This document shows, piece after piece, positions 1-42,196 of a stretch of 42,196 nucleotides of DNA. The position numbers and the translations under genes are program-made. The notes beneath the pieces were generated by a model. That model saw nothing but the letters and a program-made list of their open reading frames with translations. It was not told where the DNA came from and made no database searches. Origin of the DNA: Gluconobacter vitians (lineage in GTDB: Bacteria; Pseudomonadota; Alphaproteobacteria; Acetobacterales; Acetobacteraceae); assembly GCF_015244565.1 (NCBI RefSeq), contig NZ_JABCQG010000019.1, positions 1-42,196 of the forward strand. Reading direction: 5' to 3'. How positions within the stretch are numbered: the stretch's first letter is position 1; every line of letters starts with the position of its first letter.

Positions 1-108
1 GCGCGCCTCAAGGAGTGGCGTGCAGTCGCGACCAGATACGAAAAAACAGCGGCGTCATTCCTTGCCGTCATACACATCGCTGCTGCTGCAGACTGGATCA
101 AGTGCTAA
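1..108 (+). CDS. IS5-family transposase, C-terminal end only (cut by window edge)
   Basis: Reading from base 1 in frame 1 gives 35 residues and a TAA stop at 106-108. The tail has a tyrosine-rich motif (ATRYEKTAASFLAVIHIAAA), which resembles the C-terminus of IS5-family DDE transposases, where RYxKxxxxFLxxxxLAAA precedes the stop. Only the end of the protein is visible, so the catalytic residues and element length cannot be judged. The element's terminal repeat seems to follow directly after the stop. The family call rests on the remembered C-terminal motif alone. Confidence 0.65.
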   Translation, partial: ARLKEWRAVATRYEKTAASFLAVIHIAAAADWIKC

Positions 109-118
109 CAGACCCTAG
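101..118 (+). mobile_element. Probable right end of the IS5-type element with TNA target copy
   Basis: The bases after the transposase stop read AACAGACCC and then TAG. IS5 elements of the IS427/IS1031 type usually end a few bases past the transposase stop and duplicate a TNA triplet. The element would then end at 115, with TAG (116-118) as the target copy. The composition turns strongly AT-rich right after this point, which fits an element boundary. The left end lies outside the window, so the inverted repeat could not be compared. Confidence 0.45.
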
Positions 119-299
119 AAAATTTTCAAAAATACCGTGGAAAAACACAGAACAATCGGAAATAAATAATTCTATATTATTTGATTCCTAATGTTGAATT
201 GTTTGAAAAATTCTCACTGTCCCGACCTGCTCTATGAAATCAGATAGATCCATGACCATCATTAACTTTCCTGCCAGCAACCATTCGCCCGGTTGAGAC

Positions 300-319
300 T
301 TTATGTCTTCAGACATAAA
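300..319 (+). promoter_or_regulatory. Perfect palindrome upstream of the first SDR gene
   Basis: TTTATGTCT (300-308) and AGACATAAA (311-319) are exact inverted copies separated by TC. The right arm ends in the purine-rich AAAGGA that serves as the ribosome binding site of the ATG at 331. As DNA it could be a repressor operator. As RNA it would fold into an 8 bp stem with a UUCA loop covering part of the binding site. Which role applies cannot be told from sequence. Confidence 0.45.
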
Positions 320-330
320 GGATATTTTTC

Positions 331-1116
331 ATGCCTATTCAGGGTTTGACACGCTTTAACGGCCGAAAGGTCCTTGTGACAGGCGCCGCTTCCGGGATCG
401 GACGTGCAACAGCGCTTCGTTTTCTGGCAGAAGGTGCGCAGGTTATTCTTGTTGATCGGGACAAGGAGAAACTCGATGTCACCATGAAGGCGCTGAACCC
501 GCAGCAAGCCCTGTCTTCACTGACCGATATTTCTTCTCCCGAGCAAGTCAAAGCCCTGTATGCTTTTGTCAAAGCGCGTTTTGGAACGCTGGATGTTCTT
601 GTGAACAATGCCGGTGTGACCGCCATGGGCACGGTGCTGGACTGTGACCTGGAAACATGGGCCACTGTCTGCGCCACGACCCTGACTGGTCCTCTGAACG
701 TCAGTCGCACATTCCTGCCGCTGCTGATCGAAACCAGGGGAAATATCGTCAATACCGCTTCGGTCTCCGGCATGCGGGGAGACTGGAACACAGCCTATTA
801 CGATGTTGCAAAAGGCGGCGTCGTGAACCTGACACGGGCGATGGCCATGGATCACGGCAAGGATGGCGTTCGTGTCAACACCATCTGTCCCTCTGTTACA
901 CGTTCAGCCATGACAGCAGATGCACTCAAAAACGAGGCATTCGTTACCAGCGTTGAGGCTCGCGTGCCATTACAACGTCTTGGAGAACCTGACGACATGG
1001 CCGCTGCCATTACTTTCCTTGCAAGCGATGACGCCGCATACATTACGGGCCTCATCATGCCGGTAGATGGAGGTGTCACCGCCTCCAATGGGCAGCCCCC
1101 GTTTCCAATGTCGTAA
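331..1116 (+). CDS. Short-chain dehydrogenase/reductase (classical SDR)
   Basis: This 261-residue protein is a classical SDR of typical length. The nucleotide-binding motif TGAASGIG lies at residues 17-24, NNAG at 92-95, the catalytic serine at about 144 in NTAS, and the Tyr157-x3-Lys161 pair in YYDVAK. An aspartate at residue 42, at the end of the second beta strand, suggests preference for NAD(H). The C-terminus has the usual ITG-x-VDGG pattern. The substrate is unknown; polyol or sugar alcohol oxidation would suit an acetic acid bacterium, but that is inference. The ATG at 331 is preceded by AAAGGA inside a palindrome. A second, unrelated SDR follows on the same strand after 245 bases. Confidence 0.88.
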   Translation: MPIQGLTRFNGRKVLVTGAASGIGRATALRFLAEGAQVILVDRDKEKLDVTMKALNPQQALSSLTDISSPEQVKALYAFVKARFGTLDVLVNNAGVTAMGTVLDCDLETWATVCATTLTGPLNVSRTFLPLLIETRGNIVNTASVSGMRGDWNTAYYDVAKGGVVNLTRAMAMDHGKDGVRVNTICPSVTRSAMTADALKNEAFVTSVEARVPLQRLGEPDDMAAAITFLASDDAAYITGLIMPVDGGVTASNGQPPFPMS

Positions 1117-1128
1117 AGACGATGCCAG

Positions 1129-1164
1129 ACAGACCGGGCGTGACCAGAAAAAGGTCCGGTCTGT
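1129..1164. repeat. Inverted repeat of CAGACCGG downstream of the first SDR gene
   Basis: ACAGACCGG (1129-1137) and CCGGTCTGT (1156-1164) are exact inverted copies, with an inner GACC/GGTC pair that could extend the hairpin. No T-run follows, so it is not a normal Rho-independent terminator. The same half-site recurs as a full palindrome at 1342-1353. Confidence 0.5.
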
Positions 1165-1341
1165 TACCCAGAGCACAACGCGTTCCAAAAATGCTGGTCC
1201 AATCCAGTCAGATGAAATGACGCCCTGCGGATACTTTCAGACACGGAGATCAAAAGCATAGGATATGCAGGGCTATGGCGTTATGAAGATGCAGCCATTC
1301 TTTTGAGAAAGTTGACCATGCACTTCACGACGCTTTCAGTT

Positions 1342-1353
1342 CAGACCGGTCTG
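1342..1353. promoter_or_regulatory. CAGACCGGTCTG palindrome, candidate operator of the second SDR gene
   Basis: This 12-base perfect palindrome ends 8 bases before the ATG at 1362 and replaces the expected ribosome binding site region. Palindromes of the AGACCGGTCT type are typical targets of TetR-family repressors. No regulator gene is adjacent, so the binding protein is unknown. Confidence 0.4.
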
Positions 1354-1361
1354 CGCAGTAC

Positions 1362-2219
1362 ATGACTCTCTTTTCCATCAGAAAGAGGGCAACGTCACCA
1401 TCACTCGCCGTCATGACAGGTGGAACAGGGGGCATTGGATGTGAAATTGCAGCCCTTCTTCTGGAGCAGGGATGGGACGTCATCCTTCTGACGCGCCAAC
1501 CCGCAAAGGCGGAGGAGCAGATTTCCAGAAAAAACGGCCGATTTGAAGCCGTTTTCTGTGATCTGACAAAACCCGCGGATCTTCAGGCAGTCAGCGACGA
1601 GATCCTTCGCAAAAAGAAGCCTGTAGAGCTTCTGATTCACTGTGCAGGGAAAATCCAGCCTGAACCGACCAGGGACATCACGCCGCGCAGCCTCGATGAG
1701 CAGATGGCGATCAATCTGACATCGCCCATACTCATGACCAGTCAGTTGCTTCCCGCAATATCTCCCAGCGGCCATATCATGTTCGTCAATTCCATTGCCG
1801 GCGTCATGCCTCTGCAGGGAAGCGCGGTTTACAGTGCCACGAAATTCGGACTCAGAGGCTTTGCGCGCTCGCTCGCACTGGAATTCAGGCCCGGAACACT
1901 TCGGGTTTCGTCCATCTTTCTTGCGGCGGTCGATACCCAGATGCTGCAGCAGGAAACGCAGGATGGTGGCTCTGTCCTGAACTTTGTGAGCCAGCCCCTG
2001 TCTGCCCGTGATGTCGCCAGAATGATTGTCCGGACGAGTAGAAAATCAGGACGCGAGATCTTTCTGCCCAGAATAGACGGGGTCTTCGGCCATGCCTGCC
2101 TGATGATGCCGTGGCTGCTAAGACTCAGTACACCGGTACTCGAAAAAATCGGGAAGATCGGATTACAGCGATTCCTGAAACACAGGGCTACTTTGGGCTC
2201 GGCTGCTCAGAAGGAATAA
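1362..2219 (+). CDS. Short-chain dehydrogenase/reductase (second SDR)
   Basis: The 285-residue protein has TGGTGGIG at 19-26, CAG in place of NAG at 94-96, the catalytic serine at about 144 (FVNS) and YSATK at 157-161. An arginine at 45 after the second strand suggests NADP(H). About 40 extra residues at the C-terminus (LMMPWLLRLSTPVLEKIGK) could lie on a membrane surface, as in SDRs acting on lipids or ketones. The substrate is not identifiable. No clear ribosome binding site precedes the ATG at 1362, where a CAGACCGGTCTG palindrome sits instead. The next in-frame ATG (1413) would remove the residues before the Rossmann glycine motif, so 1362 is preferred; a leaderless mRNA is possible. Confidence 0.82.
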   Translation: MTLFSIRKRATSPSLAVMTGGTGGIGCEIAALLLEQGWDVILLTRQPAKAEEQISRKNGRFEAVFCDLTKPADLQAVSDEILRKKKPVELLIHCAGKIQPEPTRDITPRSLDEQMAINLTSPILMTSQLLPAISPSGHIMFVNSIAGVMPLQGSAVYSATKFGLRGFARSLALEFRPGTLRVSSIFLAAVDTQMLQQETQDGGSVLNFVSQPLSARDVARMIVRTSRKSGREIFLPRIDGVFGHACLMMPWLLRLSTPVLEKIGKIGLQRFLKHRATLGSAAQKE

Positions 2220-2358
2220 CCGCAATGCTCCGCAGAAAAGCACGATCATAAAATCGAGTTAAAAGTTACTCTTCGAAAAATCTTAAAGCCATAAGTCGCA
2301 ATGTTAACCATTTAAAAACACTGTTACTTTGTTTTATCAATTTCTCATTGATGATTTA

Positions 2359-2397
2359 TTGACGGAAAAGCAGAAGCCTCCTACAGAAATAATTCTG
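2359..2397 (+). promoter_or_regulatory. Sigma-70-like promoter with a small inverted repeat at its start site
   Basis: TTGACG (2359-2364) and TACAGA (2382-2387) are separated by 17 bases, a good housekeeping spacing. CAGAA-ATAA-TTCTG (2384-2397) is an inverted repeat overlapping the -10 element and the likely start point, so it could be an operator. The promoter faces the small cysteine protein starting at 2423. Confidence 0.45.
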
Positions 2398-2422
2398 TTT
2401 TACACTTTCGGAAGGCTGTAAC

Positions 2423-2731
2423 GTGCCAAGTGTAACGTTGACTGATTTTCTGCAAGTGACTCAATGGTCTCCTGACCAGCTTGCACAGCAGATTGGGCGT
2501 ACAACCGATGACGTCCTGTGGTGGTCAAACCATAGCGATGAGCTTCCACAGCAACTCCAGAGCTGGATAACGCGGATTGTAACAGCGTTCCACACAGAGC
2601 CCCCGCCACAGGGCTATGCCATGGAACGTCCAGCGTCCTGCGCATTCAACGACGATCCTTCAATGACCGTCGTCTGTAATGTCTGCAATCTGGCGCCACG
2701 CTGTCGGCAGGGCATTTACGCAAAAAACTGA
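2423..2731 (+). CDS. Small HTH-like protein with a four-cysteine tail, function unknown
   Basis: I do not recognise this 102-residue protein. The start is GTG, set by GGAAGG at 2410-2415 with 7 bases of spacing. Residues 6-55 look like a short helical DNA-binding fold: SPDQLAQQIGRTTDDVLWW resembles the recognition region of XRE-type HTH proteins, where a serine/aspartate-started helix is followed by IGRT. The C-terminal third has four cysteines at 73, 85, 88 and 94 (C-x11-C-x2-C-x5-C), which could hold zinc or an iron-sulfur cluster. Its own promoter and the terminator overlapping its stop make it a single-gene unit. A metal- or redox-responsive regulator is a guess from this layout. Confidence 0.6.
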   Translation: MPSVTLTDFLQVTQWSPDQLAQQIGRTTDDVLWWSNHSDELPQQLQSWITRIVTAFHTEPPPQGYAMERPASCAFNDDPSMTVVCNVCNLAPRCRQGIYAKN

Positions 2732-2752
2732 CGCTAAAGCGTCAGTTTTTTT
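2722..2752. terminator. Shared bidirectional Rho-independent terminator
   Basis: AAAAAACTGACGC (2722-2734) and GCGTCAGTTTTTT (2739-2751) form a perfect 13 bp stem around the loop TAAA, with a U-run in both directions. The stop codons of both convergent genes lie inside it: TGA at 2729-2731 (plus) and TAG at 2734-2736 (minus, reaching into the loop). Confidence 0.9.
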
Positions 2753-3348
2753 TCATGCAGTCGTGCTGAGAGGCGTTTGACGGCGTTCCGAAAGGCCTGG
2801 AAAAAATCCGGGTCAATGGAAACACGGCCGCCTGCCATGTTGATGAACCCTTCAACCATACCGTTCTGAAGCAGACCTTCGGAATGAACCAACATGCTGT
2901 CGGGATCTTCCATGCTGCCTGAAGACGGCGCATCGCTCGCCGGCCGTTCCCGCAGACTTTCACTCCAGGCCTCGCGCCAGTAAGCCTCGACTTTTTCGGA
3001 ATAAAGCCTGCCATCAACGGTATAGGCTTCCATCGGCTTGCCCAGCCCCATCATGTAACCGATTTCAACGGCCGTCCCCGGATCCATTTCGGGAGAACGA
3101 CGAAACGGGTCAATACAGAACAGCCCGGCTGCACAATGATCCATCAGATCACGATCGGCGCGCACAAACGCAAGAATGGTTTCCCGCCCGGGAGGAAGAA
3201 GACGTGCCTCAGCCTGGCCATCAAAAGGCGCCACGCCTTCAAGACCGTATTCTGCACAGATCGACTTCAGTCGCGCGAAAAGGGAGAGGGCTTCCGGACG
3301 GAAAACCAGATCCCCCGCCAGATAAACTGGAATGGAATGTCCTGACAT
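2734..3348 (-). CDS. Nucleoside 2-deoxyribosyltransferase family protein
   Basis: This 204-residue protein matches the nucleoside 2-deoxyribosyltransferase fold, which moves deoxyribose between bases or hydrolyses deoxynucleosides and their monophosphates. Visible hallmarks are YLAG at 9-12, a DxxxAD-like segment near 67-70, and DPGTAVEIGYMMGLGKP at 89-105 with the catalytic glutamate at 95. The family is usually 150-160 residues. Here about 50 extra residues follow, including a charged region at 120-140, so the substrate may differ from the classical enzymes. It is a single gene, convergent with the small cysteine protein, and its stop lies inside the shared terminator. A role in nucleotide salvage or pool cleaning is inferred. 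Confidence 0.78.
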   Translation of the reverse strand: MSGHSIPVYLAGDLVFRPEALSLFARLKSICAEYGLEGVAPFDGQAEARLLPPGRETILAFVRADRDLMDHCAAGLFCIDPFRRSPEMDPGTAVEIGYMMGLGKPMEAYTVDGRLYSEKVEAYWREAWSESLRERPASDAPSSGSMEDPDSMLVHSEGLLQNGMVEGFINMAGGRVSIDPDFFQAFRNAVKRLSARLHEKKLTL

Positions 3349-3462
3349 GGGGCACAGCCTCTACACGCTCCGAGCCCGTGAAGAAAGCCCGGCAAAGCAG
3401 CTGACGCAGAACAGCCCAATTGATGTTCGATAAAGCTGTAAGGATCTTTTTTGGGATCGCGC

Positions 3463-3554
3463 TGGCGGAGGGGATGGGATTCGAACCCACGATACGACTT
3501 GCATCGTATAACGGATTAGCAATCCGCCGCCTTCAGCCTCTCGGCCACCCCTCC
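3463..3554 (-). tRNA. tRNA-Ser (anticodon GCU)
   Basis: On the minus strand the gene begins with GGAGGGG, which pairs with CCCCTCC before the discriminator G and an encoded CCA. The anticodon loop reads TTGCTAA, giving GCU for AGC/AGU codons. A long variable arm, TACGATGCAAGTCGTA, marks it as a class II serine tRNA. The T arm has GTTCGAATC. The total is 92 bases with CCA. It lies between the deoxyribosyltransferase gene and the gat operon. Confidence 0.95.
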
Positions 3555-3590
3555 GCTCTTTTACGCGGTTCGCACGGCGTATGCAGGAGT

Positions 3591-3642
3591 GTTCTTAGGG
3601 GGTAACCGCGTCGTGGTCAAACCCCCCGAGAACATTTTTTTT
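3591..3642 (+). terminator. Plus-strand hairpin with T8 tail facing the end of gatB
   Basis: GTTCTTAGGGGGT (3591-3603) pairs with ACCCCCCGAGAAC (3621-3633), with one mismatch and one wobble. ATTTTTTTT (3634-3642) follows. This is the form of a Rho-independent terminator for plus-strand transcription, yet no plus-strand gene lies before it. On the minus strand no T-run follows, so it would not stop gatB transcription well. Confidence 0.55.
3592..3620 (-). promoter_or_regulatory. Likely promoter of tRNA-Ser
   Basis: On the minus strand TTGACC (3615-3620) and TAAGAA (3592-3597) are separated by 17 bases. Transcription would start about 30 bases before the mature tRNA 5' end. The -10 match is weak. 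The region overlaps a hairpin read on the other strand. Confidence 0.4.
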
Positions 3643-3646
3643 CGCC

Positions 3647-5104
3647 TTACTCTGAAAGAAGTTTTTTCAGGGTTTCGTTGACGAGGGCAGGGTTGCCCTT
3701 GCCCTTCATGGCCTTCATCGTCTGACCGACAAAGAAGCCGAAAAGCTTGTCCTTGCCGCCCTTGTATTCCTCGACCTTATCGCTGTTTGCAGTCAAGATT
3801 TCGCGGATGGCGCTCTCGATTGCTCCTGTGTCAGTCACCTGACGCAGGCCCTTGCGCTCGACGATGGCAGAGGCGGAATCACCCGTCTCGACCATATCTT
3901 CGAGAACTTCTTTGGCGATCTTGCCATTGATCGTGGAATTGGAAATCAGACCCAGCAGTTCCCGCAGACCTTCCGCACTGACCGGGCTGTTCTCGATCGA
4001 ACGCCCCGTACGGTTCAGCGCTGCGAAAAAATCTCCCAACATCCAGTTGGCTGCCAGACGGGCATCCGCACCACGCGCCACGGTCTCATAGAAATCCGCG
4101 ATCGCCTGTTCCACGCAAAGCACAGAAGATTCGTAACGGCTGACGCCGTATTCCTGCTCCAGACGCGCACGCTTGGCTTCCGGCAGTTCCGGCAGAGCCG
4201 CTTTGAGCTCATCAACCCAAGCCTGCTCGATCACCAGCGGCAGCAGGTCCGGATCCGGGAAGTAGCGATAATCATGCGCGTCTTCCTTGCTCCGCAGGGA
4301 GCGGGTTTCGCCACGCACATGGTCGAACAGACGCGTTTCCTGATCAACGGTTCCGCCAGCTTCCCAGACCTCGATCTGACGCTGCGCCTCGACCTCGATC
4401 GCCATCATCACGAAACGGATGGAGTTGACGTTCTTGATCTCGCAGCGCGTGCGATATTCGGTCTCACCCGGCTTGCGGACCGACACGTTCACGTCGGCAC
4501 GCATGGAGCCTTCTTCCATGTTGCCATCGCAGGTGCCGATATAGCGCAGGATCTGGCGCAGCTTGCGCAGATAGGCACCGGCTTCTTCGGGCGAACGAAT
4601 ATCCGGCTCACTGACGATTTCCATCAGCGCCACACCGGCCCGGTTCAGGTCGATGAAAGAGCGCGTCGGATCCTGATCATGGATCGACTTGCCCGCATCC
4701 TGCTCCAGATGAAGCCGCGTCACGCCGATTTCGCGCGTGCTGCCATCGGCCAGATCAACCAGGACCTTGCCTTTGCCGATGATCGGATGGGCGAACTGGC
4801 TGATCTGATACCCGGTGGGCAGATCGGCATAGAAGTAGTTCTTGCGATCAAACCGGCTGAACAGGTTGATCTCGGCTTCAAGCCCCAGACCTGTCCGAAC
4901 GGCCTGCGCCACGCATTCCCGGTTCAGAACCGGAAGCATGCCCGGAAAACCGGCATCGACGAGACTGACATGCGTGTTCGGCTCGCCGCCATATTCCGCT
5001 GAAGCGCCGGAAAAAAGCTTCGCTTCGCTGACGACCTGGGCATGAACTTCAAGGCCGACAACGATTTCCCATTCGCCGGTGCTGCCGGTGATACGATAGC
5101 TCAT
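3647..5104 (-). CDS. gatB: Aspartyl/glutamyl-tRNA(Asn/Gln) amidotransferase subunit B
   Basis: GatB is the kinase/transamidase partner of GatCAB, which converts Glu-tRNA(Gln) or Asp-tRNA(Asn) to the amidated forms using ammonia from GatA. The 485-residue length is standard. Near the N-terminus are [12 protein letters not shown] and the family block [19 protein letters not shown] around 145-165. The cradle domain is followed by the helical and YqeY-like tail ending in [18 protein letters not shown], which binds tRNA. It overlaps gatA by four bases (ATGA), so the two are translationally coupled. It is the last gene of the gatCAB operon. No U-tailed terminator follows on its strand. Confidence 0.97.
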
Positions 5105-6588
5105 GCCGACACTCCTGCATGAATGGTGGGTCTGTGATGGAATGCCGCAGCCTGCTCAATGGCATGACCAGCCGCAATCAGCGTCTCTTCATCGAAGAAC
5201 TTGCCGATAAGCTGCAACCCAAGCGGCACGCCACGCGCGTCCAGACCAGCTGGAACGGACAGGGCAGGGACACCCGCCATGCTGGCCGGAACCGTGAACA
5301 CGTCATTGAGATACATCTGTACCGGATCGCTCGGCTTTTCATCCTGCGCAAAAGCGCCGGAAGGAGCGGTCGGCGTCAGAAGCACGTCGACACTCTCGAA
5401 AGCCTTGAGGAAATCCTGCTGGATCAGGGTGCGGACCTTCTGCGCGCGCAGGTAATAGGCATCGTAATAGCCCGATGACAGCACATGCGTCCCGATCAGA
5501 ATGCGGCGCTTGACCTCATCACCGAAACCGGCTGCACGGCTGGCTTCATACAGCCCATCCAGCGTCGGTGCACTGACACGCTCACCGAACCGGACACCAT
5601 CATAACGGGCAAGGTTGGAAGACGCCTCGGCCAGAGCCGCAATATAATAGGTCGGCAGACCGTACTTCGTATGCGGCAGAGAAACCTCGACGATTTCCGC
5701 ACCGGCATCGCGTAGCCAGGTCATGCCCTGCTGCCAAAGGGCCTCGATCTCAGCCGGCATGCCTTCAACGTGATATTCCTTGGGAATACCAACGCGCAGA
5801 CCCTTCACACCGCGTTTGAGCGCCGCTTCGTAATGCGGAACGGGGGTATCAACGCTCGTTGAATCGCGCGGATCAAACCCGGCCATTGATTCAAGCAGAA
5901 TGGCGCAGTCCTGAAGATTGCGCGCCATCGGACCGGCCTGATCCAGCGAACTTGCGAAGGCAATTGTTCCAAAACGCGAGCAGCGACCGTAAGTCGGCTT
6001 GATCCCGGCGATACCCGTGAACGCCGCCGGCTGACGAATGGAGCCACCGGTATCCGTACCTGTCGCACCCAGGACAAGCCCGGCCGCCACAGCCGCCGCA
6101 GAACCACCCGAAGAGCCACCCGGAACCAGCTTTGCGTCAGAATCCTTGCGCTTCCAGGGGTTTTCCACCGGTCCGAAGGCCGAGGTCAGGTTCGCCGATC
6201 CCATGGCGAATTCGTCAAGGTTCAGCTTGCCAAGGAAAACAGCACCATCCTTGAGAAGATTGGCCGTCACCGTGCTCTCGTAAGGCGGAACGAAATTGCC
6301 GAGAATCTTGCTGGCTGCCGTGGTGCGGACACCATTCGTGCAGAACAGATCCTTGATGCCCAGCGGAATACCGCACAGGCTTCCGCCTTCACCCTTGGCC
6401 AGGGCCTCGTCCGAAGCCTTGGCAGCCTCACGGGCCTGATCGGGGGTACGGGTAATGAAGCTGTTGAGCTGGCCGTCCAGACGCTCGATCGCGTCAATAT
6501 GGGCGTTCGTCAGCTCAACCGCGGAAATCTTGCGCGCCTTGAGCGCGTCCCGGGCCGAAGCCAGCGTAAAATCGTGAATGCCGGACAT
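5101..6588 (-). CDS. gatA: Glutamyl-tRNA(Gln) amidotransferase subunit A
   Basis: GatA is the amidase-signature glutaminase of GatCAB and supplies ammonia for tRNA-dependent amidation in the cytoplasm. The 495 residues contain the Ser-cisSer-Lys triad: Lys79 ([10 protein letters not shown]), Ser159 in [15 protein letters not shown], and Ser183 in [13 protein letters not shown]. The 24-residue spacing of the two serines equals that of the well-studied enzymes. It begins one base into the stop of gatC (TAATG) and overlaps gatB by four bases. The presence of the full operon implies that this organism lacks GlnRS, AsnRS or both; that cannot be tested here. Confidence 0.97.
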
Positions 6589-6875
6589 TATTCGACCACC
6601 TTCGGAACCGTATAGAACGGGCCTTCCCGCTCGGGAGCGTTGGAAAGAACCTTGTCACGGCAGTTGCCATCCGTAACGCGGTCTTCGCGCAGGCGGGGCT
6701 TTGCGAGACCCGTGCCGATCATGGGGTCGACGCCCGTGACGTCCACTTCCTTGAGCTGCTCCACCCAGTCGATGATGGAGCCCATATCTTTCCCGAGAGT
6801 TTCAACCTCTTCGGGCTGGAGACCAATCCTCGCCAGTCTGGCGATGCGCGTAACCGTTTTCGCGTCGAGCGACAT
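6588..6875 (-). CDS. gatC: Aspartyl/glutamyl-tRNA(Asn/Gln) amidotransferase subunit C
   Basis: This 95-residue protein is the small subunit that wraps around GatA and helps it bind GatB. It has the typical opening [22 protein letters not shown], the central [18 protein letters not shown], and the end [29 protein letters not shown], whose APxxxxxFFxVPKVxE form is diagnostic of the family. It is first in the gatC-gatA-gatB operon. The 69 bases to the divergent ruvX gene must hold both promoters. Confidence 0.96.
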
Positions 6876-6944
6876 GAATATTCCTGAACAAGAGGAAATT
6901 TTATGGTGGCTTTTCAGCCGTCAGGGGGATCATAACGCCGTGCT

Positions 6945-7427
6945 ATGCCCCTGTTCAATCCACATGATCTCCGTAATCTTCTTCAGTCCGGTCAGCGCGT
7001 TCTCGGTCTCGACCCCGGATCGAAGACCATTGGCGTCGCCCTGACGGATGTCTCGCTCATGCTGGCATCCCCCCTGATCGGCCTCAAACGCCGGAAACTG
7101 GGCGAAAATGCGCAGGAACTGGCCAAGATCGTCCGAGCACAAGACGTAGGAGCCCTGGTCGTCGGATTACCGTTATCGCTGGATGGATCTTTTGGTCCGG
7201 CAGCCCGTGCTGCATCGGACTGGACACAGGCCCTGTCGGAAAAGCTCGGGATTCCCGCAGGTCTATGGGACGAGCGCCTGTCCTCAAGCGCCGTCAACCG
7301 TTTTCTGATCAAGGATGCCGACATGACGCGCGGTCGTCGCGCCGAGGTCGTGGACAAGATAGCTGCAGCTTACATGCTCCAGGGATGGCTCGATGCCTCC
7401 AGCCCTGACAGGTCAGACCTGTTCTGA
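6945..7427 (+). CDS. ruvX: YqgF/RuvX family: putative pre-16S rRNA nuclease / Holliday junction resolvase-like protein
   Basis: The 160-residue protein has an RNase H fold. The first catalytic aspartate is in GLDPGSKTIGVALTD (D23). It also has VVGLPLSLDGS in the middle, the glutamate in LWDERLSSSAV, and VDKIAAAYMLQGWLD at the end with the last acidic residue. Members mature the 5' end of 16S rRNA in E. coli and have also been linked to resolvase activity and transcription. The family is usually 135-150 residues; a short N-terminal addition accounts for the extra. The ATG at 6945 is chosen because the other upstream ATG, at 6903, runs into a stop. No strong ribosome binding site is seen. It is divergent from gatC. 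Confidence 0.92.
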   Translation: MPLFNPHDLRNLLQSGQRVLGLDPGSKTIGVALTDVSLMLASPLIGLKRRKLGENAQELAKIVRAQDVGALVVGLPLSLDGSFGPAARAASDWTQALSEKLGIPAGLWDERLSSSAVNRFLIKDADMTRGRRAEVVDKIAAAYMLQGWLDASSPDRSDLF

Positions 7428-7443
7428 ATTTGGCAGCATCCGT

Positions 7444-7554
7444 TCAGACACCCCGGCTTCCGATAAGCGAAGGGCGTGAATAGGTATTGGCCAGAACGCG
7501 AAACCACACACGGGCGGTCATGGCGCCCAGGATCAGGCAGAACAGGAACTTCAT
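7444..7554 (-). CDS. Possible 36-residue membrane or secreted small protein
   Basis: On the minus strand an ATG at 7554 follows GGAGAAA with a 6-base gap and opens a 36-codon frame. It begins MKFLFCLILGAMTARVWFRV and ends at TGA (7444-7446). The first 15 residues are hydrophobic after a lysine, which suits a membrane segment or signal. I do not recognise it. It lies between ruvX and the small lipoprotein, divergent from the latter. The good ribosome binding site and plausible N-terminus are the only support. Confidence 0.35.
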   Translation of the reverse strand: MKFLFCLILGAMTARVWFRVLANTYSRPSLIGSRGV

Positions 7555-7644
7555 GATATTTCTCCGGTCATGAAGCTCGAAAACGAACCAGAATGGTACG
7601 GGTTGCCGCAAGCGCCGGTTTCAAAGTGTAAAGGCAGGTGTGAC

Positions 7645-7794
7645 ATGAATTTTCGGATAGTGGCTCTGGCCCTGCTTCTTGGAATTGCCGCGTGCGCTCG
7701 AACACCAGATGACGGCAGCACACCCATTTCTCGACACCACACGTCTCATCGAGGAGCTTATGCCGGAGCCGGAAGTGGCTGGTCCGGATACTGA
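7645..7794 (+). CDS. Small lipoprotein, 49 residues
   Basis: The ATG at 7645 follows AAGGCAGG at a fair distance. The protein starts MNFRIVALALLLGIAAC, a clear lipoprotein signal with lipobox IAAC and the lipidated cysteine at 17. The mature part is only about 33 residues, rich in histidine, serine and glycine (SRHHTSHRGAYAGAGSGW). The function is unknown; entericidin-like small lipoproteins have a similar size, but there is no sequence evidence of relation. An in-frame upstream ATG at 7570 would bury the signal peptide and is rejected. Its stop abuts that of the convergent transglycosylase gene. Confidence 0.65.
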   Translation: MNFRIVALALLLGIAACARTPDDGSTPISRHHTSHRGAYAGAGSGWSGY

Positions 7795-8631
7795 TCAGCG
7801 CTGACGCCAGGCCAATCGGACCGGCATAGCCCGATAGGACGCCAAGCTCCTGCCCATCTGCTGCGGCATACCACCGCCTGCTGCACTGATCGGGTGATGG
7901 ATGATGCGGGGCGGTGGGGCATAGGACACCATGTGAACGGATGGTAGATTGCCCGTACGCGGCGGAGAAGGCGCAGAAAATCCGGACTGTCTGCCAGCAG
8001 CAAAATAGGAGGGTGGTCTGGACGCTGGCAGCATGGCCTGCAGACCGTTTGCCGTCATCACGACCTGCGGCAGAAAGTCAGGCGGTCGGTAGCTATCTGG
8101 CTGACCGTTCCAGATCGCCAGCACATGGCGGGCATACTCGGCGCCCAGAGCAGGGGTCAGGGAATGATAGGCCGCCGTCGCAGCAGGCCAGCCCTGAAGC
8201 TGGCTGTGCAGTCCGGACAGGAAGCGGGCGCCATAACGGGCATTGCTGAACGGATCAAAGGCATCGTCAAGCGAGAAGAAGGCGTCCGGATGGTGATGAA
8301 GGTTGATCTGCATGCAACCCACATCAATCGAGACGATCCCGCGCGCCTGAAAATCCCGCACGGCCGCAATGGCTTCGTCCTTGCTTTCGTAAAAATAGCC
8401 TTTCCCGGCCGCATTGACGGTCCAGGGCCAGGCGACAGTCGCTGATCCATTAGGATCGCGGCGACCACTCTCGACACGGCTGATGGCATCGAGAAGACGC
8501 GCCGGAATCCCGGCCTGCTGTTCCGCAGTCTGCGCTGCCACACGACAGACGGAGGACGCATCATAGGCGAACGCCGTGGGCAAGCCTGAAAGCGTTGTGA
8601 CAGCAGCAGAGAGGAGAACTTTCCCGATCAT
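7795..8631 (-). CDS. Secreted SLT-type lytic transglycosylase
   Basis: The 278-residue protein begins with a signal peptide (about residues 1-22, ending AFA). The transglycosylase SLT domain covers about 25-170. The catalytic glutamate is Glu54 in DAISRVESGR. IDVGCMQINLHHHPDAF and NARYGARFL with AATAAYHS are the usual later blocks. The organisation resembles IagB-like periplasmic transglycosylases, which cut the peptidoglycan glycan strand to give 1,6-anhydro ends, often to make room for envelope machines. Residues after 180 are proline- and serine-rich and probably disordered. No secretion genes are adjacent. It is a single gene on the minus strand, ending base to base against the small lipoprotein gene. 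Confidence 0.85.
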   Translation of the reverse strand: MIGKVLLSAAVTTLSGLPTAFAYDASSVCRVAAQTAEQQAGIPARLLDAISRVESGRRDPNGSATVAWPWTVNAAGKGYFYESKDEAIAAVRDFQARGIVSIDVGCMQINLHHHPDAFFSLDDAFDPFSNARYGARFLSGLHSQLQGWPAATAAYHSLTPALGAEYARHVLAIWNGQPDSYRPPDFLPQVVMTANGLQAMLPASRPPSYFAAGRQSGFSAPSPPRTGNLPSVHMVSYAPPPRIIHHPISAAGGGMPQQMGRSLASYRAMPVRLAWRQR

Positions 8632-8680
8632 CGTCCTGTATATGATTGGGAAAGGTAAAAATTAGGTTATGCGTGCAACT

Positions 8681-10462
8681 TTATCGCACGAGCGGTTTGC
8701 AGACCTCCGCCAGCCAGTCTGCGACCTCTGGCTCGACCTGCGGTAAGACACGTTTCTGAACTTCGGCATGATACGCATTCAGCCAGTTCAGCTCGGCATC
8801 ATTGAGCAGCGGAACATCGATCAGGCGAGGGTCGATCGGCGTATAGCTGAGGATCTCGAACTCAAGGAACGTCCCCTTGTTTCCCCTAAAGGAAGACGGC
8901 CGCACCAGCATCAGATTCTCGATCCGGATTCCATACTGTCCGGGCTCATAATAACCGGGTTCGTTGGAAACAATCATGCCAGCCTCAAGCGCCACCGGAC
9001 GGGGAGCAGGGGAAATGTTCTGCGGGCCTTCATGGACCGACAGATAACTCCCGATGCCATGTCCGGTGCCATGATCGTAATCCATCCCGACCTGCCAAAG
9101 AGCCGCACGCGCGAGCACGTCCAGCCGATGACCGGTCGTGCCAGGCGGAAAGCGGATGCGGGAGAGAGCGATATTGCCCTTCAGAACCCGCGTGAATGCC
9201 TCACGGATATGAGCCGGCGGCTCCTCATCTCCCACCCAGAGCGTGCGCGTGATGTCAGTCGTGCCAAAAGGATACTGCCCGCCACTATCGATCAGGTAGA
9301 CGCTGCCCGTTTCCAGAACGCGATCCTTGCCCACCTGCGCCCTGTAATGCGGGAAAGCACCATTTGGCCCAACAGCAGAAATGGCATCAAAGCTCTGTTC
9401 CCGATAATCGCCGGAGCGGGCACGAAACCCATCCAGCCGGGTCACAAGATCCGTCTCGTGCTGTCCGATTCCCGAAACTTTTAGTGAATGCAGGAAGCGG
9501 GCCATCGCCACGCCATCAAGGGCATGAGCTTTCCTCGAACCTGCCTGCTCAGTTCTGTTCTTGACGGCCTTTGGAAGCGTGCAGGGATCGGTTCCATCCG
9601 CGACCGTTACATCAGCAGCCGCAAGCGTCGTGTCGAACCACACAGCCGTTGTCACCGGATCCACACGCACTGTCCGGCCCCTGAGCGCCGTCAGACGATC
9701 CGCCAGCTCCGAAGGAGCATGAACCGTCACGCCGTCACCACAGACCTCCGTCACGCCATCCGTCAGACGGTCCGAGGAAACAAACCACTCTGCCGAACCA
9801 TTTGCATGCAGAACCGCATAGCCATGTGCGACCGGTGTGAGGGGCACATCGCTCCCCCGGATATTCAACAACCAGGCGAGGGACGTGCAGTCCGCAATCA
9901 CCGCCGCATCCTGTCTGGCTGCCTGCAGCGCCTGTCCCAGACGCCGGCGCTTGTCCGCACTGCTCTCGCCCGAGAATTCAAGCGGCTGCGGCACGACCGG
10001 GCCGGCTGGAGCCGCAGGACGATCGGTCCAGGCCTGATCGATGGGATTGCGCGGCAGCGGGACAAGCTCCACGCCAGCCGTCTGCCACGAGGCCAGCATG
10101 GACCGGCTGACCAGACGCGGATCATAACCGACTTTCAGCCCCTTCGCGTGTTCCGCCAGCCAGTCGGAAAGCGGTTCCAGTGCGACATGGCGACGCGCCC
10201 ACAGATCATGGGGAACCTGCTCTTCCATCTGCACCGTATAACGCCCGTCGGAGAATACGGCGGCTGTTTCCGGCAGGATCGCCGCCAGTCCCGCACTTCC
10301 CGTAAAACCCGTCAGCCAGGCCAGACGCTCGGCGCAGGGAGCAACATATTCACCCAGATATTCGTCACCGCGCGGGATGATGAAACCGTCAACACCCAGC
10401 GCCTTGCAGGCTTTGCGGACGAGGGCAGGGCGCTCGTTGAGCGGGATGGAGGACAGGGTCAT
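8681..10462 (-). CDS. pepP: Xaa-Pro aminopeptidase (M24B family, three-domain type)
   Basis: This enzyme removes N-terminal residues that precede proline. The 593 residues form two creatinase-like N-terminal domains and a C-terminal pita-bread metallopeptidase domain, as in the long (about 600-residue) aminopeptidase P forms rather than the 440-residue E. coli enzyme. Metal ligands are visible: Asp392 (LIDSGGQY), Asp403 (TTDITRT), His468 (HGTGHGIG), Glu501 (SNEPGYY) and Glu515 (IRIENL). It overlaps the upstream acetyltransferase gene by four bases and is last in the uvrD-prmA-GNAT-pepP operon. A weak hairpin spans its stop codon. Confidence 0.93.
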   Translation of the reverse strand: MTLSSIPLNERPALVRKACKALGVDGFIIPRGDEYLGEYVAPCAERLAWLTGFTGSAGLAAILPETAAVFSDGRYTVQMEEQVPHDLWARRHVALEPLSDWLAEHAKGLKVGYDPRLVSRSMLASWQTAGVELVPLPRNPIDQAWTDRPAAPAGPVVPQPLEFSGESSADKRRRLGQALQAARQDAAVIADCTSLAWLLNIRGSDVPLTPVAHGYAVLHANGSAEWFVSSDRLTDGVTEVCGDGVTVHAPSELADRLTALRGRTVRVDPVTTAVWFDTTLAAADVTVADGTDPCTLPKAVKNRTEQAGSRKAHALDGVAMARFLHSLKVSGIGQHETDLVTRLDGFRARSGDYREQSFDAISAVGPNGAFPHYRAQVGKDRVLETGSVYLIDSGGQYPFGTTDITRTLWVGDEEPPAHIREAFTRVLKGNIALSRIRFPPGTTGHRLDVLARAALWQVGMDYDHGTGHGIGSYLSVHEGPQNISPAPRPVALEAGMIVSNEPGYYEPGQYGIRIENLMLVRPSSFRGNKGTFLEFEILSYTPIDPRLIDVPLLNDAELNWLNAYHAEVQKRVLPQVEPEVADWLAEVCKPLVR

Positions 10463-11004
10463 GAAAAGTCCTTTTCCACAGTATGAATATCGTCAAGGCG
10501 GAGTGTCATGAACAGCAGATCAAGCCACCGCCCATGCTTGCGTCCAACCTGAGGCAACGTGCCACAGTTCTGAAAACCAAGTTCGCGATGCATGGCAAGG
10601 GACGCCGCATTGTCCGCCGTGATCCCGGCCACCATCACATGAAAATCCGCCGCCTTCGCATGCTCGATTAGCGCGCGCAGAAGCAGCCGGCCAATGCCCC
10701 GGCGCTGATAGTTAGGTGCCACATACACCGAATGCTCGACAGTCTGCGCATAGCCCTCATAGGCCCGGAAAGACCCATAAGAACCGTACCCCGCAATCTC
10801 GCCAGCCGCATCGACGGCAACAAGCACTGGATAGCCCTGCATCGTCCGATCCTTGAACCACTGGCGCCGCTGCTCCAGCGTAAAAGGCGTCGTGATCCAG
10901 AGCGCATCGGTGTTTTCAATGGCATCATTGGTGATCCGCAGGATAGCCGGCAGGTCATCAGGTCCAGCGTCCCGGATCAACGGCAATGATCCCGGCACAC
11001 CCAT
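10459..11004 (-). CDS. GNAT N-acetyltransferase, phosphinothricin/methionine-sulfone acetyltransferase-like
   Basis: The 181-residue protein is a GNAT enzyme that transfers an acetyl group from acetyl-CoA. The acyl-CoA loop is QRRGIGRLLLRALIEHA (residues about 118-134). The N-terminal IRDAGPDDLPAILRITNDAI and the later ITADNAASLAMHRELGF and GRKHGRWLDLLFMTLRL match the PAT/MnaT/YwnH branch, which acetylates methionine sulfone, methionine sulfoximine or phosphinothricin. The exact substrate cannot be decided. It overlaps pepP by four bases and prmA by one, so the genes are coupled. Confidence 0.85.
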   Translation of the reverse strand: MGVPGSLPLIRDAGPDDLPAILRITNDAIENTDALWITTPFTLEQRRQWFKDRTMQGYPVLVAVDAAGEIAGYGSYGSFRAYEGYAQTVEHSVYVAPNYQRRGIGRLLLRALIEHAKAADFHVMVAGITADNAASLAMHRELGFQNCGTLPQVGRKHGRWLDLLFMTLRLDDIHTVEKDFS

Positions 11005-11912
11005 CAGCCGCGACGGCGCAGGATCAGTGTGGCCCAGTCGCCTTCACGCAGGATACGCTCCAGCACAAGACCCTGACGCTGGTGTGCGGCCAGCACCATC
11101 CGCGCCTGACTGTAAAGCAGACCGGCTAAAATAGCCGTCCCGTTCGGCGCAAGGTTCAGCGCCAGAGACTGCGCCATCCGACACAGCGGACGGGCGAGAA
11201 TATTGGCGAAGACCAGATCATACGGCGCCTTGGCGCGCACGGCCTCGGTCTGCCAGCCATTGCCGAAACGACAGTCCAGCAGATTGCCCTGACCGTTCAG
11301 GCGAGCATTGAGCTTCGCCGTTCGCACGGACCAAGGCTCGATATCGACGGCCAGAACCGGACGGTGCAGCAGCTTCGCCGCCGCCATCGCCAGAATGCCG
11401 GACCCGCAACCCATATCCAGAATACGCTGCGGCTTGCGATACGCGACCATCTCAAGTGCCCGCAGACACCCGCGCGTGGACCCATGCTCGCCCGAACCGA
11501 ACGCTATTCCCGCATCCAGCGTGATCGTCAGGCGCGACTGATCCGGCGCGCCATGCAGATGGGTGCCGCGAATGGCAAAACGCTTGCCGACATTCTGCTG
11601 CGGGAAGGATTCATAGGTCCGGGCCAGCCAGCCCTCGGACTCCGTCGGAATGCGTTCGAGTTCCGCTTCACAGCCGGTCAGCATCCTCGCCACGGCCAGA
11701 GCGTTTTCGAGCTCGTCTTCCTTGAAGCCCGTATCCTTCACGCCTTCCACACGCCAGTATTTCTGCGCGTCATCGGCCTCGAAAATGCCAACAGTCTCGC
11801 AGGCGCACATCAGGGCCTGTTCAAACAGGGGAACAAAGGGCTCTTCCACCGTGATGGACAGGGTTTCGAGCGCACTGGCATGGCGACGGCCAATGCTGCG
11901 GGGTGCCATCAC
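11004..11912 (-). CDS. prmA: Ribosomal protein L11 methyltransferase
   Basis: PrmA trimethylates ribosomal protein L11 with S-adenosylmethionine. The 302-residue length is standard. The N-terminal L11-recognition domain is followed by a class I methyltransferase fold with GIAFGSGEHGSTRGCLRAL (about 131-149), motif I ILDMGCGSGILAMAAAK, motif II VDIEPWSV, and DLVFANILARPL with the NIL motif near 220. It overlaps uvrD by four bases and the GNAT gene by one. Confidence 0.93.
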   Translation of the reverse strand: MMAPRSIGRRHASALETLSITVEEPFVPLFEQALMCACETVGIFEADDAQKYWRVEGVKDTGFKEDELENALAVARMLTGCEAELERIPTESEGWLARTYESFPQQNVGKRFAIRGTHLHGAPDQSRLTITLDAGIAFGSGEHGSTRGCLRALEMVAYRKPQRILDMGCGSGILAMAAAKLLHRPVLAVDIEPWSVRTAKLNARLNGQGNLLDCRFGNGWQTEAVRAKAPYDLVFANILARPLCRMAQSLALNLAPNGTAILAGLLYSQARMVLAAHQRQGLVLERILREGDWATLILRRRG

Positions 11913-14131
11913 GATCTGATCTCCACGAAGTTTGACATGACGCGTTTGACGCCACCGTTTTCAAAATTGATGTGCAATTGCGGCCCATCGGCCCCGATCA
12001 CCGTGCCCTCACCAAACCGGTGATGAAACACCGTGGTCCCGATGGCGACCGTCGGCGCTGGCTTCACATCATGAATTTTCGGACGTGGCGCCCGAAAGCC
12101 CGGCGGCCGCGTACTGGTCAGCGGCCCGGACGCAAACATGGACGGTGCCGCTGCGGCCTGCCGGCGCGTCTCGAATGCCTGTCCCGTCAACTGCACATAT
12201 TCGGACGGGATTTCCTCAATGAAGCGGCTCGGCATCGAGGACTGCCAGTTGGCATAGATCCGCCGGCTCGCCGCATGCAGCACGATCGCCCGACGCCGCG
12301 CGCGCGTCAGCCCTACGTAGGCCAGCCGCCGCTCTTCCTCGAGTGCCCGGTTGCCGCCCTCGTCGAGCGACCGCTGGGACGGGAACACACCTTCCTCCCA
12401 GCCCGGGAGGAACACGGTGTCGAACTCCAGCCCCTTGGCGCCATGCAGCGTCATGAGACTGACCTTGTCATCCGACGTCTCGCTCTCGGTATCCATGACG
12501 AGCGCCACATGCTCCAGAAAGCCCTGAAGCGTTCCAAATTCTCCAAGAGCCCTCAGAAGCTCACGGATATTGTCCAGACGCCCTGGCGCCTCGACGGAGC
12601 GGTCATCCCGCCACATTTGAAGATAGCCGCTATCCTCGAGAAGCTGTTCGGCGGCCACCACATGGCCTTCGCTCTCAAGCGTTGCCTTGGCCCGCTGGAA
12701 CGCCGCCATCAGCCCGTCCAATGCGTCCTTCGACTTGCCCTTGAGCAGCCCTTCCTGAAGCTGCCAGATCACAGCCGCCGTCAGCGGACCGGGCAGGGCA
12801 CGCGCCTGGGCATGCAGCTTCTGCACGGCCACGGCACCCACGCCACGCTTGGGAACATTGATGATCCGCTCAAACGCCAGATCATCCGCAGGCTGCGACA
12901 GTACACGCAGATACGCCAGACAGTCCCGGATTTCGGAGCGCTCGTAGAACCGCAGCCCACCAACAACCCGATATGGGATGCCGATCATCATCAGCCGCTC
13001 TTCGAACGGCCGCGTCTGGAAACCAGCGCGCATCAGGATGGCGATTTCCGACAGCGGATGTCCGTCACCGCGCAGACGCTCGATGGCACCCCCCACAATC
13101 CGCGCTTCCTCATCCGAATCGCGTACCCCGATGATCTGGACCTTCTCCCCCTGCGCATCATCGCGTCCGGGCCGCAGCGTCTTGCCCAGGCGTCCTTCGT
13201 TATGAGCGATCAGCCCGGCAGCCGCGGCGAGAATCTGTGCCGTCGAGCGGTAGTTCCGCTCCAGACGCACGACTTCCGCCCCCGGAAAATCCTTCTCGAA
13301 GCGCAGAATGTTTTCAACTTCCGCCCCGCGCCAGGAATAGATGGACTGATCATCATCACCCACACAGGCGATGTTGGATGGTCCGTGCTCGCGCTTGGCC
13401 AGCAGACGCAGCCACAGATACTGAACCGTATTCGTGTCCTGATATTCGTCCACGAGAATGTAGCGGAAAATCCGGTGATACTGCGCCAGAACATTGGGCT
13501 GGTTGCGCAGGATCTCCGTCATGTGCAGCATCAGATCGCCGAAATCGCATGTATTGAGCGCAATCAGACGCTCCTGATACGCCCGGTAAATCGCCAGAGC
13601 ATGACCATTCGCAAAATCGGAATCTTCGGCCGGCGTCACCCGGTCAGGTGTCAGCCCGCGATCCTTCCAGCGCTGGATGATCCCCATGAGTTGGTTCGGC
13701 GGCCAGCGCTTGGTATCGATCTTCCACGGTTCCATGACCTGCTTGAGCAGCCGGATCTGGTCATCCGTATCGAGGATGTTGAAGCTGCTCGTCAGCCCGA
13801 CATATTCCGCGTGACGCCGCAGCATTCGCGCACAGATCGAATGGAACGTTCCCAGCCACAGCCCTTCGGCCGGCTCGCCCAGAATCGCACTGACACGCTC
13901 GCGCATCTCGCGGGCGGCCTTGTTCGTGAACGTCACGGCCAGAATCTGGCTCGGATAGGCGCGGCCCGTCAGGAGAATATGGGCAAACCGCGTCGTCAGG
14001 ACGCGCGTCTTTCCCGTTCCCGCACCGGCGAGAATGAGGAGCGGGCCTTCGGTTGTCTCGATGGCACGTCTCTGCTCCGGGTTGAGGCGGGAGAGATACT
14101 CGGGGGTAGGGGAGGGTAGGTCTTGCGGCAC
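11909..14131 (-). CDS. uvrD: UvrD/PcrA/Rep-type superfamily 1 DNA helicase
   Basis: The 740-residue helicase unwinds DNA 3' to 5' in excision and mismatch repair. Walker A is LAGAGTGKT at about 34-42, with VDEYQDTN (motif II), DDDQSIYSWRGAE (motif III), LERNYRST (motif IV), MTLHGAKGLEFDTVFLPG (motif V) and VGLTRARR (motif VI). The last 60 residues contain GTTVFHHRFGEGTVIGADG, the PcrA/UvrD C-terminal module that contacts RNA polymerase. The start is taken as GTG at 14131. Residues further upstream read through the divergent radC gene and match nothing in the family. GGGAGG touches the GTG with no spacing, so initiation may be leaderless. It heads the uvrD-prmA-GNAT-pepP operon. Confidence 0.9.
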   Translation of the reverse strand: MPQDLPSPTPEYLSRLNPEQRRAIETTEGPLLILAGAGTGKTRVLTTRFAHILLTGRAYPSQILAVTFTNKAAREMRERVSAILGEPAEGLWLGTFHSICARMLRRHAEYVGLTSSFNILDTDDQIRLLKQVMEPWKIDTKRWPPNQLMGIIQRWKDRGLTPDRVTPAEDSDFANGHALAIYRAYQERLIALNTCDFGDLMLHMTEILRNQPNVLAQYHRIFRYILVDEYQDTNTVQYLWLRLLAKREHGPSNIACVGDDDQSIYSWRGAEVENILRFEKDFPGAEVVRLERNYRSTAQILAAAAGLIAHNEGRLGKTLRPGRDDAQGEKVQIIGVRDSDEEARIVGGAIERLRGDGHPLSEIAILMRAGFQTRPFEERLMMIGIPYRVVGGLRFYERSEIRDCLAYLRVLSQPADDLAFERIINVPKRGVGAVAVQKLHAQARALPGPLTAAVIWQLQEGLLKGKSKDALDGLMAAFQRAKATLESEGHVVAAEQLLEDSGYLQMWRDDRSVEAPGRLDNIRELLRALGEFGTLQGFLEHVALVMDTESETSDDKVSLMTLHGAKGLEFDTVFLPGWEEGVFPSQRSLDEGGNRALEEERRLAYVGLTRARRRAIVLHAASRRIYANWQSSMPSRFIEEIPSEYVQLTGQAFETRRQAAAAPSMFASGPLTSTRPPGFRAPRPKIHDVKPAPTVAIGTTVFHHRFGEGTVIGADGPQLHINFENGGVKRVMSNFVEIRS

Positions 14132-14158
14132 CCTCCCGATATAGAGTGAGATACCGTC

Positions 14159-14848
14159 ATGGCCAACACATATCCCCGGATCGATCTGACACGCGGCACA
14201 GGACCTCAGGGACACCGCGCCAGAATGCGCGCCCGCGTGCTGGCCAATGGTGCCCACACGCTCGCCGATTACGAAATCCTTGAAATGCTGCTCTTCGCAG
14301 GTGTGCCACGCAAGGATACCAAACCGCTCGCCAAGGCACTGATCGGCCATTTCGGCAGTCTGGTGGATGTTTTCCGCGCACCCACACAAGCCCTGCGCGC
14401 CGCAGGACTGAAAGATGATACCATCAGGGTGCTGCGCCTTCCAGGAGTGGCGGCCGAACGTCTGGCCTCTTCGGAACAGCGTGAACGCCCGACACTGAGC
14501 AACTGGGAACAGCTCATGGCCTATCTCGATCAGGCACTTGAGGGCGGTGTTTCGGGGCAGTTCCGGCTGCTCTATCTCGACAACCGTAACCGGCTTCTGG
14601 CAGACGAAGCCGCGCCCGAGGCCGACAGTCTTGCGGATCGCAACCGCGCCATCGCCATCCGGGCCCTCGCACTGCATGCCACGGCCCTGATCGGTTTTCA
14701 CATTCGTCCCAAGGAACGCCCCGTAGATCTGTCACAATCAGCGCGGCAACTGGATTTCGCGATGCGTCCCCTGTCCATTACGCTTCACGACGTACTCATT
14801 GCAGGGGACGGGCGCCCGTCAAGCCTGCGTCAGGAAGGGCTGCTGTAA
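14159..14848 (+). CDS. RadC-family protein with a degenerate JAMM/MPN site
   Basis: The 229-residue protein has the usual RadC N-terminal region: GHRARMRARVLANGAHTLAD (18-37), then YEILEMLLFAGVPRKDTKPL, a close match to the HhH-type domain of standard RadC. The C-terminal domain is recognisable from FRLLYLDNRNRLLADEA and the end HDVLIAGDGRPSSLRQEGLL. However, the metal-binding HxHPSGDPxPSxxD block is replaced by HIRPKERPVDLSQS (181-194): the second histidine is arginine 183 and the aspartate is lost. The PREV helix segment is also gone. It should not bind zinc or act as a peptidase. The second radC starts right after its stop, so the pair is co-transcribed. AGAGTGAG is the likely ribosome binding site. 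Confidence 0.85.
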   Translation: MANTYPRIDLTRGTGPQGHRARMRARVLANGAHTLADYEILEMLLFAGVPRKDTKPLAKALIGHFGSLVDVFRAPTQALRAAGLKDDTIRVLRLPGVAAERLASSEQRERPTLSNWEQLMAYLDQALEGGVSGQFRLLYLDNRNRLLADEAAPEADSLADRNRAIAIRALALHATALIGFHIRPKERPVDLSQSARQLDFAMRPLSITLHDVLIAGDGRPSSLRQEGLL

Positions 14849-14849
14849 G

Positions 14850-15605
14850 GTGGACGACAGGAACGCTGGAACAACCGGATTTTCGGATGGCATGACAGGC
14901 CTGTCGTCAGCCGATCTGCGACAGATTTCGGCGCTGACGGAAACTCTTCCCGAAATAGAACCGCCGCTTGCCTTGCTGACGGGGCGGGGGCGGCATCTGG
15001 ACGATGCGACCCTGCTGCATCTCCTGACCGTGCTGTTCACCGGACGGGAAACGGGCAGCGCGGCACTACCACACAATCTCTTGGCGCGTTTTGGCTCTCT
15101 GGCCGCTGTCCTGTCCGCCACAGATCGGGAACTCGAAAGCATCACGGATATGGGCACGCACATGTTGCCCATGATCCGTGTTCTTCAGGAAGCAGCACTT
15201 CGCTATAATCGTGCGCGCCTGCCGCCGGAAGACGTGCTCGACAACGAACAGAAACTGCTCGACTACCTCACGGCCCGTCTGGCGCGGGAAAACATTGAGC
15301 AGTTCCGCATCCTGTTTCTCAACGAAAAGAACAGCCTGATTGCTGACGAAGCGCAGGCCAGAGGCACGGTCAACCACACGCCTGTCTATCCACGGGAAGT
15401 CGCCAGACGCGCTGTGGAAATTGGCGCCACCGCGCTGGTTCTGGTCCACAACCATCCGAGCGGCGATCCCACGCCCTCGGAAGCCGATCTTCAGATGACC
15501 ATGCAGGTTCAGGCGGCACTCGAAGTGGTCGGCGTTACGATCGCGGACCACTTCATCATCGGCAACGGCCGCCACACCAGCTTTCGCCGCAGCAACCTGC
15601 TCTGA
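14850..15605 (+). CDS. radC: RadC-family protein with intact JAMM motif (second of tandem pair)
   Basis: The 251 residues (GTG start) end in a full RadC MPN domain: FRILFLNEKNSLIADEAQ, RGTVNHTPVYPREVARRA, HNHPSGDPTPSEAD with His200, His202 and Asp213, and DHFIIGNGRHTSFR. The N-terminal half is divergent and lacks the usual DYELLELLL pattern, keeping only LLARFGSLAAVL. The GTG at 14850 is one base after the upstream stop, with GGAAGG inside the upstream gene. ATG at 14892 is the alternative; an ATG at 14799 would add residues inside the first radC and is less likely. RadC proteins have no proven biochemical role, although recombination and natural transformation have been proposed. Confidence 0.88.
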   Translation: MDDRNAGTTGFSDGMTGLSSADLRQISALTETLPEIEPPLALLTGRGRHLDDATLLHLLTVLFTGRETGSAALPHNLLARFGSLAAVLSATDRELESITDMGTHMLPMIRVLQEAALRYNRARLPPEDVLDNEQKLLDYLTARLARENIEQFRILFLNEKNSLIADEAQARGTVNHTPVYPREVARRAVEIGATALVLVHNHPSGDPTPSEADLQMTMQVQAALEVVGVTIADHFIIGNGRHTSFRRSNLL

Positions 15606-15609
15606 AACC

Positions 15610-16734
15610 TCAGCCGCGCGGCGGCACAAGCCCTTCAAGCGCCAGTTCTCCAGGAAGGGCACCACGCGGGAAGATGGTGTTTACATGCCCCATCTTGCGT
15701 CCTGGACGCGCTTCGGCCTTACCGTACAGATGCAGCGATGCCCCGTCCGTTGCAAGAATGGCCGGAACACGCGCCATGTCTTCGGGACCAATCAGATTGT
15801 GCATGATGGCATCGGAATGCCGACGTGAAGGCGGCAGCGGCAAACCCGCCACCGCCCGCACATGCATCTCGAACTGATCTACCAGACACGCATCCATGGT
15901 CCAGTGCCCGGAATTATGCGGGCGAGGGGCGATCTCGTTCACCATGAGACTGCCATCAGCAGCGTGGAACATCTCCACCCCCATGATCCCCACCAGCCCC
16001 AGCGCCTCGGCAATTCTGGCCGCCATGTCCTGCGCCTGACGCGCAAGGTCCGGCATGATGCGGGCCGGGGCCAGCGTCACGTCCAGGATACCGTTGCGGT
16101 GCCGGTTCTCGACTGTATCAAAACACCGCACGGTTCCGTCCAGCCCACGGACCACCATCACGCTGAGCTCACGCTCGAAATCGATCATCTTCTCCGCAAC
16201 GAGCGGGTAGGGCAGATCCTTCAGGGCTGCGAGGGCCTCGGCATCCAACACCCGGAACTGACCCTTACCGTCGTAACCGAAGCGGGTCGTCTTGAGAATG
16301 AGCGGAAAACCGAGCGTCTCAAGCCCTGCCAGATCCTCGGGGCCATTGACGGCCCGCCAGGGGGCCAGACTGACGCCGATTTCGGACAGACGCGTCTTTT
16401 CCGCAATCCGGTCCTGACTGATCCGCAGGATTTCCCCCGCAGGTCGCACCGGCCGATGCTTCTCCAGCAGAGCCAGCCCTTCGGCACTGATATTCTCGAA
16501 CTCAAACGTCACGACATCACAGCGCGAGGCAAAATCCTCAAGCGCCGCCGGATCGTCATAGGCCCCGACCGTTACCGACGCCGCGACTTCCGTAGCCGGG
16601 CTTGGCGCCTCGGTGCTCAGCACATGAACATGAAAGCCAAGCTTCGAGGCCGCCACGGCTGACATGCGGCCAAGCTGGCCACCACCAATGATCCCGATCG
16701 TGCTGCCGGGAGCAAAAACCTTCTGCTTCGTCAT
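15610..16734 (-). CDS. purK: N5-carboxyaminoimidazole ribonucleotide synthase
   Basis: PurK uses ATP and bicarbonate to carboxylate AIR to N5-CAIR in purine synthesis. The 374 residues have the N-terminal [17 protein letters not shown], then an ATP-grasp domain with [15 protein letters not shown] (phosphate-binding loop) and [25 protein letters not shown], where the metal-binding glutamate and asparagine lie. It overlaps purE by four bases and is last in the ydcH-purE-purK unit. Its end is convergent with the second radC, four bases apart. Confidence 0.95.
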
Positions 16735-17255
16735 TCGACCGGAACATCCGCAACAGCCGCAGTCTGCGTTGCCCGCCAGGCATCCAGACGAGCCATGACC
16801 TCGCTATCTGAAACCGAAAGAATTGATGCTGCCAGAAGCCCCGCATTGATCGCACCAGCCTTGCCGATCGCCAGCGTCCCCACAGGCACGCCACCCGGCA
16901 TCTGCACGATGGAAAGCAGACTGTCCTGCCCGTTCAGGGCACGGCTCTGCACAGGGACGCCAAGAACGGGAATGCTTGTCCAGGCGGAGCACATTCCTGG
17001 AAGATGCGCCGCACCGCCTGCACCGGCGATAATGACATGAAGGCCACGCTGACGGGCCGTCTTCGCATAGTCCACCAGACGGTCAGGCGTACGGTGAGCC
17101 GAGACGATCCGCTTTTCATGGGCAATTCCAAGATCGTCGAGGATCTCACAGGCATGGCGCATGGTATCCCAGTCGGACTGGCTTCCCATGATCACACCAA
17201 CACGGATCGGCATGTCGTCCTGAAGGGTTTCGTCGGCGGAGAGGATCTGGCTCAT
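16731..17255 (-). CDS. purE: N5-carboxyaminoimidazole ribonucleotide mutase
   Basis: PurE moves the carboxyl group of N5-CAIR to give CAIR, the step after PurK. The 174 residues include [14 protein letters not shown] (the Ser/Asp loop), [13 protein letters not shown] with the catalytic histidine, and [13 protein letters not shown], all typical of class I PurE. It starts directly after the ydcH stop and overlaps purK by four bases, so the two purine enzymes are coupled. Confidence 0.95.
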
Positions 17256-17519
17256 TCAGGCAATATTATCCGGGATGAGACGGGTCTCGATCCACGAAAT
17301 TTCATCTTTGAGCTGGAGCTTGCGCTTCTTGAGACGCTGAAGCTGCAGCTGGTTGAGGGGATGATGGACGAGACGCTCGATGACGGTATCAAGGTCGCGA
17401 TGCTCGCTGCGCAGTTCGTGCAGACGTTTCAGCATGGCATTGTCGTCAGTCATCATGGCATCCGGTCCCGGAGAACGGTCAGGCGTTGTGGAGAGACTGA
17501 TTCTTTCCACTCTTTTCAT
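17256..17519 (-). CDS. YdcH/DUF465 family small coiled-coil protein
   Basis: The C-terminal 60 residues (LKRLHELRSEHRDLDTVIER to LKKRKLQLKDEISWIETRL) form the short helical hairpin of the YdcH (DUF465) family, where LRxEHRDLDxxIxxL and LKKRKLxLKDEI are the hallmarks. The family's function is unknown. The longest frame gives 87 residues; ATG codons at 17456 and 17453 would give 65-66, nearer the usual length. Neither start has a strong ribosome binding site. It precedes purE with no gap, a common order in Alphaproteobacteria. Confidence 0.82.
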   Translation of the reverse strand: MKRVERISLSTTPDRSPGPDAMMTDDNAMLKRLHELRSEHRDLDTVIERLVHHPLNQLQLQRLKKRKLQLKDEISWIETRLIPDNIA

Positions 17520-17529
17520 TGCAGTATCA

Positions 17530-17601
17530 TGCCTGACGGGCAGCGGACCAGTGCCCGTCAGGCATTCATCCGGACCAGCCCTTCACAAGGCCGTCCGGAT
17601 G
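17530..17601. repeat. Two adjacent GC-rich inverted repeats between trcR and ydcH
   Basis: TGCCTGACGGGC (17530-17541) pairs perfectly with GCCCGTCAGGCA (17553-17564), and CATCCGGAC (17567-17575) with GTCCGGATG (17593-17601). They sit just after the trcR stop on the minus strand. No T-run follows either, so they may block or stabilise RNA ends rather than act as intrinsic terminators. Confidence 0.6.
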
Positions 17602-17607
17602 CCGCAA

Positions 17608-18192
17608 TCAGGCATGACTGTCGCTGTCTGGCACATAGGCGTCCACGACCGGAAGCGCATGGCCTTCACGGGCCAGACGATCGTTGGCAGCCGTCACAGC
17701 AGCATGCAGATCCGTCTGGGTGCACAGGCCGAGAATCACGGGATCACGCGGTTTGATGTTCGCGCTGTTCCAGTGCTGACGGTCGCGGACCTTGGTAATG
17801 GTGTCCTTGGTCGTGCCGAGCAGCTTGACGATCTGGGCTTCGGACAACTGCGGGAACTGACGCAGGACGAACGCGATGGCGTCCGGACGGTCATTGCGCT
17901 TGGCAACCGGGGTGTAGCGCGCACCCTTGGCACGGCGCTTCACGGGGCTGGCCGTCGGCATGCTCTTCAGGCGTGCGTTGGTATCTGCCTCACAGCGCTT
18001 GATTTCGGCTTCGGCAAGCTGATGATTCTTGACCGGATCGTAACCGTTGATCCCGGCCGCGACTTCGCCATCCGCAATCGCCTGAACTTCAAGCGGATGC
18101 ATGCCGCAGAATTCTGCGATCTGGGTAAAGGTAAGACCGGTTTTCTCGATCAGCCAGACGGCCGTGGCCTTGGGCATCAAAGGCAGGGTCAT
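17608..18192 (-). CDS. trcR: TrcR/DUF1013 family transcriptional regulator
   Basis: The 194-residue protein belongs to the alphaproteobacterial DUF1013 family, named TrcR as a cell-cycle transcriptional regulator. It opens MTLPLMPKATAVWLIEKTGL, followed by a helix-turn-helix-like TFTQIAEFCGMHPLEVQAIA. A second such unit is LSEAQIVKLLGTTKDTITKV near 120-140, and RDRQHWNSANIKPRDPVILG follows. The ATG at 18192 has AAGGAA upstream, while the longer frame to 18270 has no such support. The family is highly conserved in Alphaproteobacteria and usually stands alone, as here, between the heat shock gene and ydcH. Confidence 0.85.
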   Translation of the reverse strand: MTLPLMPKATAVWLIEKTGLTFTQIAEFCGMHPLEVQAIADGEVAAGINGYDPVKNHQLAEAEIKRCEADTNARLKSMPTASPVKRRAKGARYTPVAKRNDRPDAIAFVLRQFPQLSEAQIVKLLGTTKDTITKVRDRQHWNSANIKPRDPVILGLCTQTDLHAAVTAANDRLAREGHALPVVDAYVPDSDSHA

Positions 18193-18360
18193 GTCGGTGC
18201 GTTCCTTGCTGGGACACGGATGGAGCCGGCTTCCGCAGGCACCGATCGGGCGTATCCGGCGAGGAACCAATCCCGCCCGGGATATGATCGCGGCACCTGC
18301 TGGATGCTCTGCGATAATGCAGATGGGTATGGGCCACCGACACCGCCGTGGTCAAGCACC

Positions 18361-18397
18361 AAAAAGAAAGGGAGCGCTTTTAGGACGCTCCCTTTCT
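18361..18397 (-). terminator. Rho-independent terminator of the small heat shock gene
   Basis: On the minus strand AGAAAGGGAGCG and CGCTCCCTTTCT form a perfect 12 bp stem (18386-18397 with 18365-18376) around a 9-base loop. The T-run at the foot continues to 18361. It lies just after the hsp20 stop. Confidence 0.9.
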
Positions 18398-18402
18398 GAC
18401 GT

Positions 18403-18861
18403 TCAGGCTGCCTGAACAGTTTCTGCCTGTGCGACATGCTCCGATCCTGTCCGGACAGGAATACGGCGCGGTCTGGCAGCTTCCGGTACGACCTGACGGA
18501 CGGCAATGGACAGCAGCCCATTCACCAGATCCGCCTGATCGATTTCCGTATGGTCGGCCAGAATAAAACGGCGCTCGAAAGCCCGCGTAGCGATGCCACG
18601 ATGGAGCCAGTCCCGGTCACGGCTGTTCTCAGGGACGCTGCCACGCACGACAAGCGTGTTCTCTTCCTGAAGAACTTCCACGTCTTCTGGCCGGAAGCCC
18701 GCAAGAGCCATCGTCAGGACGTAGTTCGTCTCGCCGGTTTTTTCGATATTGTAAGGGGGATAGCTTGGAATTGCCTGGGCGTTGGCAACACTGCCGGCCA
18801 TTCTGGCAAGACGGTCGAAACCGATCGCGCTGCGGAACAGCGGTGTAAAATCGTAGGTCAC
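18403..18861 (-). CDS. Small heat shock protein (Hsp20/alpha-crystallin, IbpA-like)
   Basis: The 152-residue protein holds unfolding proteins in a refoldable state until DnaK/ClpB act. The alpha-crystallin domain covers about 37-130. It includes YNIEKTGETNYVLTMALAGF, the strand pair EVLQEENTLVVRGSVPE, the FERRFILADHTEID segment typical of IbpA-type class A proteins, and LVNGLLSIAVRQVVPEA. The start is GTG at 18861, preceded by AAGGAGG at about 5 bases. An RpoH-type promoter and a folded leader lie upstream, and a strong terminator follows, so it is a single heat-induced gene. Confidence 0.93.
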   Translation of the reverse strand: MTYDFTPLFRSAIGFDRLARMAGSVANAQAIPSYPPYNIEKTGETNYVLTMALAGFRPEDVEVLQEENTLVVRGSVPENSRDRDWLHRGIATRAFERRFILADHTEIDQADLVNGLLSIAVRQVVPEAARPRRIPVRTGSEHVAQAETVQAA

Positions 18862-18960
18862 TGAAACCTCCTTCTGGCAGGAATCATCTGGCGCATTTCC
18901 CGGTATGGCAAAATGCTATGGTCAAACCAGCCGCGACCCGAACGGCATCGCGACTGGTTT
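18862..18960 (-). promoter_or_regulatory. ROSE-like RNA thermometer in the hsp20 leader
   Basis: The minus-strand leader can fold into three hairpins. The first is a 13 bp stem (18948-18960 with 18924-18936). The second is GCATTT/AAATGC (18911-18916 with 18893-18898). The third, before the GTG, pairs CCTGCC (18876-18881) with the GGAGG of the ribosome binding site (18867-18871), leaving a bulged G opposite it. That bulged G against the Shine-Dalgarno is the signature of ROSE elements, found in front of small heat shock genes of Alpha- and Gammaproteobacteria. The exact motif differs slightly from the UYGCU consensus. Folding was judged by eye. Confidence 0.6.
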
Positions 18961-18963
18961 TCC

Positions 18964-18992
18964 AGATAGGTTCCGACCTGCCCGCCTTCAAG
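18964..18992 (-). promoter_or_regulatory. RpoH (sigma-32) type promoter of hsp20
   Basis: On the minus strand CTTGAA (18987-18992) and CCTATCT (18964-18970) are 16 bases apart. They match the alphaproteobacterial RpoH pattern CTTG...CYTATNT. Transcription would begin near 18957, at the foot of the first leader hairpin. Confidence 0.7.
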
Positions 18993-19017
18993 AGGAGACG
19001 GGAGGAGGGGCGCCGAA

Positions 19018-19245
19018 TTACTTCGTGCGCGTACCGATGCCTGCAAAGCGCTTGTTGAACTTTGCGACCTGGCCTCCGGTATCCATCATGCGCTGGACGC
19101 CAGTCCAGGCCGGATGAGACTTCGGATCAACGTCAAGACGCAGCGTTGCGCCCGGTTCACCGTAGCAAGAGTGCGTCTTGTACTCAGTCCCGTCGGTCAT
19201 GATGACGGTGATCTCGTGGTAATCGGGATGGATGCCGGATTTCAT
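19018..19245 (-). CDS. rpmE: 50S ribosomal protein L31
   Basis: The 75-residue protein starts [21 protein letters not shown] and ends [20 protein letters not shown], the standard L31 pattern. Only one cysteine (THSCYGEPG) is present, so it is the zinc-free (C-minus) form. The insert [20 protein letters not shown] is usual in Alphaproteobacteria. It lies upstream of hsp20 on the same strand, but 156 bases and a heat shock promoter separate them. Confidence 0.96.
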
Positions 19246-19434
19246 GAATTTCTACTCCATAAAGAAAGCTCCGATGCCGACCGGAGCGAATCATGAGGCG
19301 CATATAACGGAAACCGCTGTCGGATGAAAGTAGCCTTTACTGGATCATATGAGTCCGTTTATCCCTTGAAATGAATGCGGGCTCGAAAGTCAGGCCTGCG
19401 ACCGTGGTTTCACGGATACCGAGAAAGGTTTGAT

Positions 19435-19893
19435 ATGAGCGAAACCAAACATACACTGCACACCCCGGGCTGGGTTGGCGATTTCCAGAAATTCATCATG
19501 CGCGGCAACGTGCTTGATCTTGCCGTCGGTGTCGTGATCGGTGCTGCGTTCAGCGCGATCGTCAACAGTGCCGTCAAGGATATCCTGACACCGTTCATTG
19601 GCCTGCTGACGGGAGGTGTCGATTTCTCGAACCTCTTCATCACGCTCAAAGGCCCGGTCAAGGACACTCTGGCCGAAGCCCAGAAGGCGGGCGCTGTCAC
19701 CGTCAACATCGGCGTCTTCCTGAACGCCGTGATCCAGTTCCTGATCGTCGCCTTCTTCATTTTCTGGCTGACACGCATCCTCAGCAAGCTGCACCGCAAG
19801 GAAGAAGCTACGCCTGCAGCTCCGCCGGCACCGACCAAGGAAGAAGTTCTGCTGACGGAAATCCGCGATCTTCTGGCAAAAAAGAGCGTCTGA
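19435..19893 (+). CDS. mscL: Large-conductance mechanosensitive channel
   Basis: MscL opens under membrane tension and releases solutes after osmotic downshock; it works as a pentamer in the inner membrane. The 152 residues (ATG at 19435 with AGAAAGG upstream) show the N-terminal amphipathic helix DFQKFIMRGNVLDLAVGVVI leading into TM1 (about 30-55, with the pore-lining GAAFSAIVNS), a periplasmic loop, TM2 (AVIQFLIVAFFIFWLTRIL, about 100-120), and the C-terminal helical bundle EEVLLTEIRDLLAKK. The longer frame to 19375 adds a basic non-conserved leader and is rejected. Its stop overlaps the start of the next gene by one base. Confidence 0.95.
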   Translation: MSETKHTLHTPGWVGDFQKFIMRGNVLDLAVGVVIGAAFSAIVNSAVKDILTPFIGLLTGGVDFSNLFITLKGPVKDTLAEAQKAGAVTVNIGVFLNAVIQFLIVAFFIFWLTRILSKLHRKEEATPAAPPAPTKEEVLLTEIRDLLAKKSV

Positions 19894-20285
19894 TGACTGA
19901 CCTGAAGGCTTCCCCTGCTGCAGTCTGGCGCTCTACAGCCGTATTGCTGGTAGCAGGAAGCCTTCTGGCCGGATGTGTGGCACGCCCTGTCATGACAGGG
20001 CTGCCGCCATCGCCGAACTCGCGTCTTTATGCCTATCTGATTGCACATGGCATGGCACGGGGCGCGGTTATGACCGGCCAGATTGGCCCCGAGGGACTGG
20101 TTCGGCTCGTCACTCTGGACAAGGCCGCACAGCAGGCCACGGTAAACGCCCTGAAGCTGCAAAGCTCGTCAGCCAACCGGCAGGCCGATCAGGCGCTTTC
20201 CAACCTGCTGGCAGATCTTCCGCAGAAGACACCGCCGCTCCCACGAAGTCCGGCAGAACAGACACAAAAAAACCGGCTCCCCTGA
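19893..20285 (+). CDS. Predicted lipoprotein, 130 residues
   Basis: The N-terminus has a hydrophobic signal and the lipobox LLAGC, with the lipidated cysteine at 28. I do not recognise the rest. Residues 30-60 (SPNSRLYAYLIAHGMARGAV) and 75-100 look helical, and the end is proline-rich and basic. The start is fused to the mscL stop (TGATG), so the two are co-transcribed; a link to envelope stress is only inferred from that. A strong terminator covers its last codons. Confidence 0.65.
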   Translation: MTDLKASPAAVWRSTAVLLVAGSLLAGCVARPVMTGLPPSPNSRLYAYLIAHGMARGAVMTGQIGPEGLVRLVTLDKAAQQATVNALKLQSSSANRQADQALSNLLADLPQKTPPLPRSPAEQTQKNRLP

Positions 20286-20305
20286 GGGACGCCGGTTTTT
20301 TTGTG
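20263..20305. terminator. Bidirectional Rho-independent terminator between the lipoprotein gene and secF
   Basis: CACAAAAAAACCGGC (20263-20277) and GCCGGTTTTTTTGTG (20291-20305) form a perfect 15 bp stem with U-runs on both strands. The 13-base loop contains a further TCCC/GGGA pair. It serves the mscL-lipoprotein unit (plus) and secDF (minus). Confidence 0.92.
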
Positions 20306-20321
20306 CTTGGAACAGACGTAA

Positions 20322-21260
20322 TCAGCCTGCGTCAGTTTCCTTGCGCAACCGCTTCTCACCCATAAGGAGAAGCAGGGGCGCTGCAATGAAGATCGACGAA
20401 GACGTCCCGACCACAATGCCGAACAGCATGACCGTCGCAAAACCGGTCAGCGTGCTGCCCCCGAACAGGGCAAGCGGCAGGGCGGCCAGAAAGACCGTCA
20501 TGGACGTGCCGAGTGTCCGGTTCAGGGTCTCGTTGATAGACAGATCCAGCAGTTCCCGCAGCGGCATCGTGCGGTACTTGCGCAGGTTCTCGCGGATCCG
20601 GTCATAGACCACCACCTTGTCGTTGGTGGAATAGCCTAGGATCGTGAGCAGGGCTGCAACCATCACCAGATCGAATTCGAAGCGCGTAATGGCCAAAAAG
20701 CCGACCGTCTTGGTCAGATCGAGAATGAGCGTCACCACCGCACTGATGGCAAACTCACGCTCAAAGCGGACCCAGACATAGATCAGGATCATTGCAAGGC
20801 TAAAGCCAAGCGCCAGCAGACCATCACGGAACAGTTCGGACGAAACCGAGGCGCCTACGGCATCGGCACGAAGAACCTGCGTTCCGGGTTCGGCAGCCGA
20901 AATGGCGCTCTTGACGCCATCAACCAGCTTCTGGGTCTGCGCTTCGCGATCCGCACCTTCCGGAGCATTGATCGAAATGCGGACATCCCGCGGTGAACCG
21001 AATGCCTGCACGGCGTCCGGATGAATGCCGGCATGATCCAGAGCCGCGCGCAGCTTGCCGAAATCGGCAGGGCCGGGGGTCTGGGCTTCAACGATGATGC
21101 CACCGCGGAAATCCAGCCCGAGCTTCAGCCCGGGCTGGAAGAACAGGATGACGGAAGCAATGGAGAGGACTGCCGAAACGATCAGCCCCATGTGACGGCC
21201 GCGCATGAAGTTGATGCGCCGATCGTCACGGACAAAACGGAAAAGGGGACGTGACAGCAT
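20322..21260 (-). CDS. secF: Protein translocase subunit SecF
   Basis: SecF works with SecD to use the proton gradient for late steps of Sec export across the inner membrane. The 312 residues from ATG 21260 start LSRPLFRFVRDDRRINFMRGR, followed by TM1. GLDFRGGIIVEAQTP is the D-F-R-G-G block, and five further helices include LGYSTNDKVVVYDRIRENLR, whose D-x-VVxxDRIREN form is diagnostic. The longer frame with a GTG at 21305 overlaps secD and is less likely. It follows secD by five bases. Confidence 0.95.
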   Translation of the reverse strand: MLSRPLFRFVRDDRRINFMRGRHMGLIVSAVLSIASVILFFQPGLKLGLDFRGGIIVEAQTPGPADFGKLRAALDHAGIHPDAVQAFGSPRDVRISINAPEGADREAQTQKLVDGVKSAISAAEPGTQVLRADAVGASVSSELFRDGLLALGFSLAMILIYVWVRFEREFAISAVVTLILDLTKTVGFLAITRFEFDLVMVAALLTILGYSTNDKVVVYDRIRENLRKYRTMPLRELLDLSINETLNRTLGTSMTVFLAALPLALFGGSTLTGFATVMLFGIVVGTSSSIFIAAPLLLLMGEKRLRKETDAG

Positions 21261-21265
21261 GACGA

Positions 21266-22810
21266 TCAGACCGGAAGTTCTTTGGGACGGGCGAGGGCGT
21301 ACCACCGCACGACCAGAAGGCGTGACAGCAGGAGGGTCGTGAAGAGTGTCGTGACGATACCGATGGTGATCGTCAGGGCGAAGTTGCGGACAGGACCCGT
21401 TCCGAACACGAACAGCATGACATGCGCCAGGAACGCCGTGGCGTTACTGTCGATGATCGTACCGGTCGCGCGGTCAAAACCGGCCTGCAGGGCCTGAAGC
21501 GGACCACGGCCACGCTTCACTTCCTCACGGATACGCTCATTGATCAGGATGTTGGCATCCACGGCCATACCAAGGGTCAGCAGCATACCGGCCATGCCCG
21601 GCAGGGTCAGCGTCGCCTGGAACAGCGAGAGGATCGCCACCATCAGGATCAGGTTCGCGAACAGGGCGATATCCGCATACAGGCCAAACCGCCCGTAGAA
21701 CAGCACCATGAACACGATAACCAGAAGCAGTCCGGTCAGAAGACTGATGATACCGGCATGGATGGACGCCGCGCCAAGGCTCGGACCGATCGTCCGCTGC
21801 TCTACGACCGAAAGCGGAGCAGGAAGGGCACCGGCGCGCAGCAGAAGCGCAAGATCAGACGCACTGCGAGCATCGAAACCACCCGTGATCTGACCATTTC
21901 CGGCTGTGATCGGGCTGATAATGTTCGGAGCCTCGATGACCTTGTTGTCCAGCACGATCGCAAAGCGCTTGCCGACATTGGCCCGCGTGACGTTCGCAAA
22001 GGCCGTTGCACCAGCGCTGTTGAGCTGGAACGTCACAGCCCAGCCACCGCTCTGCTGATCGATCACGGCACCCGCATTGGTCAGGTCCGTGCCATCTACA
22101 TCGACATGATCCTGAACCGCAACCTGCGTATGCACGCTCTCGTCCTCAAGCATCGTCGAGCCAGGGCTCGCAACGCTCGGGTTCGGGGCCAGCAGACGGA
22201 AGGTCAGACGCGCTGTCGTTCCCAGCAGGCTCTTGATCCGCTCCGGATCGCTGACGCCCGGAAGCTCCACGACAATCCGGTCGTCACCTTCACGCGCGAT
22301 GCTCGGATCGATCGCACCCGTTGCGTCGATACGGCGACGGACGATCTCGATCGACTGTGCCACGGCTTCGCGCGCACGGGCCAGCATCGCGTCGTGCTGA
22401 AGCGTCAGGACGATGCGTCCGTCCTTTTCAGACGTCGTGAACTCGTTCGGCACCACCGGGGGCAGGGACTGCATGGCCTTGAGCGCGGCGTCACGTTCGG
22501 CATCCGAACGCGGCATGAAGCTCAGGCTGGCGGTTGCATCGTCGCGGGCAAAATCGCGATATCCCAGAGACCGGTCCAGAAGCGTCTGGCGCGCCTGATC
22601 CTGAAGGGACTGGAGGCGGTCATGCTCAAGGGATTTCAGATCGAGCTGAAGGAGAAGGTAGGACCCACCCCGCAGATCGAGCCCCAGATGGATCTGCCGC
22701 CAGGGCAGGGACGGTGCGGGAGAACGCAGAAAATTGGGCAGACACAGGAGTACGCCAATCAGGCAGATGCCCGCGACGCCCAGCAGTCTGAGCCGGCTGT
22801 AATACATCAT
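21266..22810 (-). CDS. secD: Protein translocase subunit SecD
   Basis: The 514-residue protein has TM1 (about 9-27), then HLGLDLRGGSYLLLQLD, the long periplasmic P1 region, and a C-terminal set of membrane helices with GMAVDANILINERIREEVKRG, the conserved motif carrying the key aspartate of the proton path. The family length is 500-615. It is first in secD-secF. No yajC is found before it; instead a divergent oxidoreductase gene starts after 135 bases. Confidence 0.96.
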   Translation of the reverse strand: MMYYSRLRLLGVAGICLIGVLLCLPNFLRSPAPSLPWRQIHLGLDLRGGSYLLLQLDLKSLEHDRLQSLQDQARQTLLDRSLGYRDFARDDATASLSFMPRSDAERDAALKAMQSLPPVVPNEFTTSEKDGRIVLTLQHDAMLARAREAVAQSIEIVRRRIDATGAIDPSIAREGDDRIVVELPGVSDPERIKSLLGTTARLTFRLLAPNPSVASPGSTMLEDESVHTQVAVQDHVDVDGTDLTNAGAVIDQQSGGWAVTFQLNSAGATAFANVTRANVGKRFAIVLDNKVIEAPNIISPITAGNGQITGGFDARSASDLALLLRAGALPAPLSVVEQRTIGPSLGAASIHAGIISLLTGLLLVIVFMVLFYGRFGLYADIALFANLILMVAILSLFQATLTLPGMAGMLLTLGMAVDANILINERIREEVKRGRGPLQALQAGFDRATGTIIDSNATAFLAHVMLFVFGTGPVRNFALTITIGIVTTLFTTLLLSRLLVVRWYALARPKELPV

Positions 22811-22945
22811 ATCAGGTCGAGACGTCCTCGGCGGATTTGGACAGATCGTTTTTCAGATCATTTTCAGGGCGGGACCATGCCGTTTCCGCCATGCCGATGC
22901 AACCTTTTGCCTCTTTGAGGGCACGCTGCCTTTGCGAGGATCGCC

Positions 22946-23950
22946 GTGGCTGATAAGCCTGTCAGCATGAATACAGCGCAACAGCTTCGGGTCGGCATCG
23001 TCGGGGCCGGCCATTTCGGACGGTTTCATGCACTCAAGTCCGCCGCAAACCCGGCCGAACAGCTTGTCGCGCTTTACGATCCCGATCCGGCCCGTGCGGC
23101 GATCGTGGCACGGGAAGTTCGTTGCGCAATTGCCACAAGCTATGAAAATCTTCTGGAGCAGGTGGATGCCGTCATCATCGCTGCACCAGCCGAGTATCAC
23201 TTTGCCCTGACAAGCCAGGCCCTCAGGGCCGGGCGACATGTTCTGGTCGAAAAGCCCATCGCGGCCACGCTGGACGAAGCGCATGCCCTTGCCGATCTTG
23301 CCCGGGAGACCGGCAAGGTCCTTCAGGTCGGCCATCTGCTGCGTTATTCAGCAGAACACCGGGCCATTACAGAGCGGATCAAGGCGCCGCTTTACATCGA
23401 AGCCACCCGCATTGCACCTTACAAGCCACGGGGAACGGACGTATCGGTCATTCTGGATCTCATGATCCATGATCTTGATCTCGTTCTGGCAATCGTGGAC
23501 AGCCCGATCGCGGACATCGATGCTCTGGGAGCAGCTGTTTCAAGCGCGCATGAAGATATCGCCAATGCCCGCGTCCGGTTCGAGAATGGCTGCGTAGCCA
23601 CGATCACCGCCAGCCGGATTTCCCTAAAAACGGAACGGCGTATGCGGCTTTTCTCACAGGACGGCTATCTGTCTGCCGATTTCATGGAGCGCAAACTGAG
23701 CTTCATTGGCCGTGAGCGCGGCGTACCGCTTCCCGGCACAGGTGGCTTCCGGCGTGAAGCCATAAGCTGGAAGGATCACGACAACCTTGCAGTCGAACAT
23801 GACGCCTTTGCAGCGTCATGTCTTCATGGTGCGCCCGTGCTAGTGGACGCCCAGGCGGGGATCAGGGCACTCGATGCCGCCATCCGCGTGACGGACAGCA
23901 TCCGGCAGTCCCGGCAGATCATGGAGCTTTCAGGCCTGATCCCCTCCTGA
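22946..23950 (+). CDS. Gfo/Idh/MocA oxidoreductase, GnnA-like
   Basis: The 334 residues have an N-terminal Rossmann fold with VGIVGAGHFGRFHA (16-29) and the EKPIA motif at 102-106 with its lysine. The block RGTDVSVILDLMIHDLDL (162-179) and the later DIANARVRFENG and TASRIS resemble GnnA, the UDP-GlcNAc 3-dehydrogenase that starts UDP-GlcNAc3N synthesis for lipid A. The usual partner aminotransferase gnnB is not in view, so the role is inferred from family resemblance. The start is GTG at 22946, with GAGGA six bases upstream; ATG at 22967 is possible. It is divergent from secD. Confidence 0.75.
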   Translation: MADKPVSMNTAQQLRVGIVGAGHFGRFHALKSAANPAEQLVALYDPDPARAAIVAREVRCAIATSYENLLEQVDAVIIAAPAEYHFALTSQALRAGRHVLVEKPIAATLDEAHALADLARETGKVLQVGHLLRYSAEHRAITERIKAPLYIEATRIAPYKPRGTDVSVILDLMIHDLDLVLAIVDSPIADIDALGAAVSSAHEDIANARVRFENGCVATITASRISLKTERRMRLFSQDGYLSADFMERKLSFIGRERGVPLPGTGGFRREAISWKDHDNLAVEHDAFAASCLHGAPVLVDAQAGIRALDAAIRVTDSIRQSRQIMELSGLIPS

Positions 23951-23977
23951 AAGTGTAAATGATTTTATCCTGCCAAA

Positions 23978-25786
23978 TTATTGATTTTCGAGGATTTCTT
24001 TTTTCATTTCCAGCTCGAGCCATTCCTCCTCGGACCGGGTAAGATCCTGTTCGGCAGCCTCCAGAAGCTGTGTGGTCTTCTGGAATTTTGCAGCATCCCG
24101 GCTATAGAGACCGGGGTCAGCCAGAACGTCACGGTATGTCTGGATCTTCTTTTCCAGATCCGCCATTTTCTGCGGAAGAAGATCCAGGGCCCGCTTGTCA
24201 TTATAGCTGAGCTTTTTCGGCTTCTTCTCTGTTTTCAAAGCAGATTTTGGCGCAATTTCTTCCGCCTCCGACTCCGCAGGTTCACGACCGGCCGGAACAT
24301 CCCCACGCTGGATCAGCATGTCGGAGTAGCCGCCTGCATATTCGATCCAGTCTCCACCACCGTCGGAAACCAGCACCGAGCTTGCGACCCGGTCGAGGAA
24401 GTCGCGATCATGGCTCACCAGCAGGACCGTACCCGCATAATCAGCCAGCATATCCTGTAGAAGATCCAGTGTCTCAAGATCGAGATCGTTGGTCGGTTCG
24501 TCCAGCACCATAAGACTGGACGGCTTGGCAAGAGCACAGGCCAGTGCAAGCCGTCCGCGCTCACCGCCCGAAAGCTTTCCTACGGGAGTGCGGGCCTGCT
24601 CCGGACGGAAAAGGAAGTCCTTCATATAGCCAATGACATGACGCTTCTCGTCGCCAACCTGCACCATGTCTCCGCTGCCGCCCGCAAGGGTTTCAGCAAG
24701 GGTCTTTGAAGGATCAAGGCTTTCCCGCTGCTGGTCCAGCGTGACCATGGCCACGGACGGCCCCATCTTCACTGTGCCGGACTGTGGCTCCATCCTGCCG
24801 GTCAGCAGACGCAGGAGCGTTGTCTTTCCGGCGCCGTTGGCGCCCACCAGACCGAGCCGGTCTCCACGCAGGACCCGCAGATCGAGATCCCGGACAATGG
24901 CGCGGTCATCATAAGCCCAGTTCACACCCTCGGCTGCAATGGTGATCTTGCCTGCGCTCTCGGCTTCCGTCGCTGCCATCCGCAGCGTCCCCTTGCCACG
25001 GGACGCCAGTTCACGGCGCTGCGCCCGAAGCGCTGCCAGCTCTCCGACACGCCGGACATTCCGCTTGCGGCGTGCGGTAACGCCGTAAATCATCCAATCT
25101 TCTTCGCGCGCAATCTGGCGGTCCAGCTTGTGCGCATCACGCTCCTGCTGTTCCAGAACCTCATCCCGCCAGCTCTCGTAGCGGGCAAATCCCTGATCCA
25201 GCCGGCGCGTGACCCCATTCTCAAGCCAGACCACGCTGCGAGACAGCGTTTCCAGAAGGCGTCTGTCATGGCTGATGACAATCATGGCGCAGCGGGTGGC
25301 AGCGAGCTCTTTTTCCAGCCAGGTGATGGATGGAAGATCCAGATGGTTCGTTGGCTCATCAAGCAGCAGAAGATCCGGCTCGGCTGCAAGGGCGCGGGCG
25401 AGGGCACAGCGACGGACTTCGCCGCCCGAAAGGTTCTGGCAGCTTTCTTCACCCGTCATGCCGAGTTCGGCCAGCATCGAGCGCGCCCGATAGGTCTCGG
25501 TCTCATCCAGCCCTTCAGACGCGTAATCAAAGGTCGTAGCATAACGCGAAAGATCCGGCTCCTGCGCCAGATAATGGACCTTCGTCCCGGGCTGGACGAA
25601 CCGCTCGCCAGAATCTGCGACGATATCGCCAGAGGCAATTTTCAGCAGCGTGGATTTTCCCGAGCCGTTCCGCCCTACCAGGCAGATCCGTTCACCGGGC
25701 AGGACGCCTAGCTCTGCTCCATCTAGGAGCGGGCGTCCACCAAGAGTGTAGGTAATGTTCTGAAGAGAAAGAATGGGTGCCGACAT
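23978..25786 (-). CDS. uup: ABC-F family ATPase, Uup-like
   Basis: This 602-residue protein has two ABC domains and no membrane part. Walker A motifs are GRNGSGKST (38-46) and GANGAGKTT (about 316-324), the signatures LSGGEVRRCAL and LSGGERGRLAL, and Walker B LLLDEPTNHLDL and MVLDEPTNDLDL. The ABC-F linker lies between them, and a C-terminal lysine/glutamate-rich coiled coil (about 520-600) is typical of Uup. Such proteins act on the ribosome or on branched DNA intermediates. The nearest named member is Uup by domain plan; the exact subfamily is not certain. Confidence 0.87.
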   Translation of the reverse strand: MSAPILSLQNITYTLGGRPLLDGAELGVLPGERICLVGRNGSGKSTLLKIASGDIVADSGERFVQPGTKVHYLAQEPDLSRYATTFDYASEGLDETETYRARSMLAELGMTGEESCQNLSGGEVRRCALARALAAEPDLLLLDEPTNHLDLPSITWLEKELAATRCAMIVISHDRRLLETLSRSVVWLENGVTRRLDQGFARYESWRDEVLEQQERDAHKLDRQIAREEDWMIYGVTARRKRNVRRVGELAALRAQRRELASRGKGTLRMAATEAESAGKITIAAEGVNWAYDDRAIVRDLDLRVLRGDRLGLVGANGAGKTTLLRLLTGRMEPQSGTVKMGPSVAMVTLDQQRESLDPSKTLAETLAGGSGDMVQVGDEKRHVIGYMKDFLFRPEQARTPVGKLSGGERGRLALACALAKPSSLMVLDEPTNDLDLETLDLLQDMLADYAGTVLLVSHDRDFLDRVASSVLVSDGGGDWIEYAGGYSDMLIQRGDVPAGREPAESEAEEIAPKSALKTEKKPKKLSYNDKRALDLLPQKMADLEKKIQTYRDVLADPGLYSRDAAKFQKTTQLLEAAEQDLTRSEEEWLELEMKKEILENQ

Positions 25787-25844
25787 GGCATCCTATGTGT
25801 CGCAGCCTGACGTCTGCCGCAAGACGCCTCTGTCCGAATAAAAT

Positions 25845-26585
25845 TCAGACGGGTGTCACACCACCTGTTACGGCCTGATAGGTTGCGACGGCCAGCGTCA
25901 TCGGCTCGAACGGCTTGGTGATAACGAAGGATGGCTCCTGCGTCTCACCGGTCAGCAGACGCTCCGGATAAGCTGTCACGAAAATAACCGGGGCTTCATG
26001 TGTGCGCAGGATCCGTCCCACGGCCTGCATGCCATCACCGCCGCCGCCAAGATTGATATCTGCAAGGATAAGGCCGGGCTTCGTTTTTGCAGCAAGTTCA
26101 ACGGCGTCCGCCTCAGTATGGGCTACGCCGGCGATTTTGTGACCACACCGTTCGACCAGATCCTGGATATCCATGGCGATGATCGGCTCGTCCTCGATAA
26201 TGAGAACGTTGGTCTGCGCAATTCCCTGAAGCCCCTGGCGGGCCTTGTTCAGTTCGGCAGCCGCCTCTTCATCGGTAATGCCCAGAGCCTGCGCACTCGA
26301 CGCAAGCGACTGCTCTTCCAGAGAGGTCAGTAGCAGAAGTGCACGCTGGCGCAGCGGCATGCCCACCGTAGCATCCGCGCCGTGCTGTGCCATAAACACG
26401 TTCACGAGCAGGCCATAAAGAGCCTGCCGTGCGGAAAGACCGCTTTGAGGCGGATTTTCCATCAGCTCTTTCAGGGCCGCAGCCACAAGCTGATCGCCCG
26501 TCTTCTGATCACCAACCAGCGCGCGGGCAAAACGACGTGCATAGGGAAGTGCCTTGACGAGTTCCTGACGTGTCAGATCAGTCAT
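25845..26585 (-). CDS. phyR: PhyR: general stress response regulator (sigma-like domain plus receiver)
   Basis: PhyR is the anti-anti-sigma factor of the alphaproteobacterial general stress response: when phosphorylated it binds NepR and frees EcfG. The 246 residues show an EcfG-like output domain at 1-120 (YARRFARALVGDQKTGDQLV) and a receiver at 126-240. The acidic pocket is Glu131/Asp132, the phosphoacceptor Asp176 in LILADINLG, Thr204 in FVTAYPERL, and Lys224 in ITKPFEP. The ATG at 26585 has GGAGG nine bases upstream; the longer frame to 26639 adds non-conserved residues. It is divergent from the first sigma gene, the usual relation of phyR to its partners. Confidence 0.95.
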   Translation of the reverse strand: MTDLTRQELVKALPYARRFARALVGDQKTGDQLVAAALKELMENPPQSGLSARQALYGLLVNVFMAQHGADATVGMPLRQRALLLLTSLEEQSLASSAQALGITDEEAAAELNKARQGLQGIAQTNVLIIEDEPIIAMDIQDLVERCGHKIAGVAHTEADAVELAAKTKPGLILADINLGGGGDGMQAVGRILRTHEAPVIFVTAYPERLLTGETQEPSFVITKPFEPMTLAVATYQAVTGGVTPV

Positions 26586-26723
26586 GTGTCCGTGGCCTCC
26601 TGAAAAGATAGCTGCCGACCCATCCCGAGTGGGATGCATCCCGTTATGAAGGTTGAATAATCATGACACGATGCCCAATCTTCGTATAGTCTTCGTGGCC
26701 ACCTCGGTCGCCTGCAATGTCGC

Positions 26724-27314
26724 ATGAAGGATCTTCTTCTGAGCACACCAGCACCCGGGGGCACTCCATCCGGCCCGACTGCGAAAAAAGGCAGTTTCCA
26801 TCGGGGTCTGCTTCAGACCCTTCCGGATCTGCGGGGTTTTGCACGTTTTCTGACACGGGACACGGCTGCAGCTGATGATCTGGTGCAGGACACGATTGTC
26901 CGTGCCCTGGCAGCACAGGACCAGTTCCAGGAAGGAACGGTGCTGAAAGCCTGGCTGTTCACAATTCAGCGAAATGCCTTTTACGAGCAGACCCGTCGCC
27001 GCAGCCGCGAACAGGAAATCATGCAGGATATCGAATTCGATATGCAGCCTTCTACCGCGGCACCATCACGACAGCACGCGCGTGACGCGGTTCAGGATCT
27101 GGGTGAGCTGCTCTGGAAGCTGCCGGACCTTCTGCGTGAAGCGCTTATTCTCGTGGGGGCACAGGAACTGTCCTATGAAGACGCCGCCCGCGTCTGTGAT
27201 GTGCCGGCCGGAACCATGAGGGCCCGTGTTTCCCGTGCCAGAGCCCAGCTTGCGGAGCTGGCTGCAGAAAAAAGCGTTGATCCGCAGACGGAATCCGAAA
27301 AAAATATCACCTGA
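26724..27314 (+). CDS. ecfG: EcfG-type ECF sigma factor (first copy)
   Basis: The 196-residue sigma factor has region 2 at about 30-100 (LRGFARFLTRDTAAADDLVQ, then VLKAWLFTIQRNAFYEQTRR) and region 4 at about 125-180 (LPDLLREALILVGAQELSYE, VPAGTMRARVSRARAQLAEL). KAWLFTIQRNAFY and LILVGAxxxSYEDAA are the EcfG hallmarks. It would direct RNA polymerase to GGAAC-N16/17-CGTT promoters when NepR releases it. It is divergent from phyR with 138 bases between. The start at 26724 is ATG with GCAT before it and no strong ribosome binding site. A second, different EcfG gene follows 132 bases on. Confidence 0.92.
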   Translation: MKDLLLSTPAPGGTPSGPTAKKGSFHRGLLQTLPDLRGFARFLTRDTAAADDLVQDTIVRALAAQDQFQEGTVLKAWLFTIQRNAFYEQTRRRSREQEIMQDIEFDMQPSTAAPSRQHARDAVQDLGELLWKLPDLLREALILVGAQELSYEDAARVCDVPAGTMRARVSRARAQLAELAAEKSVDPQTESEKNIT

Positions 27315-27446
27315 TTTCCGGCGGTTTTCAGCGGCTTTTGGCGCCCTGTTTTCGCTCTTGGGAAGATTTTCTGCGGCTCGATGCAACATTTTCTCCCGAC
27401 CGTTCATTGATCCCATGAAAACAGAGCGAAATCAGGAGTTAGTTCC

Positions 27447-28022
27447 ATGACGTTCCACGATCAGGTCATTGCCATTCTTCCGAAGCTGCGTGTTCAGGCC
27501 CTCTCCCTGACCCGTAACCGCGCTGCTGCGGAGGATCTCGTACAGGACGCCGTGTGCAACGCCCTGGCTGCCCAGAACAGCTTCATTCCGGGGACGAACT
27601 TCTCGGCCTGGATGCATCGTATTCTGCGGAACCGCTTCATTTCCGATCTTCGCAAGCGTCGTGAGACGACCGACATCGATGATGTGCCCGCATCTTCCTT
27701 TGCCAGCCCGGCAACGCATGAAGACAGCCTTGCTCTCAAGGATCTGTCGATGGCGCTGTCCCGTCTCCCGGCCGATCAGCGCGAGGCGCTTGTCATGGTT
27801 GTGATCCAGGGCATGAGCTATGAGGCTCTGGCCGAAGCAACCGATTGCGCTGTCGGCACGGCCAAGAGCCGCGTGTTCCGTGCTCGCCGTCAGTTGGAAG
27901 CATGGATGAGCGGCGAACTGCCGACCAACGACAAGCTGCGCGTGAAGGTCAAGGCTCTGCGCGATGCAATGGATGCCCGTCGTCGCGCTGGCAAGTCTTC
28001 TGACGATCTGATGCTTTCCTGA
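27447..28022 (+). CDS. EcfG-type ECF sigma factor (second copy)
   Basis: The 191 residues again carry sigma regions 2 and 4: LRVQALSLTRNRAAAEDLVQ, TNFSAWMHRILRNRFISDLR, then LPADQREALVMVVIQGMSYE and CAVGTAKSRVFRARRQLEAW. Compared with the first copy, the KAWLFTIQRNAFY block is changed to SAWMHRILRNRFI. A basic C-terminal extension (about 165-191) is added. Its ribosome binding site is strong (CAGGAG before the ATG). It is likely a paralogue with altered promoter choice or NepR affinity; that is inference. Confidence 0.88.
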   Translation: MTFHDQVIAILPKLRVQALSLTRNRAAAEDLVQDAVCNALAAQNSFIPGTNFSAWMHRILRNRFISDLRKRRETTDIDDVPASSFASPATHEDSLALKDLSMALSRLPADQREALVMVVIQGMSYEALAEATDCAVGTAKSRVFRARRQLEAWMSGELPTNDKLRVKVKALRDAMDARRRAGKSSDDLMLS

Positions 28023-28224
28023 CCTTAATTGGTTACAAACGATGGAATCTGCGTCCATTGCGGTTTGGCAGCGATTGCAGAGAACGAGTTGTTTTCGTAA
28101 GACTGGATTGGCAGTTCATGCCATAGCGGCTTCTCTAGGAGAAAACTCGGAGTTCGCGCCATAGTCAGTATCAGGGGTGCAGGATTTGCATCTTCTGACG
28201 TCACAGGAAGGTTCAGACCAGCCA

Positions 28225-28398
28225 ATGACCGCAGGAGACAAGCGGAAGTCCTCAGTCAGCGATACCAGAGGTGAGGAAAAGGACTCGCCTTTTGGTATCT
28301 GGCTGAGCCGGGGCCTGCATCAGCTTTTCGATGATGTTGCAAACGAGCCGATTCCCGATGAGCTTCTCCGACTGATCGAGGAAGACCGAAACAAGTGA
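28225..28398 (+). CDS. nepR: NepR anti-sigma factor
   Basis: NepR binds EcfG and blocks it until PhyR-P takes its place. The 57-residue product has the two-helix core WLSRGLHQLFDDVANEPIPD followed by ELLRLIEEDRNK, which matches the NepR pattern LxxLYDDVxxEPVPDxLLxLL. The first 22 residues are polar and disordered. The ATG at 28225 follows AGGAAGG; a GTG at 28177 would add 16 residues but has its ribosome binding site too close. It overlaps the kinase gene by four bases (GTGA). NepR genes usually lie next to phyR or ecfG; here it lies after the second sigma gene. Confidence 0.88.
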   Translation: MTAGDKRKSSVSDTRGEEKDSPFGIWLSRGLHQLFDDVANEPIPDELLRLIEEDRNK

Positions 28399-30269
28399 CT
28401 GTTACCCGGTCTGGGCTTCCAGACCTGAGTCCGCGGCGCTGGCGCCGTCTGTTCTACAGACGGGGCGCCCTGCGTAATATCCGGATGCTGGATACTGTCG
28501 GTGCCCGGGTGATGGCGCTGATCGTGGCAACGACTCTTCCCCTCGCTATCATCGCCTCTCTGCTCGCATGGCATAGTTATCAACAGAATGTCGGTAACGG
28601 AGCCCTGCGCACCGAGCGGGATACCCAGCTTGCGATTTCGGAAATCACAACCGATCTCGATCAGACCCATACACTTCTGGACATGCTCGCCGATGGCGAC
28701 ATTTCTTCAGGCAATGCCCTACGGGAGTTTTCTCTCGTCCAAACGGTGTCGCAGCATCATTACTGCCTGCTGATGCTGACAGATGTTTCAGGGCGTCCGT
28801 CGGTTGTGTTGCCACCTGCATCAACGCAGGAAGCCGCAATCTGCCGGTCTCCTGAACTTGCTGACCCGTCACTGACATCGACGCCGGCAAAGCTCCCCGT
28901 TGTCGGGGTAGATGTCCTAAAAGGTGACCGCGGTCCGCTTCTGAAATTTGTTGTTCCAATTCTCAGCAATAATTCGGTTTCCGGCTACATTATTGCCGTG
29001 CGAACCCTTGGCTGGCAGCGCAGTCATCTCCCGAAAGGGGACAGTCGCCTTCTCCTTGGAACAGGAGACAATGCACAGCATTTTCTCGCAATGCCGGACG
29101 GCTCCCTTTACTCACTTTTTCCCGATCGTCCTGTGGTTGCGACACTGCCGCCCAAAGCGTTGGCCCGCCTGAAGAGGGACATCTCGTCTCTTAACCTGCA
29201 CGACGTCTTTACAAGCCGCGGCATCACTTATGCCTTCCAGAACGCCTATGGCCCCGTAAGCCTGATCGTTTCCACCGAGCGCACTGCCGAGGAAAGCCAT
29301 GCGCTCAATATCTTTCTGATCCGGGTCAGCCTTATTGTCGGGCTGCTGGTTCTTGAACTGATGGCCGTCGCACTGGGGGCCCGGCTTTTCCTCGTTGATC
29401 CGCTCGAAAAACTGACTCAGGCCGTGGCCGACTGGCGGCGGGGCGCGCCATTTGCACCAAGAATAAGCCGTTCCATACCACTGGAAATCCGGCATCTGGA
29501 GAAAGCGTTCCTTCGGGCAACGCGGCGACTGAGCCAGCATGAACAGGATCTGGAGCAGTCGGGACGTAATCAGGACATGCTGATTCGCGAAATCCATCAC
29601 CGCGTCAAAAACAACCTGCAGGTTGTCGCGTCTCTGCTGAACCTTCAGGCAAGCCGCATTCGTTCTCATGAAGCTCGTGAGGAGTTCCGTCTTGTGCGCG
29701 ATCGCGTCAGGGCGCTCGCAACCTTGCACCGTTACCTTTATTCCAAGAGCGGTCTCTCTGCGCTGGACGTCCAGAGCTTTCTGGAAGAACTCTGCAGCAT
29801 CCTGCTGTCTGCGAACGGGATGAACGCCCAGACGCGCATCCGCCTGCAGCTCGACATTGAACATGTTTTGATTTCACCCGATCAGGCCGTGCCAATCGCC
29901 CTGATCGTCACCGAGGTCGTGAGCAATGCCCTCCGCTATGCCTTCCCGGAGGACAGGGCAGGGCACATCGTCATCGCCTTGCACAAGGTCATCCCGGCGC
30001 CTCCTGAACAGGAGGGGCTGGTCGAATTGAAGCTTGGAGACGACGGCATCGGTATCAATGCTGGTCAGGCCTCCGAGTCCCGCACACGTCGGGAAGGTAT
30101 CGGGATGCAGCTCATCCGTGGGTTCGCACGGCAGATCAACGCCGAGATGACAGTCAGCAATGAAAACGGGACTTGGTATACCCTGCGTTTTGTTCCGGAA
30201 CAGCCCTCACTTACGGCGCTGGCCATGGCCCGCAAGGCGATCAGTCACGGAGAAGACTCGGGTCTGTAA
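28395..30269 (+). CDS. HisKA_2-type sensor histidine kinase of the general stress response
   Basis: The 624-residue membrane kinase has TM1 at about 38-58, a periplasmic sensor region (about 60-300), TM2 at about 303-330, a HAMP-like linker (about 332-385), the HisKA_2 phosphoacceptor block EIHHRVKNNLQVVASLL (His402), and an HATPase domain with VTEVVSNALRYAFPE (N box) and LGDDGIGI (G1). HisKA_2 kinases with HRVKNN motifs are the usual PhyR kinases. Translation is coupled to nepR by the GTGA overlap. The signal it senses is unknown; the periplasmic domain shows no PAS or Cache motif I can name. Confidence 0.9.
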   Translation: MTVTRSGLPDLSPRRWRRLFYRRGALRNIRMLDTVGARVMALIVATTLPLAIIASLLAWHSYQQNVGNGALRTERDTQLAISEITTDLDQTHTLLDMLADGDISSGNALREFSLVQTVSQHHYCLLMLTDVSGRPSVVLPPASTQEAAICRSPELADPSLTSTPAKLPVVGVDVLKGDRGPLLKFVVPILSNNSVSGYIIAVRTLGWQRSHLPKGDSRLLLGTGDNAQHFLAMPDGSLYSLFPDRPVVATLPPKALARLKRDISSLNLHDVFTSRGITYAFQNAYGPVSLIVSTERTAEESHALNIFLIRVSLIVGLLVLELMAVALGARLFLVDPLEKLTQAVADWRRGAPFAPRISRSIPLEIRHLEKAFLRATRRLSQHEQDLEQSGRNQDMLIREIHHRVKNNLQVVASLLNLQASRIRSHEAREEFRLVRDRVRALATLHRYLYSKSGLSALDVQSFLEELCSILLSANGMNAQTRIRLQLDIEHVLISPDQAVPIALIVTEVVSNALRYAFPEDRAGHIVIALHKVIPAPPEQEGLVELKLGDDGIGINAGQASESRTRREGIGMQLIRGFARQINAEMTVSNENGTWYTLRFVPEQPSLTALAMARKAISHGEDSGL

Positions 30270-30382
30270 AGGCCGGTCACCTTCAAGGTTCCGCCCGAAA
30301 ATCCACGAAAAAATCTAAATAAGCGGCAAGAATTGTGTGAAGCACTGTCTTGTGGAGCTTTTGCGACCTATATGCAGGGATC

Positions 30383-32068
30383 ATGAAGGCCGACAAGACA
30401 ATCGCAAAAGCGTGGGTAAAGGCACAGGGACGAGCAAGCCGCTCCCGGACCTCTGTCGTCGTATTTTTAGGACTGCTCTCGACCCTGCTGGGACTGCTGC
30501 AGGCATGGGCACTGGCACGAACGCTGGCATCCGTCCTGACGCGGGATACGGACAGTACCGGGCCAGCCATCGCCGTTTTCCTGCTGGCCTGTGTGCTGAG
30601 GGTCATTCTCTCCACCGTGCAGGACATGACGGCTGCGGCGGCAGGAATCCATGCCCGGCGCCGTCTGCGCCGTGAGGTGCTGGATCGCATCATCGGCGAG
30701 GGGCCAGCCTTGCTGCGCCGCCACCATAGTGCGGCCATCGCAGCGACTCTGGTCGATCGTATCGAGGCGCTGGACGGCTATTTTGCCCGCTGGCTGCCGG
30801 CAGCATCGCTGTGGCTGGTGTCACAATGGCTGGTTGTCATTGCGCTGTATCTGGAAAATCACAAAGCTGGCCTGATCCTCGCCGCCTGCTGTGCATCGCT
30901 TCCCATCTTCCAGGCTGTTTTCGGAATCGCCACCGCTGTTGCATCACGCCGGCAGTTTCTGGCCATGACGCGGCTTCAGACGCGCTTTCTCGATCGGGTG
31001 AAAGGCATTGCGACCATCGTCCTGTCCGGCGGCACCGATCGCGAGACACAGGCTCTGGCCCAGAGCGCCGATAACCTGCGCCAGCGCACCATGAAGGTTC
31101 TGCGGATCGCTTTTGTGGCGTCGGCCACGACTGATGTCGCCATGGTGGTGGCTCTTGTGCTGATTGTCGTGACACAGGCCAACACGCTGATGGGACATCC
31201 TTCGGACGCTGTTCTGACCCGCGCCCTTTATGCCGTTCTGCTGGTACCGGAAGCTTTTGCATCCTTCCGTGCCCTGTCTGCCGCCTATCAGGACCGGGCA
31301 CATGCCACGGCTGCTGCAGAAGCCATGCATGAACTCGCACCGCTGACCGAGCGGACATCTGCTGGTCCGGATATCGTTCATGCGGATGGCGGAATTTCAG
31401 TGACTGCAGAGCATGTCTCCTTTGCCTGGGACGAGCAGCGCGGCACGGTCATTCATGATGTCAGCTTTGCTCTTCCGGCTGGATCGACCCTGATCCTTGA
31501 AGGAGCCTCTGGCGCAGGTAAATCCACGCTTCTGGAACTGCTTCTCGGCTTCGTTGCACCCTCACAGGGCCGCATCCTGTTCGATGGTCAGGACATGCAG
31601 ACCCTGTCTCCGCGCCAGATTTCATCACGAATCAGCTGGATCGGACAGAAGCCTGTCCTGTTTGCCGGCACGATCCGGGAAAACATTCTCTTCGCACGTC
31701 CGGATGCCTCTGCCGAAGATCTGAAACATGCCGTCTCGGCTGCGGCCGTCGATCAGTATCTGTCGTCCCTGCCGGAAGGTCTGGAAACGCGGATCGGCGA
31801 GGGGGGCTTTGGCCTCTCCGGCGGACAGGCGCAGCGTATTGCCATTGCACGTGCCTATCTCAAAGACGCGCCGCTTCTGCTTCTGGACGAACCAACATCC
31901 CATCTCGATCCGAAAACAGAGGCGGAAATCCTCATCAGCCTGAAAGAACTGGCCAGGGGCCGGACTGTCATCCTGTGCAGCCATTCCGCACAGGCCCGCC
32001 AGTTCCACGGCCGTCATCTTGTCCTTGATGGCGGTCGCGCTGTCGCCTTTACAGGAGAAGCTGCATGA
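30383..32068 (+). CDS. cydD: Thiol reductant ABC exporter subunit CydD
   Basis: CydD and CydC form an inner-membrane exporter of cysteine and glutathione that is needed to assemble cytochrome bd in the periplasm. The 561 residues (ATG 30383) have a six-helix membrane domain up to about 310 and an ABC domain with LEGASGAGKSTLLELLLGF (Walker A), GLSGGQAQRIAIARA (signature), LLLDEPTSHLDP (Walker B) and the H-loop HSAQAR. The extra leader from 30350 is dropped because MWSFCDLYAGI is not conserved. It overlaps cydC by four bases. No cydA or cydB is in this window. Confidence 0.9.
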   Translation: MKADKTIAKAWVKAQGRASRSRTSVVVFLGLLSTLLGLLQAWALARTLASVLTRDTDSTGPAIAVFLLACVLRVILSTVQDMTAAAAGIHARRRLRREVLDRIIGEGPALLRRHHSAAIAATLVDRIEALDGYFARWLPAASLWLVSQWLVVIALYLENHKAGLILAACCASLPIFQAVFGIATAVASRRQFLAMTRLQTRFLDRVKGIATIVLSGGTDRETQALAQSADNLRQRTMKVLRIAFVASATTDVAMVVALVLIVVTQANTLMGHPSDAVLTRALYAVLLVPEAFASFRALSAAYQDRAHATAAAEAMHELAPLTERTSAGPDIVHADGGISVTAEHVSFAWDEQRGTVIHDVSFALPAGSTLILEGASGAGKSTLLELLLGFVAPSQGRILFDGQDMQTLSPRQISSRISWIGQKPVLFAGTIRENILFARPDASAEDLKHAVSAAAVDQYLSSLPEGLETRIGEGGFGLSGGQAQRIAIARAYLKDAPLLLLDEPTSHLDPKTEAEILISLKELARGRTVILCSHSAQARQFHGRHLVLDGGRAVAFTGEAA

Positions 32069-33747
32069 GCACCCCGCTGCCAACCAGCCCGGTTTCCGCC
32101 CCAAACAGCGAGACGGCGCTCTCCCGCATTCTGCAGGTCTGGCGCCCCCAGTATACACGTCTCATTACCGGCATTGTCATAGCTGAACTGGCTGTCTGTG
32201 CCGGCCTGGCCCTGATGGGACAGGCAGGTGGACGAGTCGCCGGCGCTGCAATCGGAGCAGGAACTGCCTATTTTCTGCTGCGTCTTTCGGGTGTGGCCCA
32301 GATCGTCCTGCGCTATTGCGAACGCCTTTATACCCATGACGCCATGTTCCGCGCGCTGGCGGATCTGCGGGTCTGGTTCTACCGCAAACTTGCAGGTGGT
32401 GCTGCGGCGGGCTTGGGTTTCCAGCGTTCAGGAGATCTCCTGTCGCGTCTGGTGTCCGACGTCCAGACACTGGACAACCTGTATCTGCGCATTCTTGTTC
32501 CGCTGATTTCAGCCCTACTGACACTCCCGATCGCAACACTCGTCTGGATGCGGGCCGGAATGGAAGCGGGCCTTCTGACCGGCGCGCTGTTTGCTGTTCT
32601 CGCATTCATATTGCCTCTGATGGGTGCGCGGCTGTCCCGTCGTTTCGGTCCGGACATTCTTCGTGCGGAGTCCGACCTGCGGGTTGCCGCTCTTGATCTC
32701 ACATCCGGCCTCCGCGAAGCCCGGGCTTTCGGCGCAGAAGATGTGCTTGCCGCCGCAGTGACGGACCGTCAGGAAACCCTGTTCAGGGCCCAGCGCCGTC
32801 AGCAGACCCGTATGGCGCTCATGCACGGTTTCGCTGGCCTGATCGCCAAGGCGGGGATTGCAGTTATCCTGTGCGCGGTCGCAGGAATCCTGTTTCCACA
32901 GGCTCCAGCCATTGCCGGTATCACGGCGCTGTTTGTCGCCATTACAGCTCTAGAAGGCGTAACAGGGCTGGCCCGGGCAGGACTGCTCAGCGGGCAGGTC
33001 AATCACGCGGCACAACGGATTGTCGAGATTGCCGACCGTGCGCCCCCGGCTCCGGAAGGCAATGCGCCACTTCCGGCGGGACGGGATCTGCGACTGGAAA
33101 ATGTGACGTTCCGCTGGACAGCGGAGCGTGCACCGATCTTTCGTGACCTGAACCTCACACTCCGACAGGGCGAGCGCGCAGCGCTGATCGGACCTTCCGG
33201 CGCAGGAAAGTCCAGTCTGGCCGCACTGATCCTCAAGGCGGCGTCCCCGGAAAAGGGACGGATCCTGCTGGGAGGAACGGACATCACCACACTGCGTGAC
33301 AGTGACCTGCGCTCGCAGATCGCATGGCTGTCACAGGCCAGTCACCTGTTTGATGATACCATTCGGGGCAACCTGCTTCTCGGACGGACTGACATCTCCG
33401 ACACGGCACTCTGGGCTGCACTCGAGCAAGCCAGGATCGCCGATGTTGTCCGCGAACTTCCGGATGGTCTGGATACGTGGATTGGTGAAGGTGGCTCGAA
33501 ACTTTCGGGCGGGCAGGGACGGCGTATCGCTCTGGCGCGTGTCCTGCTGTCCGATGCTCCGATCCTTGTTCTCGACGAGCCGGCAACCGGACTGGACGCC
33601 GATACCGAGCGGGCTTTCCTCGAAACGCTGAACAATGCGACCGAGGGACGGAGCGTCCTGCTGATCGCGCATCGTCTGACCGGCGTGGAAAAACTTGACC
33701 GCATCTGGCGCCTCGAGGACGGACAGGTTATTTCCAGTGCGTGCTGA
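32065..33747 (+). CDS. cydC: Thiol reductant ABC exporter subunit CydC
   Basis: The 560-residue partner of CydD has six membrane helices with the CydC block RLSGVAQIVLRYCERLYTHD (about 73-92), whose RYxERLxxHD form is diagnostic, and LLSRLVSDVQTLDNLYLR. The ABC domain shows IGPSGAGKSSLAALIL, KLSGGQGRRIALARV, LVLDEPATGLDAD and IAHRLTGVE. It starts inside the cydD stop (ATGA). The pair is encoded far from the terminal oxidase it should serve, or at least out of view here. Confidence 0.93.
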   Translation: MSTPLPTSPVSAPNSETALSRILQVWRPQYTRLITGIVIAELAVCAGLALMGQAGGRVAGAAIGAGTAYFLLRLSGVAQIVLRYCERLYTHDAMFRALADLRVWFYRKLAGGAAAGLGFQRSGDLLSRLVSDVQTLDNLYLRILVPLISALLTLPIATLVWMRAGMEAGLLTGALFAVLAFILPLMGARLSRRFGPDILRAESDLRVAALDLTSGLREARAFGAEDVLAAAVTDRQETLFRAQRRQQTRMALMHGFAGLIAKAGIAVILCAVAGILFPQAPAIAGITALFVAITALEGVTGLARAGLLSGQVNHAAQRIVEIADRAPPAPEGNAPLPAGRDLRLENVTFRWTAERAPIFRDLNLTLRQGERAALIGPSGAGKSSLAALILKAASPEKGRILLGGTDITTLRDSDLRSQIAWLSQASHLFDDTIRGNLLLGRTDISDTALWAALEQARIADVVRELPDGLDTWIGEGGSKLSGGQGRRIALARVLLSDAPILVLDEPATGLDADTERAFLETLNNATEGRSVLLIAHRLTGVEKLDRIWRLEDGQVISSAC

Positions 33748-33801
33748 CCGGCCCGCGCCGATCCAGCTTCACGCTTACTCATCCTGACAGGACGCTACGC
33801 C

Positions 33802-34209
33802 ATGGCACGTTTCCTCTCCTTCGTCCGCATCGCGGCCCCGGTTTTCGTTCTGTCAGCTGCGCTGGCTGGATGCGCCCAGCAGCCGTCGCGTGACAGCTAC
33901 GTGGTTTTCTTCGACCGTGAATCCGTAACCCTCAGCCCTGTCGCACAGGCTGTCGTCACAAAGGCTGCCACGGCCGCCCGCGCTGAACATGCCTCCGTCG
34001 TTCGCGTCTCGGGTTCGGCCGGTGCAAGCGGCGATGCCGCGGTTCTGAAGGAACTGGCCACGAGCCGCGCCCAGACCGTCGCCACCCAGCTCAGCAATGA
34101 CGGGATCAATGGTGCCCGGATCGAAATGACGCCGTACACGCCGAGCGAGCTTGAGGATTCCCACGTCGCCCTGCGTCGCGTCTCCATCACCATCGTTCCG
34201 GGCCACTGA
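33802..34209 (+). CDS. OmpA-like lipoprotein, 135 residues
   Basis: The N-terminus has a signal with lipobox LAGC (Cys24). The rest resembles a small OmpA_C domain: YVVFFDRESVTLSPVAQAVV at the start, as in the FDxxSxxLxxxA pattern, then LATSRAQTVATQLSNDGING in the middle, like the RAxxVxxxLxxxGI helix. The end ELEDSHVALRRVSITIV replaces the usual NRRVEI. The domain binds peptidoglycan in better-known members, so it may tether the outer membrane to the wall. Its stop lies 13 bases before the recQ start. Confidence 0.78.
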   Translation: MARFLSFVRIAAPVFVLSAALAGCAQQPSRDSYVVFFDRESVTLSPVAQAVVTKAATAARAEHASVVRVSGSAGASGDAAVLKELATSRAQTVATQLSNDGINGARIEMTPYTPSELEDSHVALRRVSITIVPGH

Positions 34210-34222
34210 TCCGGCGCCCGGG

Positions 34223-36091
34223 ATGACGCAGGCGCAGAACAGCCCTCCCGTCGCCCCGGGATCACATCCGCCTTCCACGCCTGAAAGCGTGCTTGCGGAA
34301 GTTTTCGGTTTTCCCGGTTTCCGCGGCCTCCAGCAGGAAGCTGTCGAGACTGTCATGCGGGGTGAGGACGTCCTTGTCCTCATGCCGACCGGTGGCGGCA
34401 AGAGCCTGTGCTATCAGGTGCCAGCTCTTTGCCGCGATGGCATGGGCTTGGTTATTTCCCCGCTGATTGCCCTGATGGACGATCAGGTTGCAGGCCTGAG
34501 ACAGTTGGGCGTTCGTGCTGCAGCCCTGCATTCCGGACTTGAGCCCGACGAACGTGATGCACTGCAGAGCGATCTTCGCAGTGGCAGGATCGATATTCTT
34601 TACATTTCGCCAGAGCGTCTCCTTCAGCCCTCAACCGCGAATTTCCTGTCAAAGCGCCAGATCTCGCTGATCGCGATTGACGAAGCGCACTGCATTTCGG
34701 CCTGGGGACATGAGTTCCGACCGGAATACCGCGCACTCGCCGGCCTGCCGGAGATGTTTCCGGGTGTGCCGCGCATTGCCCTGACGGCCACGGCCGATCC
34801 CCGGACGCGGGATGATATTCTGAACGCGCTCGGCATGCCCGACGCACGTGTCCTGATGGCGAGCTTTCACCGTCCCAACCTGATTGTGGAAGCCAGAGCC
34901 AAGGCCAGCGAAAGCCGGCAGCTTCTCGAGACCCTGCAGAGCCATCGTGAGGGGGCCTCCATCGTCTATTGCGGCAGCCGCAACAAGACGGAACGTGTCG
35001 CGACGATGCTGCGGGACAAGGGCCTGACCGCTCTTCCGTTTCACGCAGGCCTGTCCTCGGTCGAGAAACGGGCGACCCTGCTGCGTTTCCGCTCCGGCGA
35101 GGAAATGGTGATCGTGGCCACAATTGCGTTTGGCATGGGAATCGACCGGCCCGACGTACGCTGCGTGGTCCATCTGGACATGCCCTCGTCGCCGGAAGCC
35201 TATTACCAGCAGATCGGACGGGCAGGGCGCGATGGGGAGCCATCCGATACGCTCCTGCTCTATGGCGGCGAAGACATGGCCCGGGCCCGTTACTGGCTCG
35301 AACAGTCCAGCGCACCAGATCATGAAAAGCGCGTCATGCAGGCCCGGCTTGAGAGCATGATCGCGCTCACGGAAACCACGGGCTGCCGCACACAGGCATT
35401 GCTGGCGTGTTTTGGAGAAAACCTTCCTCAGCCCTGCGGTCACTGCGACAACTGCATCAGCCCGGTCTCGACATTCGATGGCACACAGGCGGCCCAAAAG
35501 GTTCTCTCAGCCATCTACCGCACCGGACAGCGCCTTGGAGCAGTTCAACTTTCCAATGTGCTGCGCGGAAAGCTCAACGAAACCATCGAGCGCAATGCCT
35601 ATCAGCATCTTTCGGTGTTCGGGATTGGCAAAGACCACAGTGAGCAGTGGTGGCGCGCTGTCATTCGTCAGCTGATTGCGCGCGGTGCCATCCGGATGCA
35701 CGGTGAATACGGTAGTCTGGCACTGCAAAGCGAGATCGCCCGCCCGATCCTACGTGGTGAGGAACGCGTAGCCCTGAGGCTTGAAGCCAAGGCAGCCCTG
35801 ACTGCCAGCGCGGGCTCGGATGGTCATACGGAAAATGACCGCCTGTCAGCAGACGAAAAACCGTATTTCGATGCCCTGCGTCAGTGGCGCCTGTCAGAGG
35901 CGCGGGAGCAGGAAATTCCGCCCTATGTCATTTTTCATGACTCGGTTCTGCGCGACATTGCCCGAGAGCAGCCTGTCAGCCGCGAAGAGCTGGGAACCAT
36001 CAAAGGAGTGGGTGCATCGAAGCTGGACCGCTACGGCGCCGCAGTGCTGACCGTACTCCGAGAGATCCGTGAGCCTGCGACAGCTCACTGA
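34223..36091 (+). CDS. recQ: ATP-dependent DNA helicase RecQ
   Basis: RecQ unwinds DNA 3' to 5' in recombination and fork repair. The 622 residues have FGFPGFRGLQQEAVETVM (motif 0), MPTGGGKSLCYQVPAL (Walker A), IDEAHCISAWGHEFRPEYR (DEAH plus the RecQ aromatic loop), QQIGRAGRDGEPS (motif VI), the RQC zinc site with four cysteines in CFGENLPQPCGHCDNC and nearby, and a C-terminal HRDC domain (DALRQWRLSEAREQEIPPYV, LGTIKGVGASKLDRYG). ATG 34223 is chosen because the frame upstream to 34151 overlaps the lipoprotein gene. Its end nearly meets the convergent PCuAC gene. Confidence 0.96.
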   Translation: MTQAQNSPPVAPGSHPPSTPESVLAEVFGFPGFRGLQQEAVETVMRGEDVLVLMPTGGGKSLCYQVPALCRDGMGLVISPLIALMDDQVAGLRQLGVRAAALHSGLEPDERDALQSDLRSGRIDILYISPERLLQPSTANFLSKRQISLIAIDEAHCISAWGHEFRPEYRALAGLPEMFPGVPRIALTATADPRTRDDILNALGMPDARVLMASFHRPNLIVEARAKASESRQLLETLQSHREGASIVYCGSRNKTERVATMLRDKGLTALPFHAGLSSVEKRATLLRFRSGEEMVIVATIAFGMGIDRPDVRCVVHLDMPSSPEAYYQQIGRAGRDGEPSDTLLLYGGEDMARARYWLEQSSAPDHEKRVMQARLESMIALTETTGCRTQALLACFGENLPQPCGHCDNCISPVSTFDGTQAAQKVLSAIYRTGQRLGAVQLSNVLRGKLNETIERNAYQHLSVFGIGKDHSEQWWRAVIRQLIARGAIRMHGEYGSLALQSEIARPILRGEERVALRLEAKAALTASAGSDGHTENDRLSADEKPYFDALRQWRLSEAREQEIPPYVIFHDSVLRDIAREQPVSREELGTIKGVGASKLDRYGAAVLTVLREIREPATAH

Positions 36092-36106
36092 CCGCCCGCC
36101 AAAAAA

Positions 36107-36592
36107 TCAGTCGTGGGTCAGTTCGTCAGGCTCGGTCACGGTGAAACTGACGGTGATGCTGCCACCATTGAGAATATCAAACGTGAAAGGCACCTTGTCG
36201 CCCTTCGCTGGCATCTGCCGGATCCCCATGCACATCATGTGATAGCCAGACCGCGGAAAAATCATCGTCGAATTGTGCGGCAGAGCCAGATGCGTGAAAA
36301 GATCATTCGCGCCATCGGTCTGCTGCTGGTTCGTATGATGGGCAACGACGTTCTGGCAGAGCGGAGACGAAATACCCTTCAGCAGATGATCGACACTGTC
36401 ATCATTGCGAATCGTGAAATAGCCGGCGCCGCGGTTCGGAAAATACGCTGAAGGACGGAACGTCCCGTCCATGACCACCACCCGCTGTGCGTTATGATCG
36501 GCATCCGGTGCCGTAGTCGCTGGAACCTGCTGGGCCATGGCAGAGGCAGTGGAAAGAGCAAAGAGGGCGGTCAGGACAGATACCCGTTTCAA
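36107..36592 (-). CDS. PCuAC-type periplasmic copper chaperone with an altered metal site
   Basis: The 161-residue secreted protein has a signal peptide (about 1-20, ending AMA) and a PCuAC domain (YFPNRGAGYFTIRNDDSVDH, NSTMIFPRSGYHMMCMGI). PCuAC proteins deliver Cu(I) to oxidases. The standard site is HxM...M...HxM. Here the first part is HHTN (85-88) with no methionine, the middle methionine appears as leucine, and only HMMCM (118-122) is kept. The start is taken as TTG at 36592, with GGGAGA six bases upstream; the longer frame upstream is non-conserved and overlaps nrdR on the other strand. Function as a copper carrier is therefore uncertain. Confidence 0.8.
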   Translation of the reverse strand: MKRVSVLTALFALSTASAMAQQVPATTAPDADHNAQRVVVMDGTFRPSAYFPNRGAGYFTIRNDDSVDHLLKGISSPLCQNVVAHHTNQQQTDGANDLFTHLALPHNSTMIFPRSGYHMMCMGIRQMPAKGDKVPFTFDILNGGSITVSFTVTEPDELTHD

Positions 36593-36710
36593 CGACAGTC
36601 TCCCGGTGTTGTGCGCGATCTCACGAAGCCCGTTTGGGCCGGAACGCATCATCCGGTAAAGTGCTCCCATTTCCCCGGCCACGACAAGGCCCGAACACTC
36701 AGGATCGCGA

Positions 36711-37211
36711 ATGCGTTGCCCTTTTTGCGGACATGACGATACCCAGGTCAAGGACAGCCGCTCCACGGAAGACGGCGTTGCCATCCGTCGCCGGCGCGTC
36801 TGTTCGGCATGTACGCAGCGTTTTACCACCGTGGAGCGGGTCCAGCTCCGCGAGCTGTCCGTCACCAAAGCAGACGGACGGCGCGTGCCTTTCGACCGGG
36901 ACAAGCTCGCACGCTCCATCCGCGTGGCCCTGCGCAAGCGGCCGGTTGCCGAAGAACGTCAGGAGCGTCTGGTCAACGGGCTGGTCCGGCAGCTTGAGGC
37001 GTCCGGAGAACACGAGATTTCTTCCCATCGCATCGGCCAGCTGGCGATGGACGCATTGCGCGAAGTGGACGGTGTGGCCTATGTCCGCTTCACCAGCGTC
37101 TACCGCGACTTCCGCGAGGTCGAGGCGTTCTCGAAAATCCTCGCCGACATGAAACCCATTCCCGGGGATACGGACACACCGTCCCCCGACGACTCCCAGG
37201 AGACACCATGA
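36711..37211 (+). CDS. nrdR: Transcriptional repressor NrdR
   Basis: NrdR represses ribonucleotide reductase genes when (d)ATP is high. The 166 residues show the zinc ribbon [15 protein letters not shown] and [18 protein letters not shown] (cysteines 3, 6, 31, 34), followed by the ATP cone ([39 protein letters not shown]). No NrdR box is visible in its own upstream region. It overlaps nusB by four bases. In many Alphaproteobacteria nrdR is near ribD, ribE and nusB; the rib genes are absent here. Confidence 0.95.
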
Positions 37212-37693
37212 CCGCCACCGACGCCCCCGCCACGAACCCGACGCGCCGCAGCCGGACCATTGCCCGTGTTGCGGCCGTCCAGGGATTGTTCCAGTGCGAA
37301 CAGTCTGGCGACACGGCGGAAACCGTCATCAGCCAGTTCATCCGTCACCGCCGCGTCAGCTCCACCGCTTCATTCGACGATGGACATATCCCCGATGCCG
37401 ATCTGAAGCTGTTTCAGGAAATCGTCCTCGGTGTCACGCGTCGTCAGGACGATATCGATGCGAAGCTGAGCGACGTCCTGCCCGAGCAGTGGCCACTCCC
37501 GCGACTGGACCCCGTGCTTCGGGCGCTTCTGCGCGCTGCCGTCTTTGAACTGATCGCCACGGATACGCCTGACCGGATCATCATCAACGAATATCTGGAT
37601 GTCGCTCACGGCTTCTTCTCGGGCGACGAGCCCAAGATGGTCAACGGTATCCTCGATACGCTCAGCCGCCGCGGCAGCGACGGCAACGTCTGA
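37208..37693 (+). CDS. nusB: Transcription antitermination factor NusB
   Basis: NusB with NusE (S10) binds boxA of rRNA leaders to prevent early termination. The 161 residues have [20 protein letters not shown] at the N-terminus, [20 protein letters not shown], and [20 protein letters not shown], then [10 protein letters not shown] at the end, all typical of the family. It starts inside the nrdR stop (ATGA) and stops three bases before thiL, so nrdR-nusB-thiL form one unit. Confidence 0.95.
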
Positions 37694-37696
37694 TCC

Positions 37697-38674
37697 ATGA
37701 CGGGCACGTCAGGGGCCGAAGCGACGAAAGCAGGCGAGTTCGGCTTCATCGCCCGTCACTTCCGGCCCTTGGCCGGCCCAGAGAGCCTCGACCTGCGGGA
37801 TGACTGCGCCCTGATGCGCTGCCCCGAAGGCGAGGAATTCGCCATCTCGACCGACACCATGGTCGAAAACGTCCATTTCCTTCCTGACGATCCACCCGAG
37901 ACACTCGGCCGCAAGCTGTTGCGCTGCAATCTTTCGGATCTGGCGGCCATGGGGGCACGGCCTCATGCCTATACGCTGAACGTTACGGTTCCACGTGGCG
38001 GACGACATGATGAAAGCTGGTTTGCTGCCTTCTCACGTGGACTGGCCGAAGACCAGAAGCTCTATGGTATTCATCTGATTGGTGGCGATACCACGTCCAT
38101 TTCCGGACCGCTGGTCCTCTCCGCCACCGTGTTTGGACTACTCCGGCACAATACGGCGCTCCGTCGCAGCACCGCCCGTCCCGGAGACGATATCTGGGTT
38201 ACCGGCACGATCGGTGATGCGGCTCTGGGGCTGCTTGTCCTGCAGGGCAAGTTGCAGGATCCATCGGGCTTCCTGGCAGAGCGATATCATCTGCCCCGGC
38301 CCAGAACAGGGCTTCACCTGCACGGCATCGTCAGCGCTGCGATGGATATTTCGGACGGACTGATTCAGGACTGCGGCCATATCGCCGAGGAATCAGGCGT
38401 CCAGCTTGTTATTGAAGCGGACGTCGTTCCGGTTTCCCCTGCTGCAGCGTCGCTGGGACATGACTTGCTCATGCGACGCCTGTGCGGCGGCGACGATTAC
38501 GAACTGCTTCTCACATGCGCGCCTGAACGCTCAGAAGCCCTTCAGGCCGCGTTTCAGGCTACCAACATCCCGGTCCATCGCATTGGAACGGTGTGTTCTG
38601 GCACAGGCGTGCGTATTCTGGACGCGGAGGGACGGGACATCATCCCGAAACAGGGCGGCTGGCAGCATTTCTGA
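37697..38674 (+). CDS. thiL: Thiamine-monophosphate kinase
   Basis: ThiL phosphorylates thiamine phosphate to the active diphosphate. The 325 residues have EFGFIARHF at the start, DDCALMRCPEGEEFAISTDT, RCNLSDLAAMGA, LIGGDTTSISGPL and AMDISDGLIQDCGHI, followed by LCGGDDYELLLT, the full set of family blocks for ATP and metal binding. It is last in nrdR-nusB-thiL. No TPP riboswitch was noticed before the operon. Confidence 0.95.
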   Translation: MTGTSGAEATKAGEFGFIARHFRPLAGPESLDLRDDCALMRCPEGEEFAISTDTMVENVHFLPDDPPETLGRKLLRCNLSDLAAMGARPHAYTLNVTVPRGGRHDESWFAAFSRGLAEDQKLYGIHLIGGDTTSISGPLVLSATVFGLLRHNTALRRSTARPGDDIWVTGTIGDAALGLLVLQGKLQDPSGFLAERYHLPRPRTGLHLHGIVSAAMDISDGLIQDCGHIAEESGVQLVIEADVVPVSPAAASLGHDLLMRRLCGGDDYELLLTCAPERSEALQAAFQATNIPVHRIGTVCSGTGVRILDAEGRDIIPKQGGWQHF

Positions 38675-38698
38675 CAGCCGCGCTGTGAGTGTGGAGCC

Positions 38699-39892
38699 TC
38701 AGGCGGGATCTTCGATAACCCGCTCATAGAGCCGGTAGCGCTTGTATGGCTCTGGCACGATGCTTTCAGCCAGATTGCGCATGTTGGAGTCAGACGCCTG
38801 GATCCAGCCCAGTTCCACCCAGGAATAGGGCAGGGACTTCCGCCGACGCATCAGTTCGGCAATGGCCAGTGACGGAAGAAGCGCTCCCAGAACCGTTCCG
38901 CGCAGCCGCTGCGTCACACCGAGCAGAATGACACGGGCGGAATGGAAGCGATGCGTTGCCAGACGCGCGGCAAGCTTCACCCAGCCGAGAGGCGAGGGGG
39001 CACCACCAAGATCGCCTGCAATGTCATAGAGATTGGGAACAACCAGCGCCATGGCGACAGGCTCACCATTCTGGTCGATCTGGACGTAATGTTCCGGACG
39101 AAGGACCGGGCCAAGCTGCTTGATCATGGCCTTCATTTCGTAATCCTGAAGCGGAACGAAATTGAATTTGTCACTCCAGGCATCATTGTAAAGCTGGCGC
39201 AGAATTTCACCCTGCTGTGCGATCTGCTTTTTTGACAGACGCCGGATGGCAATGGCGCCCAGCCGGCCTTCACCGATTTTCAGATCGCCCGGAACCTTGA
39301 AGCGCGACTCCGTCTGGTCATCCAGATCGAGCTTGTAGCTGAGCAGGTCCTCAACAGGGGTGTAGCCCGCTTCTTCAACCAGTTTGCCCAGCAGAGGCGG
39401 ATGCCAGGGCATGGCAACCATCAGGGGTTGGTCCTGTCCTTCGATCATCAGACCGGATTCGCCGTTACCGCTCAGTGTGACAGGGCCGCGCATTGTCTGC
39501 ATGCCCTGCAGCCGCAGCCAGTTCCGTGCCGTATCCAGAAGAGCGCTGACGATGCTCCCTTCCGGAATGGCGTCCAAGGCCCCGAAGCAGCCGATCTTCA
39601 TGCCCCAGTGCTCGATGGCACGATGATCCACGATTGCGGCGATGCGCCCTACAGCCGTATTGCCGCGCCAGGCCAGAAAATACCGGATGCTTGCATGACG
39701 GAAAATCGGTGCTTTTTTCGGGTTGAGCAGGTCATCCTGCTCTATGTCGAAAGCTGGAACAAAGCCAGCCATGCCGGCATAGATGCGACGCGGCAGGGTC
39801 ATGAACAGCTTGAGGTCAGCCCGCGTGGTCACTGGCCGGACCACAAGATCATCATGTGGCGCAGGGATGTCAGTCCTGTCGGGCAGTGTCAT
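38699..39892 (-). CDS. GNAT-like N-acetyltransferase family protein, role unknown
   Basis: The 397-residue protein belongs to a group of bacterial proteins with a degenerate GNAT fold, often annotated as YghO-like or wrongly as dATP pyrophosphohydrolase. Residues 15-45 contain VRPVTTRADLKLFMTLPRRI, typical of the group, and the middle has MRGPVTLSGNGESGLMIEGQ. The C-terminus ends LGWIQASDSNMRNLAESIVP, then YKRYRLYERVIEDPA, also shared in the family. The classical acetyl-CoA loop is not obvious. ATG 39892 is taken as start; the frame beyond contains residues not conserved. The enzyme activity is not known. Confidence 0.7.
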   Translation of the reverse strand: MTLPDRTDIPAPHDDLVVRPVTTRADLKLFMTLPRRIYAGMAGFVPAFDIEQDDLLNPKKAPIFRHASIRYFLAWRGNTAVGRIAAIVDHRAIEHWGMKIGCFGALDAIPEGSIVSALLDTARNWLRLQGMQTMRGPVTLSGNGESGLMIEGQDQPLMVAMPWHPPLLGKLVEEAGYTPVEDLLSYKLDLDDQTESRFKVPGDLKIGEGRLGAIAIRRLSKKQIAQQGEILRQLYNDAWSDKFNFVPLQDYEMKAMIKQLGPVLRPEHYVQIDQNGEPVAMALVVPNLYDIAGDLGGAPSPLGWVKLAARLATHRFHSARVILLGVTQRLRGTVLGALLPSLAIAELMRRRKSLPYSWVELGWIQASDSNMRNLAESIVPEPYKRYRLYERVIEDPA

Positions 39893-40031
39893 AATGGCAG
39901 GTGAACCTCTGATCGAAAAAAACATCCCGTCAGACGGGGTGATGTGCCAGTACGGCACGGGGTCGCATCTTGTTGCATGGGAGGGCTATACCCTTCCAGC
40001 CCCGATCCGACCACGAATAAAGCGGTTTTCC

Positions 40032-40835
40032 ATGTCAGATGCTTCTGCTTCCTCCTCCAGCGCCCCGTTTCACGTCCTTATTACCGGGGGATCGAGCGGC
40101 ATCGGCGCCGCCCTGGCCCTCCAGTATGCCCGTCCGGGGACACATCTGACGCTCTGGGGGCGCAACCCCGAGCGTCTCGCCGAAGTTGCGGCACAGGTTG
40201 TGCGCAGGGGGGCAACGGCCGATACCCTTTCGCTCGATCTGTGTCAGACGGACGATGCCCTGGCAGCACTCCGAAAGACGGATGATGCGCGGCAGATCGA
40301 TATCCTGATCCTGGGAGCAGGCCTCGGAGATATCCGTCCTGAAAATGCGCTCACGGAAACAGCCGAGGAAGTCCGGAACATTTCCCTGGTCAATTTCACA
40401 ACCCCTGCAACGCTTGCGACCGAGATGGCTTCGCGGATGGCCGCTCGCAAAGGTGGACGTATCGCACTGGTAGGCTCCGTCGCCGCATTCCACGATCTGC
40501 CGATCGCCACGGCCTATAGTGGCTCCAAAGCCGGTCTTGCGAGGTTCAGCACAGCCCTTCACGCTGCCATGACCCCCCATCATGTCTCTGTCACCCTGAT
40601 TTCCCCGGGTTATGTGGACACACCCATGAGCCAGCGCCTTGAAGGGCCAAGGCCTTTCCTGGTGTCATCGCGTCGTGCTGCGCAGATGATTGCCCGCGCG
40701 ATCGGGCAGGGACGGGCGCATCTGCTTTTTCCGTGGCCGTTCGCCATTGCCCGGTTTCTGGAGATGATCGTGCCGCGGGCCATCGTTCACCGACTGCTCA
40801 GAACAGCCGAGGTCCGGCAGCGCCCTGCACGCTGA
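40032..40835 (+). CDS. Short-chain dehydrogenase/reductase (third SDR)
   Basis: The 267 residues from ATG 40032 have TGGSSGIG (18-25), arginine 44 after strand two (LWGRNPERL, suggesting NADP(H)), a glycine-rich GAGLG in place of NNAG, the catalytic serine in ALVGSVAAF and YSGSK. A C-terminal hydrophobic segment, LLFPWPFAIARFLEMIVPRA, resembles that of the second SDR in this window and of SDRs with membrane-bound substrates. The long upstream frame from 39783 runs over the divergent gene and is rejected. It is followed by glk after 113 bases. The substrate is unknown. Confidence 0.82.
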   Translation: MSDASASSSSAPFHVLITGGSSGIGAALALQYARPGTHLTLWGRNPERLAEVAAQVVRRGATADTLSLDLCQTDDALAALRKTDDARQIDILILGAGLGDIRPENALTETAEEVRNISLVNFTTPATLATEMASRMAARKGGRIALVGSVAAFHDLPIATAYSGSKAGLARFSTALHAAMTPHHVSVTLISPGYVDTPMSQRLEGPRPFLVSSRRAAQMIARAIGQGRAHLLFPWPFAIARFLEMIVPRAIVHRLLRTAEVRQRPAR

Positions 40836-40948
40836 AGAAAATTCTTTGGAAGCCTCCGGAACTTGACGTGGCCGGGACGGTAGGTAACTGCTGCCCATAA
40901 GAAAAAGCGCGGGCCACCGGCCAGCATCGTCAGAGGATTTGAGGTGCC

Positions 40949-41917
40949 ATGAGGGAAATCGTAGCCGTCGATATCGGTGGAACGCACGCACGGTTTGCAA
41001 TTGCGACCATTGAGGACGGCAAGGTCGCCACACTGGGTGAAGCCACGACGCTGAAATGTGCGGATCATGGCAGCCTCGCTCTGGCATGGGAAACATTCGG
41101 CCGCTCCCTGAACCGGACGCTTCCGCGCGAAGCCGGAATTGCGGTGGCGTGTCCGGTAAGTGGCGAAATCCTCAAGCTCACCAACAACCCATGGATCATC
41201 CAGCCCAGCCAGCTGGGGGCACGTCTGCATCTCGACAATTTCGTGCTCGTCAATGATTTCGGCGCTGTGGCACATGCCGTGGCACAGGTCGATTCGTCGC
41301 ATATGAGGCATCTCTGCGGGCCTGATATCGATCTGCCGACCGAAGGCGCCATCACGATTGTTGGTCCCGGTACGGGGCTGGGAGCCGCGTGCCTGCTGCG
41401 TCGCAAAGACCGATATTTTGTCATGGAGACCGAAGGTGGCCACCTGGACTATCCGCCACTCGACGAACTTGAAGACAAAATCCTCAGCGCCCTGCGTCTG
41501 CGCTTCCGCCGCGTTTCCGCCGAGCGGATCGTTTCCGGTCCCGGCCTGACCAATCTTTACGAAGTCATTGCGGAGATGCAGGGCTGGCCCATCACCCTGC
41601 GTGACAACCGGACATTGTGGAAAAATGCTCTGGATGGCTCCGATACTGTTGCGGTTGCCGCGCTGGAACGCTTCTGCCTCAGCCTAGGCGCCATTTCAGG
41701 CGATCTGGCTCTGGCACATGGCGCCCGCGGCGTTGTTATTGGCGGAGGGCTGGGACTGCGGCTCGCCGATGGCCTCGGCCATTCCGGCTTCGCTGAGCGC
41801 TTTGTCGCAAAGGGCCGCTTTGAAGCAATGATGACCGAAATGCCGGTCAAGATCATCACGCATCCGCAGCCTGGCCTCTTTGGCGCGGCCGCCGCATACG
41901 CGGAAGCTCACCCGTAA
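40949..41917 (+). CDS. glk: Glucokinase
   Basis: Glk uses ATP to make glucose 6-phosphate in the cytoplasm. The 322 residues fit the Glk family (not ROK): VAVDIGGTHARFAIATIEDG at the N-terminus, LTNNPWIIQPSQLG, VLVNDFGAVAHAVA with the sugar-binding Asn-Asp, IVGPGTGLGAACLL, METEGGHLDYPP with the Glu-Gly-Gly-His block, and ERIVSGPGLTNLYE. GAGGTGCC precedes the ATG by a normal distance. In Gluconobacter most glucose is oxidised in the periplasm, so this would serve the part taken up. A hairpin lies after the stop. Confidence 0.94.
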   Translation: MREIVAVDIGGTHARFAIATIEDGKVATLGEATTLKCADHGSLALAWETFGRSLNRTLPREAGIAVACPVSGEILKLTNNPWIIQPSQLGARLHLDNFVLVNDFGAVAHAVAQVDSSHMRHLCGPDIDLPTEGAITIVGPGTGLGAACLLRRKDRYFVMETEGGHLDYPPLDELEDKILSALRLRFRRVSAERIVSGPGLTNLYEVIAEMQGWPITLRDNRTLWKNALDGSDTVAVAALERFCLSLGAISGDLALAHGARGVVIGGGLGLRLADGLGHSGFAERFVAKGRFEAMMTEMPVKIITHPQPGLFGAAAAYAEAHP

Positions 41918-41928
41918 AACGCAAACAA

Positions 41929-41965
41929 GCCCGGATTTCTGGAAAATATTTCTACAAATCCGGGC
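41929..41965 (+). terminator. Hairpin after glk, probable transcription end
   Basis: GCCCGGATTT (41929-41938) and AAATCCGGGC (41956-41965) form a perfect 10 bp stem around a 17-base loop. No T-run follows, so intrinsic termination is uncertain. Confidence 0.5.
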
Positions 41966-42087
41966 CAAAACGACATAACCGCCAGTACAAAAAATCTGGC
42001 CGAGTGAAACGTCAGAACTTTCCCCTACGAAACCGCCGTTTTTCGTGCGTTTCGTGAGACGATTTGCCTCATCCCCTTCACGCCCGA

Positions 42088-42196
42088 CCTAGGTGTTTAG
42101 TCCCGGGATTTGATGGTGTGATATTTTCACGCGAGTGGAAGGAAGCCTTATGGGACAGATACGTCATGGCAGCGCCACGACCACGCACGCCGTGCG
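42088..42196 (+). mobile_element. Left end of an IS481-type element at a CTAG-centred target
   Basis: The sequence CCTAGG (42088-42093) is followed by TGTTTAGTCCCGGGATTTGA, whose TGT start suits an IS481-family terminal repeat. IS481 elements insert at NCTAGN and duplicate those six bases, which matches CCTAGG here. The other end lies beyond the window. Confidence 0.6.
42150..42196 (+). CDS. IS481-family transposase, N-terminal start only (cut by window edge)
   Basis: An ATG at 42150, preceded by GGAAGGAAG, opens a frame of 15 codons to the window end (MGQIRHGSATTTHAV). This is the usual start of IS481-type transposases of the form MGQxxHGSATTTxAV, which continue into an HTH. The catalytic DDE domain is not visible. 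Confidence 0.7.
   Translation, partial: MGQIRHGSATTTHAV

Follow-up and report, generated by a model that had tools for sequence, protein, structure and literature searches.

Two radC genes lie in tandem on contig NZ_JABCQG010000019.1 of Gluconobacter vitians (assembly GCF_015244565.1), and the question raised by this locus is whether they divide between them the functions of one protein. Canonical RadC (UPF0758; NF000642, TIGR00608; structure 2QLC) carries an N-domain and a metal site in one chain, whereas here these parts are split over two genes. RadC has been linked to repair and this link has been disputed, according to the available portions of PMC5512222 and PMC11981726. A radC gene is listed among the thermotolerance genes of Zymomonas mobilis in the accessible part of PMC5571576, and JAMM motifs are described as binding zinc in the available text of PMC300881. 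An earlier note, made from the letters of the window (the whole stretch of 42,196 nucleotides analysed here), had proposed that the two products form a heterodimer in which one brings DNA binding and the other the metal site. We refer to the first gene as radC-A and to the second as radC-B, and to their products as A and B.

Two adjacent radC genes retain different parts of RadC

The genome of the window (3.16 Mb) contains only two PF04002 matches at E ≤ 0.001, and these are radC-A and radC-B (Table 1). The TAA stop codon of A (14846-14848) is followed by one base and then by the GTG of B at 14850, which is the spacing given in the earlier note. Several B orthologs have an ATG at the same start position (TAAGATG). 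The radC-A of the window is 86% identical to its counterpart in Gluconobacter sp. Dm-62.

The first copy had been described as carrying a standard RadC N-domain, and in a Pfam search A indeed matched UPF0758_N with 28.2 bits (cut-off 27.1). The reading of its JAMM block as HIRPKERP, with loss of the second metal His and the Asp, was also correct and can be extended: A has ALIGFHIRPKERPVDLS where canonical RadC has LVHNHPSGDxxPSxxD, and the Ser is missing as well. Although its metal site is dead, A retains the RadC-type JAB fold (RadC-JAB, 53.2 bits). For the second copy an intact motif and a divergent N-terminus had been claimed; both were found, in that HNHPSGDPTPSEAD is present, RadC-JAB (PF04002) scores 139.6 bits and the Pfam search for UPF0758_N in B gave no match. 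The N-domain of B is eroded, yet it is still helical in a structure model of a sister species. With the NCBIfam models, B passed both NF000642 (185.5 bits, cut-off 180) and TIGR00608 (182.6 bits, cut-off 133.85) and A failed both (95.6 and 98.3 bits, respectively).

Table 1. Features of the radC locus, in positions of the window
Feature	Position	Strand	Description
uvrD/pcrA-type helicase	11909..14131	-	in many genera next to A, in divergent orientation
radC-A	14159-14848	+	canonical RadC/UPF0758 N-domain and dead JAB (MPN-minus), 229 aa
A N-domain	14210..14473	+	residues 18-105; GHRARMR and DTKPLAK motifs retained; UPF0758_N match at residues 21-84
A degenerate JAMM block HIRPKERP	14699..14722	+	residues 181-188
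radC-B	14850-15605	+	degenerate N-domain and intact JAMM (MPN-plus), GTG start at 14850, 251 aa
B eroded N-domain	14955..15224	+	residues 36-125; no UPF0758_N match, canonical N-columns gone
B JAMM motif HNHPSGDPTPSEAD	15447..15488	+	residues 200-213
purK	15610..16734	-	in many genera next to B, in convergent orientation

Conserved residues are lost in a complementary manner

Frames from the pair loci (the window, L062-L090 and L201-L254) were assigned to A or B by the higher-scoring profile alone, at a threshold of at least 90 bits that excluded five fragments. HxHx7SxxD was found in none of the 70 A-type frames, and the GHR motif in 69 of them, the remaining frame being truncated by a contig end. 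The B-type frames, among them two extra short RadCs and a piece of one interrupted B, carry HxHx7SxxD without exception (74/74) and GHR in a single case (1/74), which is a natural fusion.

A larger alignment comprised 81 distinct A, 82 distinct B and 72 distinct canonical sequences (87, 87 and 74 with duplicates). Its canonical RadCs had been selected for having both N-domain and metal site; the fusion, fragments and one contig-end A were excluded from the alignment, as were the two extra short RadCs. Measured against the 72 canonical RadCs, mean retention in the 28 canonical columns of the N-domain was 90% for A and 38% for B, and in the 55 canonical columns of JAB it was 46% for A and 84% for B. 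This set was sorted partly by both motifs and its motif totals are not independent, so we recounted the columns without the motif columns, which gave 88% for A and 43% for B in the N-domain (24 columns) and 48% for A and 83% for B in JAB (51 columns). Of the columns retained by a single partner in this recount, A accounted for 13 and B for 1 in the N-domain, and A for 6 and B for 25 in JAB (Fisher p 4e-6, a value that assumes an independence of columns that does not hold).

Of the JAMM residues, the first His survives in 24 of the 81 A, the second His in 9, Ser in 1 and Asp in 16, and the upstream Glu is present in 73. In these alignments the canonical His-Asp-His tripeptide is itself divided between A and B, its first His being found in 69/81 A versus 7/82 B and its second His in 23/81 A versus 81/82 B.

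Both genes are retained in the genus and across the family

We examined the genome of the window and 25 relatives of the same genus. Each of these 26 genomes has exactly two PF04002 matches, one strong and one weak, and in all 26 the two are one A and one B. The earlier note had considered that A might be pseudogenised or absent in close relatives; this is not so, as the A frame is open in 25/25 of the same-genus relatives examined.

A PF04002 match occurs in 382/397 family genomes and in 8/14 well-known control genomes. From the 397 family genomes and the genus set, 48 genomes were hand-chosen, most of them because they had two matches and a comparatively low top score, and others with a single match or no match, and the resulting co-occurrence count is therefore not that of a random sample. 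The search for the pair across the Acetobacteraceae that the note had suggested found both genes kept together, as separate genes, in 42 of these 48 genomes, with A truncated by a contig end in G034 and B likewise in G329. One genome has a fused pair (G114), one an intact A and a B with one internal TGA (G174) and one remnants of both only (G377). A and B were both absent from three of the 48 (G078, G164 and G125), and also from G191, a genome of the same genus as G125 with a completeness of 85. The 48 genomes bear 24 genus labels, 22 of them with a match, and adding the genus of the window, G026 and G033 brings the number to about 25. Named records with both genes in one locus come from Gluconobacter, an uncultured Neokomagataea, Tanticharoenia, Asaia bogorensis GD-01, Acetobacter pasteurianus, Bombella and Lichenicoccus; at the Acetobacter sacchari locus (L125), A alone was seen within 12.7 kb. 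The A/B split is neither local nor a pseudogene.

Gene order, separation, fusion and joint decay

The neighbours seen in the window recur: of 97 pair loci, 70 contain uvrD and 66 contain purK. In this set some loci have one gene alone, some genomes appear twice and the flanking sequence often extends for only about 1.5 kb. Many genera do not have A and B in one operon. Seven genomes (G413, G338, G291, G089, G170, G220 and G062) have them at least 78 kb apart with both persisting; six of their A loci were searched and 4 of these have uvrD, purK stands at 5 of the 7 B loci, and neither was found at the loci searched in G413 and G338. Of the 21 loci inspected in which the gap between A and B exceeds 300 bases, 18 have an antisense gene of about 230 codons for a HAD-type phosphatase in that gap (L244, L213, L220, L226 and others). 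A tblastn search with one such phosphatase gave no hit in the window. Three genomes of the genus have a CRISPR-like short array between radC-A and radC-B, with repeats of about 29 nt and a period of 61 nt (L081:1938-2279; L073:2474-2624, GTGTTCCCCGCACATGCGGGGATGAACCG; L064:1813-2146).

In G377, the A remnant adjoins uvrD and the B remnant adjoins purK. Eight congeners of this genome have two matches each (G089, G170, G220, G260, G291, G320, G342 and G362), and four of them were read here. It appears that A and B are passed on together and at times disappear together. The purK gene adjoining the decayed radC-B (L254, L295) has one internal TAA, and this small genome may thus be eroding there more widely.

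The fused pair of G114 is a single open frame of 626 codons, which gives 621 residues when counted from the first Met. Its A-like half, with an N-part of 83.1 bits and a dead JAB that is a weak match (12.6 bits), is followed by a B-like JAB half of 137.8 bits with the motif intact. The frame looks like a Rosetta-stone fusion, known from one genome whose genus is represented by that genome alone.

Selection and rate covariation

Pairwise dN/dS was calculated for 20 of the 26 genus loci, with saturated pairs (6 to 60 of 190, by region) set aside. The median for radC-A, the degenerate copy for which this measurement had been suggested, was 0.083 (N-domain 0.060, JAB 0.104), which places it under constraint and indicates that its dead JAB is still constrained. 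For radC-B the median was 0.093, with 0.336 for the leader, 0.112 for the N-domain and 0.037 for JAB.

Covariation was assessed from pairwise distances in 32 genomes thinned from the 58 in which all four of A, B, UvrD and PurK are present. The A-B distance correlation was 0.906, and the partial correlation was 0.722 with UvrD and PurK removed. The same partial measure gave 0.014 for A-PurK, 0.075 for B-UvrD and 0.102 for B-PurK; A-UvrD (0.421) and UvrD-PurK (0.431) also covary, so that shared lineage rates are not wholly removed. By domain, the highest value in the 32 genomes was that between dead JAB and active JAB (0.736), compared with 0.495 between the domains of A and 0.403 between those of B. 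With fast small-genome lineages picked out by the authors and removed, the remaining 20 genomes gave 0.892 for JAB-JAB, 0.841 for the A N-domain with the B JAB, 0.76 within A and 0.799 within B. The JAB-JAB covariation is suggestive, short of proof, of contact between the JAB domains of A and B.

A heterodimer and separate paralogs compared

We consider it likely that complementary degeneration of a duplicated RadC has produced an obligate A-B heterodimer. In this model, radC would have been duplicated in an ancestor within the Acetobacteraceae, and the copies would then have decayed complementarily. A would have retained the JAB fold and the N-domain, which has a basic GHRxRxR segment and helix-hairpin-helix-like helices and presumably binds nucleic acid, and would have lost the metal site; B would have retained the metal site, while the conserved residues of its N-domain were lost. 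Together they would act as a single, obligate machine, most probably a heterodimer held together by the JAB domains. A would target the active site of B and support it, as MPN-minus does for MPN-plus in eukaryotes, and B would hydrolyse a substrate as a metal hydrolase. The pair would stand in for the single RadC in acetic acid bacteria.

The heterodimer of the earlier note is partly supported: the computations show complementary loss, conservation and selective constraint, joint inheritance, one fusion frame and rate covariation; physical contact between A and B, DNA binding by A and metal hydrolase activity of B are what we infer. The fused structure model had a pTM of 0.63. Points against the obligate heterodimer are the genera that lack an A-B operon, with the antisense phosphatase gene in most of the wide gaps, the seven unlinked genomes, the covariation of some control pairs, the single fusion with its weakly matching dead JAB, the canonical RadC that accompanies the pair in Roseomonas, G174 with its intact A and interrupted B, and the Acetobacter sacchari locus, where A alone was seen within 12.7 kb.

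The main competitor, possible though unlikely, is that A and B are two subfunctionalised RadC paralogs that serve one pathway with no contact, A as a nucleic-acid-binding factor and B as a free JAB enzyme. It would suit genes that are non-adjacent in many genera and far apart in seven genomes, and a common pathway would equally give joint loss. However, the covariation is strongest between the two JAB domains and exceeds that between the domains of A itself, the dead JAB of A is still selected and retained as a fold, and one natural fusion frame is known (G114), all of which speak against two paralogs that do not touch.

Origin of the two genes

Trees were built from hand-picked representatives, with 37 canonical RadCs as comparison in the full-length A tree. 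The A sequences formed one group both at full length (33 sequences, SH-aLRT 100) and with the N-domain only (32 sequences, SH-aLRT 91), and 32 B formed one group with JAB only (SH-aLRT 94). These groupings favour a single origin for each of A and B. The inner order of the A and B trees, as drawn, is broadly alike, with inner support that is often weak and some long branches: in both, the Roseomonas-type pairs are closest to canonical RadC, Lichenicoccus and its kin are further away and most acetic acid bacteria are furthest.

Kin of Roseomonas mucosa (G150, G206 and G281) have three PF04002 matches each. The third RadC is fully canonical in G281 and G206, and in G107 it is divergent and lacks the GHR motif. 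As the Roseomonas pair occurs alongside a canonical RadC, it does not necessarily take the place of RadC in every lineage. Two intact canonical RadC copies are present in Elioraea, about 1 kb apart; in Elioraea tepidiphila (L130) the tandem intact radC frames run from about 3960 and 4957 and resemble a pre-split stage.

Two further RadCs with altered metal sites were seen. In G423, a genome with two other RadCs, contig 7 (L282; Roseomonas marmotae plasmid NZ_CP061097.1) carries a RadC with an intact N-domain and a changed JAMM block (HHQP; VHHQPNAAPAPSRAE), perhaps an independent degeneration. In a MAG (L190, at about 5319), an otherwise canonical RadC has VHNPPSGD, with Pro for the second metal His, which may be a sequence error or a lone inactivation.

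The lone HHQP protein indicates that degeneration can recur, and the A and B groups might accordingly reflect repeated independent degenerations and not one event, an account that we judge quite unlikely. The long branches warn of artefact, and uvrD and purK were not found as neighbours of the Roseomonas pairs in the loci searched. Nevertheless, the N-domain-only A tree and the JAB-only B tree each recover one group, the A and B trees as drawn are broadly alike inside, and the synteny is common to most non-Roseomonas pairs. Repeated degenerations, if they occurred, would alter the history and not the mechanism.

Discussion

Neofunctionalisation of A, into an independent DNA-binding or regulatory protein merely of RadC descent, would fit its stable niche next to uvrD in many genera and the strong conservation of its N-domain (dN/dS 0.060). 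It predicts A without B, though, which among the genomes with the pair that were read only G174 approaches, and the rates of A covary with those of B; we regard it as highly improbable. That A is a decaying pseudogene or an inconsequential duplication deserves practically no credence: the metal site is gone, but the idea is refuted by the open frames in 25/25 genus relatives, by retention across the family under about 25 genus labels and by a dN/dS of about 0.08.

We return to the obligate heterodimer. It is fairly probable that RadC in acetic acid bacteria is, as a whole, a heterodimer of two obligate partners, a pseudo-JAMM protein that binds DNA and a JAMM protein. It would be the bacterial equivalent of the eukaryotic MPN-minus/MPN-plus pairs and would have arisen from complementary degeneration of one duplicated gene, with its stages still alive. 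These stages would be the tandem intact copies of Elioraea, the RadC plus pair of Roseomonas and, in acetic acid bacteria, the pair by itself, its unlinked and fused forms and its loss.

Dead/live MPN pairs are known from eukaryotes, where they act on ubiquitin or Nedd8. As in A/B, the active JAMM subunit in the MPN-plus/MPN-minus pairs BRCC36-KIAA0157, Rpn11-Rpn8 and CSN5-CSN6 has a metal-less sister that shares its fold; A differs from the dead subunits of those pairs in that it also bears a presumed DNA-binding domain. Nucleases of the XPF-ERCC1 and Mus81-Eme1 type function as heterodimers of an active and an inactive paralog that have helix-hairpin-helix domains, but their catalytic fold is unrelated and the likeness to A/B is an analogy only. 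A dead MPN subunit activates the live one according to the available part of PMC4579573, and the accessible text of PMC5512222 argues that the RadC-type JAB lacks a ubiquitin-tail groove and perhaps serves nucleic-acid processing. The RadC-like DinG proteins, as presented in the available portion of PMC11981726, resemble A/B in joining a RadC-like JAB to a DNA-acting module and differ in being fused to a helicase, with no dead partner described there; their function is called unstudied in that text. The earlier note knew of no description of such a bacterial pair, and we found none of a dead/active RadC pair in the accessible open PMC literature, outside which most subscription journals lie.

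RadC is widespread and its function is disputed, and the A/B lineage tells which residues serve targeting and which serve catalysis. The split provides a clean genetic handle and makes the question of a RadC dimer testable. If the heterodimer is true, the dead/live MPN pair would be extended to a bacterial family, and the A/B stages would constitute a natural series of steps toward an obligate heterodimer.
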